In this document: positions 1 to 64,000 of the stretch, piece by piece
Position numbering within the stretch: the first letter of the stretch is position 1
Layout: the number at the start of each line of letters is the position of its first letter
Source: Hydnum rufescens UP504
Taxonomy: Eukaryota; Basidiomycota; Agaricomycetes; Cantharellales; Hydnaceae
Reading direction: 5' to 3'
NCBI GenBank assembly: GCA_014904985.1
Contig: MU128932.1
Location: forward strand, 344,377 to 408,376
Length of the DNA stretch: 64,000 nucleotides
The notes under the pieces: generated by a model
What the model was told of the DNA's origin: nothing
Databases searched by the model: none
Seen by the model: only the letters and a program-made list of their open reading frames with translations
Position numbers and translations under genes: made by a program

Positions 1-2495
1 CGATTGCCCGCTCCAGATCATTGGTGAGACTAAGTGCCTCGAGCCAATATAGCATCTGAGTACGGGTCCAATGCTCAAGACGGTGCTTGGCTAAGGCCGT
101 TTCGTGGCGTGCCTGGGAATTGAGGTGCAGAGCCCAATGCAAGCACGCGTATCGAGCATGGGCGGGAAGGTGAACTTGAATTCGAGTTTCGAGATCGAGA
201 ATAGAGTTGTTGAGACGAAGGGGATCCTTGGAGCCACACATATTGGGATGGAGGATGAGACTCATCGATATGAAACAATCCTCCGCCAACCTGATATCAA
301 ACACGGCTTGATCGGGGAAGAAAAAGTCCCTGAGATTGGTTCCACCGGATTCTGATACCCGTTCGGGAGGGGTGACGATGAAATCACGGAATGATTTATG
401 GTAGAAACGAACCTGCGAGCCGCCGTCTTTAGGAACGAGAAGGACGGATTGGAGGGGGCGCAGGATGTAAAATATAGAATTAGGATCCATCCCAAGTAAA
501 CATGCCAAAGGACGGACACCCAATGGATTTTTAAGGTGGGCGATGGCGCCCATCACGCGCCGATATAGTTTGAAGGTTGATGGGTCGTCTCTGGAAAATG
601 CACGGTCCAAGATCTGGAGATATAACGCGTTGAGGGGCGGAAGTTGGGAGCCAATATTCGGGTCCTCTGGATGAAGGAGTATGCGCAGAGTATCTACGGG
701 CGTCTTGCCAGACTCCGCAGCGCCTTTAATGAGTTTGATTGCTGTAGCTGCGTAGATGAAGAGGCCATCGGCACGGGTAGAGAGTAATTGAAGATCCTCT
801 GCTCCAAGTTTCCATCCTTCCCTAACAGCCCACTCCCCACTCAGCTCATGATGTACGTACCGTCGAATGTCATCGGCTGCGATGGATGCGTCCATGTGAT
901 GTAGATCGATAATGCGAGTGATAGGATGTAACGATCCAACGTGGAACGCAGAATCCATGGCATGCTCTGGTCTACTAGTAACTAGGATTCGAATATGGCT
1001 TGGTATATCCTTGGCGTGTAAACCGAGGAGGTTCAGGATTTCAGTGGCGGATGAAGCAGCAGATTGACCACTACATTCATCAAGGGCATCCAGGATGATT
1101 ACCCATGGCATGGGGCCAGGGATCATATGCCGTAGAGGCTCGATGATCAGTTGCAGCAACTGTGTCTCCATAATAGCATCGTCCACCGAAGGATGTTTGG
1201 CCCGACAATCGTTTAGTGCTCGAGCAAAGTCCTCATTGAATGAGGAAAGCTGACGAGCGAGGGTAGGGAAGACAACCTGAGGGTTGCGGCGGGATTCGCG
1301 GTCGCGTGAGAAGAAAAACGAGGCTGCGAGACGCCCTGCACTGTCCAGTTCTTCAGCGATCGTTTTCGCCAGAGTACTTTTTCCAGTCCCGGGGGGACCG
1401 TGCACCCAACAAAAATGTTCGTGAGGAAACCGGTCGCCAGACGCCCACTCGCGAAGTTCTTGAAGGATCTCTGTGCGCGTGCCATACAGGCAAGTGCGAG
1501 CCGATGAAGCTTCGAAGCTGGCGGACACATGCTTCCCGCGTTTACGATGAGTAGGCAGCGCCCTGACTAGAATATGGGTTGAGCTGTTGCTTCTGTTCAT
1601 GCAGCTAGGAGTTAATATGCTTACTCTCAGACAGGATGACATCTGCCTTTTCTGATAACTCGTCCAGAATGTCCTCTTGACGGATCTCGCCCTCGAGCTA
1701 TGTATTGGATATAGAGTTTCAGAAGGCGAGGCAAAATCGACAACTTCGGGACACGTACTTGAAATGCTTGGAGTGCTTGGCTGATAGAGTTATTGATGGT
1801 CATAATCGTCTTGGAAATAGCCTCCCGATGCACAAAGCGGCCCTTCCAATGGTACGATTTGATTTTCCCCAGATACTGCTCAGACGCGATCAGGCCCCTT
1901 GAAATCAACGGTGCAATGAGCGAAAATGGCAATCGGAATTACACCTTTCAGCCGCACATAGAAAGTCGCTCGAGGCGATACAGTAGAGGGCCCCTACGAA
2001 TGGATCCTCTAGTCCCCGTCTTGAGAAGGGGCTCGAGGATTTGGCTAATGGCCTTGATGTATGCGATAAGCTTATTTGTTTCCTCTTTGTTGGCTTTGAC
2101 CTTCTAAAGAAATCCAAAGCTTCATCTTGTTCCTAGTCTTGGCTGCTCCGCACACTGATACGAACATCAAACATGAGAGCCACCTCCAGCAATAAGGCAA
2201 CAGCACCGTGTAAGCCCGGAACGGGGGCACCAGACAGAGTTTCCTTGACGAGTGAAAGCCATGGAACAGCCCAATCCATGACATCAACGACGACAGCTTC
2301 GGAGGAGAAAGGCAGACCACCGAAGCCTGATCGACGTGCAGACCTTCTCTGTACAGACGTTCTCGGTGGTGTGATCAGCATATATGTGTGACAATGGTAT
2401 GGACACCGAAAGATGCGATTAGTACTGCCCACAAGTTTGGAAGTACGGCGAGTGTAAGTTGCAGAGGATGGGTAGTAAGAGTAGATATCCAACAA
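1..2495 (-). CDS. NACHT-domain NLR-like protein (STAND NTPase), 3' part outside the window
   Basis: Fungal NLR-like proteins are signal-transducing NTPases linked to non-self recognition and regulated cell death. A hand-built model reads (minus strand) an exon ending at 2154, then 2103-1958, 1897-1759, 1697-1625 and 1566 through the left edge, with introns of 50-61 nt. The N-terminal helical part (GAPVPGLHGAV, VKANKEETNKLIAYIK) is the usual pre-NACHT region. Walker A is GPPGTGKST near 1390, preceded by CLYGTRTEILQELREW. The Walker B-like stretch VIILDALDEC lies near 1090. The conserved post-NACHT motif FYHKSFRDFIV is near 390. The frame is open from 1566 to base 1, so any WD40 or other repeat sensor lies outside. 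The start codon is unresolved; 2495 is only the upstream limit of the open frame. Two in-frame stops near 1945 fall inside the proposed 60-nt intron, so I do not call it a pseudogene. Confidence 0.8.
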
Positions 2496-5017
2496 GCGCG
2501 GACTATAGACACTGTTCTGATGCTAGAAGACAGCATCCGGAATGACCTAACAATTCAGGCACTCCACCACAGTTCCCCAGCCCCGGCGTGATCCCAAATT
2601 GGGCCAACATTGGCACGTTCGTCCTTATTTATTATCGGTTTGAGTGCCTGATCCAAAAAGAGTTCACTCATCCCCGAAAACTATTTATTCCACCCTTACT
2701 AGCGCTGTTCCTCCAGGGGGGTTTGCGTTGAAATGACACCAGTTGTAGGAACACAGCCATGGCCTCCTCTATTACGCGTGATGGTGAGAAAAATTGAGTG
2801 ACACAGCCTTTCATGGTTTTCAGGCTATGCTGTGCTTTGTTCGATGCTGGTTAAGAACGAGAAACTCTGGAATCCAAAAGCTACTCACACACAGTGATCT
2901 TTAAACAACCCACCTTATCGAGACCACATGGGCAAGCGAAGGACCCCCGCAAGCTCTATTTGAACCGATCGGCCAAACGGCTGTATGCTCCTAAGCCACA
3001 CACACAGCTTCTTAGGCCACCACGAGTCTCTCCACTGACTTCCACATACATTCTTCACCTTGCCGAAACCCGCGTGTCAGAGAGTGATTCTGCTTCATAA
3101 GATCGGCGAAACATTTCTAGTGCTAGTACCTAATATAGCCAGACTCACCATCCTCGCATTTGGCCGTGTGAGAAAAGATTCGCTGATAGGGGAATTAAGT
3201 AAAGAGAAATACTTCATTAGGTTTGATGTACAAGTATGTGACTGTACGTCGCGCGCGCACAATCACCTGTATTACTGACTATGGAAGGGCCGCGCGCTGA
3301 TTGTACTTCCGTGGCCAGATTGGGTCAAAGAGGGGATTGATGAGCTGTGAATTGGTTCACCAAAATTTCATCCCAAAATCTGTGAAAAAGCACGGACACA
3401 TAGAGCTCTCACAGGGGTCCTGAAAGCATCTGTGGTGCTGTCTGGAAGGCTTCAGACCACCAATAAGGTCATCTAGTGAAGTTCATCTGTTATGAACTCT
3501 CAGCGTGCTAACTCATGGCAGGTCCGCTGAGTGTGGTCATTGCCACGGACAATTTGCGCGTGAGAAACCGGCCCGACGGTGCGAGAATCATGACCCAGCC
3601 CCAGCAAAAACCACTCATATCATGAATGGTCGTAAGAGGGAGGGGAAAAGACAATCCAAAGACTCCCGCTGGCAGGAACAGCCAGATATGAGGAAAGAAC
3701 GCAAAAAGCTTCGGCAATCTCCGCTCCTTGCTACCGGGTCCGGGCCTGTATATTTAGTATTAACACGACTGTACATATGCCTTCCCGCCATAAAGATCTT
3801 GCGACACATGGTCTCCACTACCGCATGCTCCAAAGTCCTGTTACCCTTCAACTGGTCCCGAGAGCCGCATCATGCCTTGCTTGGGTATAGGCTAGTTTTT
3901 GTTAGCGTGACGGGAGATATGGCGTCTGCTTTGCGGACTATACAGCCCGCGCCAATTTTACGGTGCTGGTTAAAAGGTTCTAGTGGGTCTTAGGCGGTTA
4001 ATAAGGGGTGTGTTTAAAACACCCCCGCGCCCGTGTTTAAAAACTATGTTCTGAACACACAATGCTAACATCCTCTTTGACAACTGAAACCTTAGGTCCA
4101 CTACTATTACTACCAGCAGCTGTGCCCTCCAGACCTTCCATAGAATCGCTGCTGATCATGAAAAGATCAAGTATTAAAAAACCAATATCAACCTCTATCA
4201 TCATCCACATCCCCTACATTCACAACTACGCGATGGTCATCAAGATTGAAGTCATCCGATGGATTGTACGAGACCTGATTTCCCTTTCATCATGTTTGGC
4301 ACTGATGTCGTCACTAATTGTCACGTCATGCCCAGTTCTGCGCCGGACGAACCAGTTGCCGGTGCCGGAGTTGGAGATGATTCCCCAGTTATCGAAATAT
4401 TGGTATATTTTGTTAGGTCATGAAAGCCCACATTGGGCATTTCGGTCTATTAGCAGTACGCTAGATGGGTCATTACTTCAATCGGTAGAACCACGGAGAG
4501 GGTTTTTGACGTCCCAAAATCCGACTCTAGGTTTTAGACGCGTAGTCAAAAAGGGGTGTTTAAAACCTAGTTTTTGCTGTCCACCGTTTACACAGCACCC
4601 TAGCGCCAATGTTGGATGAAATAGCCCAAGTCCTGTCTACCATATGTAGGACCAGAGGACGCAAAATTCGACTGGTGCTAGTGTCTTACATAATCACAAT
4701 CCATGACGCCAGGATTGGAATTCGGGCAGTAGCTTCAAAACAAGCGGAATCGAAGAGTTGGTTTACTACTTCCGGCTTTCTGGGTGAGAGACAAGCCACA
4801 AATGCAACCCTGTCTCAGACATACATTGCTTGGACCCAATCAAAAGGGACAGTGGGTGGATGGATTCTTTCATCTTGAAATGGCAGCATGAGAACTTCTC
4901 ACTGAAGTAGCTATGGAGGAGGGAAACACTGCTGTGTGCTAATATTTACTACTATAGTTATGTAGGGTCCCCCAGCATCGTGACAGTGACAGTGACATCG
5001 ATATCAGATCCCAAAGA
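2496..5017. other. Gene-free stretch between NLR and FSH genes
   Basis: I find no convincing gene here. Open frames of 162 codons (3505-3993) and 185 codons (4062-4619) show no recognisable domain and no splice structure. A short motif GGGGTGTTTAAAAC (with a variant GGGGTGTGTTTAAAAC) occurs near 4006 and again near 4553, in the same direction. It could bracket an old insertion of about 550 bp, but I see no target duplication. Confidence 0.4.
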
Positions 5018-6300
5018 ATGACTTTACGAGTTCTCCTCTTTCCTGGCTTCACGCAGAATGCAACTGTTTTTCACCAGAAGGTATGTCTCCATACACCGTC
5101 CCACATCGCTACAGGTTAGGTGGACCTGATCCTTCCTCCGGAAGTTCGCGGCCATCGAGAGAACCTGCGCACATTCTGTAGAATTTGGTGCGTTCCAATT
5201 GAATATACCCAGTTCCTCACCAAGTAAGCATCGGTGGGGTGATATGTGCCTGCAGTATTCCTGGATCCATTCCACGTAATGGAGCCCGTGACGTTGCAGG
5301 GAGAGTCGCTTTCCCAGATCTCCTCGAATGCGTCATACGAGAACGACAGTCCGGAACTCCGGCCACGAGCATGGTGGTTCGCGAATGACGATAAGACCGT
5401 ATATCGTGGACATGCAGAGGCCTTTCAGTACGTTCGCGATTTCCTCGCGAAGACTGAAGTCCCGTTCCACGTGAGTACTAGCTAGATTGCGTGGTCCCTG
5501 ATGTGATGTGGGCTCATTCTCGATACTGGCGGTCTCGGAATCGGAAGGGTGTACTGGGATTTAGTCAAGGTGCAGCTATGGCAGCCCTTATCACAGTCTT
5601 CGTAGGTCGCGTCGTCTTTAGTTGAAGCACCTAAATTCTGACTTTTTTTGGTGGCAATTCTCGATGCTTCCAGCTGGAGCGTCCGGATGTATTCCCCAGC
5701 TTTCTAGTGGATGGGAAATCTCCTCATCCACCTCTGTAAGCACCACCTGTCTCTCTCCGCGTATCAAACGTTCAACGCCATAATGTTCATTGTATGCAGT
5801 CGTTTTGGCGTATTTGTGTCTGGATTTGTGAGGTCGACCCGTTCAAACACTTCTCGCGACTGTTTCATGAAATTTTGATTTTAGAGACCGTTGGATATAT
5901 CACTTTCTTCCGTCTTCAGCACCGGCGTGAAATTCAGCACACCTAGTCTACATGTGCTTGGGCGAAACGATGTTATCGTCTCCACGGCGCGCTCAAAGAC
6001 GCTGATCGACGTATTTGAATCGCCTCGTATAGAATGGCATGACGGAGGTAAGTCCGATGAAAATGGTGATCATTGAAGATGCGGAAGTGTCAATTTACAA
6101 ATTCATTTCGTTTGTTGGTTTCGATTTTTGTATCTATAGGCCACTTTGTCCCATCCAAAGCCACCTGGCGGCAGTTTTTCAAGAATTACTTTGCCAGCTA
6201 CGATGACGAGAGCTCCGTACGGCCTCCAGATGTGCGCTCGCCTGCCCCCGAGGTAGGAAATTCTAGTGTTGAGGCTCCTGGCGCTACGAGAAATCTGTAG
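5018..6300 (+). CDS. FSH1-type serine hydrolase (alpha/beta hydrolase), intact
   Basis: Exons are 5018-5080, 5145-5187, 5256-5470, 5548-5601, 5674-5735, 5800-5827, 5885-6047 and 6140-6300. They sum to 789 nt, exactly 262 codons plus stop. The product begins MTLRVLLFPGFTQNATVF, the LHG(F/Y)TQN-like oxyanion strand of the family. It continues with EFVFLDPFHVMEPV, RAWWFANDD, the nucleophile elbow GVLGFSQGAAMAAL (Ser in GFSQG), SLHVLGRNDVIVS (region of the acid) and DGGHFVPS, which carries the catalytic His. Length and motif order match fungal FSH1/FSH3 and the hydrolases often found in secondary-metabolite clusters, which are predicted cytosolic esterases. The substrate is unknown. The short tail after the last helix is low complexity. 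A degraded 5'-truncated copy lies at about 13985. It is the first gene of the duplicated block that also carries the secreted-protein genes. Confidence 0.85.
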
Positions 6301-7431
6301 GCCTTGAGGTGTTTCCGGTCATGTCCTCGTTCCGTCAGCACGCTTACAGGTATCATACTTCCCGATTCCACTGTGATAGCACAGGCATAACCCTAGATTG
6401 TCTCTCTTTTGTTCCACACTTCCTGTGGCTATTGAAGTTTTCACCCCGGGGGCATTGCGGATCCCAGGACTTGAGTAACTGGTGTACAGTCGGCATCGTG
6501 ACTTCCCCTGGCAGGAATGATCAGTTGGACGTCTCCGGATCTCGGGCAGTCCATGCGTCATGTCTTTAGAATCCTTCCGACTAATCGGTGCTCGTTGGCG
6601 TACCACCTCGTACAATTTGAACTTGAATCCGGCGTACAGTACTAGGGTGTGTTATGTGGCCTTGAATATGGAGAAACTCATGAGTAGGTCTCTGTAGATA
6701 TATATGCCTGCCACTGACGCTCGATATGAGAAACGCTGGGAAGGGATAGCTTGATCACCTCAGGCTGTCGTCAGCCCGTCCACTGAAAGTTCGAAGAGTT
6801 CAGACGGATGAGCAGCAACTGATCCACTGAGTTATTTCTGATGCCTAGCAGTTGTAGACCAGTTTAACCTTACTAAAGCTCAGCAACCCTAATACGATGG
6901 CTGCACTTCTGATGGGCTCATGTGAATGTGAAGGTACGACCATGGGCAAGTATCATAGAGATTACGGTTCTTTATTCTCTCGGCGACAATCACCTCATTT
7001 CATAGTTCTCGATAAGCCCTAGGCTCTAATTCTCATTCTCTTCTGAGTTCCGTAAATCCTTGTCCCATGCGTAGAGAATATAGCTCGGATATTTCAGAGG
7101 AACAGTGAAGTATCAGGATAGTCGCAGACATATCCAGGATCCGGAGAATATGCGGGGCACAATGCAAGGGTGAAGAATTCAGATTGGGAAGGAAATAGGG
7201 CGAGGTGTTCGAGGGGTTATGCCGCACGTTTCGTAATTGACGGAGGGCGGGGGTGGCAATGTGTGTGCGGGAGTCGGGGGCGTCACCAAAGATGGAGAGA
7301 CGATGGAAAAGGATCCTGTTGACCATAGAACCCGCACTCTAATCCAAACCAGAGGACTCGCCGTCGATCCCCCCTAAATCTCCCTATCCCCCCCTCCTCA
7401 GACATACGACCCTGCTAGAACACTCAACACC
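6301..7431. other. Spacer between FSH gene and SSP1, duplicated at 14.6-15.9 kb
   Basis: No gene is supported. The segment aligns by eye with 14625-15905, with scattered substitutions and indels, and belongs to the block duplication. The second copy carries an extra 118-bp insertion that this copy lacks. Confidence 0.5.
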
Positions 7432-7938
7432 CTAACACACTGGTTGGAAATCACAAAGCCGAGCATTGCTGTAGCCGGTGCAGCCAGCAGCATCGTGGTT
7501 GGCGGTATTTCCAGCAAGCTCGTACTCCGAGACGCTAACAGCGGAATCGGAACCTCTGGCGTTCCTGGCGACGAGGTTCAGGTTACTTGAGACGCCCGAA
7601 ACAGATATCCATTCGCCCGTGCCACTGGTGGAAGCGGTGGTGCCATCGGAGAAGCCGACGTCAAAGGTGCCACCGGCACTCCCGAGATTCTGGCATTGCT
7701 CTTCGGCGCCCACCTGCACACCGTTGCGCCAGAGCTGGAAGGTCGCGCAGTCACCGTAGGCGGTTGGCGACTCCTCGCGAATATACACATGCACCTCGAT
7801 GCAATCGCCCGTCCTGGTGTCGAGATTACCGCTCCTTGGAATGAGATCGACGGCCTGGGGGGCGGCGACGCGCGCGCGAGTCGAACTGAAGAGCATGGAG
7901 CCAACAGCGATTACGAGGAGGTTACAAGAAAACTTCAT
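7432..7938 (-). CDS. Small secreted cysteine-containing protein SSP1
   Basis: A single-exon 168-residue protein. It opens with a Sec-type signal peptide (MKFS, then the hydrophobic core LLVIAVGSMLFSS and a likely cut near ARA/RVA). The mature part has six cysteines (in GDCIE, GDCATF, QCQN, AGCTG, RLCDF and the final Cys), enough for three disulfides. Repeated beta-like stretches such as FQLWRNG and WISVSG suggest a compact beta sandwich. I do not recognise the family. Three paralogs in the window (10508, 15910, 18910) share the cysteine pattern and the stretches GDCATFQLWRNG and FELAGNTAN. A TATA-like box lies about 90 nt upstream. The single-exon structure, secretion signal and tandem copies suggest an extracellular or host-interaction role, which is inference. 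Confidence 0.75.
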   Translation of the reverse strand: MKFSCNLLVIAVGSMLFSSTRARVAAPQAVDLIPRSGNLDTRTGDCIEVHVYIREESPTAYGDCATFQLWRNGVQVGAEEQCQNLGSAGGTFDVGFSDGTTASTSGTGEWISVSGVSSNLNLVARNARGSDSAVSVSEYELAGNTANHDAAGCTGYSNARLCDFQPVC

Positions 7939-8024
7939 TCTCCGTGAATTGGTAGATGTGGGGAGAAGACTGGAGAGGCAAAAGCAGAATAGAACTAGTG
8001 GAAAGAGGGTCGCGCTCTTTCAAG

Positions 8025-8033
8025 GCTTTTTAT
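8025..8033 (-). promoter_or_regulatory. TATA-like box of SSP1
   Basis: On the minus strand the sequence reads GTGCATAAAAAGCC, about 87-95 nt upstream of the SSP1 ATG. The same box precedes SSP2 (11109-11117) and SSP4 (19512-19520) at almost the same distance. The SSP3 equivalent is altered. Confidence 0.5.
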
Positions 8034-8039
8034 GCACGC

Positions 8040-10400
8040 AATGTGGGCTTTCATCTCCCATTGCCACAGGAGAAAGTATAGCGGATCGCAGAATCCAAGA
8101 GAATTTTAATCGTCCCGGCTGCGGATCTCCACCCTAGAACCGTCCAAAAAAGTAGGAGCCTGAATTAGCACAGGTGCGGGAGACCGATGTTGTTCCCTGT
8201 ACGCGTCGGAACAGTCAGCTGTACCAGACCACATTATCGGCCAGCCACATTGCCGCTCAGCCCGGGGAAACAGCTATGCCACAGCACACAGGAGTAGTAA
8301 TAATACGCTTGAGACCAGATTCGGATCAGCAAGTGCGTTAGACAGTTATATTCCTCATAGTTCAAAGGCGCAGAGCCTGGCGAGGCAGAGTCGGCAAGAG
8401 CCGGTTTGCCTGCGGTGATCATTCCGTCATCTCCGGGAAATTTGCGCTGCCTGGGAGGGGTGCCTGTAGGTGCCTTCTTTTGGCCTTGGGACACACTGAG
8501 ATCCATAGTGATTGCGTAGCTGGCTTGACCTTAGGCACTGTGCCAGTGTTGCTGACATCGAAATATGGGGGGACTCTGGTGCGACAGCTCTGAGCGTGTG
8601 TTTCTGCAGTAGTGTCTTCTGAATTCTGGCGGCCCTTGCTATTCTTATTATCCCATTAGCAGAGCGCCTATCGGAATTGTGAATTAAAACATGTCACCTT
8701 CCATGTATCGTTATGAGAGTGTGATGATAGTGCCATCATTGCCCCATCGGGGCACTTCTACATATATACTCAATGATTACACCTGTGGGAGATGAATTCA
8801 TCTGTCTCATCACTGAGGGGTATTGAAGACAAGTGAACGAGTGAAATCTTGCGCTCTCTAAAGGGGAATCATTCAGTGGGTAGGAATCCCCTTAAATGCA
8901 CTGTACTGAATGGTTCATTCATAACAAGATAGAGGGAACTATTCAGAAGCTTAGGAAATGAAGCAATTAGACGGTATGCTACGCCTATTCAAGCCAGCAC
9001 GACCTGCCCAATCATTCAGGTGGGGTTCAGCACATCTGCATGAACTGCTCCGTTGTCCTGTGGCACAGTGGCTATGCTGGACACTCTGTCATCATACTGT
9101 GTAGTTGTTTCACAAGCGCGACCCCTAAATGACTGTGCCGACGAGCTCACCAATTTACACCAGAATCTCGCAGCTATGTTTCACCCGGAATGTTCTCCTC
9201 TTTTCTTCGCCGGCACCATAAGTACTCTTCCCTCTCCTCGTAAATAGTATAAAGGACGGGCGCAGGCTCGTCTGAATAGGGCCACAAGTTTACTCCTTCC
9301 GTCGCTGCTTCTAATTCACCCGTATCTGTGGTTCTCCGATCTCTATGATCCACTCTTACCCGCTCTAATATTCAGGGGGAGATTCGGAGGCTCAGAACAT
9401 CGCACTTTCGCCAAATAAGTCTGTAAGTCTGTGGCCTATGGACGGGGCAATAGAGCTGAGAATGCATTGTTGTGGAATTCCTGTTCTCACCATTAACAAG
9501 ACATGTCAATGATATTTGGGGTGCAGTTTATTCAGTGGAAAAATGAATTGTGGCACTTTCGGATATCGCTGGGTGTGGTGTCGGTCATGGGACCAAAGCT
9601 AGAGGTGCTAGGGAATAGGGACCCAGGTGAGGTTGGACCATTTATCCAATAGCATGTGGAGCTTCCACAAAGACATCTTCTGCAGTGAAGTATGTGTGGA
9701 ACGGATGGCTCAGGTAGATGTGGGGAGCAGGAACTGGGATTGATGTCATACAATATATTACATAATCAAGAGGAGATTGTCTACCTCCAACAGTATGACC
9801 CACCGTCTGGTCGAGGATTCTCACTAAGAAAGTCGGCACTCCCGCAAGAATTTGCGTATGGACCTGTCTCATTTAATTCACTACGCACTGCACTGTATTT
9901 GAATCTCCAGGAGTGAAACACTGAACTAAGGGTAGTTTGTCACTCGGAATGTACCCCAGTCCAAAGCTTCGAAGGGTGAGAATAGATCACAAGGCCCCAC
10001 AAGGACGTACGCAACTCAAAATGAGGCACTGATGATTACAGTATCAAAAGCTACGAAATGAGGTGATTGCCCTGGACAGAATGAAGAACTGACAAACATC
10101 CAAGGAAGAATATACGAGACATATAGTAATGCAAATCTGAAGGACGCGAATTGGACTGGGGACGAAGTAGGGGGACACCAAGAACGGAAAGGGTAGGGTT
10201 TGAGTACGAGACGGTAAAAGATAATAGAAGCGGACTGCCGTCGAAATTAGAGCACGGCGTGGAAGAAAGCGACCGGGTGGACGAATGGGGTATGGTTGGA
10301 AGCCATACGTGCGCTTCGTAATTGATGGAGGGTGGTGTAGCGATATCGAGGCGTGCACGGGAGTAGCGAACGAAGGGAAGACAGTAAAGTATCCTCCTGA
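8040..10400. repeat. SSP1-SSP2 spacer, duplicated at 16.45-18.85 kb, with LTR-like relic
   Basis: This 2.4 kb aligns by eye with 16450-18850 (for example the shared phrase GATATCGCTGGGTGTGGTG near 9561 and 18045). No gene is supported. Around 9238-9375 a TATA motif (AAATAGTATAAAGGACGGGC) is followed about 115 bp later by TATTCAGGGGGAGATTC. The same arrangement recurs at 17728-17875 and upstream of the copia gag relic at 46670, so an old copia-type LTR or leader is likely part of the spacer. Confidence 0.45.
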
Positions 10401-10507
10401 CCGTAGAGCTCGCACTCGAATTCAACCCATATCCTTTGCCATCTATGCATCTAGCGCCCCCCCCCTGTTGTCCAGAGACGCACGACCCTCCCAGAACATC
10501 CAGGACT

Positions 10508-11017
10508 CTAACAGTACGCCCTGAAATCGCAGAGACGGGCATTATTGTAGCCCGCACACCCATTAGCATCGTGGTTCGCCGTATTTCCAGCGAGCTCGAA
10601 CTCCAAGACATTGACGATCCCGCTCTTGTAACTGCTCTCTTTCCTCGCCACCAGGTTCAGGTTCCCTGACACCCCCGAAACAGATATCCATTGGCCCTGG
10701 CCACTCGTGGAGGCCGTGGTGCCGTCGGAAAAGGACACGTGATAGACCGAGTTGGCACTTGCGAGCGTCTGGCATTGGCTCGCCACGCCCACCTGGTTGC
10801 CGTTGCGCCAGAGCTGGAAGGTCGCGCAGTCGCCATTGGTGGTTGACGGGTCGTCCTGGATGTATACATGCATCTCGATGCAATCGCCCGTCCTGACGCT
10901 GAGGTCGGCGCTCCTTTCAACGAGATCGGCGGCCTTAGGGGCGGCAACGAGAGCGGTGGTCAAACCGAAGAGCATGCTGCTGACAGCAATCGCGAAGAGG
11001 TTGGAAGAAAACTTCAT
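10508..11017 (-). CDS. Small secreted cysteine-containing protein SSP2
   Basis: An intact single-exon protein of 169 residues, paralogous to SSP1 and nearly identical to the broken SSP4. The signal peptide is MKFSSNLFAIAVSSMLFGLTTALVA. The mature part keeps the six-cysteine pattern (GDCIEMH, GDCATFQ, QCQT, NGCAGY, RLCDF, terminal Cys) and the QLWRNG and WISVSG strands. In its duplicate SSP4 the reading frame is lost, so this copy and SSP1/SSP3 are the ones likely to be functional. The TATA-like box is at 11109-11117. The function is unknown. Secretion is well supported; an effector role is a guess. Confidence 0.75.
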   Translation of the reverse strand: MKFSSNLFAIAVSSMLFGLTTALVAAPKAADLVERSADLSVRTGDCIEMHVYIQDDPSTTNGDCATFQLWRNGNQVGVASQCQTLASANSVYHVSFSDGTTASTSGQGQWISVSGVSGNLNLVARKESSYKSGIVNVLEFELAGNTANHDANGCAGYNNARLCDFRAYC

Positions 11018-11108
11018 TGTGTGAATTGGTAGATGTGGCGAAAAGACTGGAGAAGTGAACCTGATCGTGGAAGAGAACTAGTGGGGAGAGGATGGTGCTC
11101 TTCCAATG

Positions 11109-11117
11109 CTTTTTATG
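11109..11117 (-). promoter_or_regulatory. TATA-like box of SSP2
   Basis: CATAAAAAG on the minus strand, about 92 nt upstream of the SSP2 start, in the same position as in SSP1 and SSP4. Confidence 0.5.
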
Positions 11118-11649
11118 CACGCCATGCGCGCTTTCTCACAGTCCCATAGGAGAAAGCGCAGCCGATGGAAAAATCCAGGAGAATTCTAGTCGAGGCTGTT
11201 TGAAATAGGGAGGATCTGACAGGTGCGCGAGACCAGTTGGACAATCAGCCATCACAAGCCGCATCACTGACAAGCCGCATTGCTGCTCAGCCCGGGCATC
11301 CAAGTACACCACAGCCCACAAAGAAATAGGGAGAATCGATCCTTGAAATCGTCAGTCATACAGGACCAGGCAGTGCATTAGACACTCTGTTGCGAGAGTA
11401 ATGAGTTGTCCACTGAAGTCGTTCGGCGACATCCGTGGTCTCTTCGGTCACAGCCTCACGGGAGGCAAAATACATATAGGCAGTTTTGTAAAGCACATAG
11501 CTTTCGGGCCCCGACCAAATGTATGGTGTGGAGCAGCCCCACAACGCCACAAGATCTTCTGGGGTCCTGCTGTCTTCGCTGTCTTGGGCTCATGGCTTGC
11601 CTCGATACGCGTCTTTGTAAGCCTTCCGGAATTCAAACAGCACGTTAGA

Positions 11650-13985
11650 TTCTTCCTACCAGACCGAGTCTCACAGTCAACACCTGTACTCGGTCATCAA
11701 TCTATGCATCGCCTTCCTAGGACAGGAAGTCAGATCCAATAGGATATATGATGTCTAGAATGCTTTCACATCACTACTGTAAATCGCCTATAGCTAGAGA
11801 CTTCCGCAATCATAAGTTCGCCTCTGAAGCAATCCATCTGATCAGTTCCTGGGCGTGATAGGGGAAAGCCCGGAAAGCAGACGGCCACACCCTATCTAAG
11901 TTCGCTGTCCTCCTTTCCAGGAAGCGAAATTCTATGGCAAATGTCGGCTTCCACTACCCATTCACCGTCCAAGACAAGACCAAATTAGGCAGGGATCCCC
12001 TGTGGTATCAAGGTCTTTGCTAAAGCAGCATCTCCGCATCCAAGTTCGGCAACGATCGTCATTTTAGGGTATAAAGAAACGATTGATGTATGGTGCAGCA
12101 CTGGATTCGAAGCCCGCGAGGCAACATTTGATGTTTGAATTCAGCGTGGCAGGGTTCTCACCCTCGTAACCAATACGCCTCCAGTACGATCCAATTACCG
12201 CACCTCGTTATACATAGTAAAGTCCTTCGCATCGTCTCAGACGTGCCTGCGCTACCAGATTTGTGATTTTGTACAAGAGTTCGCCCGACCAGCCTGACGT
12301 GCGAAGGAGATTAGTGCCCCGCACTGCCAATAGCACATTTGCAAAATGATTGCAGACCTGAATTTTCTACCGCTCAGCTTTTGCTTCATTCCACGTTGCA
12401 CATTTTTCAGTCCCGAGGACTCCCCCGAGCTATGGTTGTCCTAGGCGGCGAGTTTCCTTTGTTTCTTGGATCATTTCTTAGTTTTTATATGAGAGAGGAT
12501 AGATCCCACGACCTCCTCTCCATCCGCAGCCGGAGATGGTGTCAGCATATGACTCTCTTCCCAACAAATGCGGGGTTTGCTTTAACGTGGGGAAGACTGG
12601 TCCATAGGAGACGAGGACGACGATGGACTGGTAGTGCCAGTGGTCAGGTTGTGTTAGATACAGCCTGAGGAGAGTCAGATGAATCCTGAATCTTTCCTTT
12701 TTGTTTTTCGATTACTCCTTAAGCTCATGCGGGTCGGATATGCCACTATGGGGGGATTCTTCTTGGAGTAATTGGAGTAATTCTCGGGCCGCATCCCTCT
12801 CTGCAAGTTGACTTGGAGTCGCGGAAGTGGTCGTATCGTTGGCATCATCGTGACTCTCCGCTGTTTTTCTTCGTTTGAGCGAGGGACCAGTTGAATTGTT
12901 GACTATGGGCGAAGACCCAGGTGCTTCGAAGTTCGAATAAACCCGTCAAGACGCGGAAGTAAAGTTGTGACGCAGTCAGTGTGACAGTGTGACCCATCAC
13001 AGTCGACCTCAATTCGCCACGGTTAGTGTTGCCGCGACTCCGCTTGGTTCGACTTTGGCTTGACTTTCGGGCGACTCCGCACAACTTCCGTCGACTTTGG
13101 CTTATCTCCGAAGTCAAGTCAAATTTACCGACTTGACTTTGACTCAAGCCGACTTAAGTCAAAAATATGTAGGAATCAATAGTATATATATATTTCTGCA
13201 AAGGTATACTGTGTGTTTTTGGATCAATTCCTTGTACTTAGAGATTCATGCAACACCAACAAATCAGTGTTTGATGTTTGAAGTACTTTGAACAAAGTCC
13301 ACGCAAGCGAGAGAAGTATCGGAACATCCCGAGAAACGTGCGCTGACTAAGCACGGAGTTTCACGTATAGCAGATCAATAAGGGCATAGGGAGATGGCAG
13401 AAACTTACCTTGCTGGTGGATTGACGGAAACGTCTCATTTCCACATCATTATCATTGGTGAGATAAGCTTGATGTGGATGATTCCAATGTCTGTACCTAT
13501 TGTGCCCTAAATTTGACTTGATGACTTGAGCTGACTTTCGAGCGAAGCCAAGTCGGGCCGAAGTCATCTCAAGTCAATGATTTGTAATCAATCGACTTGG
13601 CTTGACTCCGCTTGAAAACGGCTTGACTCGGACTTAAGTCAACTCGAAGCCCGAGTCGCGGCAACACTACGCCACGGGCAGCTCACTTGGGCAACACTGA
13701 TGTCGACCAAGCGCCAAACCACGTCAGAACTCAGCCAATTGAGGGTCGTGGATTCCCAATCTGTCCAAGATGTTACAAACCAAGGTGTCGGGTCCAACTC
13801 TGATTCGGAGGGACCCACAAAATTAATGCTCACAGATCGGATCGGATGCGGATCGGATGGCATCCGTTCAGATTGGGGCCCCTCAAGGAGGGGATCCGAA
13901 TCCATAGATCCAAATCCGTCAATCTGCGGATGGAATCCACGGATTGCAATATAAAGGCCCTAGCTATGCACTACCATGAAAGAGG
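11650..13985. repeat. Segment X, copy A (interrupted by a MITE)
   Basis: This segment recurs at 19895-21780 (X-B) and 22651-24240 (X-C). All three share the phrase ACAGGAAGTCAGATCCAATA near their left end and GATTCGGAGG..CCCACAAAATTAAT near the right end. X-B and X-C are much more alike than either is to X-A. Minus-strand frames of 120-200 codons are partly conserved between B and C but start at non-ATG codons or break in one copy, so I do not call a gene. In copies B and C the segment is followed by an APH gene. Here it is followed by the truncated FSH copy instead. Confidence 0.6.
13024..13669. mobile_element. hAT-like non-autonomous element (MITE)
   Basis: Terminal inverted repeats read TAGTGTTGCCGCGACTC inwards from both ends. 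They are flanked by an 8-bp direct repeat CGCCACGG (ending just left of the element with one extra T, and at 13670-13677 on the right). An 8-bp target duplication and a TAGTGTTGC end are hAT-like. The interior has no ORF and is full of GACTT/AAGTC words. The element is missing at the matching positions of X-B and X-C, which confirms an insertion after or outside those copies. Confidence 0.75.
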
Positions 13986-14625
13986 GAGACATGCTTCTAG
14001 CTGGAACGTCCGGATGTATTACCCGGCTTTATAGTGGATGGAAAATCCCCTAATCCACCTCTGTAGACAGCATCTCTCTTTCTCGCTGCTAATAGCAAAC
14101 GCTCATCGTCATGATCTTCATTGTATGCAGTCGTTTTGGCGTATTTGTATCTGGATTTGTGAGTTCGATCCGTTCAAACACGTCTTGTGACGCTTTCATA
14201 AAAATTTGATCCTAAAGACCATTGGATATATCACTTTCTCCGTCTTCAGAGCAGGCATGAAATTCAGCACACCTAGTCTACATGTGCTTGGGCGCAACGC
14301 TCTCCACGGCGCGCTCAAAGACGCCGATCGACGTATTTGAATTGCCTCGTATAAAATGGCACGATGGAGGTAAGCCCGAAGAAAACCCCGACCATTGAAG
14401 GTGTCGAAGTGCGAATCTACCAATTCGTTTCGTTTGTTGCTTTCGGTTTTTCCATCTATAGGGCACTTTGTCCAGCCAAAGCCGCCTGGTGGCAGCTTTT
14501 TCAAGAATTACTTTACTAGCTACGATGATGAGAGCTCCGTATGGCTGCAGGCGTGCGCTCGCCTACCCCCGAGGTAGGGGACCCTGGTGGTGAGACTCCT
14601 GGCGCTAGGGGAAATTTATAGACCT
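13985..14625 (+). pseudogene. 5'-truncated, frameshifted copy of the FSH hydrolase
   Basis: Sequence matching exons 5 to 8 of the 5018-6300 gene is present (LERPDV, FGVFVSGF, SLHVLG and HFV-type stretches are all traceable). The first four exons, including the nucleophile exon, are absent; homology starts inside intron 4. In exon 7 one T of the TTTCTTCC stretch is lost. A further 8-9 bp deletion removes the NDVIV segment, so the frame is broken at least twice. Not functional. Confidence 0.8.
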
Positions 14626-14978
14626 TAAGGCATTCCCGGTCATAATACTCATCCCATCCGCACGCATAGAGATATCATACTTCCTGATTCCACTGTAATA
14701 GTACAGGTATAACACTGCATTGTCAATCTTCTTCCACACTACCTGTGGCCAACGAAGTATTCACTGTGGCGGTATTGCGCATTCCAGGCATCGAGTAACC
14801 GGTGTTTCCTGAGTGGAATAATTACTAAATACGTAGACGTCCATGGATCTCAGGCGGTCCTTGCGTCGTGGCTCTGGGATCCTTCCGACTCAACTAACCG
14901 ATGCTAGTTGGCGTGCGACCTCGTACAACCTGAACTAGAATCCGACATGCAGTACTAGGGAGTATTATGTGCTTAGAT

Positions 14979-15096
14979 ATCATCAGGAACGGATGTGTCA
15001 GGCATGTCGCTCGGAGATCTGGAACATGGGAGTTCTGGAGTTCTGGAATTCAGAGGCTCCAGAGCTGTGGGTATGTCTGGTTGGATTCCTGATGAT
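14979..15096. mobile_element. 118-bp insertion with short terminal inverted repeats
   Basis: It begins ATCATCAGGAA and ends TTCCTGATGAT, a perfect 11-bp inverted pair. Comparison with the paralogous spacer near 6655 shows that this piece is extra in the second block. No ORF. The family is unknown. Confidence 0.55.
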
Positions 15097-15909
15097 GAGA
15101 ACCCACGAGTAGGGTCTCCTACGTAGAGCTATATGCTCGCCGCCGATGCTTGATATGAGAATCCCTGGGAAGGAATAGCTTAATCACCTGTTGTCAGCCG
15201 ATCCACTGAAAGTTTGAAGAATTCAGACGGAAGACTAGGATGAGCAGCAACCGATCCACTGAGCTATTTCTGGTATCGAGCACTCGTAGACCAGTTGCAA
15301 TTGTCTAGCATTAATGAAGCTCCACAACTCTAATACGACGACCTGTATTAGTGTGCCCTTCTGATGTCCGAATGTCAACGCGAAGGTGGGACTATGGGCA
15401 AGCGTCATAGAGGTTATGGTTATTCCTGTCGGTTTTGTAATATGTCCGGGACGATCACTTCATTTCATGGCTTTCAATACGCTCCAGGCTCTCATTCTAT
15501 TCTGGAAATCTTTGTTGTGTCATGTGTAGGGGATAAAGCTTGCATATTTCAGAGGAACAGTGAAGAATTCGGATAGTCGCAGACATATCCAAGGTTAGGG
15601 GAATATGGGGGGCACAATGGAAGTGTGAAAAATTCGGATTGGGAAGGAGGTAGGGCGACACCGGAACGGACGGTAGGGTTCGATGGGCTTGGCGATGGGA
15701 AGACACATGTGAGTTTCGTGTTTGACCGGGGGGGGGGTGACAACGTGTGTGCGGGAGTCGAAAGCGTCGCGAAAGAAGGGAAGACGACAGCAAAGTATCC
15801 TCCGAACCACAGAACTCGCACCCTAGTAGTCCGAACTTGATCCTTCACCGTCTATCCGCCTACCCCCTTCCGTCCAAAGACATACGTCCCTCCCAGGCTG
15901 TCCAGGAAC

Positions 15910-16434
15910 CTAACACCATGTCCCGAAGTTGCAGAGACGGGCATTATGGTAGCCATCGCAGCCAGCAGCATCGAGGTTGGCGGTATTTCCAGCGAGCTCG
16001 AACTCCCCGATGTGGATGACGGCGCTGCCTGCCTCTTGATTCTGATGGCCGGATTTCCAGGCGACGAGGTTCAAATTGCCTTCGACGCCCGAAACAGATA
16101 TCCAGTCACCCCGGCCAGTGGTGGAGGCGGTGGTGTAGTCAGAAAACTGGACGTGATAGACGCTGTTTTCGTTTGTGTACGACTGGCAGGTGCTCGCAAC
16201 GGGCTTCACCTCCACACCATTTCGCCAGAGCTGGAAGGTCGCGCAGTCCCCGTTGGTGGTAAACGGGTTATTCTCGATCCATACATGCATCTCGATGCAA
16301 TCGCCCATCCTGGTGGTGAGGTCACCGCTCCTTTCAACAAGATCGACGGCCTGGGGGGTGACAACGAGGGCGGTGGTCGAACCGAAGAGCATGCCGCCGA
16401 CAGCGATCGCGAAGAGGCTGCAAGAAGACCTCAT
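15910..16434 (-). CDS. Small secreted cysteine-containing protein SSP3
   Basis: A single-exon, 174-residue paralog occupying the SSP1 position in block 2. The signal peptide is MRSSCSLFAIAVGGMLFGSTTALV. All six mature cysteines are kept, and a short insertion (KPVAS, NQEAGSA regions) makes it longer than the others. It has diverged further from SSP1 than SSP4 has from SSP2. That is unexpected if both pairs arose in one duplication, so one pair has been homogenised or the other has evolved faster. The TATA-like box conserved before the other three copies is changed here to CATGCAAAG (16526-16534). Confidence 0.72.
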   Translation of the reverse strand: MRSSCSLFAIAVGGMLFGSTTALVVTPQAVDLVERSGDLTTRMGDCIEMHVWIENNPFTTNGDCATFQLWRNGVEVKPVASTCQSYTNENSVYHVQFSDYTTASTTGRGDWISVSGVEGNLNLVAWKSGHQNQEAGSAVIHIGEFELAGNTANLDAAGCDGYHNARLCNFGTWC

Positions 16435-16449
16435 TGTCTGTGAATTGGT

Positions 16450-18850
16450 AGATGTGGCGAGAAGACTGAAGGCGAACTTGAGAGCGGGAGAGAACTAGTG
16501 GGGAGAGGATCGCGCTCTTTTAGGGCTTTGCATGCACGGGATGCGGGCTTCGATCCCCTGTTGGCATAGGAGAAAGTACAGAGGATCGCAGATCCAAGAG
16601 AGAATTTTAATCTTCCTGGATTCTCCACCCTGGAGCCGTCCGAAAAAGTAAGACCTGGAATTACCCCAGGTTCCTGAGACCAGCAACGTTCCCTGTAAGC
16701 GTTGGAACGGTCAGCTGTGCCAAACCACATTATCGGCAGGCCAGATTGTGGCTCAGCCCGGGGACACAGATAGGCCACAGCACAGAAGAGCAATAGAAAT
16801 CAAGGCTTAAAGCCGGATTAATTTTAGTAAGAACGTTAGACAATTATATTCCTCTTAGTCCAAAGAGACGACAGCGCAGAGGAGGCTAACGAGAGGAGTA
16901 ACAGAGTCGGGAAAAGCCGGTTTGCTTCCGGTCATCCTTCGCGTGGTCTCGTCGTCTGGGAAATTTACGCTGGCTGGGAGGGGTGGCTCTAGGTGCCTTC
17001 TTTTGGCCTTGAGACACACTGAGAATTCCGTGGTGACTGCCTAGCTGGCTTGAGCATAGGTCTGTGTCCCAGTATTGCGGACCTGATGCCAGAACACGTG
17101 CTTCAGCAGTTGTCAGTTGTATCTTCTGGACTCTTGGAGCCCTTGCTACTGTAGTACATGGGGACATGTTCGCAACACTCATTTTTATTATCCCATTAGC
17201 AGAGTGCTTATCAGAATTGTGAATTAAACCATGTCACCTTCCATATATTGTTATGAGAATGTGGTGATGGTGCCATCACTGCAGCATTGCCCCGGGGCAG
17301 ATTCACAAGTATACTCAATGATTACACCTGTGGGAGAGGACAATATGTTTCCCATGTTGTGAATGAAATCTTGGGCTCCTGAAAGGGGAATTATTCAGTA
17401 GGCACTCTACTGAATGGTTCGTTTAAGGGAGTAAATATATCATGGCCGATTCAGATACCCTCATTAGGAAATGAGCCCCCTTACAGACAATTGGATGCTT
17501 ATGCCTGTACCCTTGCACAATGCGTCTTATGTAATGGATCCGGTGCCCGCCGACCATATCTTTCGACAGTCACACAGTGCCATTGAATGGCATTGATAAT
17601 GTTGTGAGCGCGGTGGCGGTAACGGCCGGGTGTGATGATAGACCCCTAAATGACTCTGTCGAAGACCTCACCAACTTACACCAGGATCTCGCAGCCATCT
17701 GAGTCTTTTTCATTTGTTCTCTCCTCCCCTCATAAATGGTATAAAGGACGGGCTCAGGTTCGTCTGAATGAGGTCGTCAGTTTACTCCTTCCGTCCCTGC
17801 GTCTAATTCATCTGCATCTGTGGTTATTCGATCTCTAGGATCCACTCTTACCCGCTCTAATATTCAGGGGTAGATTCAGCGGCTCAGGACGTTATACTGT
17901 TGCCAAATAAGTCTGTGGCCTATCGATCAGGGCAATAGGCCTCAGAATGCGTTGTTATAGAATTCTGTCCCCACGATTAAGAATACGTGTCAATGATATT
18001 TTTGGGTACACTTTATTCAGTGCACAATGAATTGTGGCACTTTTGGATATCGCTGGGTGTGGTGTCGGTCATGGGTCCAAAGCTAGAGGCGCTAGGTAAT
18101 AAACACCCAGGTGAGCATAGCCCATTTGTCCAATAGCATGTGAAGCCCCCAGAAAGTCTTCTACACTGCGGTATGATCCACCCACCACCTGGTCAAGAAT
18201 TCCAATTTAAGAAAGTCGTCACTCCCCCGTAAGCATTTACGTACTGTATGGACCCATCAGATTCAATTCGCTGATCACAACACATTGTATTCTATTTGAA
18301 TCTCCATGAGTGAAATGCTGAACTAAGGGTACTTCGTCACTCGGGATGTGCCCCAGTCCAAAGCTTTGAAGGGGCTAGAATAGATCCCAAAGTCCTTGCT
18401 GCATATTTCCGACGCATGGCACAAAGATTTATCTAACTCAAAATGAAGTGAGGCACTGGTGATTATCGAAAACTACGAAATGGGGCACTCGACAGAATAA
18501 CGGACGGACGGATGTCCGGGAAATATATGGCACATAATGCAAATCTAAGGAACGGGATTGGGGATTGGGAAAGAAGCAGGGTCACACCGAGCACGCAGAG
18601 GGTAGGGTTCGCGCAGGAGATGGTAAAAGATAATAGAAACGGACTGCCATAGGGAATTAGAGCAGAGTGACATGGGGGGTCGACTGGAACAATAGGCCAT
18701 GGTTGGAAGCCGCACGCGCACTTCGTAATTGACGGAGGGTGGGACATCGATGTCGACAAATGTGAGGGAGTAGCGAACGACGGGAAGATGGAAAAGTATC
18801 CTCCTGACCGTAGAGCTCGCACTCTAATGCAAACCAGATCTTTCGCCGCC
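16450..18850. repeat. SSP3-SSP4 spacer, second copy of the 8.0-10.4 kb spacer
   Basis: No gene is supported. It aligns by eye with 8040-10400, including the LTR-like TATA/CAGGGG relic at about 17728-17875. Confidence 0.45.
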
Positions 18851-18909
18851 TATCCACCTAGCCCCATCTCGATCCAAAGCCATCTGACCCTCCCAGAACA
18901 TCCGGGACT

Positions 18910-19419
18910 CTAACAGTACGCCCTGAAATCGCAGAGACGGGCATTATTGTAGCCCGCACAACCATTAGCATCGTGGTTCGCCGTATTTCCAGCGAGCTCG
19001 AACTCCAAGACGTTCACGATCCCAGCTCTTGTAACTGCTCTCCTTCCTCGCCACCAGATTCAGGTTCCCTGACACCCCGAAACAGATATCCATTGGCCCT
19101 GGCCACTCGTGGAGGCCGTGGTGCCGTCGGAGAAGGACACGTGATAGACTGAGTTGGCACTTGTGAGCGTCTGGCATTGACTCGCGACGCCCACCTGGTT
19201 GCCGTTGCGCCAGAGCTGGAAGGTCGCGCAGTCACCATTGGTAGTTGACGGGTCATCCTGGATGTACACATGCATCTCGATGCAATCACCCGTCCTGGCG
19301 CTGAGGTCACCGCTCCTTTCAACGAGATCGAGAACCTGGGGGGCGGCAACGCGGCCGTGAGTCGAGCCGAAGAGCATGCTGCCGATGGCGATCGCGAAGA
19401 GGTTTCGAGAAAACTTCAT
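18910..19419 (-). pseudogene. SSP4, frameshifted near-identical copy of SSP2
   Basis: The signal peptide and first 115 or so codons match SSP2. One C is then missing from the C-run near 19070 (ACACCCCGAAA against ACACCCCCGAAA in SSP2). The frame shifts and stops after WISVSGCQGT. An extra base near 19026 (CCCAGCT against CCCGCT) restores the original frame, and the last 40 or so codons again read as the SSP2 C-terminus. A compensating pair of indels about 45 bp apart could be true decay or an assembly error. The promoter TATA box is intact at 19512-19520. Confidence 0.75.
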
Positions 19420-19511
19420 TGTGTGAATTGGTAGATGTGGCGAGAAGACTGGAGAGGCGAACTTGAGAGTGGAGGAGAACTAGTGAGGAGAGGAATTGCG
19501 CTCTTCCAATG

Positions 19512-19520
19512 CTTTTTATG
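19512..19520 (-). promoter_or_regulatory. TATA-like box of SSP4
   Basis: CATAAAAAG on the minus strand, about 93 nt upstream of the SSP4 start. Confidence 0.45.
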
Positions 19521-19894
19521 CACGCCACGCGCGCTTCTCACAGGCCCATAGGAGAAAGCACAGCCAAAGGAAAAATCCAAGAGAATTCTAGTCTCCCTCC
19601 ACACTGTTTGAAACAGTGAGGATCTGACAGGTGCGCGAGACCAGCTGTCACAAGCCACATCACTGATAAGCCGCATCGCTGCTCAGGAAGGGCATCCAAG
19701 TACGCCACAGCCCGCAAAGAAATAGGAAGAATCAATCCCTGAAACCGCCAGTCATTCAGGCCCAGGCAGTGCATTAGACGGTCTGTCGCGAGAGTACCGT
19801 CCACTGAAAGTGTAGGTTGTTCGGCGATATCCGTGGTCCCTTAGGTTTAAGCATCGGTCACAGCCTCACAGGAGGCATGATCGGGAATTGTAAA

Positions 19895-21780
19895 TAGCAC
19901 AGAATGGGTATTAGATTCTTCCCATCAGATCGAGTGTCGCAGTCGATACATGCACTGAGTCAACTATCTACGCATCGCCTTCCCATGACAGGAAGTCAGA
20001 TCCAATAACAAATATGATCGCCTGGAATGCTTTCACATCACTGAATCGCCTAGAGACCTCCGCAACCTCAAGTTCGCCTCTGAGGCAACCCCATCTATCA
20101 GTTCCTAGGCGTGATAGGAGAAAGGAGACGACCATACCCTGTCTCATGAAGACTATATACAGATCCAATTCAGATTCATGGAGCTCACAGCCTGTTCGCC
20201 GTCGTCCTTTCTAGGAAGCGAAATTCTATCGCAAATGTCGACTTTCACAACCCATTTGCCGTCCGAGACAAGGACAAATCAGAGGACAGGGGTCCCCTAG
20301 TGCTACCAAGTTCTTTGCTAAAGCAGCATCACATCCAAGTTCGGCAACGACTGTCGTCTTAGGGTATAAAGGAACGATTGGTGTATAGTGCGGCACTAGA
20401 TTAGCAGGCCGCGAGACAATACTTGATGTCTGAATCCAACGTAACACCCTCGTAAACAATACGCATTCAGTACGACCCCAATTAGCACACCTCGTTCTGA
20501 AGCTTGTTGTACATAGTCGCGTTCTTCGCGTCGTCTCGTCCGCGCCTGCGCCATCATATTTGTACAAGGGTTCATTGATCATCCTGACATGCGAAGAAGA
20601 TAGGATTAGTGCCTCGCACCGACAGTAGGCCACATTTTCGAAATTATTGCAGACCTGGGTTTTCTACCGCTCAGCCTCTGCTTCATTCCACGTTGCAGAT
20701 TGGTCAGTCCCGAGAATTCCCCGGAGCTATTGTGCTTTCTGGCCATGAGGTCAGCCTGTTAGTACTGAATGCGACATTACGATTTCCATATGTTTCCATC
20801 TCCATAACAGCGTCTGAGACATCGACTATTGCACCGGTAGTGTCAACGGGTTTCTCCACGGGGGCTGAGGAGGTGCGGCGAGTTCTCTTTGTTTCTTGGA
20901 TCATTTCCTGCGACCTCCTTCCCATCCCCCAGCCGAAGGCGGTGGCAGAATACCACCCTCTTCCCAATAGATGCGGGGTTCGCTTGATGGTGGGAGAGAC
21001 TGATCCATAGGAGACGAGGACAACGGTGGTAGACTGATAGTGCCAGTGGTTGGGTTGTGTTGGATACGGAAGAGTCAGATGGATCCATATTTGCGGTGGA
21101 TCTTTCCATTTTGTCTCTCGGGTGCTCCTTAAGCTCATGCGGGCGGGACGGGGCATTAGTATTAGCAGCGGGATTCTTCTTGGAGTAACCCTCGAGTCGC
21201 ATTCTTCGCATGAGTTTCTTCAAGTTGATTTGTGTCGCGGAGGTGGTCGCATAGCTGGCATCATTGATCTCGGGTCTTTTGCTTCGTTTGAGCGAGGGAC
21301 CAGTTGCATTGTTGACTATCGACTTAGTACCAATGTCCTATCAAGGTGCTTCGAAGTTCAACAAGCCAATCAAGACGCGGAAACAAAGTTGTGACATAGC
21401 CAGCAGTGTGACGTTGTGACCCATCGCGGGCCCCACTAGTCCGCGTCCCTCCTGTCACTTGGACGACACTGATGTCGGCCAAGCACCAAACCACGGCAGA
21501 GCTCGGCTCATCGAGGGTGGTTGATTCCCAATCGGTCCAATATATTACTACGAACGAAGATGCCAAGTCCAACTCTGATTCGGAGGAACCCACAAAATTA
21601 ATTGGAAGTAAGCGTGAATTTGACTTGGCCAAAAGACAGGTGAGTATGATTCCCGGGAAGGAAAAGGCTCTAGGTGGGTCGCTTTCTGACCCAAGATGAG
21701 TGTGGACTCACTGGAGGCCAGAACCAGTCGGTAGAACACCCGTACCTGGTCTGACTCGGCTCAGTGCTTTGTCGCCTGTG
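19895..21780. repeat. Segment X, copy B
   Basis: Close copy of 22651-24240. The left junction is near the phrase TATTAGATTCTTCCCATCAG. Short open frames (20226-20633 minus, 20704-21156 minus, 21472-21699 plus) have counterparts in copy C, but recent duplication explains this without coding constraint. It lacks the hAT-like MITE of copy A. Confidence 0.6.
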
Positions 21781-21866
21781 TCTAACGGTGCACCCTCAAA
21801 TGAAGGCCTCGTTCCCGCTTCATTGGCCCTCCCCTTCTCACGGCCCGTAACACTCGGCCACACGAA

Positions 21867-22706
21867 ATGGCATTCCTGAAAATGCGGATCTTTCTGTACA
21901 AACTCTTCACGCACCCAAGAGGATTGCGACAGGCGTGGCTCCTGCGAAGCGATGTAGTCAGAATCGGGCCCAAAGTTCTCCTTAAACATCACGGTACTGT
22001 GAGGCCTACAGAGCCTTCACAATGGATTTCGTCCGGCGACAGACGCACTTGCCGGTCCTGCCGTTCATGACGTGTTTCTAGACCGAAGAGGCCATGTCTA
22101 CATTATGATGGATTATATCGAGGCACCTGAACTTCAAGCTGTGTGGCGTAGATTGTCGCTAGCTCAGCGAAGCGCGGTCGTGCAGGAGCTTGTTACGTAT
22201 CTTGTCGATTTGCGTGCCTTATCCCCTCCCGATCCTAACGCGGTACAGGCCGTTGACGGCGGTTCTTTGATCGATGTGCGATTAGGATCGGAGCCTTTCG
22301 GCCCATTTGCTGCAGTCGACGATTTCACATGTATCTTGGACACACGATCATACATGATAGACTAGCATCCAATCACCCGTATGCTCGCGAAGCTTTGGAG
22401 CGTTGCCGACATCGTACCTACCGTATTATCTTCTCTCATTCGGACCTTGCGCCACGCAACATCCTTTACAAGGATGGACATATAGCCGCCATCATAGATT
22501 GGGAATTTTCGGGATGGTATCCAGAGTATTGGGAGTTTACAAGAACCTTCGACTCCAGTTCTTGGATCATACCCGAATTCTGGGAATTATTCAAGGCCCA
22601 CTTTGAAGGCCAATACGATGATGAATTAGTAATGGAGCATGTGCTGTCGTCTCCTGTATTAGATTCTTCCCATCAGATCGAGTGTCGCAATCAATACATG
22701 CACTGA
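21867..22706 (+). pseudogene. Broken aminoglycoside-phosphotransferase-family gene
   Basis: A near-duplicate of the intact gene at 24397. Single-base losses occur where the intact copy reads AGAGGCCTTCAC, GGTCCCTGCC and GATTTCCACATG, so the frame changes three times. The kinase motif FSHSDLAPRNILY and IIDWEFSGWYPEYWEF are still readable (frame of 22329-22706). The last codons are not those of the intact gene. After ATGGAGCATGTGCTGTCG the sequence jumps into segment X-C and ends in an unrelated VLDSSHQIE tail, so the duplication breakpoint lies at about 22650. Confidence 0.8.
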
Positions 22707-24240
22707 GCCAACAATCTACGCATCGCCTTCCCATGACAGGAAGTCAGATCCAATAGCAAATATGACCGCCTGGAATGCTTTCACATCACTGAATCGCCCA
22801 GAGACTTCCGCCTCTGAGGCAACCCCATCCATCAGTTCCTAGGCGTGATAGGAGAAAGGAGACGGCCATACCCTGTCTCATGAAGACTATACGAATCCAA
22901 TTCAGATTCATGGGGCTCACAACCTGTTCGCCTTCGTCCTTTCTAGGAAGCGAAATTCTACCGCAAATGTCGACTTTCACTACCCATTTGCCGTCCGAGA
23001 CAACGACAAATCAGAGGACAGGGGTCGCCTAGTGCTACCAAGTTCTTTGCTAAAGCAGCATCACATCCAAGTTCGGCAACGACTGTCGTCTTAGGGTATA
23101 AAGAAACGATTGATGTATAGTGCGGCACTAGATTAGCAGGCCGCGAGACAACACTTGATGTCTGGATCCAGCGTAACATCCTCGTAAGCAATACGCATTC
23201 AGTACGACCCCAATTAGCACACCTCGTACTGAGGCTCGTTGTACATAGTCGCGTTCTTCGCATCGTCTCGTCCGCGCCTGCGCCATCAGATTTGTACAAG
23301 GGTTCATTGATCATCCTGACATGCGAAGAACATAGGATTAGTGCCTCGCACCGACAATAGGCCACATTTTCGAAATTATTGCAGACCTGAATTTTCTACC
23401 GCTCAGCCTCTGCTTCATCCCACGCTGCAGATTTGTCGGTCCCGAGAATTCCCGGGAGTTATTGTCATCCTCAACTGTTCTCTAGCCATGAGTCAGTCTG
23501 TTAGTACTGAATGCGATATTACGATTTCCATTTGTTTCCATCTCCATAACAGCGTCTGAAACATCGACTATCGCACCGGTAGTGTCAATGGCTTCTGCGC
23601 GGCGGCTGACGAGGTGGCGGCGAGTTCTCTTTGTTTCTTGGATCATTTCACGCGACCTCCTCCCCATCCCCAGCCGAAGGCGGTGGCAGGATACCACCCT
23701 CTTCCCAATGAGTGCGGGGTTTGCTTGACGGTGGGAGAGACTGATCCATAGGAGAGGTGGACAATGGTGGTAGACTGGTGGTGCCAGCGGTTGGGTTGTG
23801 TTGGATACGGAAAAGTCAGATGGATCCATATTTGCGGTGGATTTTTCCGTTTTGCCTCTCGGGTGCTCCTTAAGCTCACGCGTGTCGGACATGACATTAA
23901 TATTAGCAGCGGGACCATCAAGACGCGGAAGCAAAGTTGTGACGTGGGCAGTGTGACGGTGTGACCCATCACGGCCAGTCTGCGTCCTCCACTTTGGACG
24001 ACACTGATGTCGGCCAAGCCCCAAACCACGGCAGACCTCACCCCATCGAGGGTTGTTGATTTCCAATCTGTCCAAAGTGGTGCTACGAACCAAGATGCCA
24101 ACTCTGATTCGGAGGAACCCACAAAATTAATTGGAAGTGAGCGTGAATTTGACTTGGCCAATAGACAGGTAAATGTGATTCCCGAGAAGGAAAAAGCCCT
24201 CGGTGCGTCGCTCTCTGATTCAATATGGGTGTGAACTCAC
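22651..24240. repeat. Segment X, copy C
   Basis: Third copy of segment X, fused directly to the 3' end of the broken APH gene and followed by the intact APH gene. It is slightly shorter than copy B, with a deletion around 23920 relative to 21150-21360. Confidence 0.65.
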
Positions 24241-24396
24241 TGGAGGTCAGAACCAGTTGGTAGAACGACTGTACCTGGTCTGACAGGGCTCAGTGCTTTG
24301 TCGCCTGTGTCTAACGGTGCATCCTCAAATGAAGGGCCTCGCTCCCGCTTCATTGGCCCACCCCTTCGCACGGCCCGTAATACTCGGCTACACGAA

Positions 24397-25200
24397 ATGA
24401 CATTTCTGAAAATGCGGGTCTTTCTGTACAAACTCTTCACGCAGCCAAGAGGATTGCGACAGGCGTGGCTCCTGGGAAGCGATGTAGTCCGAATCGGGCC
24501 CAAAGTTCTCCTTAAACATCATGGCACTGTGAGGCCTACAGAGGCCTTCACAATGGATTTCGTCCGCCGACAGACGCACTTGCCGGTCCCTGCCGTTCAT
24601 GATGTGTTTCTGGATCGGAGAGGCCATGTCTACATTATGATGGATTATATCGACGCACCTGAACTTCAAGCTGTGTGGCGTAGATTGTCGCTAGCTCAGC
24701 GAAGCGCGGTCGTGCAGGAGCTTGTTACGTATCTTGTCGAATTACGCGCTTTATCCCCTCCCGATCCAAACGCGGTACAGGCCGTTGACGGCGGTTCTTT
24801 GATCGATGTGCGGTTAGGATCGGAACCTTTCGGCCCTTTTGCTGCAGTCGACGATTTCCACATGTACCTTGGACACACGATCATACATGACAGGCTGGCA
24901 TCTAATCACCCGTATGCTCGCGAAGCTTTGGAGCGTTGCCGACATCGTACCTACCGTATTATCTTCTCTCATTCGGACCTTGCGCCACGCAACATCCTTT
25001 ACAAGGATGGACATATTGCTGCCATTATAGATTGGGAATTTTCGGGATGGTATCCAGAGTATTGGGAGTTTACCAGAACCTTCGATTCATCTTCTTGGAT
25101 CATACCCGAATTCTGGGAATTATTCAAGGCCCACTTTGAAGGCCAATACGATGATGAATTAGTAATGGAGCATGTGCTGTCCGCAGAAATGACCCGTTGA
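24397..25200 (+). CDS. Aminoglycoside phosphotransferase/choline-kinase-fold protein, intact
   Basis: A 267-residue protein from the first ATG (MTFLKMRVFLYKLF). The open frame extends upstream but without an ATG. The fold signature of the APH family is complete. It has a beta-sheet N-lobe with VVRIGPKVLLKHH (candidate ATP-anchoring Lys) and PVPAVHDVFLDRRGHVYIMMDYI (hinge). The catalytic loop FSHSDLAPRNIL has Asp and Asn in the HxDxxxxN pattern. IIDWEFSGWYPEYWEF supplies the metal-binding Asp. Fungal genomes carry many such proteins with unknown small-molecule substrates; antibiotic resistance should not be assumed. A frameshifted copy lies 1.7 kb upstream. The protein ends VMEHVLSAEMTR. Confidence 0.8.
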   Translation: MTFLKMRVFLYKLFTQPRGLRQAWLLGSDVVRIGPKVLLKHHGTVRPTEAFTMDFVRRQTHLPVPAVHDVFLDRRGHVYIMMDYIDAPELQAVWRRLSLAQRSAVVQELVTYLVELRALSPPDPNAVQAVDGGSLIDVRLGSEPFGPFAAVDDFHMYLGHTIIHDRLASNHPYAREALERCRHRTYRIIFSHSDLAPRNILYKDGHIAAIIDWEFSGWYPEYWEFTRTFDSSSWIIPEFWELFKAHFEGQYDDELVMEHVLSAEMTR

Positions 25201-25415
25201 GCAATCTAGTCTTATCGTAGACCGATGCAGTCATAAGGCCAATTGTCCGACGAGGTTCTCCCAACAGCGCACAGTGCAAGTGTCCTTGAGACCCGGGGCG
25301 TAAAGCAAACGTGGTCCCAAAGTTGCTAGTAATGTTGGCACAAGCTTGGGACAAGGCGTGAAAGAAAACACGAATTTATCAGCAGTCACAAATTGCTCAA
25401 TGTCTATCAAAGGTT

Positions 25416-26026
25416 CTAGGATCCAACGTATCCCTTCGGCGGCTCCGTCACCTCAGATTCGATCGCCTGTCCGTAGAAGTTACACGTCGGAACGGCCTCT
25501 TCGTACAGGAGATCGACAGACGAAGCAAATGCGGTCCCATTCTGCACAATGGTACTGGCCGAAATCGGAAGCCCTGGGATGATCTTGTACTCCACCAGCT
25601 TCTGCATTTAACATGCGATAAGTACAGTTGCTTTTGCTTGATACAGCTGCCACTCACATCGATAGCTTGGATTGTCCAAGCGTGGCACTTCCATCCCGGA
25701 TCACCCTGTACGATCGGTACCTCACTTAATATCTCCTCGATCCTAGAGACCGGTACTTGGGGTGACAGCTTGCCAAGGAGCAAGAGGGCCTTGAGTTTAA
25801 AAGTTCGTTTTTCGATCGTGATGGCCTCAAACTGCCATGGAATCGCTGCTACACCGCCAACCATGACCGTTTTATGGTTGGTGGCGTGAAAGCGCATTGT
25901 GTCTTTGAATTTACTGTCTCCCTTGGGAGTAATTATAATACCATCATGGAAAGGGTCAGGATTAGCCTCGCTGGTATGGCGAATGTAAAACGCTAGGTAG
26001 ATTCGGTGTTTGTTGCGAGCAAGCAT
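25416..26026 (-). CDS. Two-exon conserved basidiomycete protein of unknown function
   Basis: Exons are 26026-25658 and 25601-25416 (555 nt, 184 residues), with a 56-nt intron starting GTGAGT and ending TGCAG. No signal peptide or membrane segment is visible. The N-terminal half (RIYLAFYIRHTSE, FHDGIIITPKG, TMRFHATN) alternates strands and basic residues. The middle part LLLLGKLSPQVPVSRIEEIL precedes VQGDPGWKCHAWTIQAID, and the tail has LVEYKIIPG. I recall similar proteins in Rhizoctonia-like fungi, possibly the family annotated DUF6914, but cannot verify that. The intact intron and smooth coding sequence argue that it is a real gene. Confidence 0.65.
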
Positions 26027-26848
26027 TATGCCTAGTGATAAGCGCCTGTGTTAGAGCGCCAGAATGTTGCATTTGGAGATGCAACCTACAGAGTATGTCA
26101 ATGAGCTGAGGGATGCGTCCGGGTGTTAACGCAGAGGAGATAGAGCAATCGGAGTTGGGGGAGCCCTTCTTATATGAGGGGAGTTGGTGGAGACCCCTCG
26201 GCCATCAGGACCACCCTAGATAAGGCGGTATCCAGCCAATCCGAAGCTCCCCTCCAGAATAATACGTGAACATTGGGCCAACTATTTCTTCCAAAAATTG
26301 GTGCCTCCTTTGGTCCGGGGCTCCTGAAGTGTGAATGCTTCTGGGGGCCACCAGATTGCATCTTACCATTGGTTGGCCACGATGACCACTCTAGACTATT
26401 TTCCAAGACGATCTCACCAGAGGTAAGCTTTTTTTCCATTAGGGTAAAAACTATGCCAAAACCGAGAACGTGGCTGAAGGTAGCTGGTATACAGGAGTGA
26501 AGTCAATCGGCAAGTACCGAGAACTCTCCATTCGCCTGCCTGTATTACATATACAGTAAATAATATATTGCCTCTGTACGGCAATGAGTAATATGTTGGT
26601 AATAGCTGTACAGGCTCAGAACAAGCCAGAAAGTGGCCCAATAACCCGGAGAAAGGTCTGGGAACTACATTTCCTGATCATTCCAGATTCGGGCATCAGG
26701 CATCAGACTTTTTTGAAACTGAAGGTGCGCCCGGCCAAGATTCCCCGGAGTTATGTAACTTCGACACTTTAATTAACGCAATGCCTACATTCATCAAGTG
26801 GATAGGCATTCACTATGCCACCGGTTGTTGCCGCAATTTCTCTCAATA

Positions 26849-27044
26849 GGGGTTTCAGGTCGAAGCTGGAATCAGAGTTGGAATCTGCAGGAATCAAGTT
26901 CTGATTCCACCTGCAGGCTCAAACTGCCAGTGTGATTCTAACATTATAAGAATGTTATGTATAATATTTTCCACGTCAAAATGGCCCTTCAGGATTGCAA
27001 GGGCAGATTAATTCCATACCGATTCCATTGTAGCCTGAAACCCC
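26849..27044. mobile_element. 196-bp MITE-like element
   Basis: The ends read GGGGTTTCAGG and CCTGAAACCCC, an 11-bp perfect inverted pair. A second matching GGAATC/GATTCC pair lies about 8 bp further in. The interior contains the inverted words GGAATC and GATTCC again but no ORF. A target duplication is not clear. It ends 44 bp upstream of the tRNA-Leu gene. Confidence 0.5.
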
Positions 27045-27087
27045 CCAATATTATCAAAAGTACATCCGCCATGGCCAGTGCCTAGTG

Positions 27088-27183
27088 GGTGAGATGGCCG
27101 AGTTGGTCTAAGGCGCCAGATTAAGGCTTATGTCACATTCTGGTCTCATTCTTGGGGCGTGAGTTCGAATCTCACTCTCATCA
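27088..27183 (+). tRNA. tRNA-Leu(AAG) with an 11-nt intron
   Basis: The acceptor stem GGTGAGA pairs with TCTCATC (one G-T), followed by A73. The D arm GCCGAG..GGTCTAAGGC is the leucine type (A box). The anticodon stem CCAGA/TCTGG encloses TTAAGG, giving anticodon AAG. An 11-nt intron (27127-27137) lies one base 3' of the anticodon, the canonical place. A long variable arm follows, as expected for class II tRNA-Leu. The T arm GTGAG-TTCGAAT-CTCAC gives a perfect B box. CCA is not encoded, as usual in eukaryotes. Confidence 0.88.
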
Positions 27184-27390
27184 TGTTTTTGCGCCACATC
27201 TTTTTCCAATAGGATTTCAGCACCCAATGGAACTCGATCGACCGCTTTAGATGGGCCTCGAGCATAATTCATATGTACAGTAATCTAAAAAAGACGAGGT
27301 GGGCGGAACGGGTCTCTATCTGGACTCTGGGGTTCAGATAGACTCCACGCGTGAAGAATAATGGTCGCCCGCCCAATACTGTAATGGGCC

Positions 27391-27410
27391 GTGAGTTCGA
27401 ATCTCGCTCT
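27391..27410 (+). repeat. tRNA T-arm-like fragment (B-box copy)
   Basis: GTGAGTTCGAATCTCGCTCT matches the T arm and acceptor start of the tRNA-Leu at 27160 except for one base in the stem. No acceptor, D arm or anticodon arm is found around it, so it is a fragment or a chance match, not a tRNA. Confidence 0.35.
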
Positions 27411-27833
27411 AGCTCTTCTTCCGTCGGTTTCGAGCGAGTTTCCAAGGAGGATCAGATTCCCCATACTTGGTTGGTGAGATTTCAATCATCAGGGGCCGTC
27501 TATATATACATCGTTTGTCCATATGTTGGCCCCTCTTCGTTCGAACGCTGGGGAAAGCCCACGATGACGATTTCATTCACATGGGACACGGCGAGGGCTA
27601 TCATTTGAGCAGAGATCAAAAGGATGCGATCTGGGGTATCCCAGTGTACAACATAGTTGATCCACGAAAGAAAATGCACAGGTACAACAACATTATATCT
27701 TGGACAATGAATCATCGGCCCGTATCCCACAAAGGGACCGGTTCGGGCCCGCCCACACAATCATATAAGATTAAACAAAAATGGGAGGAGGCCAGAACAA
27801 AAATGGGGGGGGGGTCTACATCTTATTAGACTT

Positions 27834-28975
27834 TTATCGAACTTGGGGTAACCTATATGGAAACTCAGATATATTGCAAACGAGCGAGGGGTTAAAACGT
27901 ACCGGGGCACATCGGTGGCTATGAGGGCGACCAGCGCGATGATCTCGTTTGCGGTCGTCTGCACACGTTCCAAGGCGTCTCGCGTGGAGGGTAATTTTTC
28001 AGCTCGTCTCGTTGAGCGAAGGGGGAGAGGTGATTCGGGCGGTGAACATGCAGATAGTGCCTCTCGGAGGCGATCGAGGGCAATATCAAGGGTGCTCGTA
28101 TTGGCTTCCAGCAAGGACACCAGACGTCCATTTACTGGTGATGATGATCAAGATCAGCAACGGGCAACCGGCCGGGAAATGTGGTGCTTACGAGACGAAG
28201 GGGATCGACATGGCTCTGGTGCAATATTCTTTTGCTCCTGGGAATCTATACAACCTACGTCAGAAGTGTAACTCCAGATTGGAGGGAAAGAAGAGTATAT
28301 ACCAGAGCTTCCCACATATTTCGAAAAAAAATCCTCAAATTTAGTGGCTGTATGGAACCATCAGCGTAGGATCGGGCGACACTGTACGGAGAATGTGTCT
28401 TACCCCATGGGCCCATCTCCTCCTCTGATAATGGCTCAAGCTCTGGAGGTAGTGCGAGATCCTCAGAACCCGTGGGGAGATCAATACCTCCCCAGCTAAA
28501 TTGTACATCATCGATAGCGGCAGAGCTCGAGGACATGAAGCGATCTATTCCGCCTTGAGAGAAATCGAATTCCATCGGGATCGATGGCTCATCACCAGTG
28601 ACAATTGTAATGTACGAGGTCCGACGGTGGGACGACGATGACCGCGATTCAGAGGGATCTGGAAAGGAGAGGAAAACTCAGCATCGAAAAGTTAGGCGGC
28701 TTTGCTGAGCAAGCTGCTCACCTCGGTCTCCTGTGTGATTTCGGTTTGCGCCCGGTCGGACGTACAAGTGGCCTGGGCGAATGTCAGGAATGAATGCTAC
28801 GTATTCATTAGGGGGAAAAGGGCATACGTTGGTCACTGTATGGGAGTCCAGCAGCCGCGGCGGACCGCTTGCGGCGCGTGCGCGAGGTTGAACTGGTTGT
28901 TGGAGCTTTATTCTCGTTTGCGCGGACGCGAACACGGACACGAGACATCGGTTGTTGTTCAACTCGAGGTGACAT
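27834..28975 (-). CDS. Six-exon gene of unknown function (260 residues)
   Basis: Exons are 28975-28837, 28796-28722, 28658-28404, 28254-28192, 28134-27903 and 27852-27834, which sum to 783 nt. All introns are GT..AG; the first is only 40 nt. The N-terminus is strongly basic (SRVRVRVRANENK, SRTRRKR), suggesting a nuclear protein. The middle is acidic and serine-rich and contains two similar GGID stretches (FSQGGIDRF and SWGGIDLP). The C-terminal third is helical (LLEANTSTLDIALDRLREAL, ALERVQTTANEIIALVALIA). No known domain recognised. A basic N-terminus followed by an acidic stretch is compatible with a transcriptional or chromatin-associated regulator, but that is inference only. Confidence 0.6.
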
Positions 28976-30110
28976 TATTCGAGGTGGTGACAAGAAAAAT
29001 TGTTGGGTAAAGATATGAAGCGAAAAGGCGAAGCTACTGATGGATTTCGACGAGTAGGGGAGGTCCTGCTCCAGAGGCGGTTGTTCTAGGCGGTAGAGGA
29101 GAGTCAGAAAACCCCTGGTGCGCTCAAGAATGTCAGGCATATAAATGTGTGGCCAAAGTCTAAAAGCCTTTCTAAAGCCCTGGGGGTGTCCGAGGAGATC
29201 CAAATAGAAACCCGAGGGTGAGACGGCGTCGATAGAGCGGCGAGAGCGACGGGGGTCCACGAGCCATCGTCGGGGACTAGCACACTGTCGTGGGCGGGAT
29301 ACAGACTTGGGCAGGGCGCCCCCTCCCGCGCCCCAAAAGTTACGACGCCTACAGCGAGATGATGCCGAGATAGGCAATGATTCAACGGGACTTGCCGTAC
29401 GCTGCCCCGCGGCCGTTTGGCGCCATCTCAAAGTCCACCGCCCTTCCTCTTGAGAAAATGTGATAACGGTTGCCCCTTCGAGGCTGAAAAATGCGAGTCA
29501 AATCCGCGGTCTTCCCTGCACCCGATGCACCCTTGGAGGAGTGCCAGGCACTCAGGGCGCTTCCCTGTCTCCGCTCACTGCTGGAAGAGGACGTTTGGCC
29601 GCCGATCCCCTCGTCCGCGGCGTTTCGCCCCATCATGAGACCATCATTTCTCAGAAGCAGGATTGATACCACTGCTGTGGGCAGGCCGTGTATCCTCGTT
29701 CTACCGTGGAGCAGTGGGAACATCCCAGATACATTCTTCTGTATTTGACCACTGTTGATGAGCACAGCGAATGGAAGACCCATGCAGTCGTCCGTGCATC
29801 TTCACATCAGAATCCATGTATTTGTCCACCCCCAGGAAAACTTCGGTATCATCCAGGCTGATTAGCCTTCTCATCGACTGTGCCATAATGCAGACGTGGA
29901 TCCATGTTGCGCATGATAGCTTTTTGATATGAACTTCGCAGTGCCTTTAATTCAAAAGTCGGGCGTTGAGTGCATATACGCTAAATGTATTGAGTGCGAT
30001 GGGACCTCATTCAACACCTCAACTAGCCTCATCTCAACAATCGATTAATCCCCGAGAAACACGTAAGCCCCTCTTCCACCGCCACTTGGTGATGCTACTG
30101 ATCTGTGCTC
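28976..30110. other. Gene-free stretch
   Basis: Overlapping open frames occur on both strands (for example 133 codons at 29382-29783 minus), but there is no splice pattern or domain I trust. A GASGAGKT string in the 133-codon frame resembles a Walker A motif but has no surrounding P-loop fold. Confidence 0.35.
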
Positions 30111-30283
30111 GATAGCATGATTCCACTCACCATCATTCGAAATCTCGCTTCGCTCGCTACTCTCCTTCACATTCTTCCCCTCGTCTTCTCTAGCTTGTGA
30201 AGGGGCTTGTATCATCTCCATCACTCAGGCACGTGTCGCCAGCTTCCAGTAGTCATGTCCTACCGTATTGACTCATCTCGAAG

Positions 30284-30793
30284 GCTTTCGTGTCAAACTA
30301 CACTGCCCCAGTTCAGTCTGTCATGAGCAGTCTCGTGAGAATTGGCGATTCTTCAGACGCGCTCATCTGTTGACGCATCTCCTCTTCTTTCCTTCTAGAG
30401 CGACTCAATCAACCATCGCTTCTTCTCGGGGACGGGGCGAGTCGATGCAACGCGTCTGGTTGGACCTCTTTACAACCTCTACGCCAATGAAGCCTACAAT
30501 CGCTCCGAGAAGGCCATCTTTCCAGGTTTCTTCCACGGCAGTGAGGCCATTGTTATTCCCCCCTGCGCAGAATGCACTTATCCATTACCTTATTGCTCAC
30601 TCTTTTAGAATGTCAGGACAGAATCATGGCATCGAACCTGCCGGATGTCCCAACCCAGACTGGTATGGAATCCTACCCTGATATCCGGATATTAACCCCC
30701 TTCACATGATATTGGCTTCTGATGTTCGCAGTCCTGTTGTTTGTGGGACACCAGGATCACTCGTTCACTTCTACAATACTCTCGCTTCCATAG
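30284..30793 (+). CDS. 3' exons of an unidentified gene (5' end unresolved)
   Basis: Four exons can be joined in frame: 30284-30334, 30399-30540, 30609-30662 and 30732-30793. The introns are 64-69 nt with donors GTGAGA, GTGAGG and GTATGG. The product reads AFVSNYTAPVQSVMSSL, then SDSINHRFFSGTGRVDATRLV, LYNLYANEAYNRSEKAIFPG and DRIMASNLPDVPTQTVLLFV, and ends LSLP. An ATG at 30117 opens a hydrophobic signal-like stretch (IIRNLASLATLLHILPLVF), but I could not join it in phase. The family is not recognised. The downstream frame 30706-31203 may belong to another isoform or be noncoding. Confidence 0.35.
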
Positions 30794-31679
30794 CGTACAA
30801 CACTACCCTCGCCGGTCTTGCTGGAACCGCCTTCCTCACCTCGGGCCACACTTATGATCAACTCAAATCGGCCATTATCAAAGCATCTACTGCTTCCCAT
30901 CACCTCACTCATCGGAAAGAATCCGAGTCAACGCATCTTCACTACCTTCATTCTCATCGCACTCATCATCGTTTCCACAAACGCGCCGCAGTACCTCCGC
31001 CCCAACTTGCAGCAAAGACCCCAGCGAGCATCGAGGCAGAGCTCAAAGTATTGCTCAACGAGTTTGCGGGAGGACTCGAGCTCTCCAGGCAGTGTGGTGG
31101 CCAAGGCATTCCAAACTGTAGTTGGAAGAAGATAATGGTGGTTCGTAAAGAAAAATTCCTAATCTGTCTTCTGTCCTTGGTCTCTCCACGGCCAAGTCCT
31201 TGATTTCGACTGACTTGGATGTGCTGCATTCTAGCCGTTCATCCTCAGTTTCCCGTGAAAGGCCAAGATCTTGCGCCCAGACTCTCTTTTTAATAAGACA
31301 TCCTTTTAATTCGCTACTTTGACATAATACTCTATGTTGTACCCCCGTGCCCGTACCCTCCCGTTGGATTCACGTTAATATGTACTTCTTCTTCTAGATC
31401 TGCCCACGCCCTGTATTCCAACCCTTTCGATTTCTGTGTAACCGTGGTCCTTGATGTCGACACCTCTTCGTTCACATGCACCTTTTCTCTCTTAGAAATG
31501 TAGACAGCAGGGCCCCGCCAGAGCACCAGCTGCTCTTAAACCCGACGCAATGAAATTCGAAATTCTTCCAGAGAATGAAAGGGTGATATGAATTGTCTGC
31601 TTCGAATTCTTTTTTCACCGATGTTTGCTAGCGTACGTACGTATGTGTAGAGCCCGAATCTTGGCCGCCTTTGGGGGTG

Positions 31680-32625
31680 CGCTCAACTTTGATCCTGAGC
31701 TTTGACTTCTTGGATCAAATACCCTTTTTCAACTACTACTGCAATCGTTCGCTGTGTCTATGATCCAACGTCCCCCGTATGCGTACGCGCACCGACTCTT
31801 CAATGGCCTTTCTCGTCTATATGTTCCATGTTCACCCCTACGCCCCCTACGCCCCCTACTCCCCCCCCCCCTCAAAAAAGAAAGAACAACAGTCTCTGGC
31901 GCTGGCCACATCTTCGAAATTTGAAAATTCATCCCGTGCCACATGAATCTATGCTTCAAATCACTCAGCCTATTCTCGACCCCACATATATATAAGCTTA
32001 CAGAGGCGTTCGGCATAATATTTCCGGTGGCCCCGTCGGATGAGATATACCATATCGATATCGATACTAGCATAAGCATAGGCATTTTTGTTAGGATATT
32101 CCGCTCGGTCCGATTCTTTCTTTTTCTAGCTACTAGGCTTGGCCAGCCAACCCATGTACAGTAGGTCCGAATCCCATGTAACGTGCCCGATGCACGGCCC
32201 ATCTGTATATTATGTATAGGTAGGCATCAGGAGAACCAACATTGCTTCTGAAGCCTTTGAAGTGGCTCCAAAGGGCTTCAAGAGCCCTTCAAAGGCTTCA
32301 GAAACAATGGTGATTTTCCAGATGTACAATTACGAGCGCCCCGCGCCACAATTCAGTGTGTGCTTCGTATTCTTCACTTCCGCCCCATGGCCAACTCTAA
32401 CAATTTTCACTGGCATTTGACAATGTAATATGTATATCAGCTAGCTATTAGCCCAAGTCCGTGGTTAGTGCCAGTGCGCTCGGACGAAGTATACACGATC
32501 GCACGATCGTGTCGAAGTCCCGAGGGCCCAAGGGTAGTTGAATGTAAATTGTAAGATTATTTAATAGTTAAAGAATGCTGTTAGTAGGATTACCATATAT
32601 ATATGCCAGGACCATTTTAAAATGA
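31680..32625. repeat. Tandem direct repeat, copy 1 (about 0.95 kb)
   Basis: It starts near CTCAACTTTGATCCTGAGC and ends near ATATATGCCAGGACC. The whole unit recurs at 32665-33640 with only scattered changes. No open frame is shared by both copies. It includes a 70-bp hairpin (32240-32309) and the palindromic word CGATCGCACGATCG, shortly upstream of the AT-rich end. Confidence 0.75.
32240..32309. repeat. Hairpin (23-bp arms) in repeat copy 1
   Basis: The arm from 32240 (CATTGCTTCTGAAGCC..) pairs with the arm ending at 32309 with one mismatch. A second short pair (GGCTC/GAGCC) sits inside the loop. The same hairpin is present in copy 2. Confidence 0.7.
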
Positions 32626-32664
32626 CTGCCTCAATCGTCCTGATTCATCAAGAGTGTTGTTCTT

Positions 32665-33640
32665 GGCCGCTCAACTTTGATCCTGAGCTTTGACTTCTTG
32701 GATCAATACCCTTTTTCAACTACTCTTGCAATCGTTCGCTGCATCTATGATCCAACGTCCCCCGTATGCGTACGCGCACCGATTCTTCAATGGCCTTTCT
32801 CGTCTTTATGTTCCATGTTCACCCCTACGCCCCCCCCCCCCGCCCCCCAGACAAGAAAGAACAAGTCTCTGGCCCTGGCCACATCTTCGAAATTTGAAAA
32901 TTCATCCGTGCCACATGAATCTATGTTTGCTTCAAATCGCTCAGCAGCCTATTCTCGACCCACATATATATAAGCTTACAGAGGCGTTCGGCATAATATT
33001 TCCGGTGGCCCTGTCGGATGTCAATGAGATACGATATCGATATCGATATCGGTAGTATAGCATAGGCATTTTTGTTAGGATATTCCGCCGGTGTGGAGAC
33101 CGGTACGGAACATCATCCATCATCCCGAGATATCCTCGGTCCGATTCTTTCTTTTTCTAGCTACTAGGCTTGGGCAGCCCAGCCCATGTACAGTAGGTCC
33201 AAATCCCATGTAACGTGCCCGATGCACGGCCCGTCCGTATATTATGCATAGGTACGCATCAGGAAAACCAACATTGCTTCTGAAGCCTTTGAAGTGGCTC
33301 CAAAGGGCTTCAAGAGCCCTTCAAAGGCTTCAGAAGCAATGTTGATTTTCCAGATGCTACTATTACGAGCGCCCCGCGCCACAATTCAGTGTGTGCTTCG
33401 TATTCTTCACTTCCGCCCCCAACTCTAACAATAATTTTCATTGGCATTTGACAATGCAATATGTAGATCAGCTAGCTATTGGCCCAAGTCCGTGGTTAGT
33501 GCCAGTGCGCTGGGACGAAGTATACACGATCGCACGATCGTGTCGAGGCCCGAGGGCCCAAGCGCATTTGAATGTAAATTGTAAGATTATTTAATACGCT
33601 ATTAGTAGGATTACCACATATATATATGCCAGGACCGTTG
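32665..33640. repeat. Tandem direct repeat, copy 2
   Basis: Second copy of the 31680-32625 unit, separated from it by about 40 bp. It has a small insertion near 33090-33140 relative to copy 1. Confidence 0.75.
33270..33343. repeat. Hairpin (25-bp perfect arms) in repeat copy 2
   Basis: Arms 33270-33294 and 33319-33343 are perfectly complementary over 25 bp. The corresponding hairpin of copy 1 has one mismatch. The length and loop (24 nt) would suit a small-RNA precursor or a foldback element; there is no expression evidence. Confidence 0.7.
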
Positions 33641-33965
33641 CTGGCCGGGCATAATTAATAGTCCGTGGGGATTAATTATCCTTATCAACACGAGTATGAC
33701 TGTGCTGGAAGACGGTCTAGAGAGAACCCCCTCGGACTTGCTTCTCTCTCTGCACCCCCCCCCCCCCAGCGACTCCCTCCCTCCCAGAGAGGCCACCCCT
33801 CGCCTTGCTGTTGGGAATACAGCACAGAAGTACCAAGGTGCGATCGTACTCCCAGTTTGAAATACGGTCTGTAACAATTCAACCACGGATTAAAAATGCT
33901 ACAAAGGGAATGAACGAGAGAATTTCAAATCCATCTCCCCATTCCCAATAGTACATACTCTACTC

Positions 33966-36530
33966 TTACTCCCGCAAGTCGCGACAGCGTCGGCCATAGC
34001 ACGTCTCCACATACATCTGTTCATCACCAGCAGCGACTGCGCTACGTGAGAAGACCTTGGATATCCGCCCCTCTGTGAATGGCGTGTACGGTGTATGCGC
34101 AGAGATGTAATCCATCAGCACAGCATCGAGAGTATTCAACGGAGCAGTGGCCGGTTTCTTCGGAGGATTCAAGAACCCATCGCCACCCGAAGCGATGAAG
34201 TCGATCGTTGAGATCACATACGTCTCCCCCTCGCTGTGGGGATCCACGGGCTTCCCAGATATCGATAGCGTCCGAAGTCGTCTCCCGATCGGAAGACTGG
34301 GCGCATAAGAGAATGCAATACCTCGTGACACTTGGACAAAGGACGTCACCTCCTTGTCTGCTGAATTCCTCCAGCTTACGATGCCTGTCATACGTAAACA
34401 CCCCGGTCGTCCCAAAAGGGTCAGATAAGAAAAGCTCGTTCCGTGCGTCGCCAGACAAAAAGAAAGCGAACCCGACCTTCGAACATATCCCATAGCTCCT
34501 TGGCCGTAAAGTTCAAATCGATAACAGCGTTCGAGAAGGGAAAGCTCGTAATGATCTCTCCTGTCACCCATCCACGAATCACGTGCAATGTGAGTGAGTC
34601 TGTCAGTGACAATTATCAAGAGACACGCGCGTACCCCGAGTCACATTTCCAGCAGGAATCGATGCTCGAATACCCCCTGCGCAGATCAGTCACGATCAGT
34701 CCTCTCAACACAGGTCTCACGAGAGCGGCGCGGACGAGCCCTAACCAGCATTCATCACCGCTCCATCAACACGACCACCAGTCCCAAGGCGATAATCGAG
34801 AATAGCATCAGTGATCAAGTTCCCAAGGGTGCCTTTCCAAACCTCCACCATCAGGACTCGCACGAATGAGAACGAGATAAGGGGGGACACACACATTCCC
34901 CCTTTTGGCACAAAGTCTGGTCGAGAACACCTTCCGTCCACCCCACTACTTCTTTCGCATAGCTATCAAACGGTACTCGCCATGCATCCACCTTTGCCTG
35001 GAACTCTCGATCTTGTGGCGTCGCACTATCCATCGGGATCGGTCCCCCTTCATACGCAAGCACGCGTCCGCCGGACCCCGCTTCGAACGCGACGTTGATG
35101 TAGCCAAAGACTTGGCCCCACCGCCATGCTGTCACGATGAACACTTCCTGCAGGGGTGGTGGGAGTATGTAGAATCTCAGCAATAGAATAAAATTAGCTG
35201 AGCGGATGTGACCCCACCTCGCCATCAAGATTCTTCTGTATGGTAGGGTATGGACCCTCCGCCTCCGTAAAATCACCAAGAAGGGTATGTGAATGGCCCC
35301 CTGCCATCGACTAGGATCACTCCAGAGCAAGTGGTGGAATCATTGACTGGGGTCTCGACTTACCCAGAATGAGGTGAACGCCTCTGGTACGCGCAGCCAA
35401 ATCCACATCCTCCGCATAGCCTGATGGCAGATTCCAAGAAAAGGTTACACACCTAGAGCGCAGACGAAATGAACAAAACCCACCGATATGCGTCATAGCC
35501 ACTATTCGATCAACGTTTTCCTTTGCATGAATTTCATCGACAGTCTTCTGGAGAACTTCGACGGGGTCTAGGAACTCGGTTTCATCGCTGGGACTGGAGG
35601 TCGTCTTGGTGTGAATTGTAGTGAGCCCGATGACGGCGAGAGAGTGCTCGGGGAACACGTGGTACGGCTTAATGTGTGATGCTAGAGCTTTATTCTTGGT
35701 TTGAATGTTGGCGCTTACGATAGGGATGGTGGATGTTATGTTGTCGAACTGAGAGATTGGCATTTAAAACTTTATGGAAGAGTCAAACAGGGACAGTGGG
35801 GGGAAAGGACATACGTAGGCTGCGAGATGATCGTCCCCTCCATCGAATTCATGCTAACAATATTGGTAACGAAACGAAGATAAATAGGGGTGGAAAGGAG
35901 CCTTTGGGCGAACAACGTACGTTCCCAATCGTCATGGCGTCGAATTCCAAAGCATTCACAGTCTCTGCGATCTTCTCTCCACCATAATAAGAATAGAAGA
36001 GCGTGCCCTGTGTCCGTTATCGAGAGTTGAAAACGGATCAATTCGTTCTGTGCTCGAACGCGTGTGGCTTGAGTTGATAAGGATAAACAAGGGGCCACAC
36101 CTGGAATTCATCCCCCATGCTTAGGACGAGCGTGTCCGCAGGCGAGGAGACGCGGATTTCATCTACTTTTGATTTAATCCGGGCGTACCCACCCACGCAT
36201 TGAGATGAGGATGGATCACAGTCTGTTCCAGAGGTGCGGTATTGATCTAGATGTGCATGGACATCGTTTACATGGCTGTTCATGTAACAAGGTTGAAAGG
36301 GTGGGTGCGTTAATTTCGACGTCAGTTCCGGTGGTGGAGGCCAGTTTGCTTAGACACACGCACACGAAGGTCAGGTTGTAGAGCCCCACAGAGTCGTAGA
36401 AGCGGCGTGCGATACGCGTACTCTTCGAATGAAGACGACTTGATAGTAAACGATCGACCTGTGTAGTTGTACCAAGCTCTCCCAGAGCAGTCAAAGCCAA
36501 AGAAAGCAAGAAAACTGATGCGCGGATCAT
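33966..36530 (-). CDS. 5'-nucleotidase/UshA-type metallophosphatase, secreted or anchored
   Basis: Twelve exons: 36530-36364, 36275-36101, 36007-35921, 35853-35815, 35748-35484, 35420-35364, 35300-35218, 35147-34893, 34842-34746, 34676-34635, 34560-34477 and 34360-33966. They sum to 1746 nt (581 residues) with every junction in phase. The start is MIRASVFLLSLALTALG, a signal peptide. Metal-site motifs of the calcineurin-like N-domain follow in order: HVNDVHAHLDQY, MGDEFQGTLFY, TIGNHEFDGGDDH, MTHIGYAED and GGHSHTLL. The C-domain shows LGNLITDAIL, NAGGIRASIPAGNVT, ITSFPFSNAV and FIASGGDGF, the substrate-binding half. The enzyme class hydrolyses nucleoside 5'-phosphates outside the cell to release phosphate and nucleoside. 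No GPI signal is evident at the C-terminus (CYGRRCRDLRE). The acceptor of exon 9 and the donor of exon 11 are weak. Confidence 0.88.
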
Positions 36531-39500
36531 ATCCAAAATATCGAGATCTAGAGTCCGTCACGGAGAGGCCCGAGCCCGACCAATGTCCACGCTGACAGAG
36601 TCGGACGAGCCGCGAGCGTGGGGTGGCTTTCGTAAGGGGGTGCAGGAATACGCAAGTTGCCGTAGCGCGTGTACTCCCCGACAATTAAGCCAAGCTAGCT
36701 TACACCACTAGCTTTGTTCGATCCCGATTGAACCCAGTACTGTACTACTGTGTATGCTGATAAATGCATCTTTGAAATGGAGCGGCAAAGATGAAACTTG
36801 CTTCACAGCTTTGCGGTTTGGTATCATTCTTCCAGCCTACATTTCGAGAAGGGCATCACCGTTTTTTCTCAAGCTGGAATACAGGCCAGGGTTACAGATC
36901 AGAAAATATTAGAACGATCCCAATATTGATGACGCACAAGTTCTAACCCCAATACTAGGGACGGTATTGAATCGTGAGCTACACACGTGACTTTCGGAAC
37001 CAACCCCCTGCGCCCTCTCTGCACGCCACCATTTCCTGTCGTACTCTCGAGGGGTGCAGTGATATCTCCCCACTACGATGAAACAACCAACCGCCCACCC
37101 CAGTCTTATATTCGAAAATCATCATACCAATGTGGGCGATTGAAGGGTCAATATTTAGCAATATTCCATGAGCGCTAGGGCAGCCGCAAATATCAGAAGC
37201 AGATATGAGAAATGGCGGCTTGATTAGCTAGCCTTCTGCCGCTCGTGTATGCACCCAATGCACCTATACCGTATCTCTACCCTCCGCTCCCCGGCGGCGC
37301 TAATTATCTAGACCATGGACGATCCTTACTGATTTTGGCCCTGATTGACCCACACACAGGGGGCGCACCTCTAAACGTGCTCGCAGCCACGCGACCGTAG
37401 GTTTATATTCACAGCGATCTGCGTGCCTTGGATTATCCTTATCTAAGCCGCTCTGCGCTTGCTTTTCTTTTTTTTTTTTCCACGACAATTGCCGCGCGCA
37501 TTTATTCATATTCGTCCTCGTTTCACTCATGGGGGGGGGGGTGAGGGGGTGGCTTGGAAGTCAGTGGAGGGACGCATGATAGTCGACTGCCGCATTTTTG
37601 AATCGAGCCAAGCCCTATCGCGAGCCGCTTGCCCACACCCTCATTAGCGAAAACACAGGTCTGCTGTTCTAGATCCCTACTCTTTATTGGGTGCATTTAG
37701 CGGGGATTATTTTAGATGTGAATCGAAGCAATGTTTGGTCATCCCGCTGTGCTTTTTCTCCTAGGCGTATTGCTGTGCGTTGCCTTTGAAGCGGGGAGAT
37801 CACCGACTCCCCGATCCTGTTGGAACGGATTTTGCATGCCCGCCGTTATAGCATGACTGCATTTTTCTTGCAGTGTATTGTCCCTCATGTTCTTTTGTGT
37901 GGATTTCTTTTCATTGTTCCTTGATGGTGTCTCGTGAATCTACGCAAGGAAGATGCGATGATATAGAGTGGACTGTGGTACGGTGCCATGTGTGAGTGTG
38001 GGTGGGAACGAACGTGATTTGGGGCCTGGGCTTCGATCTCATTATCTTTGGCCTTGCTTTTTTTTTTCTCTCGCTACTGACACAAGTGGTCGGAGGGACA
38101 TCGGTTATTCCTCGAGGGGGGAGGCGAAGGGTTCGTATACACCGGAGGTCGAATATCGTGGTAATATTCGTATGTATGGCGTCCTTGATTCTCTGGTTTT
38201 GCTGTCGCACGTGCTCTGTTTAGGTGGCCTAGTGAGTTTAATGAGTACGAGTTCTGCGTGATATCATTTTGGTTCTTTGCTTGCTCGCCGGAGAGAAAGG
38301 GATTCATCTCTTGCGATAACGGAGCTTGGAATGGTGAGGATGGGGCCGGGGGAAGAGAGAGCACTTTCCTTTTTCTTCTTCTTCTTTCGGTCCGCTCTCT
38401 AGTGCATGCTGTAGTGATTTTATCACTTGAAGACTCGATAACGATAACTCAGATAATTTATCACCTTGTCGTTCTCGTGGTTGCAATTTGCATTTGTATT
38501 TCTTAGTATATATGTAAGATCTGAGTAATCAGAGGAGTGTGCGCGTACGCGAGGTTTGTAGGTGCTTTTCTCCTCGTGGCGGTTCTCTTGTCATCATCTC
38601 ACAGTCAGCTCTGGTGATTCTGAGTTGTCGCGGTGAAGGCGTCAGGCGGGCGGGTATACTGTAGTGAGCATTAGGGCGTTCTCGCCCTGGCGTGCCGTCT
38701 TTTTGCTTAGAATGCAGAGAGGTATTGGACGTTATTATATTTCAATTTATGGACTAGAAGGGACGAGGATAAACACCGGTTTTCAGGGTCGCGCGTCGGC
38801 AAGCCAAGGAGCAACAGGCGTGGAGCCCGCCGCATTTTAGTGCACTTTCGTTTTCCCCATAACAACAGGCCTTCTGGCTCATTCGAAGGCAAGGGAACTG
38901 TATGTGTGTGGGTATGTGTGCGAGTGTTTGTGCTGCACGTGGCCTGGCGTGACGGCCAAGCAGTGTTAACATTTTAACCTTACATCGTGTCTTGACTCCT
39001 GGGACGGCGGGGTTTGATGCGCACTGTACTGGGATCGTGGGTACTCGCGCGGGAAAGAAACGGAGTCCCGGAAGTCACGTCATAGGGTCCTGAGTGAGAT
39101 TTAGCGCGTGGGAGCCAGTCGTCCAAGACGAGGATAGTGCCATTACCGGCGGAGAAGTTTTTGACCCTACAAAAGAAAAAAAGTAGGTGCAGCGCCCCAG
39201 TCTGTTGGCTTTGCCCTGAATGGATAAGATGGGAGAGTGGGAGTCATGTTCAGGGTGGTGACCAGGTGAACAGTTTTAGGTAGGAGACTATTCTTCTAGA
39301 TCTTCCTCTTCCATAGTTCTGCTTCTTGAATAGTGATTCTTTGTCACATATTTGGTCCCTGGTTGCGGGGACGTCTCTGAATGCCTTGCTTTGATCCAAG
39401 GGACTTTGCGAGGTTACAGCCGCCAGGACTGACGTGAAGTTGCGCTCCGAGGCGAGCTTCAGAGAAGCGCCGTAGTTGCATCGGGCGGGCAGATTCGGGG

Positions 39501-40348
39501 TGCGAATGTCGTACGTGGATTGGTGCTTCCATAGCCTGCACACACATGGTGTTGGCGCTTTGGTTTGTGGCGGGAGAATCCGGCGCCATCGCGAGAATGT
39601 GGATGATCCGAATTGGATCTGAAAGTGGTAATTGGAGGAGGGAGAGAATTGGGAAAATTTACAAGTGTTTCTGGTTTCGCGATGAGCCACGTGGGGTACC
39701 ACGAGACAATTGTGGATCCGAGAGGAATAAAAAGAGCGAAGACCGGGAAGCAAGGGGAAGGAGGGGGAGTGTGTAACCGAGGGTGGGAGGGTGAGAGATA
39801 AGAGGGAAAAGTGGGGAGAATCTATTTGGTCCTTGTTTCCTTTTGGGGTGTTTGCCGAGGTGAACGCCGGATGGCGGGTAGGGAGCGGGATACGGTGTAC
39901 GGTGTCCGTACCGCTGGGATCTAGGGGTAGAGGTCGCGATGTCCACTAAGCGCCGGTGATACCGGATCTGTAGAGGATTTTTCCTGATTAGGAAATAGCG
40001 ATAGTCACCGGGAGTTCAGGGTGGGAGTGGGCCGGTGAGCAGGGGGCGGGGGGCGCAGGGGGGAGTGTGCGGACTAGTTCAACCCGGGTCCTCGTCGCTG
40101 GCCCCCTCGTGGGCGGGCGCCTACTCTCTCGCCCGCACACCCACTCGTGTTTGATTAAAAAGGGAAAACGCGTTCGGTCAGCCGGAACATAATCTTTGCG
40201 CCCTTTTCGTCTTTTTTTTTTCGTGTTCTCGTGTGCTCCGTGTACGCTTGGGCTCACTACTCATCTCCATTTACGGGCAGTGCATAAATATTCTGTTTTG
40301 TCCCAGAACGTACGCTCTCTCCTCCTCCCACCATCGTCGCTATTTATC
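36531..40348. other. Long intergenic/5' region upstream of the homeodomain gene
   Basis: No gene is supported. It contains homopolymer runs (T-run near 37469, G-run near 37531, T-run near 38057, T-run near 40210) and C/T-rich stretches. The last 200 bp or so before 40349 are pyrimidine-rich, as in fungal promoters and leaders. An in-frame codon string extends upstream of the chosen ATG but looks noncoding. Confidence 0.4.
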
Positions 40349-42462
40349 ATGTCCAACCCAGCCGTGCTTCCCTTCCACCAGCTCTTTAGTGCGCCTCCTA
40401 TATTTGGCGCGTTCCAGGACACGATGAGTCATGCCGACCAACAGCAGCAACAGCAACAACAACCACAACCGCAACCGCAACAGCAGCAGCAGTCCCAACA
40501 CCACTCGAGAGATAATTCTGCCTACGACACCCGGCGCTCTTCCGAGTTCCCCCAGCGGTGGGAACAGGCTCCCGATGACCGCAACTCTGACCGTCCCTCG
40601 ATGACCCTCCCCCCCATCAACCAGCAGCAATGGGACGACCGGGCATCCTACTCGGAATGGCAGCAATCTTACGGTCCGTCTTCCCTTTCTCTTTCTCCTT
40701 CTTTTCTGCTTATCAACTATTCCAGCTCCATTCCCCCGTCCTCCCTATCCTCAGTCCCAGTACCCAAATTCCCAATCCGATACACCAAACTCGTACGCCT
40801 ACGGACCTCCAGAAAACTCGTACACTATCACCAACACCCACGACGCGCGATACCATCCTCCACAGACTTCCTTCTCTCCTACTGTATCACAGCAACATTC
40901 ATCCTTTCCCTCCCAGCACTCTCCCACATTCCTCAGCTCTCCATCCTCCTCATCCCAACGCCCGCAATCGCCCTATACATCTTCTTCTTCTTCTATCGTC
41001 GCCGATCCGAACATTTCCCGCCAACTGCCCCCCCTCACCTCTCTGGGCGTCACCCCGCGCCCTTCAACGCCCTCTGGTTCCGGAATTTCCGCTCCCACCT
41101 CAACTTCATCCATGGACTGGCCATCTCGTCCCCCAACAAGCCGCTCCTCTAATGCCACTCCCACAACCACTAGATCATCGGGCCCTGGCCTTGGTAACAC
41201 CCCTTCCGCACGTGGCACTCCCACAACGGCCCCTTCTGCCCCTGCATCCCTGGATCCTGATCGATCCTCCGATGAACATTCCTCCACCAGCGGCGCCCCA
41301 ACTAACGCGTCCCTTCCCTCTTCCTCCGTCGCCAGCACCTATTTCATCACCAGTACCGGCTCAGCTGGTGGTGAGAACCTCCTCGCGACGGCCGGCTCCC
41401 TGGGCAGCGGCAGCGGTCCGGGCGGCACCAGGCTCACTCCTGCACGGACCGTAAGCGCTACAGCTACCACCGCCGCAGCTACTTCCTCTGGTGCCGTGAA
41501 GCCTAAACGACGGAGAGCGGATGCCAACCAGCTACGCACTCTCAATGCCACATATGATCGAACAGCCTTCCCAAGCACGGAAGAACGAGCAGAGCTGGCC
41601 AGAAAACTCGGCATGAGTCCCCGACAAGTGCAGATTTGGTACGCATATTTCTATACAAATCTCATTGTCGTGACGTTTTTTTGACTTCGCCCCCTCTCCT
41701 TTTTCGTTCGCGCGTGATCGCGTTTTCATTCCATCCTTGCCATGTTTTCGGTATTTATGAATAATTAAATCACATCTTATTTAATGAAACGGCAACAAAC
41801 GCAACAGGTTCCAGAATAAACGCCAGTCATTTCGACAGACGAGGAATAATACTGCGTCCTCGCAATCTCACGTCACCGCCGGAGCGAGCGGTGTACATTC
41901 TGGGCAAGGACTTCATTCGGCGTCGACTTCGCCTACCGGCGCGACTGGTGCGACTGGCCCTGGATCTGGATCAGGCGGGACAGGGGGTGGTGGACATCAG
42001 CCCGGGACGTTTGGCTCGATACAACTCTCACCGACCTCGGCTCCTCCTCCACCTGCTACTATTCCCGGCTCCGGGAACGGTGTCGCATATGGGGGTGGTG
42101 GCTCAGGCGGGACTGGATACAGTCGTCAAGGATTGGATTCACTGCATCACCCCTCACAACAACACGCACAGCAAGGATATCATCATGCGCAGCCGGTTCA
42201 TCATCTCCAACATTCACAGCACTCCCTCTCAACGGAGCCGAATGTTATCAGGTTGGATACTGCTCCCGGTCCATCTTCTGCGTCATCCGTACAGCCGCAA
42301 TCGCAACCGCAGCAAAGGACACTACCTCCACTCCCACTCACTTCCCCTACAAGCGGGGGTTCAGAGAGAGGCGGTGGAGGTGGCGGTGGAGACGGGGACT
42401 CGGACGACGACTATAGTCCTGGTGCGAATGGAAGATCGCTCAAATCGAGACGGTACCGGTAG
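40349..42462 (+). CDS. Homeodomain transcription factor (WFQNKRQ class)
   Basis: Exons are 40349-40673, 40726-41638 and 41808-42462 (1893 nt, 630 residues). The ATG at 40349 was chosen because upstream in-frame sequence looks noncoding. A Gln/Pro-rich stretch (about residues 30-50) is followed by long Ser/Thr/Pro-rich disordered sequence. The homeodomain spans about residues 366-426: KPKRRRADANQLRTLN, then FPSTEERAELARKLGMSPRQ and VQIWFQNKRQSFRQTR. Intron 2 splits the helix-3 codon for Trp, a position often seen in homeobox genes. The C-terminus has Gly-rich linkers and an acidic GDSDDDYS stretch. The WFQNKRQ helix 3 resembles yeast Yox1-like and mushroom homeodomain regulators, so a role in development or cell-cycle transcription is plausible. 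It is not a mating-type HD1/HD2 protein by context. Confidence 0.85.
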
Positions 42463-45400
42463 CCCTCTAAGTTACCCACATATCATGTGGGTGGGACGGC
42501 GGAGAAAAGTTGTTTCGTTCTTGTGCGACTTCATTGTTGTTCTTTATCTCGTCTGGTGTCATTCGTTCCTTGTTGTCATTCCTCTCTTCCATCATCATCT
42601 TATTACTCCTGCGCGACGCTGCTTGACATGGGAAGGTGATGGCACTGCTCTGTTTACAACGAATCAGCCGTGGATGGATACCTTGAGGCGGGGTTTTGAG
42701 TGATTGAGAATGCCGTTCTTCCTGTTTCCCCTGATTTGTTGCTGCGGCCTCTCCCGCCCTCCCTTATTTCTCCTGCCCCCTCACTCTTCCTTACTCACCC
42801 TCTTATCGTCGGGAACGCGTGAAATAGACACCCTTTTCTTTTTTTTCGACTCTTGGCCTTTCGCATGCTTTGACAGCTAGTCGCTCTTGCCTTATATTTT
42901 AGGTCTCGTCGTATTGTGTTGGGTGGGGATAGTTGTTTTCGAGTACCTGGATTGTATTTCATACTATTGATTTTCAGCCAGGGGCTTGTGGAATGGAATC
43001 GGTAGAGGTGAGTTTTTCCATATGCAGATTTCTTTCTTTTGGGTTCTTTTTCGCACGACGCACGATGACTCATCTCGTGTACATGTGTGCTCATGATTAT
43101 TCTTTCCGTTAGGGAGGATTTCTGTAATGTCATGGAAACACCAACAACCCTTGGCTGGGACGATGATTCATGTTTTGTTGTAATTGTGTCTGTGGCCTTG
43201 TTTTGTGCCACGTTGTTTGCTTGTGCGTTTTTATTTCGATCACATTTGTCATGTTTATTGATTTTCTTGAACGTGCGTAGATCTCTCTCACGACCCCACT
43301 ACGTCATCTTTCCGGGGGGATCTCGTCTTGGGACACAGCTATCGTACTCATTCACCTAGCCACGAACGAATAAACTGTCTCTCTTCTCTTGACTTCAGCC
43401 TCGAGTCAACCTCTCCCTATTTACCCTTAATTGGATTCCTCGGATGTCAGTCATCATGGGGGAGGCAGGTTAGTCTCCCTGATTCACATCTTCCCAATTT
43501 CTCTCCGTTTTTTTTTCCCGGGGGGGAGCGGAGGACCCGGTGTCTCAGCCGCTTTGCACTGCCCCTGACTATATGCTCGCGCACAGTGTTTCTGTTTCAG
43601 CAAATAATAGATTGCTTCATCGGTGTGAATTTCTCGAGGCTCCTGCCACCATCACCTACCCTACGACGCCACACATCACAGGGATGGATTGGTTCAGGCC
43701 CCTCATCGGGTCCAGTCCGGCCACCGCCGAAAATGCGTTCGTTTGTCCTAGTCCTCCAAGGCTCGATGATCCCCCACACAACGAGGGAGAATCAAGAATC
43801 AAGCTGAAATGACGTCTAGAGGAAGTAAAAAAAAAAAACACAAGATGACGTCCAAGAGTTTGTCCTGTTTTGGTGCGATCCGGATTTTCCTGCTTTGGAT
43901 TGCAAGTCCATGTGGACATGTGGATGGTTAGTTACCCTTCATATACGTAACAGCCGAAATCAGGGAGAACCGCGATCGTGGACCTGGATGTGTGTTCTGC
44001 GCGGCGGCGGCGGAGGTTCGGTTCGGTGACTATCTGGTATCTGGTGTGATGAATATGGGGTGCAGCATGGCATTGGGCGTGGTGTCTGGTCTTGTGCCGC
44101 CCCTGGATTCTGGATCGTGGGTGTGTCCCTATGTCCCTGGGCCCTGGTTTCGCAGTCTGCGCGACGGGGGGCGGGGGACGAGAGGGGTTGTTGGTTGTGG
44201 GTTGTGGGGGATTGTAGGCCTTGGCCTTTTTTTTTGCTGTGCGCCGCCTGGCGGTATTTTATTGCATGGGCAGGATTCTACGCGCCCCTCCCTTCCCCTT
44301 TCCCGTATAGGGTATAGGGTCCAGATCCAGGGACCGCCGCCATTACATAGCGACGTGTTGACACCACGATGATCCGGATGGTGTTTCCCCGGTGTCTGTG
44401 GTCTCGGGTTCTGACTGCATCCAGACGATCACTCGAGCTCATGGTGACGGGTTGTCTTGGCCTACATTGCGATCAACCACTTTTCCCCCTGCACTTGTTA
44501 AATTTTTGACGTGCGTGACGAAGGACGCGCCCGAGTTCTCGAGGTGGGGCGGGATTTACTCTCAGCCTCAAGTGCGGATTCTGTGGGGCTGACTCTGTTC
44601 TCTTCGCTGACAGTGTCTGCGGTGTCTGCGGGTGGGGGATGATGTCATTTCACCTTGCCGTCCCTGCCTGACAAGGTTTACACGTCCCTTTCCGTACCTC
44701 TCGGTCCTAATCTCTTCGGCCCCTATCGACGATGAACCCACTCTACGCGACTCCACAGGCGTTCTTCCTATCAATGACGTCAACCCCGGTTCACACCCCA
44801 AATAGAATGCCTAGCAGGGTCATAATAACTTATTAAGGTTCTCCTCCCACCTTCAACATAGAATATTATGCTGACGAGAAATTGATCCACTTACACACCT
44901 TTGTCTCCGTCCCCCCTTTCCTCTTCTCTTCAGTTCTGCACGCTGGTTATGTGTCTCTGCAATATCGCATCCCACCTGTGCACATATCTACATCCAGCTT
45001 CTTTTCCTCACCCTCACCAAATTGCTTTCCTCCCGCCGCTGACCCACGATAAAATCACATCTCTTCCTTTCTGAAACACTCATACCTCCTTGCTCATGCA
45101 TTCCCCGTCCCTGTTTTCCGTATTTGACCTTTCAAGTTGTTTTACCCTACGACCCGACTCTGTAATTAATCTTCCCCGTGCACTTTGCCCTGGTTTTGGA
45201 TGAGAAACCCACTAGCCATCAGGATACATAACTACTTCCATATTCCTACCCAGCCTGGTATATTGCTCATTCTCCCCACGTGTCATTCTATTCTGGGGCG
45301 CACTTACTACATCGAGGAGTGCTTTGTGCTTTGTCTCATTCCCCCGGCCCGCCAATTCCTTTCATCTCCCGCTTCTTCTTCTCACCTGTACGTCTCCCTC

Positions 45401-46640
45401 CCCCCTCCCCCCCTGCCCTTCAAGATTCCGACACTATTGAAGGGATGAGAAGCATGCGTATAACTGGAAATCCAATCAATCCAATCATGCCTTGACTGAC
45501 CAGAAACATCGCGATGAATTACGGAGGTGTGCCTTATCAATGCATCGAAGCCATCGAAGCATCAATTAATCATGCCGAGGGATAGAGTAAATGGCGATCA
45601 TCATTCATATATAGATACATTATTTATAATATAACACAGATATTCCCATTTCATCCTTCTCCCCCCCGGGCTCTCGTCCGAGTCACCGGAGGGCAGGCAC
45701 ACGCGGCCAAGTGGAAGGAGCCATTCAGGGTTGGTTTATATCTTTGGATTGTTGGGCTGCTGTCTCTCTCTTTGTGTGCACCAGTCAATTATCGTGTGCC
45801 CGGGGAAGACCCCTGTTCCCCTTCCAATGCACCCTCACTTTCAAACCCCATCTCAAGTAAAGGAGGTATGCTATCTGGTGTTGGACCTGTTTTTTTTCTT
45901 TTAAATTAAAAATTTTTCAAATGTTTCCCACCAAGTTAACAAAAAAAAAAAAAGTGATATCTTTTATTTCCAGCACCTGCACAAGGGGTTTTTTTCACCC
46001 TTTTGTTTCTTTAACATAAGCTGGATCTACATATACACGGTAATAGTTATTCTCAGTTGTTTTCTTCATTCTGCCTACCTTGCCTTTCATTTTAAAAAAT
46101 TTATTCCCATTCACCACTGAACCTGTAGCCTTGAAATCTCATCCAAGTTTTATTCATCTTCAAGCCACTATATTCATTCTCCATCTCCTCTTCCTTTCCT
46201 TGCCTTCTCATTTCTATTTTCATTTTCCATTTCACAATTCCAATTGTCAAATCATCTCTTGCTGGAGCCAAGGCCTGTCCCATTTTTGCCCTCCCCCCCA
46301 CAAGGCAGTGAATTCTGTGCATTCTTCTTCAGAAAAAGAGGATTGGGGTCTAAGGTACAATCCAGCAGCCCATTGAATCATGTTATTCTTGTGAAGAGCT
46401 CTTCCTGGTCTGTTTGATGCAATAACTCTGTAGGGGTTTCTGTTGGAGTGAGGAACTATGGAAATGACTGGCATGCTGACAGAGACAAGCACAACCCTGT
46501 GAGGCTATGCTGATGGCCTCACCATTTGTTATTGCCAATCTACTGTTTGGATCTTATAGCTAGGTTTCACCAGCAATCTTTTACCCCTTTGTTTTCTTGC
46601 CGCCATCATTGACAATTGGACTTTTACTTCATGTTTTACC
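42463..46640. other. Gene-free, pyrimidine-rich stretch
   Basis: No gene is supported. It contains simple-sequence tracts (A-run near 43829, A-run near 45944, C-runs near 45400 and 45661) and AT-rich sequence near 45600. Short open frames up to 159 codons (43328-43807) have no domain. The first few hundred bases are probably the 3' UTR of the homeodomain gene. Confidence 0.4.
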
Positions 46641-46669
46641 CCATCTTATGTGTTTCTGTGCCTCATGTA

Positions 46670-48090
46670 AATAGTATAAAAGATGGGCTTGAGCCCACAA
46701 AAATCCTAAGGACTTGTCTTGTGTTCTTCCTGCTGCTGGTTATTTCACTTGAATCCTCAAGTCTTGCCAATCCAAATTCATTCTCATCTGCTTAGTAATC
46801 AGGGGGAAATTCTACTTCAAACACCATAACTCTCACAAGGTTATGGGCCCATCATTGCTCTCTTAAAGAAACACATTTACCCCCTATTTTTCCATGACTA
46901 GAAAAGACCACTATGAGTGATGAATTCAAGATTTGAGTTACGAAATTGGCTCCAGACATGTACAAACTGGGTCACATACTGTGACTGGATTATGTGGGCC
47001 CTCAATGCAAAGGGGTGCTGGAGCACCTTATGAGTGACATGATTATGTCAGACTATAGTGCTGCTGGTACAGTCAATGGACTTACACCAGAGGCTTGATG
47101 GAAGAAGGACAAGGCCATGGTCAAACAGCTTGTGGCCAGCTCAGTCCCAGATATGGTATTCAGCCAGATTAAGGCTGGACTCAAGGCCAAGGAGGTCTGG
47201 GATCAGCTCCAGGCTCTGTACAAATGATGATCAAAATTAATTCTGGTTCGATCTATGGAAATGATTGCAGAATACTTGCTGTGGCACAGATGATGACATT
47301 CATGCACATTTCAACAAATTGTCTGATCTCAAGGAGCAGTTGGTGGCCATGGGCACCACTATCATGGATGAAGAGTATGGAAACATCCTACTAGGATCAC
47401 TCCCCAACTCCTACAATAACATGATAAATTCAATTATGGCAGCTGCAGAGCTCAGTGGCATGCCTATTATGCCAAATTTGGTAATTTGACTCATGATGGA
47501 TGAGTATGATTGGTGAACTCTGAAGAAGGGAAAAGCCAAATTGAGTAACAATGAGGCCATTTCATGCCAATGGGCAGGCCAGAGGAACATTGAGTGCTTT
47601 AATTGCCACTGAAAAGGGACACTTCAAAGTGGATTGTTGGGTGAAAGGGGGAGGAAAGGAAGGGAAGGGACCTCATGGATCACTGAGCTCTAGGACAGGT
47701 GCTATGGAAAGCACTTCAGCAGCTGCACATGCCGACATGTTGAGGCATGGGCAACAATCGAGGCCATGAGGCCACAGCCAGATATGCATGCAACAATGAA
47801 CAAACAAACAAAATCCCCCACTTATGCCAAAATATACAATTCAGGGGCCACTCAACACATGTCACCATATAAGGATCAATTTATCAATTATCATTCCAAT
47901 GACCCCTGCCCTGATTGCTGCTGCTGACAAACATATATTTTATGCTGTTGGTACTGGTGACTTAAAGATACAAGTACCAAACAAAGGAAAATTCACCATG
48001 GTCATCTTATGTGACACCCTTCATGTGCCAGAACTCAGATTAACCATCATCTCAATAAGCTGGATTACTGTTATGAGTCATACTCACAAC
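46670..48090 (+). mobile_element. Ty1/copia gag-protease relic with LTR-like leader
   Basis: A TATA-containing leader (ATAGTATAAAAGATGGGC at 46673) precedes a decayed gag reading in several frames. The traces are K-x-VWDQLQALYK near 47200, FNKLSDLKEQLVAMG, LLGSLPNSYNNMINSI and a CCHC zinc knuckle (CFNCH..GHFKVDCW near 47590-47640). Near 47830-47870 YNSGATQHMSPYKDQF is the copia protease region, with Asn where the catalytic Asp (DSGA) should be. Near 48020 LHVPELRLTIIS corresponds to the end of the protease. Stops and frame changes are frequent, and no integrase or reverse transcriptase follows. Confidence 0.7.
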
Positions 48091-48899
48091 CTCATGAGAT
48101 TAACTGTGGCTCTCCCACAATCATGTGACTTCGCTGCCTGTTGCTTACAACTCCCAATCCTCCTTCTTTATTAATCCACTCCTTCTTGCTGACATCTCCC
48201 CATCCTTTATTCATCCTTCCCTTCTTAGTAACCACCTCAGGCTGGTCAGACACTTTTAAGGGCCTTAAAAGGTATGTCATTTTGATGTCTGTATAATGCC
48301 CAATAGGCTTGTATTATGTTTGATATCAAAAAGTGATCAAATGTGTGTTTGATACCAAAAGAGCTGGGTTTTGAGATCAATTTTGGGCCTTGTAAAGTAA
48401 TCCATCCTCCACTGGCCATAAGATTTCCTGTGGAAGTTTATGTAGAAATTCATGCTAAGGCCAGCAGCTTCATGGGATATCATTATACAGGCAGACCCAC
48501 AAGTATAGCAGTAAATCACAAGGGGATCAGTCACAGGGGGGAATCAACTGGAATGGGTTCAAATAATGCTGTGAATGGATATATCTGGTTGGGGATATTG
48601 GATAGGTCCTGGCAAGCCTGGGAATGCCCCTGAGTGGGTCAGCGGGCTATACAGGCTAATCGGCAATAAGCACACTTATTTATATTTATTTACTTCATTA
48701 TCATCCACATATCACACATAAATAATTCATTTATTATTGTTTTATACACATATCCTAGATATCTATCTACCCTGCCTCACTCAGGGTTGCAAGTTTTCAG
48801 TTGGTAGGATTGTGGGTCTTCACTTGGTGGTTTGTGGGTTTCAGGGAGCAGGGGTTGAGGTGGGTTCTGGGTTCAGATGAATAAATCATAAAAGAAAAA

Positions 48900-50110
48900 A
48901 AAAAACATGCAAATGGAGCAGCATCGGCTGCTCCTTTTGCGCGACAGTACATGTAGACATAATATACTTACCTGAAAATCACCACACCTGCCGCAGTGGG
49001 TGTGGTGTGTGGGTTTCCTGCATCTTTGTTTGGTGTGTGTTCACTGGGTGGGCTGGGTTGTCATTTGTGTGGGTTGACATGTAGGGGGAGGGGTGGAAAG
49101 GGTGGTTCAGCTGCATCCCCAGGTTCTCATTTGGCAGGGCTACACTTCGCTGGCTGCAGTTCAGGTAAAACCTGGAATAAAAAGATAATGTTAGTCAAAC
49201 ATTAAAACCAGCACAAAAAGAGCAGCATTTGCTGCTCTTTTTGCACTGTTGGGGTATATCTTGTTACTTACTTTATATAGAACCACACACCTGCCAAAGC
49301 GGGTGTGCAGTTCACGTGACCACTTGATTGATGCATTCTCATTGCCTATTGCATTTGCATTTGGTGTATGGCCATTTGGGCCTGGGCTGGTTGGACCCTT
49401 GTCATTTGGCCAGTTTTCATCAGGTGCCTTGAAACATGTCATGAGCTAAGATAGTAAAGATATATCAGTAAAAAAAAATCAAATCAGTGCAAAAAGAGCA
49501 GCTTTCACTGCTCTTTTTGTGCCATTGGGTACATGAAAGTACTCACCTCCTAAAGCACCATACCTGCCACAGTGGGTGTGTGGTTGGGGTGGTTTCTTGC
49601 TTGGTGGGGTCTCATTTGGCAGATGGTTGTTCAGCCAATGTGATTGTTGTCTGGGGGGCTCGGGGGGCGGGTCTTGGTTCAGGCAATGTCCTGGAATAAT
49701 CTATAATATGTTAGTTAAAATTGAAACTAGCACAAAAAGAGCAGCATCTGCTGCTCTTTTTGCACTATTGGGGTACACATCATTACTTACTTTATATAGA
49801 ACCACACACCTGCTTCAATGGGGGTGCGGTTCGCATGCCCACTCGATTCCCAGGGTCTCATTGTTTATCATGTTCATTTGGTGTATAGCCATTTGGCCAC
49901 TCACCATCTGGGCCCCTGTCATTTCTCCAGTTTTCATCTGCTACCTTGGAACAGGCCACAATCTAAAATAATAGAAGATACATTAGTAAAAATAATTTAA
50001 AGCAGTGCAAAAAGAGCAGCTTTCACTGCTCTTTTTGTGCCATTGTAGCTACTTGAAAAAAAACTCACCTAGTGACCACACACCCATGGCAGCAGGTGTG
50101 TGGTTGTCTG
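48900..50110 (-). repeat. Left arm: five exon-intron-like modules, minus orientation
   Basis: Read leftwards from the centre, predicted introns are 50068-49963, 49790-49701, 49546-49446 and 49271-49172, plus a fifth beginning at 48971. Donors are GTGAGT or GTAAGT. Branch-like CTAAC, CTAAT or CTGAT and a TAG/CAG acceptor follow. Each intron carries an internal palindrome (AAAAAGAGCAGC..GCTGCTCTTTTT; at 50005-50040, 49730-49764, 49488-49522, 49211-49246 and 48909-48940). The exon-like parts (154-200 nt) end in a second palindrome (ACCACACACC..GGTGTGTGGT type; near 50074, 49800, 49557, 49281 and 48981) 5-20 nt before the donor. One exon-like part reads as DENWPNDKGP..PNGHTPN, and another has a related VADENWRNDRGP. 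Exon lengths are not consistently multiples of three. Confidence 0.7.
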
Positions 50111-50384
50111 TTTCCTTTTTGGGGTGGTTTCCTTGTTGGGTGGCGGTGGTTGGTAGTGGGAGAGGGAACAAAACTTGATGCTGGCAATTGCTGGTACTCA
50201 AAAAGTGCCCAAAGTGCCTGGCACCATGAGTACCATATGAATTAGTAGCAAATAACTAGATGTATAATAAGTAATATATAATCAATATTTCCCCAAAAAA
50301 TTAAAGAAGACCATGGCAATAAGTCAAGAGTTCTGTAAGGCATGATATAATACATTGCAACTTGGATTGGGTGATTTCTACAGT

Positions 50385-51476
50385 CCAGAATTGCCCCAAA
50401 TTTGAATATGTTGGTGAAATACATGAACCCTACATGGGTGATTAATTATTTTGAATGTTCTCTCCATTGTTTAATTTTTTGCACTGTTGGAAGGATAAAC
50501 CCCTAATACATACAATCCATATCAAGACCCAACTACCTCCTCAAACAAATCCATAATATTCAATTCCATTCCTTCAATTCCCTGCCATTCCTTTGATTGT
50601 CATATGGCATGGATTTCAATTCTTCAAGACCGTGCCTTATTCATTTTTCCTCTACCTTGTACATGAGACAATTATTTGTCCATCCCCAAGTCTTCAACAG
50701 GCCACCTGAAATTGTACTTACTTCAAGCCCAACCAATTGTGGTAATGGAAATTCAACTTGCCTCTTTCACTTAATAGTCAATCTGCTGCATAGTGTCCAT
50801 TGCCTTAAGGGCAGTATATGAGTCTGGATTATCACCTAAGCCAATGGATTCAACTCGCAGACTAGTCACATGTTAAATAGGGGCTATTGCAACACTCTCA
50901 AGGAGTAAACACGGAATATCTCCCTCAGTTTTAATCAGATCGACTCAAAAAACAGCTCCCAAAAAGCTACAATTTAGACCTTTCAAAAAATATTAGATTA
51001 ATGTTTATTGGACATGAACTGCACTCTCCAAGTTGATTTTATTATGTGTCTCATACTGCCCTTCAGTACGTTTCAAATTTCTGCATCATTTTTCATTCAA
51101 ATTGTTTGGGATAACCATGCCTAGAAATACGCTGAAAGTGTTCATATAATGGTACCAAGGGCAAGGTGATTGGATTAAAACTCCACTTTATACAGTTTAA
51201 CTCCATCATGTTTCATTTCATCATTGCCTCTGCTTTTTGGATTATTAATGGCAATTATTCTCTACCCCCCTTATATCCGGCGAAGGGTACATCTAGGGTG
51301 ACCTGTTCCACTATCCCCCAAGGGAATCTGTTCATCAGGAGAGGAGGAATAGCTTGGTCAAGCCATATTTCACTTTTCTGACTTGATATTTGAATATTTC
51401 CTTCAGTTTTGAAGATTTTGACTGGATCTCTTTTTCATCATTTTCACCTTAATCCCACCTTTCTGCCAGTTACCAT
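50385..51476. other. Unique centre of the palindromic element
   Basis: About 1.1 kb of AT-rich sequence without inverted homology to itself and without a gene. Both arrays would be transcribed away from here, so any promoter for them should lie in this stretch; I cannot point to one. Confidence 0.4.
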
Positions 51477-53009
51477 GAAATTTTTCCAGGATGTAATCCA
51501 TGTTGCAATGTATTATATCATGCCTTATAGAACTCTGACTTATTGTCATGGTCTTCTTTATTTTGGGGGGGAAATATTGATTATATATTACTTATTATAC
51601 ATCTAGTTATTTGCTACTAATTCATACAGTACTCGTGGTGCCAGGCACTTCGGGTGCTTTTTGAGTACCAGCAATTGCTGGCATTGAGTTTCATTCCTTC
51701 TCCCACTACACAACCACTGCCACCCAACAAGGAAACCACCCCAAAAAGGAAACAGATGACCACACACCTGCTGCTGCAGGTGTGTGGTCACTAGGTGAGT
51801 TTTTTCAGAACATAGTAGCTACAATGGCACAAAAAGAGCAGTGAAAGCTGCTCTTTTTGCACTGCTTTAAATTATTTTTACTAACATATCTTTTATTATC
51901 TCATGTGACCTGTTCCAAGGTAGCAGACAAAAATTGGTGAAACAACAAGGATCCAACCAGCCAGGGCCCCAACAGCAGCACACCAGCCAAGAACACGACA
52001 AAGAAAACCACAAAAATGCCCATGCAACCAGGGGAGATGACAATGCACCCAGCAAGCAGCTGTGCAAACCACACACCCACTACAGTGGGTGTGTGGTTCT
52101 CTGTACAAGATGAGTCTCCCCCCCCCAATGTATCCAGCCATGCAAAAAGAGCAGTGAAAGCTGCTCTTTTTGCACTGGGTTTAATTTTTTACTAACATGA
52201 TCTTTTATTCTCTGTCATCAAGGTGAAAATGCACCAAATGAAAACCTGGGGATATGCCAAATGAACCCCCCCCCTCTTCTGGTACACTACGACAAAGAAA
52301 ACATGACCTGACAGGTGGCTGCATGCCCAGCGAATGGCTGCACAAACCACACACCTGCTATGGTGGGTGTGTGGTTCTCTATATACAGTAAGTCCCCCCA
52401 ATATATGCAACCATGCAAAAAGAGCAGTGAAAGCTGCTCTTTTTGTGCTTCATTGAATTTCTTTACTAACTTGATTATTATTCTAGGTCCTGGCCTGGTC
52501 CCAGGTGCCAAATGACAAGACCCAACCAGGGCCCCCTGCGGCAACATGCCAGGTGAAACAATGCCAAATGAAGGCATGGGAGGTGGCAATGCAAACCACA
52601 CACCTGCTGTGGTGGGTGTGTGGTTCTATATATGGTAAGTACACTTATACACCCACAATGGTGTGCAAGAGCAGCAGATGCTGCTCTTGTGCTGATTTTA
52701 GTTCTTAACTAATACAATATTAATTTTTCTAGGTTATTGACCAGAAGCAGCAAAGTGACAACCTGCTGAACAAACCACCCCCCAGAAATGATGATGGGAC
52801 CTGCCAATGATGACTGGCCAGACAAAACCCAGATGGAACCACACACCCACTTTGGTGGGTGTGTGGTAATTTTAAGGTAAGCATCTGTCCAGCCATGCAA
52901 AAGGAGCAGCATTTGCTGCTCCTTTTGCCTGCCTTTTCTTTTTTTTTTCTTTTTACTAACTTATTATTTACTATTCTATATTGTCATTTGAACACACAAT
53001 GAAGGCCCC

Positions 53010-53856
53010 TGTCAGGATCAAATTGACATTTGCTTCCGCCTAAGGACTTACCCGTCAGAGTATTATTCTTCATCGACTCTATCATATGGCGCCTACTTCC
53101 TCAAATGCTCTTGTCTCCTCTATCCCTCCATTCACTATGGGGGTTATTGTCATCCTTGCCATTATTGGCATTTCTCTTATTATTATTGCCCTTGTTCTAT
53201 CAGGCCTCGGCCAGCGGGCTATGGGCTGGGTAGCCAACCAGTGGCAGCATTGGCGCCCTTGTCAGCACCTGTCGTTCCCTAGCTCCCCACGTGAGTCCAT
53301 GGAGTTGCCAATCCAGACTCCCCCTCCTCCTCCTCTACCCCCAGTCCCTGCATCCACATCACCTGTCCCAATCCATACTCCATCCACGTCATTACGGTCA
53401 TTTGACACTTTGGACACCTTTGGAGTACCCAGGCGTACACTGCCTTGGAAGTACATACGCTAAGGGGGATACATATGGAAGTTGGGGCATAGCCATGTGG
53501 AGGTGCGCACAGGATTCGTAACACAGCTGCGTCAGCTTAGTGAGGCTTAGTGATGGTGGCTGTGGAGGCTGACTGATGGGCTGTGGAGCCGGCATTCTAG
53601 GAGGATCCGGAAGGTTATGGAAGACGGCGGAAGGCTCTGGAAGGTTGGAGGCTGTGTGCAGGAAATAGTATTTATAGCCCTTCGCAGTTGGGGGATCACC
53701 AGTTTTGATCTCTCAGGATTCCCACTGCGATAGGTGCGAGACTTGTGTGTCCCTTGTTGTGTGGTGTATACTCAGGATTCCCACTGCGATAGCGTGTGGT
53801 TAATTAATCTCTTTCCTCTTTCTGTTTGTGGCTTCGACGGCAGTGTCGCCCTGACA
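53010..53856 (+). mobile_element. Solo LTR, gypsy-like ends, 5-bp target duplication
   Basis: It starts TGTCAGGATC and ends GCCCTGACA, the TG..CA form common in fungal gypsy LTRs. It is flanked by GCCCC at 53005-53009 and 53857-53861. Removing it restores a normal module of the surrounding array. A TATA-like TATTTATAG lies near 53668. A 22-bp direct repeat (starting CTCAGGATTCCCACTGCGAT) occurs twice between 53718 and 53793. No second LTR or internal region is present. Confidence 0.8.
53086..53463 (+). CDS. Small single-pass membrane protein ORF inside the solo LTR
   Basis: 125 codons starting MAPTSSNALVSS. One strong membrane segment (GVIVILAIIGISLIIIALVL, about residues 19-38) is followed by a basic/aromatic stretch and a Pro-rich tail (TPPPPPLPPVPAS). 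No family recognised. The ORF lies entirely within the U3-like part of the LTR. LTR-encoded ORFs are uncommon, so it may be a short ORF by chance, a remnant of the element's last gene, or captured sequence. Confidence 0.4.
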   Translation: MAPTSSNALVSSIPPFTMGVIVILAIIGISLIIIALVLSGLGQRAMGWVANQWQHWRPCQHLSFPSSPRESMELPIQTPPPPPLPPVPASTSPVPIHTPSTSLRSFDTLDTFGVPRRTLPWKYIR

Positions 53857-55337
53857 GCCCCCACCAAACAAAACCTGTGGCCCACCTGACGAAACCTGGG
53901 ACCAGCAACCTGTGACACAAGACAACAGAAAGCACAGACAGGACCACACACCTGCCAAAGTGGGTGTGTGGTCATTTCAAGTAAGCATATCTCAACCATG
54001 CAAAAGGAGCAGCATATGCTGCTCCTTTTGTGTGGCTTGTTTTTTTCTTTTTCACTAATGTATTATTTATTATTTTAGGTTGCCATCTGAACCCACAATG
54101 AAGCCCCCTGCCAAAACCCCAACCAAATGAAACCTGCCCACAATCCACTAACCAGACAAAACCTGGGACCGGAAACCCATGACACAAGACCACAAAGCAT
54201 AGACAGAACCACACACCTGCTGAAGTGGGTGTGTGGTAATCACAAAGCCACAGAGAAGAACAGCAGGAGCATAGAGTGCCACACACCCACTGCGGTGGGT
54301 GTGTGGCCTTATAAAGTATGTATTTTTTTTAATAACCACAAACACACAAAAAGAGCAGCAGTCACTGCTCTTTTTGTGTGAGTTTTAATTATAACTAACA
54401 TATTTTCTATTCTAGGTCAACCCCACACAAGCCCAAATCTGCCAACCCCCCAGGATCCCAATGAAACCCCATGCATGAGTACACACCAGCACACAAATGA
54501 ATGAATGATGATGCATGCACAAAGCCAGGGAGGAAAAGAAGGAGCCACACCTGCCACAGCAGGTGTAGCAATATCAGGTAAGTAATTTTTCTCTAGCTAC
54601 AAATGTGCAAAAAGAGCAGCAGTTGCTGCTCTTTTTGCACAATTATTACTCTTCAACTAACTTTTATTTTTTATTCTAGGCTAAGATGTCCACCTAAACC
54701 TGTGAAACCACACAGCCATGATGAAACCACACAGCCATGACAAAACCATGGAACCATGCCAAAACCATGCAGCCATGCCAAAACCACGCAGCCACAAACA
54801 CAAACCTGCAGCCATGAATGCAATGCACAAGCCCCAAATGGTGCCCCATGACCATGTGATGAATGGGACCTGCACAAAGTGGCAACCGAAGGTCCCAGTG
54901 TACCCCCTGCCCCCTGCAAATGTGTGGACTGGCAAATGACCACACACCCACTGTGGCGGGTGTGGTCATCTAAGGTGATTCCCCCTCTCCTATAGATACA
55001 GCAATGCAAAAGAGCAGCAAAAGCTGCTCTTTTTGTGTCACTTTTAACTATTCACTAACCTAACTTTTTTTATTTTAGATCTTGCTCCCCCAAATCCACA
55101 TGAGCCCTGTATGAAAAATTGAGGGTGGAAAGTACACAGCCATGGTACAAACGAGTACCACACACCTACTTTGGTGGGTGTGTGGTACTACAAGGTATTT
55201 AATTTTTTTTACTAATGTATGCTATTATTTTAGGATCCAAATTGATGCTCCCCAAACAATGACCCACTGCAACGGCGACCTGCAACTCGTCCAAACAACC
55301 TGCCCAATGGTGAATTGCCAAGCCCAGCCCCTCATAC

Positions 55338-55793
55338 CACACACTCACCCTAGTGGGTGTGTGGTGCTACTAAGCACTTTTTTTTTTGAGATCTATGGAT
55401 GGTACCACACCCACCTAGGGCAGGTGTGTTTTTTTTAAATTGAATTCTTGACTAAATAAATAAACAAGTCAATAACAACAAAACATGAGACTGCCCTGCT
55501 GACCTGGGGCAGTATATGTATAATATAGCAATAATAAATAAATAATTATAAATACCCGATAAGCCTGTATGGCCCATTGACCCACTTGGGGGCATTCCTG
55601 GGCTTGCCGGGTCCTATCCTGATACCCCCAGTCAAATATGAGTTTGATATCAAAATGCCTATGGGCAGACTTACAGATTGACCTAAGGTTACCCTCTTGA
55701 AATTATTTGATATCAAAGGATTCTGATGCCTCTTAGGCTTTTGATTTGATGCAGTTTGACATACCTATTAAGGCCCCTCTAAGTGGCTGACCA
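55338..55793. other. Outer right part of the palindromic element
   Basis: Two further exon-end type palindromes (55338, 55402) lack introns. After them comes sequence inverted to 48243-48890 (shared CAGGCTTATCGG/GCCTGGGAATGCCCC-type words) up to the terminal inverted repeat. Confidence 0.5.
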
Positions 55794-55891
55794 AGGTGAC
55801 CCAAGACCCAACCTCAAGTATCAGTGGCAAAATAAATATGTTGCCAGACCCACTTCAACAGGTGTGGCAATATTAGTTAGTTTCTATATTA

Positions 55892-56612
55892 CAGTCTTTG
55901 ACCAGTCACTGAATCAAATTTCCCGGAACCTTGCCGCTGCCAGCACAATATTGTTTTTTGGTTGTTTTTGTCTACTATCTAGTAGGAGGATATCCCATCT
56001 ACCCATGTATACAATTTCAGAGCAGTCTGAACAATATTGGGGGAGATGTTATGTTGTGCCATTTTGATGTTTGTTTTATAACTCGACCAGTCACTGAAGC
56101 ACTTTTCCTGGAGTGATTGGACGAGGCAGTTTTTTTATCTTGTCTATTGGCATGTAATTAAAATGTGATTCCATGCATATTCCAATGCTTTTTGAAGTAT
56201 TCTAAGCCCTGTAGTGTGTATCTGAAGTGGTGAAAGTCCCGCTGGGTCTCCAATTTGCTTCCGCAGCCCCTCCTGGTGATGCAGAGAGCAGTTGACTAGA
56301 TTAGCTCTGGAGCTAGACCTCTTAAGATCCTTATCTAGTTGTCTTTCTGATGTAGGATTGCATGTAAAATCACTGGATGGGTCTTTGTGTGGTGCTGTGG
56401 GGGCTGGTGCAGATTTCAGACATTTTACAAAATTGCACTCTTCCCTATGTTATGCAACAACAGCTGAACATATTGACACCAAATTTGGTACAGTGAAAGT
56501 TCCCATCAGTGTGATCAAATAGAGCCCACAATCAAGCTGCTACAACTTGAAATGGTGGAGATAATTGAGGTGATTCAGTGACTGGTAGAGTTCAGTGACC
56601 GGTCAAAGACTG
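55892..56612. mobile_element. Tc1/mariner-like MITE (721 bp) with TA duplication
   Basis: The ends read CAGTCTTTGACCAGTCACTG from the left and CAGTCTTTGACCGGTCACTG from the right, flanked by TA (55890-55891, 56613-56614). Extra copies of the CAGTGACTGG/CCAGTCACTGAA word occur just inside both ends (56084, 56570). No ORF for a transposase. It sits between an exon-end palindrome (55842-55868) and an intron palindrome (56632-56664). This means it inserted into one more module of the array, lying outside the terminal repeats of the palindromic element. Confidence 0.8.
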
Positions 56613-57162
56613 TATGGGGTGTATGACAATGCCAAAAGAGCAGCACCCAGCTGCTCTTTTTTGATTTTTTGTCCTTACTGATGCACCAGAATGTGTCTAT
56701 ATAATAATAAATAATTGGTTATCTAATGGCACTAGTGGAGAGGGGATATGAATTTTGATGTGAGATGATACATCTGCTGGTGGTTTCAAAACATAGGCTG
56801 TGGGGATATTCAAACCTGCCTGCATATTCCCAGGGATGGTGGGTTCTTGGCAGGTTTTAGGCACAGGTCCACATTGGTACTCCTGCCCTGTGGGGGAAAT
56901 CCCCATGGGGTCAAAACCCATGGGTTTTGAAACCTTGTGCAATACCCTAGTTATTTCTGGTTTTGCATCCAGATGGTGTTGAGTTGCATTCAAAATAAAT
57001 TGCACTGAATTCTTGGTTCTCAGTTTTACATCTGGGTGGGGTGGAAAGTACTCAACTTACATCCTATAGCTTGCAGGTGTGTTGCCCTCATTTTGGCTCA
57101 GATCGGACTAGAAGCACACCTAGGGTCAAGTAATGAACTTGTTACTGACATTGTGATTATGC

Positions 57163-57345
57163 TTGTACAGTCTCTGTCATCTGACTTGCACTGCCAGCAC
57201 ATTCTTCACATTCTATCTCATCATCTTTGCCACATTCTATGTGATGACAACATTCTTCCAATTGATTGGGACCATCACTCAGGACTACAATGTGGCAGCA
57301 TGGCTCACTGCTTTAATCATGACTACCATGGTTGCCTGTGAGTAA
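57163..57345 (+). pseudogene. Fragment of a PDR-type ABC transporter
   Basis: A 60-codon stretch (STFFTFYLIIFATFYVMTTF, then FQLIGTITQDYN and VAAWLTALIMTTM) matches part of the first ABC-2 membrane domain of PDR drug-efflux pumps. It is followed by a donor-like GTGAGT. No nucleotide-binding domain or other exons are nearby, so it is an isolated gene fragment. Confidence 0.6.
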
Positions 57346-57714
57346 CCATTAGCTTACTCTTCCTGTTGCCCTTGTATGGTGACTAAGTGACCCCCTTCTT
57401 TTGCTGCCCTTGTTATGATAATCATCTCCAGTTGAAACTCCTTCATCCTTAGGGTCTGGGCACATCACCACAAGATTAATAGGAAGCTGTGGCATTGCTT
57501 GTGGCTGGGTTTTCTCTGGCACAAGGTCAAATCTAGCCCATCACCATGAATGCCAGTATGGGCACAAAGATGTTTCCAATACACATTGTGTTTGAATTGG
57601 TAATGATATTCCCCCCACAACTGTGCATCTAGTTGCTCAGCTGGGAAGAGCTCTAAGAGATTAGGATTGAATTGCTGTCATGACTAGTCAGATATGTCAC
57701 TCATCCCAACCTAT

Positions 57715-58217
57715 TTACTCACAATATTGATGCGACAGGAACCCCAAGTTAGATTCAGTGCTAGTGCAAGGACAGACCCACATGTGGAATACCAGATGGT
57801 GGATTTGTTGGGGACTCTCCTTTGTGTTCTCTCTTCCTGGATGGAAATACAGGACTGGTCTTCCCTCAAGGTCAAAGCCAGATAGTACAATTTTTGCAGT
57901 TTTGGCTTCAACCTGCACCTCATCAGGAGGGATGAGATCAGGTTTGTAGTCATGTTGCTGACATGGCAAAGCATTAGAAACCAGCAGAAGCACTTGTCCA
58001 GAGTTCAGGATTTACCTGCCCATAAGGTGTTGTGGATATGTTGCTTGGCTTCCTCCACATTCCATTTGCTAGCATGAAGGTATCTTTGGATGCATCCTGG
58101 GGCTGCTAGTGATATCTTCTCATTTGGATAATATGGATCAGACTCAGGAAGGACAAGTGTATTCACATACTTTTCACCAGCCATCAGACCATGAAGCAAC
58201 AGTGTGTAAGAGCACAC
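57715..58217 (-). pseudogene. Fragment of a CRAL-TRIO (Sec14-like) lipid-transfer protein gene
   Basis: An upstream piece (CIQRYLHASKWNVEEAKQHI) is the CRAL-TRIO N-terminal helix region. An intron-like 58015-57958 (GTAAAT..CAG) follows. The next piece reads HDYKPDLIPPDEVQVEAKT, then IVLSGFDLEGRPVLYFHPGR and ENTKESPQQIHHLVFH, the start of the lipid-binding domain. The frame does not join across the intron as drawn, and the rest of the domain is absent. Confidence 0.6.
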
Positions 58218-58669
58218 ACTTCTCTCAATTCTTCCAGATCATGCAGATGATTGCCATTGAGTGCATGCAGAGTGCTGTTCCACCACCTATTGTGATCTTC
58301 AAGCAGGAGGATGTAGAGAAGAAGAAGCTGAATGAGCACTTGATGGAGTGCAAGGAGGCTGCACACTGCAGAGAATGAAGAAACCAGTCACATGTATGGG
58401 TATGTGCTAGTGAGTGATTTTCAGTGTTTTGTTTCTGGATTGAGGTGCTGACAATTCCTTTCAGCATGCATGCCTGTGTCCAGTCCGCTATATTCCACCA
58501 AGAGCTACATTACACCGATCCCGCTGTCAGACTCGCAATTAGACAAGCGGCAGAGCGGTCGAGTCACGTGTTCACCACTGCTCCATCCACTCGACCTCTC
58601 CTCTCCTCTATCGGTCTCAATTGTTAGTTGTACATTAGTTTTTAGTCCCCCCTTTTTTTTCACTCGCAG

Positions 58670-59185
58670 TTAGACAAGCGGGGATGCGATAGAGTCATGT
58701 GCTCGCCAGTGCGCTCGAACTCGAACTCTCCATGGAACAGTTGAATATAAACGAGGCGGGTAACTCTGCAGACTGCATAGCGCTGAAAGCACGGTGTACA
58801 TTGAACACGCTGGACAGCAAGCGAGACGTCTCATTGGATTAAGCAAGGTATGCACAGCCTTGGACATCGGAAATGAAAGTCCTGGTCTTGTGACGTCCAA
58901 AATCCCCTCAAACCCTCTCTTACTTACGTAAGAGTCGGGGACAGTCGGGGATCCGGACACGTGAATATCAGTCCAAACCAAAATCTTAGTCGATCTTGCG
59001 AGGAATCCCTCGAGGTCAATCTTAGGCTTTATCTTTATAAAGTCAAGGACTCCCTGGTGATTTGAGTAGGGATGTATGCACATCCTGCTAACGATGAAGG
59101 TGAAGTTTTCATGCCAACGTTCTCTGGCCTCGTGGTTCCGGTGTGGATCTCTCCTTAAATATCGAGTATCGGCGTTCAATGCCAT
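58670..59185 (-). CDS. Putative two-exon gene, unknown function, divergent to 59222
   Basis: Exon 1 (59185-58928, 86 codons) starts MALNADTRYLRRDPHRNHEA and includes DFIKIKPKIDLEGFLARSTK and WTDIHVSGSPTVPDSY. It ends exactly before a consensus donor GTAAGT. A GT..AG intron of 69 nt leads to a second open part (58858-58670) of poorer quality. No domain recognised. The start codon lies only 36 bp from that of the plus-strand gene, so at most one of the two may be real as drawn. Confidence 0.3.
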   Translation of the reverse strand: MALNADTRYLRRDPHRNHEARERWHENFTFIVSRMCIHPYSNHQGVLDFIKIKPKIDLEGFLARSTKILVWTDIHVSGSPTVPDSYVSKRGFEGILDVTRPGLSFPMSKAVHTLLNPMRRLACCPACSMYTVLSALCSLQSYPPRLYSTVPWRVRVRAHWRAHDSIASPLV

Positions 59186-59221
59186 GACTCTCGTGTTGGA
59201 CTCCCCGCGTTTCTGACCCTT

Positions 59222-59583
59222 ATGGCACACGGAGACAGAGCGCGGCCGCCCGTTCTCATACCTCCAAGAACAACGGTCTTGTCTCCCGCCGAATCCGACG
59301 CTGATGCCCCTGACTCTTTTGCTGCTATCGCTGAAACGGTCCCTCCAGTCGACTGGAGGTTTCCTGACTTCTATAGGGAGGTTACCTCTCCTGGCTCCGC
59401 GTAAGCCATCCTGTTGAATACATACAGCTGCATAATAACGGTGACTTTGGTAGGCTGCATGCATTTATATCGGGGGATGTCCGAGACATCGCGTGTTACC
59501 TGGGCACGGTTGGTATAGTTTATCATGCCCTTGAATTCCAGGTGGCTGAATGCACTTCCAGTACAATGAGCATCTGCTCATGA
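59222..59583 (+). CDS. Putative small two-exon protein (102 residues)
   Basis: Exons 59222-59400 and 59454-59583 (309 nt), with a 53-nt intron GTAAGC..TAG. The product starts MAHGDRARPPVLIPPRTTV, has VPPVDWRFPDFYREVTSPGS, and ends with FISGDVRDIACYLGTVGIVY and a short Cys/Ser tail. No family recognised. A TATA-like TATAAACG lies at about 58747. The second exon overlaps the first codons of the kinase frame, so these exons could instead be the true 5' end of the kinase transcript through a splice I did not find. Confidence 0.35.
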
Positions 59584-61720
59584 GTGTCCACATTCGGAAC
59601 CGGAGCGTGCCAATCGTCTGGTTGCGGGCGGAGAGGCAGTTCTATAGCAGACCCGGTACAATCCAATTCTCCGCCGACCACTCTAAGCTCCAGCACGGAC
59701 GCCACAATTACGCTGTGCATATGGCCACCACATTTGCTACCCTGAATTTCCGTCACGTCTTAGACCTTCTCAATAATATTAATATAGTAGGCCGAACGAC
59801 TTCGATCTGTCCTTGGTGGTGGGCTTTCCTCGACTTCGGAATGCTTCATCAAGGCTTCAGGGGATCTTGGGTCAAACCGCCCCCACCACGCTGGCTTGAG
59901 AGCAGCCTTGAGCTTTTCGCAGGCGACGCGGCCTCCCTAGAATCCATGCAGCGCCAATTTGCTATCCAGTACCCTAATGCACAAAAGATCTCACTCAGGG
60001 ACCCAAAGAGATGGACAAACGAGGCTGCTTCTCTGTCTCAAGCAGCCGATTCAAACCTAGTAGGCACGAAAGGGAAAATAGCACACATTGGCTCAGCACC
60101 AACCTTACCGGAGGAACATCTCCAACGACCTCGCCCAGTGCAGTTGCCCAATGCGAATGGTGCAGTACCTGCTGCTACGACCGGCGCTGAAAAAAATGGT
60201 GAATTGCCTCGAGGTCGCGAAATTAACCACTCCAATGCACTCGCCTCAAAGCCCGTCGATTCCCTGACACTACACGATCCGCATCGTCGTTCAATATACC
60301 GAACCAGGAGCCCCTTGTCTGGCCAAACCAATGAGAGGCGGCGCGTGCAACCTGCCAATCCATCCTCCACTCCCACTCCTTCGACTCTGATGTCTCCTAA
60401 AGAGGCTTCCACCAGAATACAGGGATCCACGTCCATTCTGCAAAGTGTTGTGACTATGGCTCCTTCCGCAGAAGCTTTGGAACCAGGCCCAAATGCCAAC
60501 CCACCATTTCCCAATCCCCAACCCAGTCCCCCCGAAACCCCGGACTTGACTGGCCGTATTGCCCGTTTAGGCTCAACACCCATGGCCACAGGCGGATACT
60601 CCTCAGTCTGGAGAGGCTGCTTGCTCTCTGCCTCCGACCCTGACCAAGCTCTTCAGGTATTGTTCTCAATTCATAGCTCCCGCAGGGCACAAGTGCTAAT
60701 AGTCGATGCCCTAGGTCGCTATCAAGGTGCTTCGTGCTTCGTATACGGATGAGTACACGGTCAAACGGAAGCTCCACAAGGTAATTGTATCTGACCGTTA
60801 CAACATGGATGTTTTGTTCATGATAGATGTAGCGTCTGCGTGTCGAAATGCGGATATGGGCTCAATTGCGTCACGAGAACGTGGTGAGATTGTTAGGTCA
60901 TACCGAAGAACCAGAAGGGCCTGGTCTCGTTTCAATGTTGTACCCTCACGGTAATGTGTTGAGATTTCTAGCGAAGAACCCAAGCGTCAATCGAGAGATT
61001 ATCGTGCGTTTACATCCATATGCATCGTCTTGAATATGGGATCCATCCCTCACTGAGCTGGATCTTTACAGTGTGCCGATGTCGCGCTGGGATTACAATA
61101 CTTGCATGAACACGTACCTCCAATCATACATGGCGATCTGAAGGGGGTATGCTTGAACGCCCCGAGTGGTGGTGCCTGGCTGATGAATTGATATGCTCAG
61201 CCGAACGTGCTGATCGATGGAGAAGGAAGAGCAAGTATTTGTGATTTTGGACTCTCTATAATTCTTGACGGGGGCCCTACTGGCCATACCTCTTCAAACT
61301 TCGGCGGCACACTGCGATTTCTGGCACCCGAGCTTCTTGATGAAAACGCTAGAACTGTGGAGACGGACATATATGCTTATGCGTGTACTTGTATTGAGGT
61401 GCGATCCGCTCCTGCCGTATATCTATCCTGTAATCCTCTATTCCCTATAGATATTGTTTGACCGGGAGCCCTACCACCAACTCTCCAAAGAGGCACCCCT
61501 TATCCGTGCCATATCGAATCATAAGCCTCCCTTTGAACCATCGAACGAGGAAGTCACTTTCCCATTCTTTTGGCGAATCTTGAAGCGCTGCTGGGATCAC
61601 AACCAATCCAGTCGGCCATCGATGGGCCTAATTGTCGACACTGCACAGCGCTGCTTGTACCATTCCTATCGAACAAACTCAGGTGTCCACCGAGGAGTCG
61701 TACGTGCTCTTTCTGGATAG
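59550..61720 (+). CDS. TKL-like protein kinase with long disordered N-terminus
   Basis: Exons are 59550-60656, 60715-60780, 60833-61003, 61072-61146, 61201-61398 and 61451-61720 (1887 nt, 628 residues; the start is uncertain). The N-terminal half is Pro/Ser-rich and probably disordered. The kinase domain begins ATGGYSSVWRG (Gly loop, GxGxxxxV-like but degenerate) and VAIKVLRASY (catalytic Lys). It continues with RHENVVRLLGHTEE, QYLHEHVPPIIHGDLKGPNV, ICDFGLSIIL (DFG), GTLRFLAPELL (APE) and ETDIYAYACTCIE. The catalytic loop has HGD instead of HRD, as is usual in the expanded TKL-like kinases of Agaricomycetes, and keeps Asp, Lys and Asn, so activity is plausible. All introns are short and canonical. 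Function unknown. Confidence 0.78.
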
Positions 61721-62858
61721 GGTTCCACTGGTTCATGCGCCTAGATTGTCGGTTTACAGGGCAGGATCGTTCGATTTATTTGCCTTCCTGGCATCGAACA
61801 AGCAACGCTGATCTCGGTCGATGATGGTGGACTGAGCATCATCGTGGATTCCGGGATCTCCCTCCACCGAGTCCCGATCTATCAGCGTTATCACTGGGAA
61901 TTGATGGATAAGGAGAACCTGGAGGGTGCTTTGCGTCTTCTTCTCTGACAGAAGTGAAAGCTGATCGGGCATTGGTAGACTCGGCGGAGGGCTCCGATGC
62001 TTTCTCTCTCTCGGGGAAGGACACATCATCATCGGAGAGGTTTCCCCACATCTCAAAATGGACGGATTACTCTGTGAAATTTCGCCTTCCCTACTCGTCG
62101 ATGGTGTCCTATGGGTCCTACCACGAACCCTCTCCGTAAACGGTATAATTGATGCTAGGTTGAGAATTGATACTGGAGCTTTTAATGGGCATATGGGAGT
62201 GGGCCATACCCCATGGAGGTCGAGTTGAGTCGCGGTAGGGCTGCTCAATTCCAGTTCAGAACCCTCAGTTCAGTGAACATTTTGTGGTCATCTGATCAAA
62301 ATTAAGGCACATTTACGGCATTGTCGGTGAGATTTGTTCAGCGCCGGTGCTAAATATATTTTGTACATCCTTGCTTTTGTGAACCGCAGTTCGCCAGGGG
62401 AAAACCATGAACATTTCAGGGTCCGTTCGGCTCCAAAGATTCATGTGAATCTCATAGTAAAAATGTTTTCATGAATCTCTCCGTGAATTTCAAGATTGTA
62501 CCCAAAATCAAACAAGGTTTTTGTGTCTGTTTGGCTGTCCGTCGGGTCTCTAAGTTGATAGTCTCGTAACCAGACCAAGCTTACGCTTGGTCTGGGAAAA
62601 TGGGGAGTTCCGAAGGCGCGGGCATGAAGCTTCCGGTCTAGCCAATCACAAGAGGTTTTGACCGGCGCTTGCCGTGGCTCCCAGTTGTTTCTGAGATGGA
62701 ATATTATTTCACCTAATTTTGATTTCCTGGTTCCTATCAGAGAGGCTAGTGCAGGATGGGCTGCAGAGACACTGAGTGACCAAATAGGCTCTTGTCATTT
62801 TTTGGCTGGGAGATATCCATCTCACAAAGTTCCTATCAGGGCATAGGCAGGTCCTCAA
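61721..62858. other. Intergenic stretch between kinase and KDZ relic
   Basis: No confident gene. A 164-codon minus-strand frame (61754-62248) is Pro/Ser-rich and unremarkable. A perfect 11-bp hairpin with a 4-nt loop lies at 62570-62595. Confidence 0.35.
62570..62595. repeat. Perfect short hairpin
   Basis: CCAGACCAAGC and GCTTGGTCTGG are separated by TTAC. It may be an element end or a terminator-like fold. Confidence 0.45.
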
Positions 62859-62880
62859 CCAGCCTCTATATAGAGGCTGG
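62859..62880. repeat. Perfect 22-bp palindrome at the end of the KDZ frame
   Basis: CCAGCCTCTAT followed directly by its complement ATAGAGGCTGG. The TAG stop codon of the KDZ frame is part of it. Confidence 0.5.
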
Positions 62881-64000
62881 GACCCCTTTGAATAGTGCTC
62901 CATGTGTAACTGATTGAATTGTTCCCAGGATCTTCTCAACAGCAAGGAATCCCTTTTTCTTTGATTGTTGCTCGAGAGGTTGGCTCTGGTAGGCTTGCTG
63001 TTCTTCAAATTGAGACTGCAGGAACTCGTCGCTGAGTGGGATTCTGGCTCTCTTCTCCTGAGCAATTATGAGGTGAGCCTTCATAGCTTTCACACGCTTC
63101 TCCAACCAGACACCTGCCTGTTGCATCTTCAAGTGGTCCAGATGTTCAATTTGGAGATCCAAAACAAACAAACGTCGATGGAATCCGGTTACACGGAGAT
63201 TTGGAATGAGGCGCTGAAGATCATTCCAAAGGTGTTCACAACCCTCTCCATCAGTGAGGCCCCAGACACCCCCCTTCTGAGGATTGTACCATAGCTGGCA
63301 CACCCACTGATGGCAATATCCATGAAACACACTTATTCCAAACACAATCCGGGGTATCCACCGAGGCAACAGATTCCACTTAAGTATGCTGCGATGAATC
63401 TGGCAGCTGATATTGTACAGGATACCAACTCACCAGTGCATGGGAAGCTCAGCCATGATCACGTCAATGAGAGCCAATGCATAGAATTGCTGTTCACCGG
63501 GAGTCCACATATTCACCCACATGACCACACGATCATGACGACATACACCTGCCATCACACCAGTGTCTGAGAAGCGCTCTCCAGGAGTCTTTACCCTGTC
63601 ACCATCTGCAGCAATGAAGGATTCACCACAGATATTTAGCGACAAATTTGGGACATGTAGCCCAGCCTTGATAATGTCATCATCAGCATCTGGGCCATCC
63701 AGGGCATATTCTCCCTTCTTCGACATTCGCCTAGCTGGATTGCCAGGATGGGCTTCTTCAACCCTTGCTTTCCAGATCTCCAGAAAACTTCGGGGCAATT
63801 TGCGGGTTCCAGGTGGAACAATGCAAGGGTCCTGAATGCCTGGTTGCTTTTTGTGGCCTGGCCGCCGATTGTAGTCTTTGTTCCTCCTGATGGCGAAGCA
63901 GGCATCAAGGCAGGCTGGTCAGCCAATTATCCATGTCTAATTAGATATCATTAGCCTTGCATTTATCTAGTCTAATAAGATACATTTCCATGGGGCCCCT
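62866..64000 (-). pseudogene. KDZ-type transposase, C-terminal part, with a premature stop
   Basis: KDZ (Kyakuja-Dileera-Zisupton) transposases are large RNase H-fold enzymes that are abundant in mushroom-forming fungi. Reading leftwards, SDTGVMAGVCRHDRVVMWVN and PGEQQFYALALID are the conserved first half of the core. The line VGILYNISCQIHRS is the region usually written YDIGC, with Asn in place of Asp. GLTDGEGCEHLWNDLQRLIP and VTGFHRRLFVLDLQIEHLDH form the second half. Both halves are in the same frame and are separated only by one TGA at 63430-63432. The Asn substitution and the stop indicate a dead copy. The 5' part lies outside the window. Confidence 0.75.

Follow-up and report, generated by a model that had tools for sequence, protein, structure and literature searches.

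Palindromic arrays of exon-intron modules in probable non-autonomous KDZ-type transposons of Hydnum rufescens

We propose that an inverted exon-intron arrangement at 48238-55798 of the window (the whole 64,000-nucleotide stretch of DNA analysed here) from Hydnum rufescens UP504 belongs to a group of non-autonomous KDZ-type transposons, and that the cargo of these is probably a divergent transcription unit, noncoding and multiply spliced. The initial annotation had described a 7.5-kb palindrome of at least 13 diverging exon-intron modules at 48243-55793. The sequence bears this out with 14 intron hairpins, 5 in the left arm (minus strand) and 9 in the right (plus strand), which makes the palindrome imperfect and lopsided (Table 1). 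The outer inverted repeats are real, but comparison with relatives places the true ends 5 bp further out on each side, at 48238 and 55798. It had been missed that a hairpin occupies every exon end and another lies inside every intron.

Table 1 Features of the element in the window.
Feature	Position	Strand	Basis or remark
Left KDZ-type terminus, L-type end CAGGCTGGTCAGACA...GGTATGTC	48238..48383	-	terminal ~146 bp common to autonomous KDZ copies
Subterminal block, left copy	48575..48669	-	second copy at 55556-55639 in right tail; also seen in several further array elements, in their tails
Left arm, 5 exon-intron modules	48900..50110	-	hairpin scan, self-comparison
Left-arm intron hairpin starts	48916, 49220, 49496, 49739, 50014	-	hairpin scan
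Left-arm exon hairpins	~48982, 49284, 49559, 49805, 50077	-	looser hairpin scan
Inner left arm	50111..50368		82-95% complementary to 51495-51751
Left-half remnant of axis region	50369..50484		right-hand counterpart and axis itself missing
Foreign ~1-kb repeat TGTTGGAGGGATAAAACCC..., possibly LTR-like, in place of palindrome axis	50485..51494	+	genome matches
Inner right arm	51495..51751		self-comparison
Right arm, 9 modules	51759..55450	+	hairpin scan, self-comparison
Right-arm intron hairpin starts	51836, 52149, 52422, 52669, 52904, 54007, 54353, 54614, 55012	+	hairpin scan
Solo-LTR-like insertion, 847 bp, TGTCAGG...CCTGACA, within right-arm module	53010..53856		sequence
Right-arm exon hairpins without intron hairpin	~54210, 55159, 55338, 55405	+	looser hairpin scan
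Uninterrupted target TCAATAAC, empty site of the 5.8-kb array element of L030	55469..55476		joined L030 flanks match
Right KDZ-type terminus, R-type end ...GACATACCTATTAAGGCCCCTCTAAGTGGCTGACCAAGGTG	55529..55798	+	comparison with relatives

The kinship of the element was judged from its ends. The end pattern occurs at 130 places in the genome (61 + 69) and the control pattern at none. A KDZ domain lies 1542-1583 bp inward of 8 of the 49 listed L-type ends and within 5 kb outward of 1, while among 51 listed R-type ends it lies inward at 1 and outward at 1; these counts used 146 of the 150 listed KDZ matches, the 4 weakest being left out. On contig C157, a full copy of 15.7 kb has ends matching those of the window and an open reading frame that hits PF18758 (E 1.9e-44), so the window element ends in the same sequences as KDZ transposase-encoding copies. 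No KDZ transposase was found inside 48238-55798 among 150 of the 154 KDZ matches, as expected for a non-autonomous copy. Since the C157 copy holds neither a module nor an intron hairpin, the shared ends are what ties the cargo to a KDZ transposase; at some array ends (e.g. in L020 and L033), the stretch fetched contains no KDZ-like terminus. The terminal inverted repeats begin with CA and end with TG, and the family makes 8-bp target duplications. We suggest that the array elements may be mobilised in trans by KDZ transposases that autonomous relatives encode, the C157 copy among them.

An exact 8-bp duplication flanks 3 of 12 left-right pairs, namely L013 and L030, with 8 hairpins each, and the hairpin-free C157 copy, which has AACTCGAC on each flank. 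The other 9 pairs have at least 4 differing bases between their flanks, and none of 72 shifted controls differed at fewer than 4. A 13th pair (L014/L015), spanning two fetched stretches of C64, encloses arrays within 8201 bp and has TTTACCTG on both sides. Both ends are visible at 8 array-bearing loci (the window, L009, L013, L030, L031, L032, L036 and L014/L015), and the duplication is therefore exact in 3 of them: L013, L030 and L014/L015. The window copy has no such duplication, its flanks being AACCACCT and ACCCAAGA, and is for this reason classed as an element with KDZ-type ends that has possibly been rearranged. The window also holds an intact empty site, where 79 of 80 bases match the joined flanks of the L030 element. 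The initial annotation would have withdrawn its reading had there been neither spliced reads nor other genomic copies, and had called for a search for such copies and for empty sites; since other copies do exist, the reading is not refuted on this count. An assembly artefact is unlikely to explain the inversion because the same architecture is seen on many contigs.

The accessible text on KDZ (Kyakuja-Dileera-Zisupton) transposons of fungi gives 8-bp target duplications for Zisupton (PMC12730594) and for Cryptococcus KDZ1, and 4-8 bp for KDZ2 and KDZ3 (PMC12810828). The present elements resemble them in having ends common to PF18758-encoding copies and, in the relatives, 8-bp duplications. They differ in that the window element lacks a transposase and encloses noncoding exon-intron modules in a palindromic array, a feature of which the accessible text of the same two papers makes no mention. 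Foldback transposons (FB, Galileo and TIR-MULE types) are composed mostly of long inverted repeats, and self-inversion of the window and its relatives showed the same of these elements. The foldback-like form reported earlier thus holds, but the short KDZ-like ends place the element with KDZ-type transposons rather than in a foldback family. The elements differ further in that their inversion has a conserved dyad axis at its centre and is made up of oriented splicing modules.

This axis, CAATTnCCTATTTAGGnAATTG, resembles an Mcm1/CArG site and occurs at no fewer than 345 places (pattern 345/342, control 0). The axis of L033, TTTCCTATTTAGGAAA, is one base off the Mcm1 motif TTTCCTAATTAGGAAA tabulated in the accessible part of PMC1779545; the other axes have the core CCTATTTAGG in common and differ in their flanks. 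The likeness to palindromic MADS-box promoter sites (Mcm1 P-box/CArG) is one of sequence resemblance only, and the candidate site here lies in a basidiomycete transposon. In the window copy, the centre had been described as unique. It proved to be a dispersed repeat of about 1 kb, most of whose length recurs at 29 other places with 74-79% identity, and we consequently rejected a unique segment with its own function; the insertion was accompanied by loss of the true axis.

Around the axis, several elements have near-perfect arms of 300-500 bp. At 7 of the 9 true axes, to which the comparison was restricted, the two arms share an identity of 0.89-0.99 over their first 300 bp, compared with a median of 0.60-0.68 between elements, and homogenising processes therefore act. 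If transcribed across, such arms would yield a long hairpin RNA, in keeping with the earlier alternative of an element that gives rise to dsRNA or small RNA, for instance through read-through of the palindrome. We regard this as improbable. Of 30 listed modules lying no more than 2 kb from any of 10 listed axes, 28 point outward, so outward RNAs would not span the axis; judged by orientation, the transcripts of the two arms would be of the same sense and not mutually complementary. The stems of the modules, at about 15 bp, are also shorter than the usual substrates of Dicer.

Within the modules, the signals predicted for splicing are well preserved. The intron hairpin GAGCAGCNNNNGCTGCTC has 19 matches in the window, compared with a mean of 2.45 and a maximum of 6 in shuffled sequence, and 6526 sites genome-wide against 2 for a control pattern, by which we rejected a chance origin of its abundance. 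On contigs C1-C5, most of the listed modules occur in clusters. Genome-wide, the hairpin precedes CTAAC in 2786 matches and follows it in 45, while GTAAGT precedes the hairpin in 1329 and follows it in 14. In the window, 13 of 14 introns contain the branch motif CTNAY, 11 of them with YAG also within reach, and in 12 of 14 modules the gap contains a loosely matching GT donor, in agreement with the conserved splicing signals claimed earlier for a noncoding interior. We then considered 118 modules picked by their two hairpins only, independently of splice signals: 90 have a donor, 97 a branch motif, 87 branch and YAG, and 70 all three, whereas the opposite strand of the same modules gave 4, 1 and 1 for the first three counts. 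Since the donor motif is absent from 28 and CTAAY from 21, many copies look decayed.

Could these signals simply be passengers of recent copying? Non-autonomous KDZ elements might carry the arrays as satellite-like filler, selfish or neutral, with a module derived from a piece of an intron-bearing gene and expanded by unequal exchange. Recent tandem duplications, such as four modules of L032 that lie 285-287 bp apart, the high identity of arms within elements and a palindromic element with KDZ-like ends and no modules (L011:7033-9616) all fit this account. Simple copying, however, would leave all columns alike. In an alignment of 116 modules with a median pairwise identity of 0.54, conservation is 0.88/1.00 at the donor GT, 0.89-0.99 at ACTAA and 0.83-0.91 at TAG, compared with means of 0.50 and 0.54 in exon columns. 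Base composition also shifts at the splice sites, with T making up 9-14% of the exon body and 47-50% of the final 40 nt of the intron. We consider the filler account unlikely, though it is the alternative to which we give the most weight.

Some stem pairs beyond the search pattern covary. Intron pair 7/26 is A-T in 75 modules and G-C in 22, and is paired in 99 of 100 where 82.5 would be expected. Most stem pairs show so little variation that their pairing does not exceed the expectation from column composition. Exon-stem pairs 12/21 and 13/20 look like decayed CpG and change independently on their two sides, so not every stem position covaries. Many transposons with terminal inverted repeats have subterminal repeats, and two well-kept hairpin palindromes per module, in arrays that fill the space toward the ends, could conceivably be DNA-level binding sites for a transposase or host protein, the palindrome then serving transposition and not transcription. 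This would leave the fixed order of donor, hairpin, branch site and acceptor and the T-poor exons unexplained, and the autonomous C157 copy, whose ends are the same, lacks the intron hairpin; we therefore think it very unlikely.

No coding signal was detected in 42 internal exons from the window and the fetched loci. Their lengths modulo 3 are 0 in 16, 1 in 16 and 2 in 10, and 16 have an open frame against 12.9 expected. In 12 exon chains, the longest open frame observed was reached by 0.15-0.86 of shuffles. As the open frame of the joined exons does not exceed chance, we rejected the arms as a protein-coding multi-exon gene. Two deposited gene models, P0121 and P0122, have peptides that start at, or split a codon across, predicted acceptors; their donors sit inside the exon hairpin and not at the GTRWGY used here, and both may be pure software predictions.

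Our preferred explanation is that the cargo would be a divergent noncoding transcription unit without a protein gene, built around a dyad-symmetric axis with a central Mcm1/CArG-like site (lost in the window) and a row of outward-read modules on each side. In each module, a T-poor noncoding exon with a hairpin at its end is followed by a predicted 5' splice site, another hairpin placed between donor and branch point, the branch site and the acceptor. Transcription by RNA polymerase II most likely begins close to the axis and runs both ways, and its products would be spliced several times. Under selection for efficient splicing, the signals would be retained and the exon sequence left to drift. 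As a benefit, the element may in this way be kept transcribed and escape the RNA silencing of poorly spliced transposon RNA.

Introners are repeated sequences with splice signals, and in some fungi they form stable hairpins. The modules share such repeated units with signals and hairpins, the likeness being one of predicted signal content (donor, branch and acceptor motifs in 70 of the 118 modules); they differ in that many tandem introns and noncoding exons lie within one transposon. Introners and introner-like elements are treated in PMC8469720 and PMC7789003, of which parts were accessible. At the level of titles and abstracts, in a search that left most subscription papers and bioRxiv outside its scope, no described equivalent was found in the literature on KDZ, foldback, introner or Hydnum transposons.

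Selection on splicing is normally attributed to the protein that exons encode. Here, thousands of introns are seemingly kept in noncoding mobile DNA, which would separate selection on splicing from selection on coding. Thousands of units with kept signals and hairpins suggest that splicing itself may matter to such transposons. More tentatively, and with somewhat less than even confidence, we suggest a class of transposon in which splicing itself is the selected cargo: protein-free, with a two-way promoter at the axis, tandem hairpin introns and selection on noncoding spliced RNA, taken up by several KDZ-type families with terminal inverted repeats to number some hundreds of copies, with around 6500 introns, within a single genome. 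Should the RNAs prove to be spliced, these would be hundreds of natural replicates for asking why splicing helps a transposon, candidate benefits being escape from splicing-coupled RNA silencing, chromatin opening and avoidance of R-loops. The family could then also show what intron hairpins do to splicing and how homogenisation keeps a nearly spacerless transposon palindrome almost perfect.

The solo-LTR-like insertion in the right arm of the window copy is flanked by a 5-bp duplication, GCCCC (53005-53009 and 53857-53861), and has matches, some of them partial, in 7 of 20 loci searched.

The palindrome at 48238-55798 of the window (the window element) is most economically read as a non-autonomous transposon of the Kyakuja-Dileera-Zisupton (KDZ) type whose interior is a divergent noncoding transcription unit. 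The genome searched comprises 63.2 Mb on 539 contigs, with the window on contig C24. Across 97% of the query, a piece of KDZ protein from the window matched a protein of Hydnum rufescens UP504 (Cantharellales) identically. The window sequence and its self-comparison bore out the inverted module arrays described in the initial annotation, with five intron hairpins in the left arm (minus strand) and nine in the right arm (plus strand). The basic module is an exon ending in a hairpin of the CCACACACC...GGTGTGTGG type, followed a few bases on by a donor and by a second, intronic hairpin of the GCAAAAAGAGCAGCnnnnGCTGCTCTTTTTGC type; the branch site and the acceptor come after it. The GAGCAGC..GCTGCTC pattern occurred 19 times in the window, compared to a shuffle mean of 2.45 and a shuffle maximum of 6, and all 14 matches with zero or one mismatch fell inside the element. 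The claim that most modules keep their splice signals held for the branch motif in 13 of the 14 modules and for the branch motif with YAG in 11. A further module-like stretch stands by itself directly beyond the right end (55815-56730), with an exon-type hairpin at ~55845 and an intron-type hairpin at 56637; by eye, an insert of ~720 bp, whose inverted ends are CAGTCTTTGACC...GGTCAAAGACTG, splits it.

To avoid selecting on splice signals, 118 modules were picked by the two hairpins alone. A GTRWGY donor was present in the gap in 90 of these, a CTAAY branch in 97 and a branch with YAG in 87, and 70 had the donor together with branch and YAG. For the first three of these counts, the opposite-strand control gave 4, 1 and 1, and the donor motif occurred in the 60 nt upstream of the exon hairpin in 10 modules. 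The alignment retained 116 modules, as two were lost to a slightly stricter cut, with a median pairwise identity of 0.54 over 1500 sampled pairs. Conservation in the donor columns was 0.88 for G, 1.00 for T and 0.92 for both positions 5 and 6, that in the ACTAA columns was 0.89-0.99 and that in the TAG columns 0.83-0.91; the averages for exon columns were 0.50 on the upstream side and 0.54 on the downstream side. A set of 86 modules selected with their splice signals had a median intron length of 106 nt. T content in this set was 9-14% in exon bins lying 20-120 nt past the acceptor or 20-80 nt ahead of the donor, compared to 47-50% across the final 40 nt of the intron.

The stems were analyzed in intron hairpins (100 distinct) and exon hairpins (119 distinct), where the core pairs, which the search pattern fixes, formed almost without exception. 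Outside the pattern, intron pairs 7/26 and 3/30 were formed in 99 and 89 of the 100 hairpins (82.5 and 66.4 expected), and exon pairs 1/32 and 2/31 in 81 and 107 of the 119 (45.6 and 89.3 expected), all four with changes on both sides. Most remaining pairs outside the pattern scarcely vary and are uninformative on covariation. At exon pairs 12/21 and 13/20 on the loop side, C/T and G/A variation was independent between the two sides across all loci, which looks like CpG decay as expected had CpG been methylated.

Genome-wide, the intron hairpin with up to two mismatches was found at 6526 places, compared to 2 for the reversed control; at ~280 bp per module, the modules are estimated to occupy about 1.8 Mb or close to 3% of the genome. 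CTAAC gave 1411+1375 matches after the hairpin and 22+23 before it, a site with two CTAAC being scored twice, and GTAAGT gave 673+656 upstream and 5+9 downstream.

The view that no long ORF runs through the exons was upheld: the lengths of 42 internal exons were distributed 16/16/10 modulo 3, 16 of them had an open frame against 12.9 expected, and none of 12 exon chains had an open frame beyond shuffle lengths. The peptides AKMPHPN and GQHTPP or GQHIPP occur in two deposited gene models of this genome, P0121 and P0122. AKMPHPN starts immediately past a predicted acceptor at locus L032, and the first codon of GQHIPP (L032, L011) is shared with the base preceding the exon start, as for an intron-split codon. 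The donors implied by both models fall inside the exon hairpin. The annotation too took these stretches for exons, and the models are no proof of splicing or coding. By analogy with Cryptococcus, where SCANR is described as feeding poorly spliced transposon RNA into RNA silencing (review PMC5851062), well-spliced element RNA could evade such silencing.

The supposedly unique centre of the palindrome proved otherwise, as 50485-51494 is a later-inserted dispersed repeat, most of which recurs at 29 or more other places (a lower bound from scored matches only; 74-79% identity), with shorter matches elsewhere. The window palindrome has lost the axis and, with it, a ~116-bp right-hand counterpart. 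In eight other palindromes with inspected centres, the arms join at an axis common to all, with the sequence CAATTnCCTATTTAGGnAATTG or one differing from it by 1-2 bases; this axis resembles the Mcm1 motif as tabulated in PMC1779545. A genome scan for the axis pattern with up to two mismatches found 345 matches on the forward strand, 342 on the reverse strand and none for the control; because the reverse of a perfect site is two mismatches away, many sites were counted on both strands, and distinct sites number at least 345. Within 2 kb of ten listed axes with listed modules (contigs C1, C2, C3 and C5), 28 of 30 modules pointed outward, and the other two may be part of neighbouring elements. 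Over the first 300 bp, arm-to-arm identity was 0.89-0.99 in seven of nine true axes (L011, L013, L014, L030, L031, L033, L036), whereas L010 had values of 0.91 and 0.78 and L032 of 0.65 and 0.59; the between-element medians were 0.68 and 0.60. Over the following 120 bp, the arms were 0.48-0.88 identical, several no better than between elements (median 0.59). The centre of most palindromes seems to be held nearly perfect by some process.

Other genomic copies with the ends of the window element were found, its right terminal 264 bp and left ~141 bp recurring on many contigs. The shared end pattern GACATACCTnTTAAGGCCC occurred at 130 genome places (control, 0). Among 100 listed ends, a KDZ domain lay 1542-1583 bp inward of 8 of 49 left (L-type) ends and within 5 kb outward of one; for the 51 right (R-type) ends, it lay inward of one and outward of one. 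A full copy of 15661 bp on contig C157 encodes the KDZ domain and has AACTCGAC on both flanks. Many arrays elsewhere bear related but different termini, TGnCTGACYnnnnTG, and some showed no KDZ-like end within the stretch fetched.

The window, L009-L033, L036 and the C157 copy, loci from one genome picked by likeness to the window element, gave 12 left-right pairs of ends. Three of these had an exact 8-bp duplication, two being array-bearing (L013, L030), and the remaining nine differed at four or more positions; none of 72 shifted controls differed at fewer than four. The C64 pair, whose ends fall in two separate fetched stretches and which is outside the 12-pair set, also has a duplication, which adds strength only to the mobility part of the transposon reading. 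Exact duplications thus flank three of eight array-bearing loci with both ends visible (L013, L030, L014/L015), and none was found at the window, L009, L031, L032 or L036. The window copy, lacking a target duplication, may be rearranged. The L030 element is inserted in another member of the window element's family, within that member's tail. When the flanks of the L030 element are joined, 79 of 80 bases agree with the window; therefore, the window holds the empty site of this element, the one such site found.

Positions of insertions, transposase domain and array elements with exact flanking duplications
Feature	Position	Strand	Flanking duplication	Remarks
LTR-like insertion (solo-LTR-like)	window 53010-53856		GCCCC, 5 bp, both sides	847 bp; in right-arm module
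KDZ transposase domain	window 63136-63912 (C24:407512-408288)	minus		E 2.4e-43; 1 internal stop
L013 array element	882-7082		AATGTCAC, 8 bp	8 hairpins
L030 array element	498-6331		GTTATTGA, 8 bp	8 hairpins
C64 array element	ends L014 3853 and L015 1153		TTTACCTG, both flanks	ends 8201 bp apart; arrays inside

A 2.6-kb element at L011:7033-9616 has KDZ-like ends and no intron hairpins, and its interior is a 94% palindrome. CCATGCC is duplicated directly at its two ends, with a one-base shift that made it a mismatch in the 12-pair scoring. In the L036 array element, a 269-bp L-type terminal sequence occurs twice in inverted orientation (158-426 and 4958-5226, 99.6% identical), and an R-type end immediately adjoins one of the copies. 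A KDZ-like end motif lies at 63911, by the KDZ domain close to the right edge of the window. The LTR-like sequence was matched, partly in some cases, in 7 of 20 loci searched; by eye, a small membrane-like protein could be read from an open frame in the insertion. Left of the element, 47000-48080 is a degenerate stretch that by eye we take to be Ty1/copia gag-like with a CCHC knuckle.
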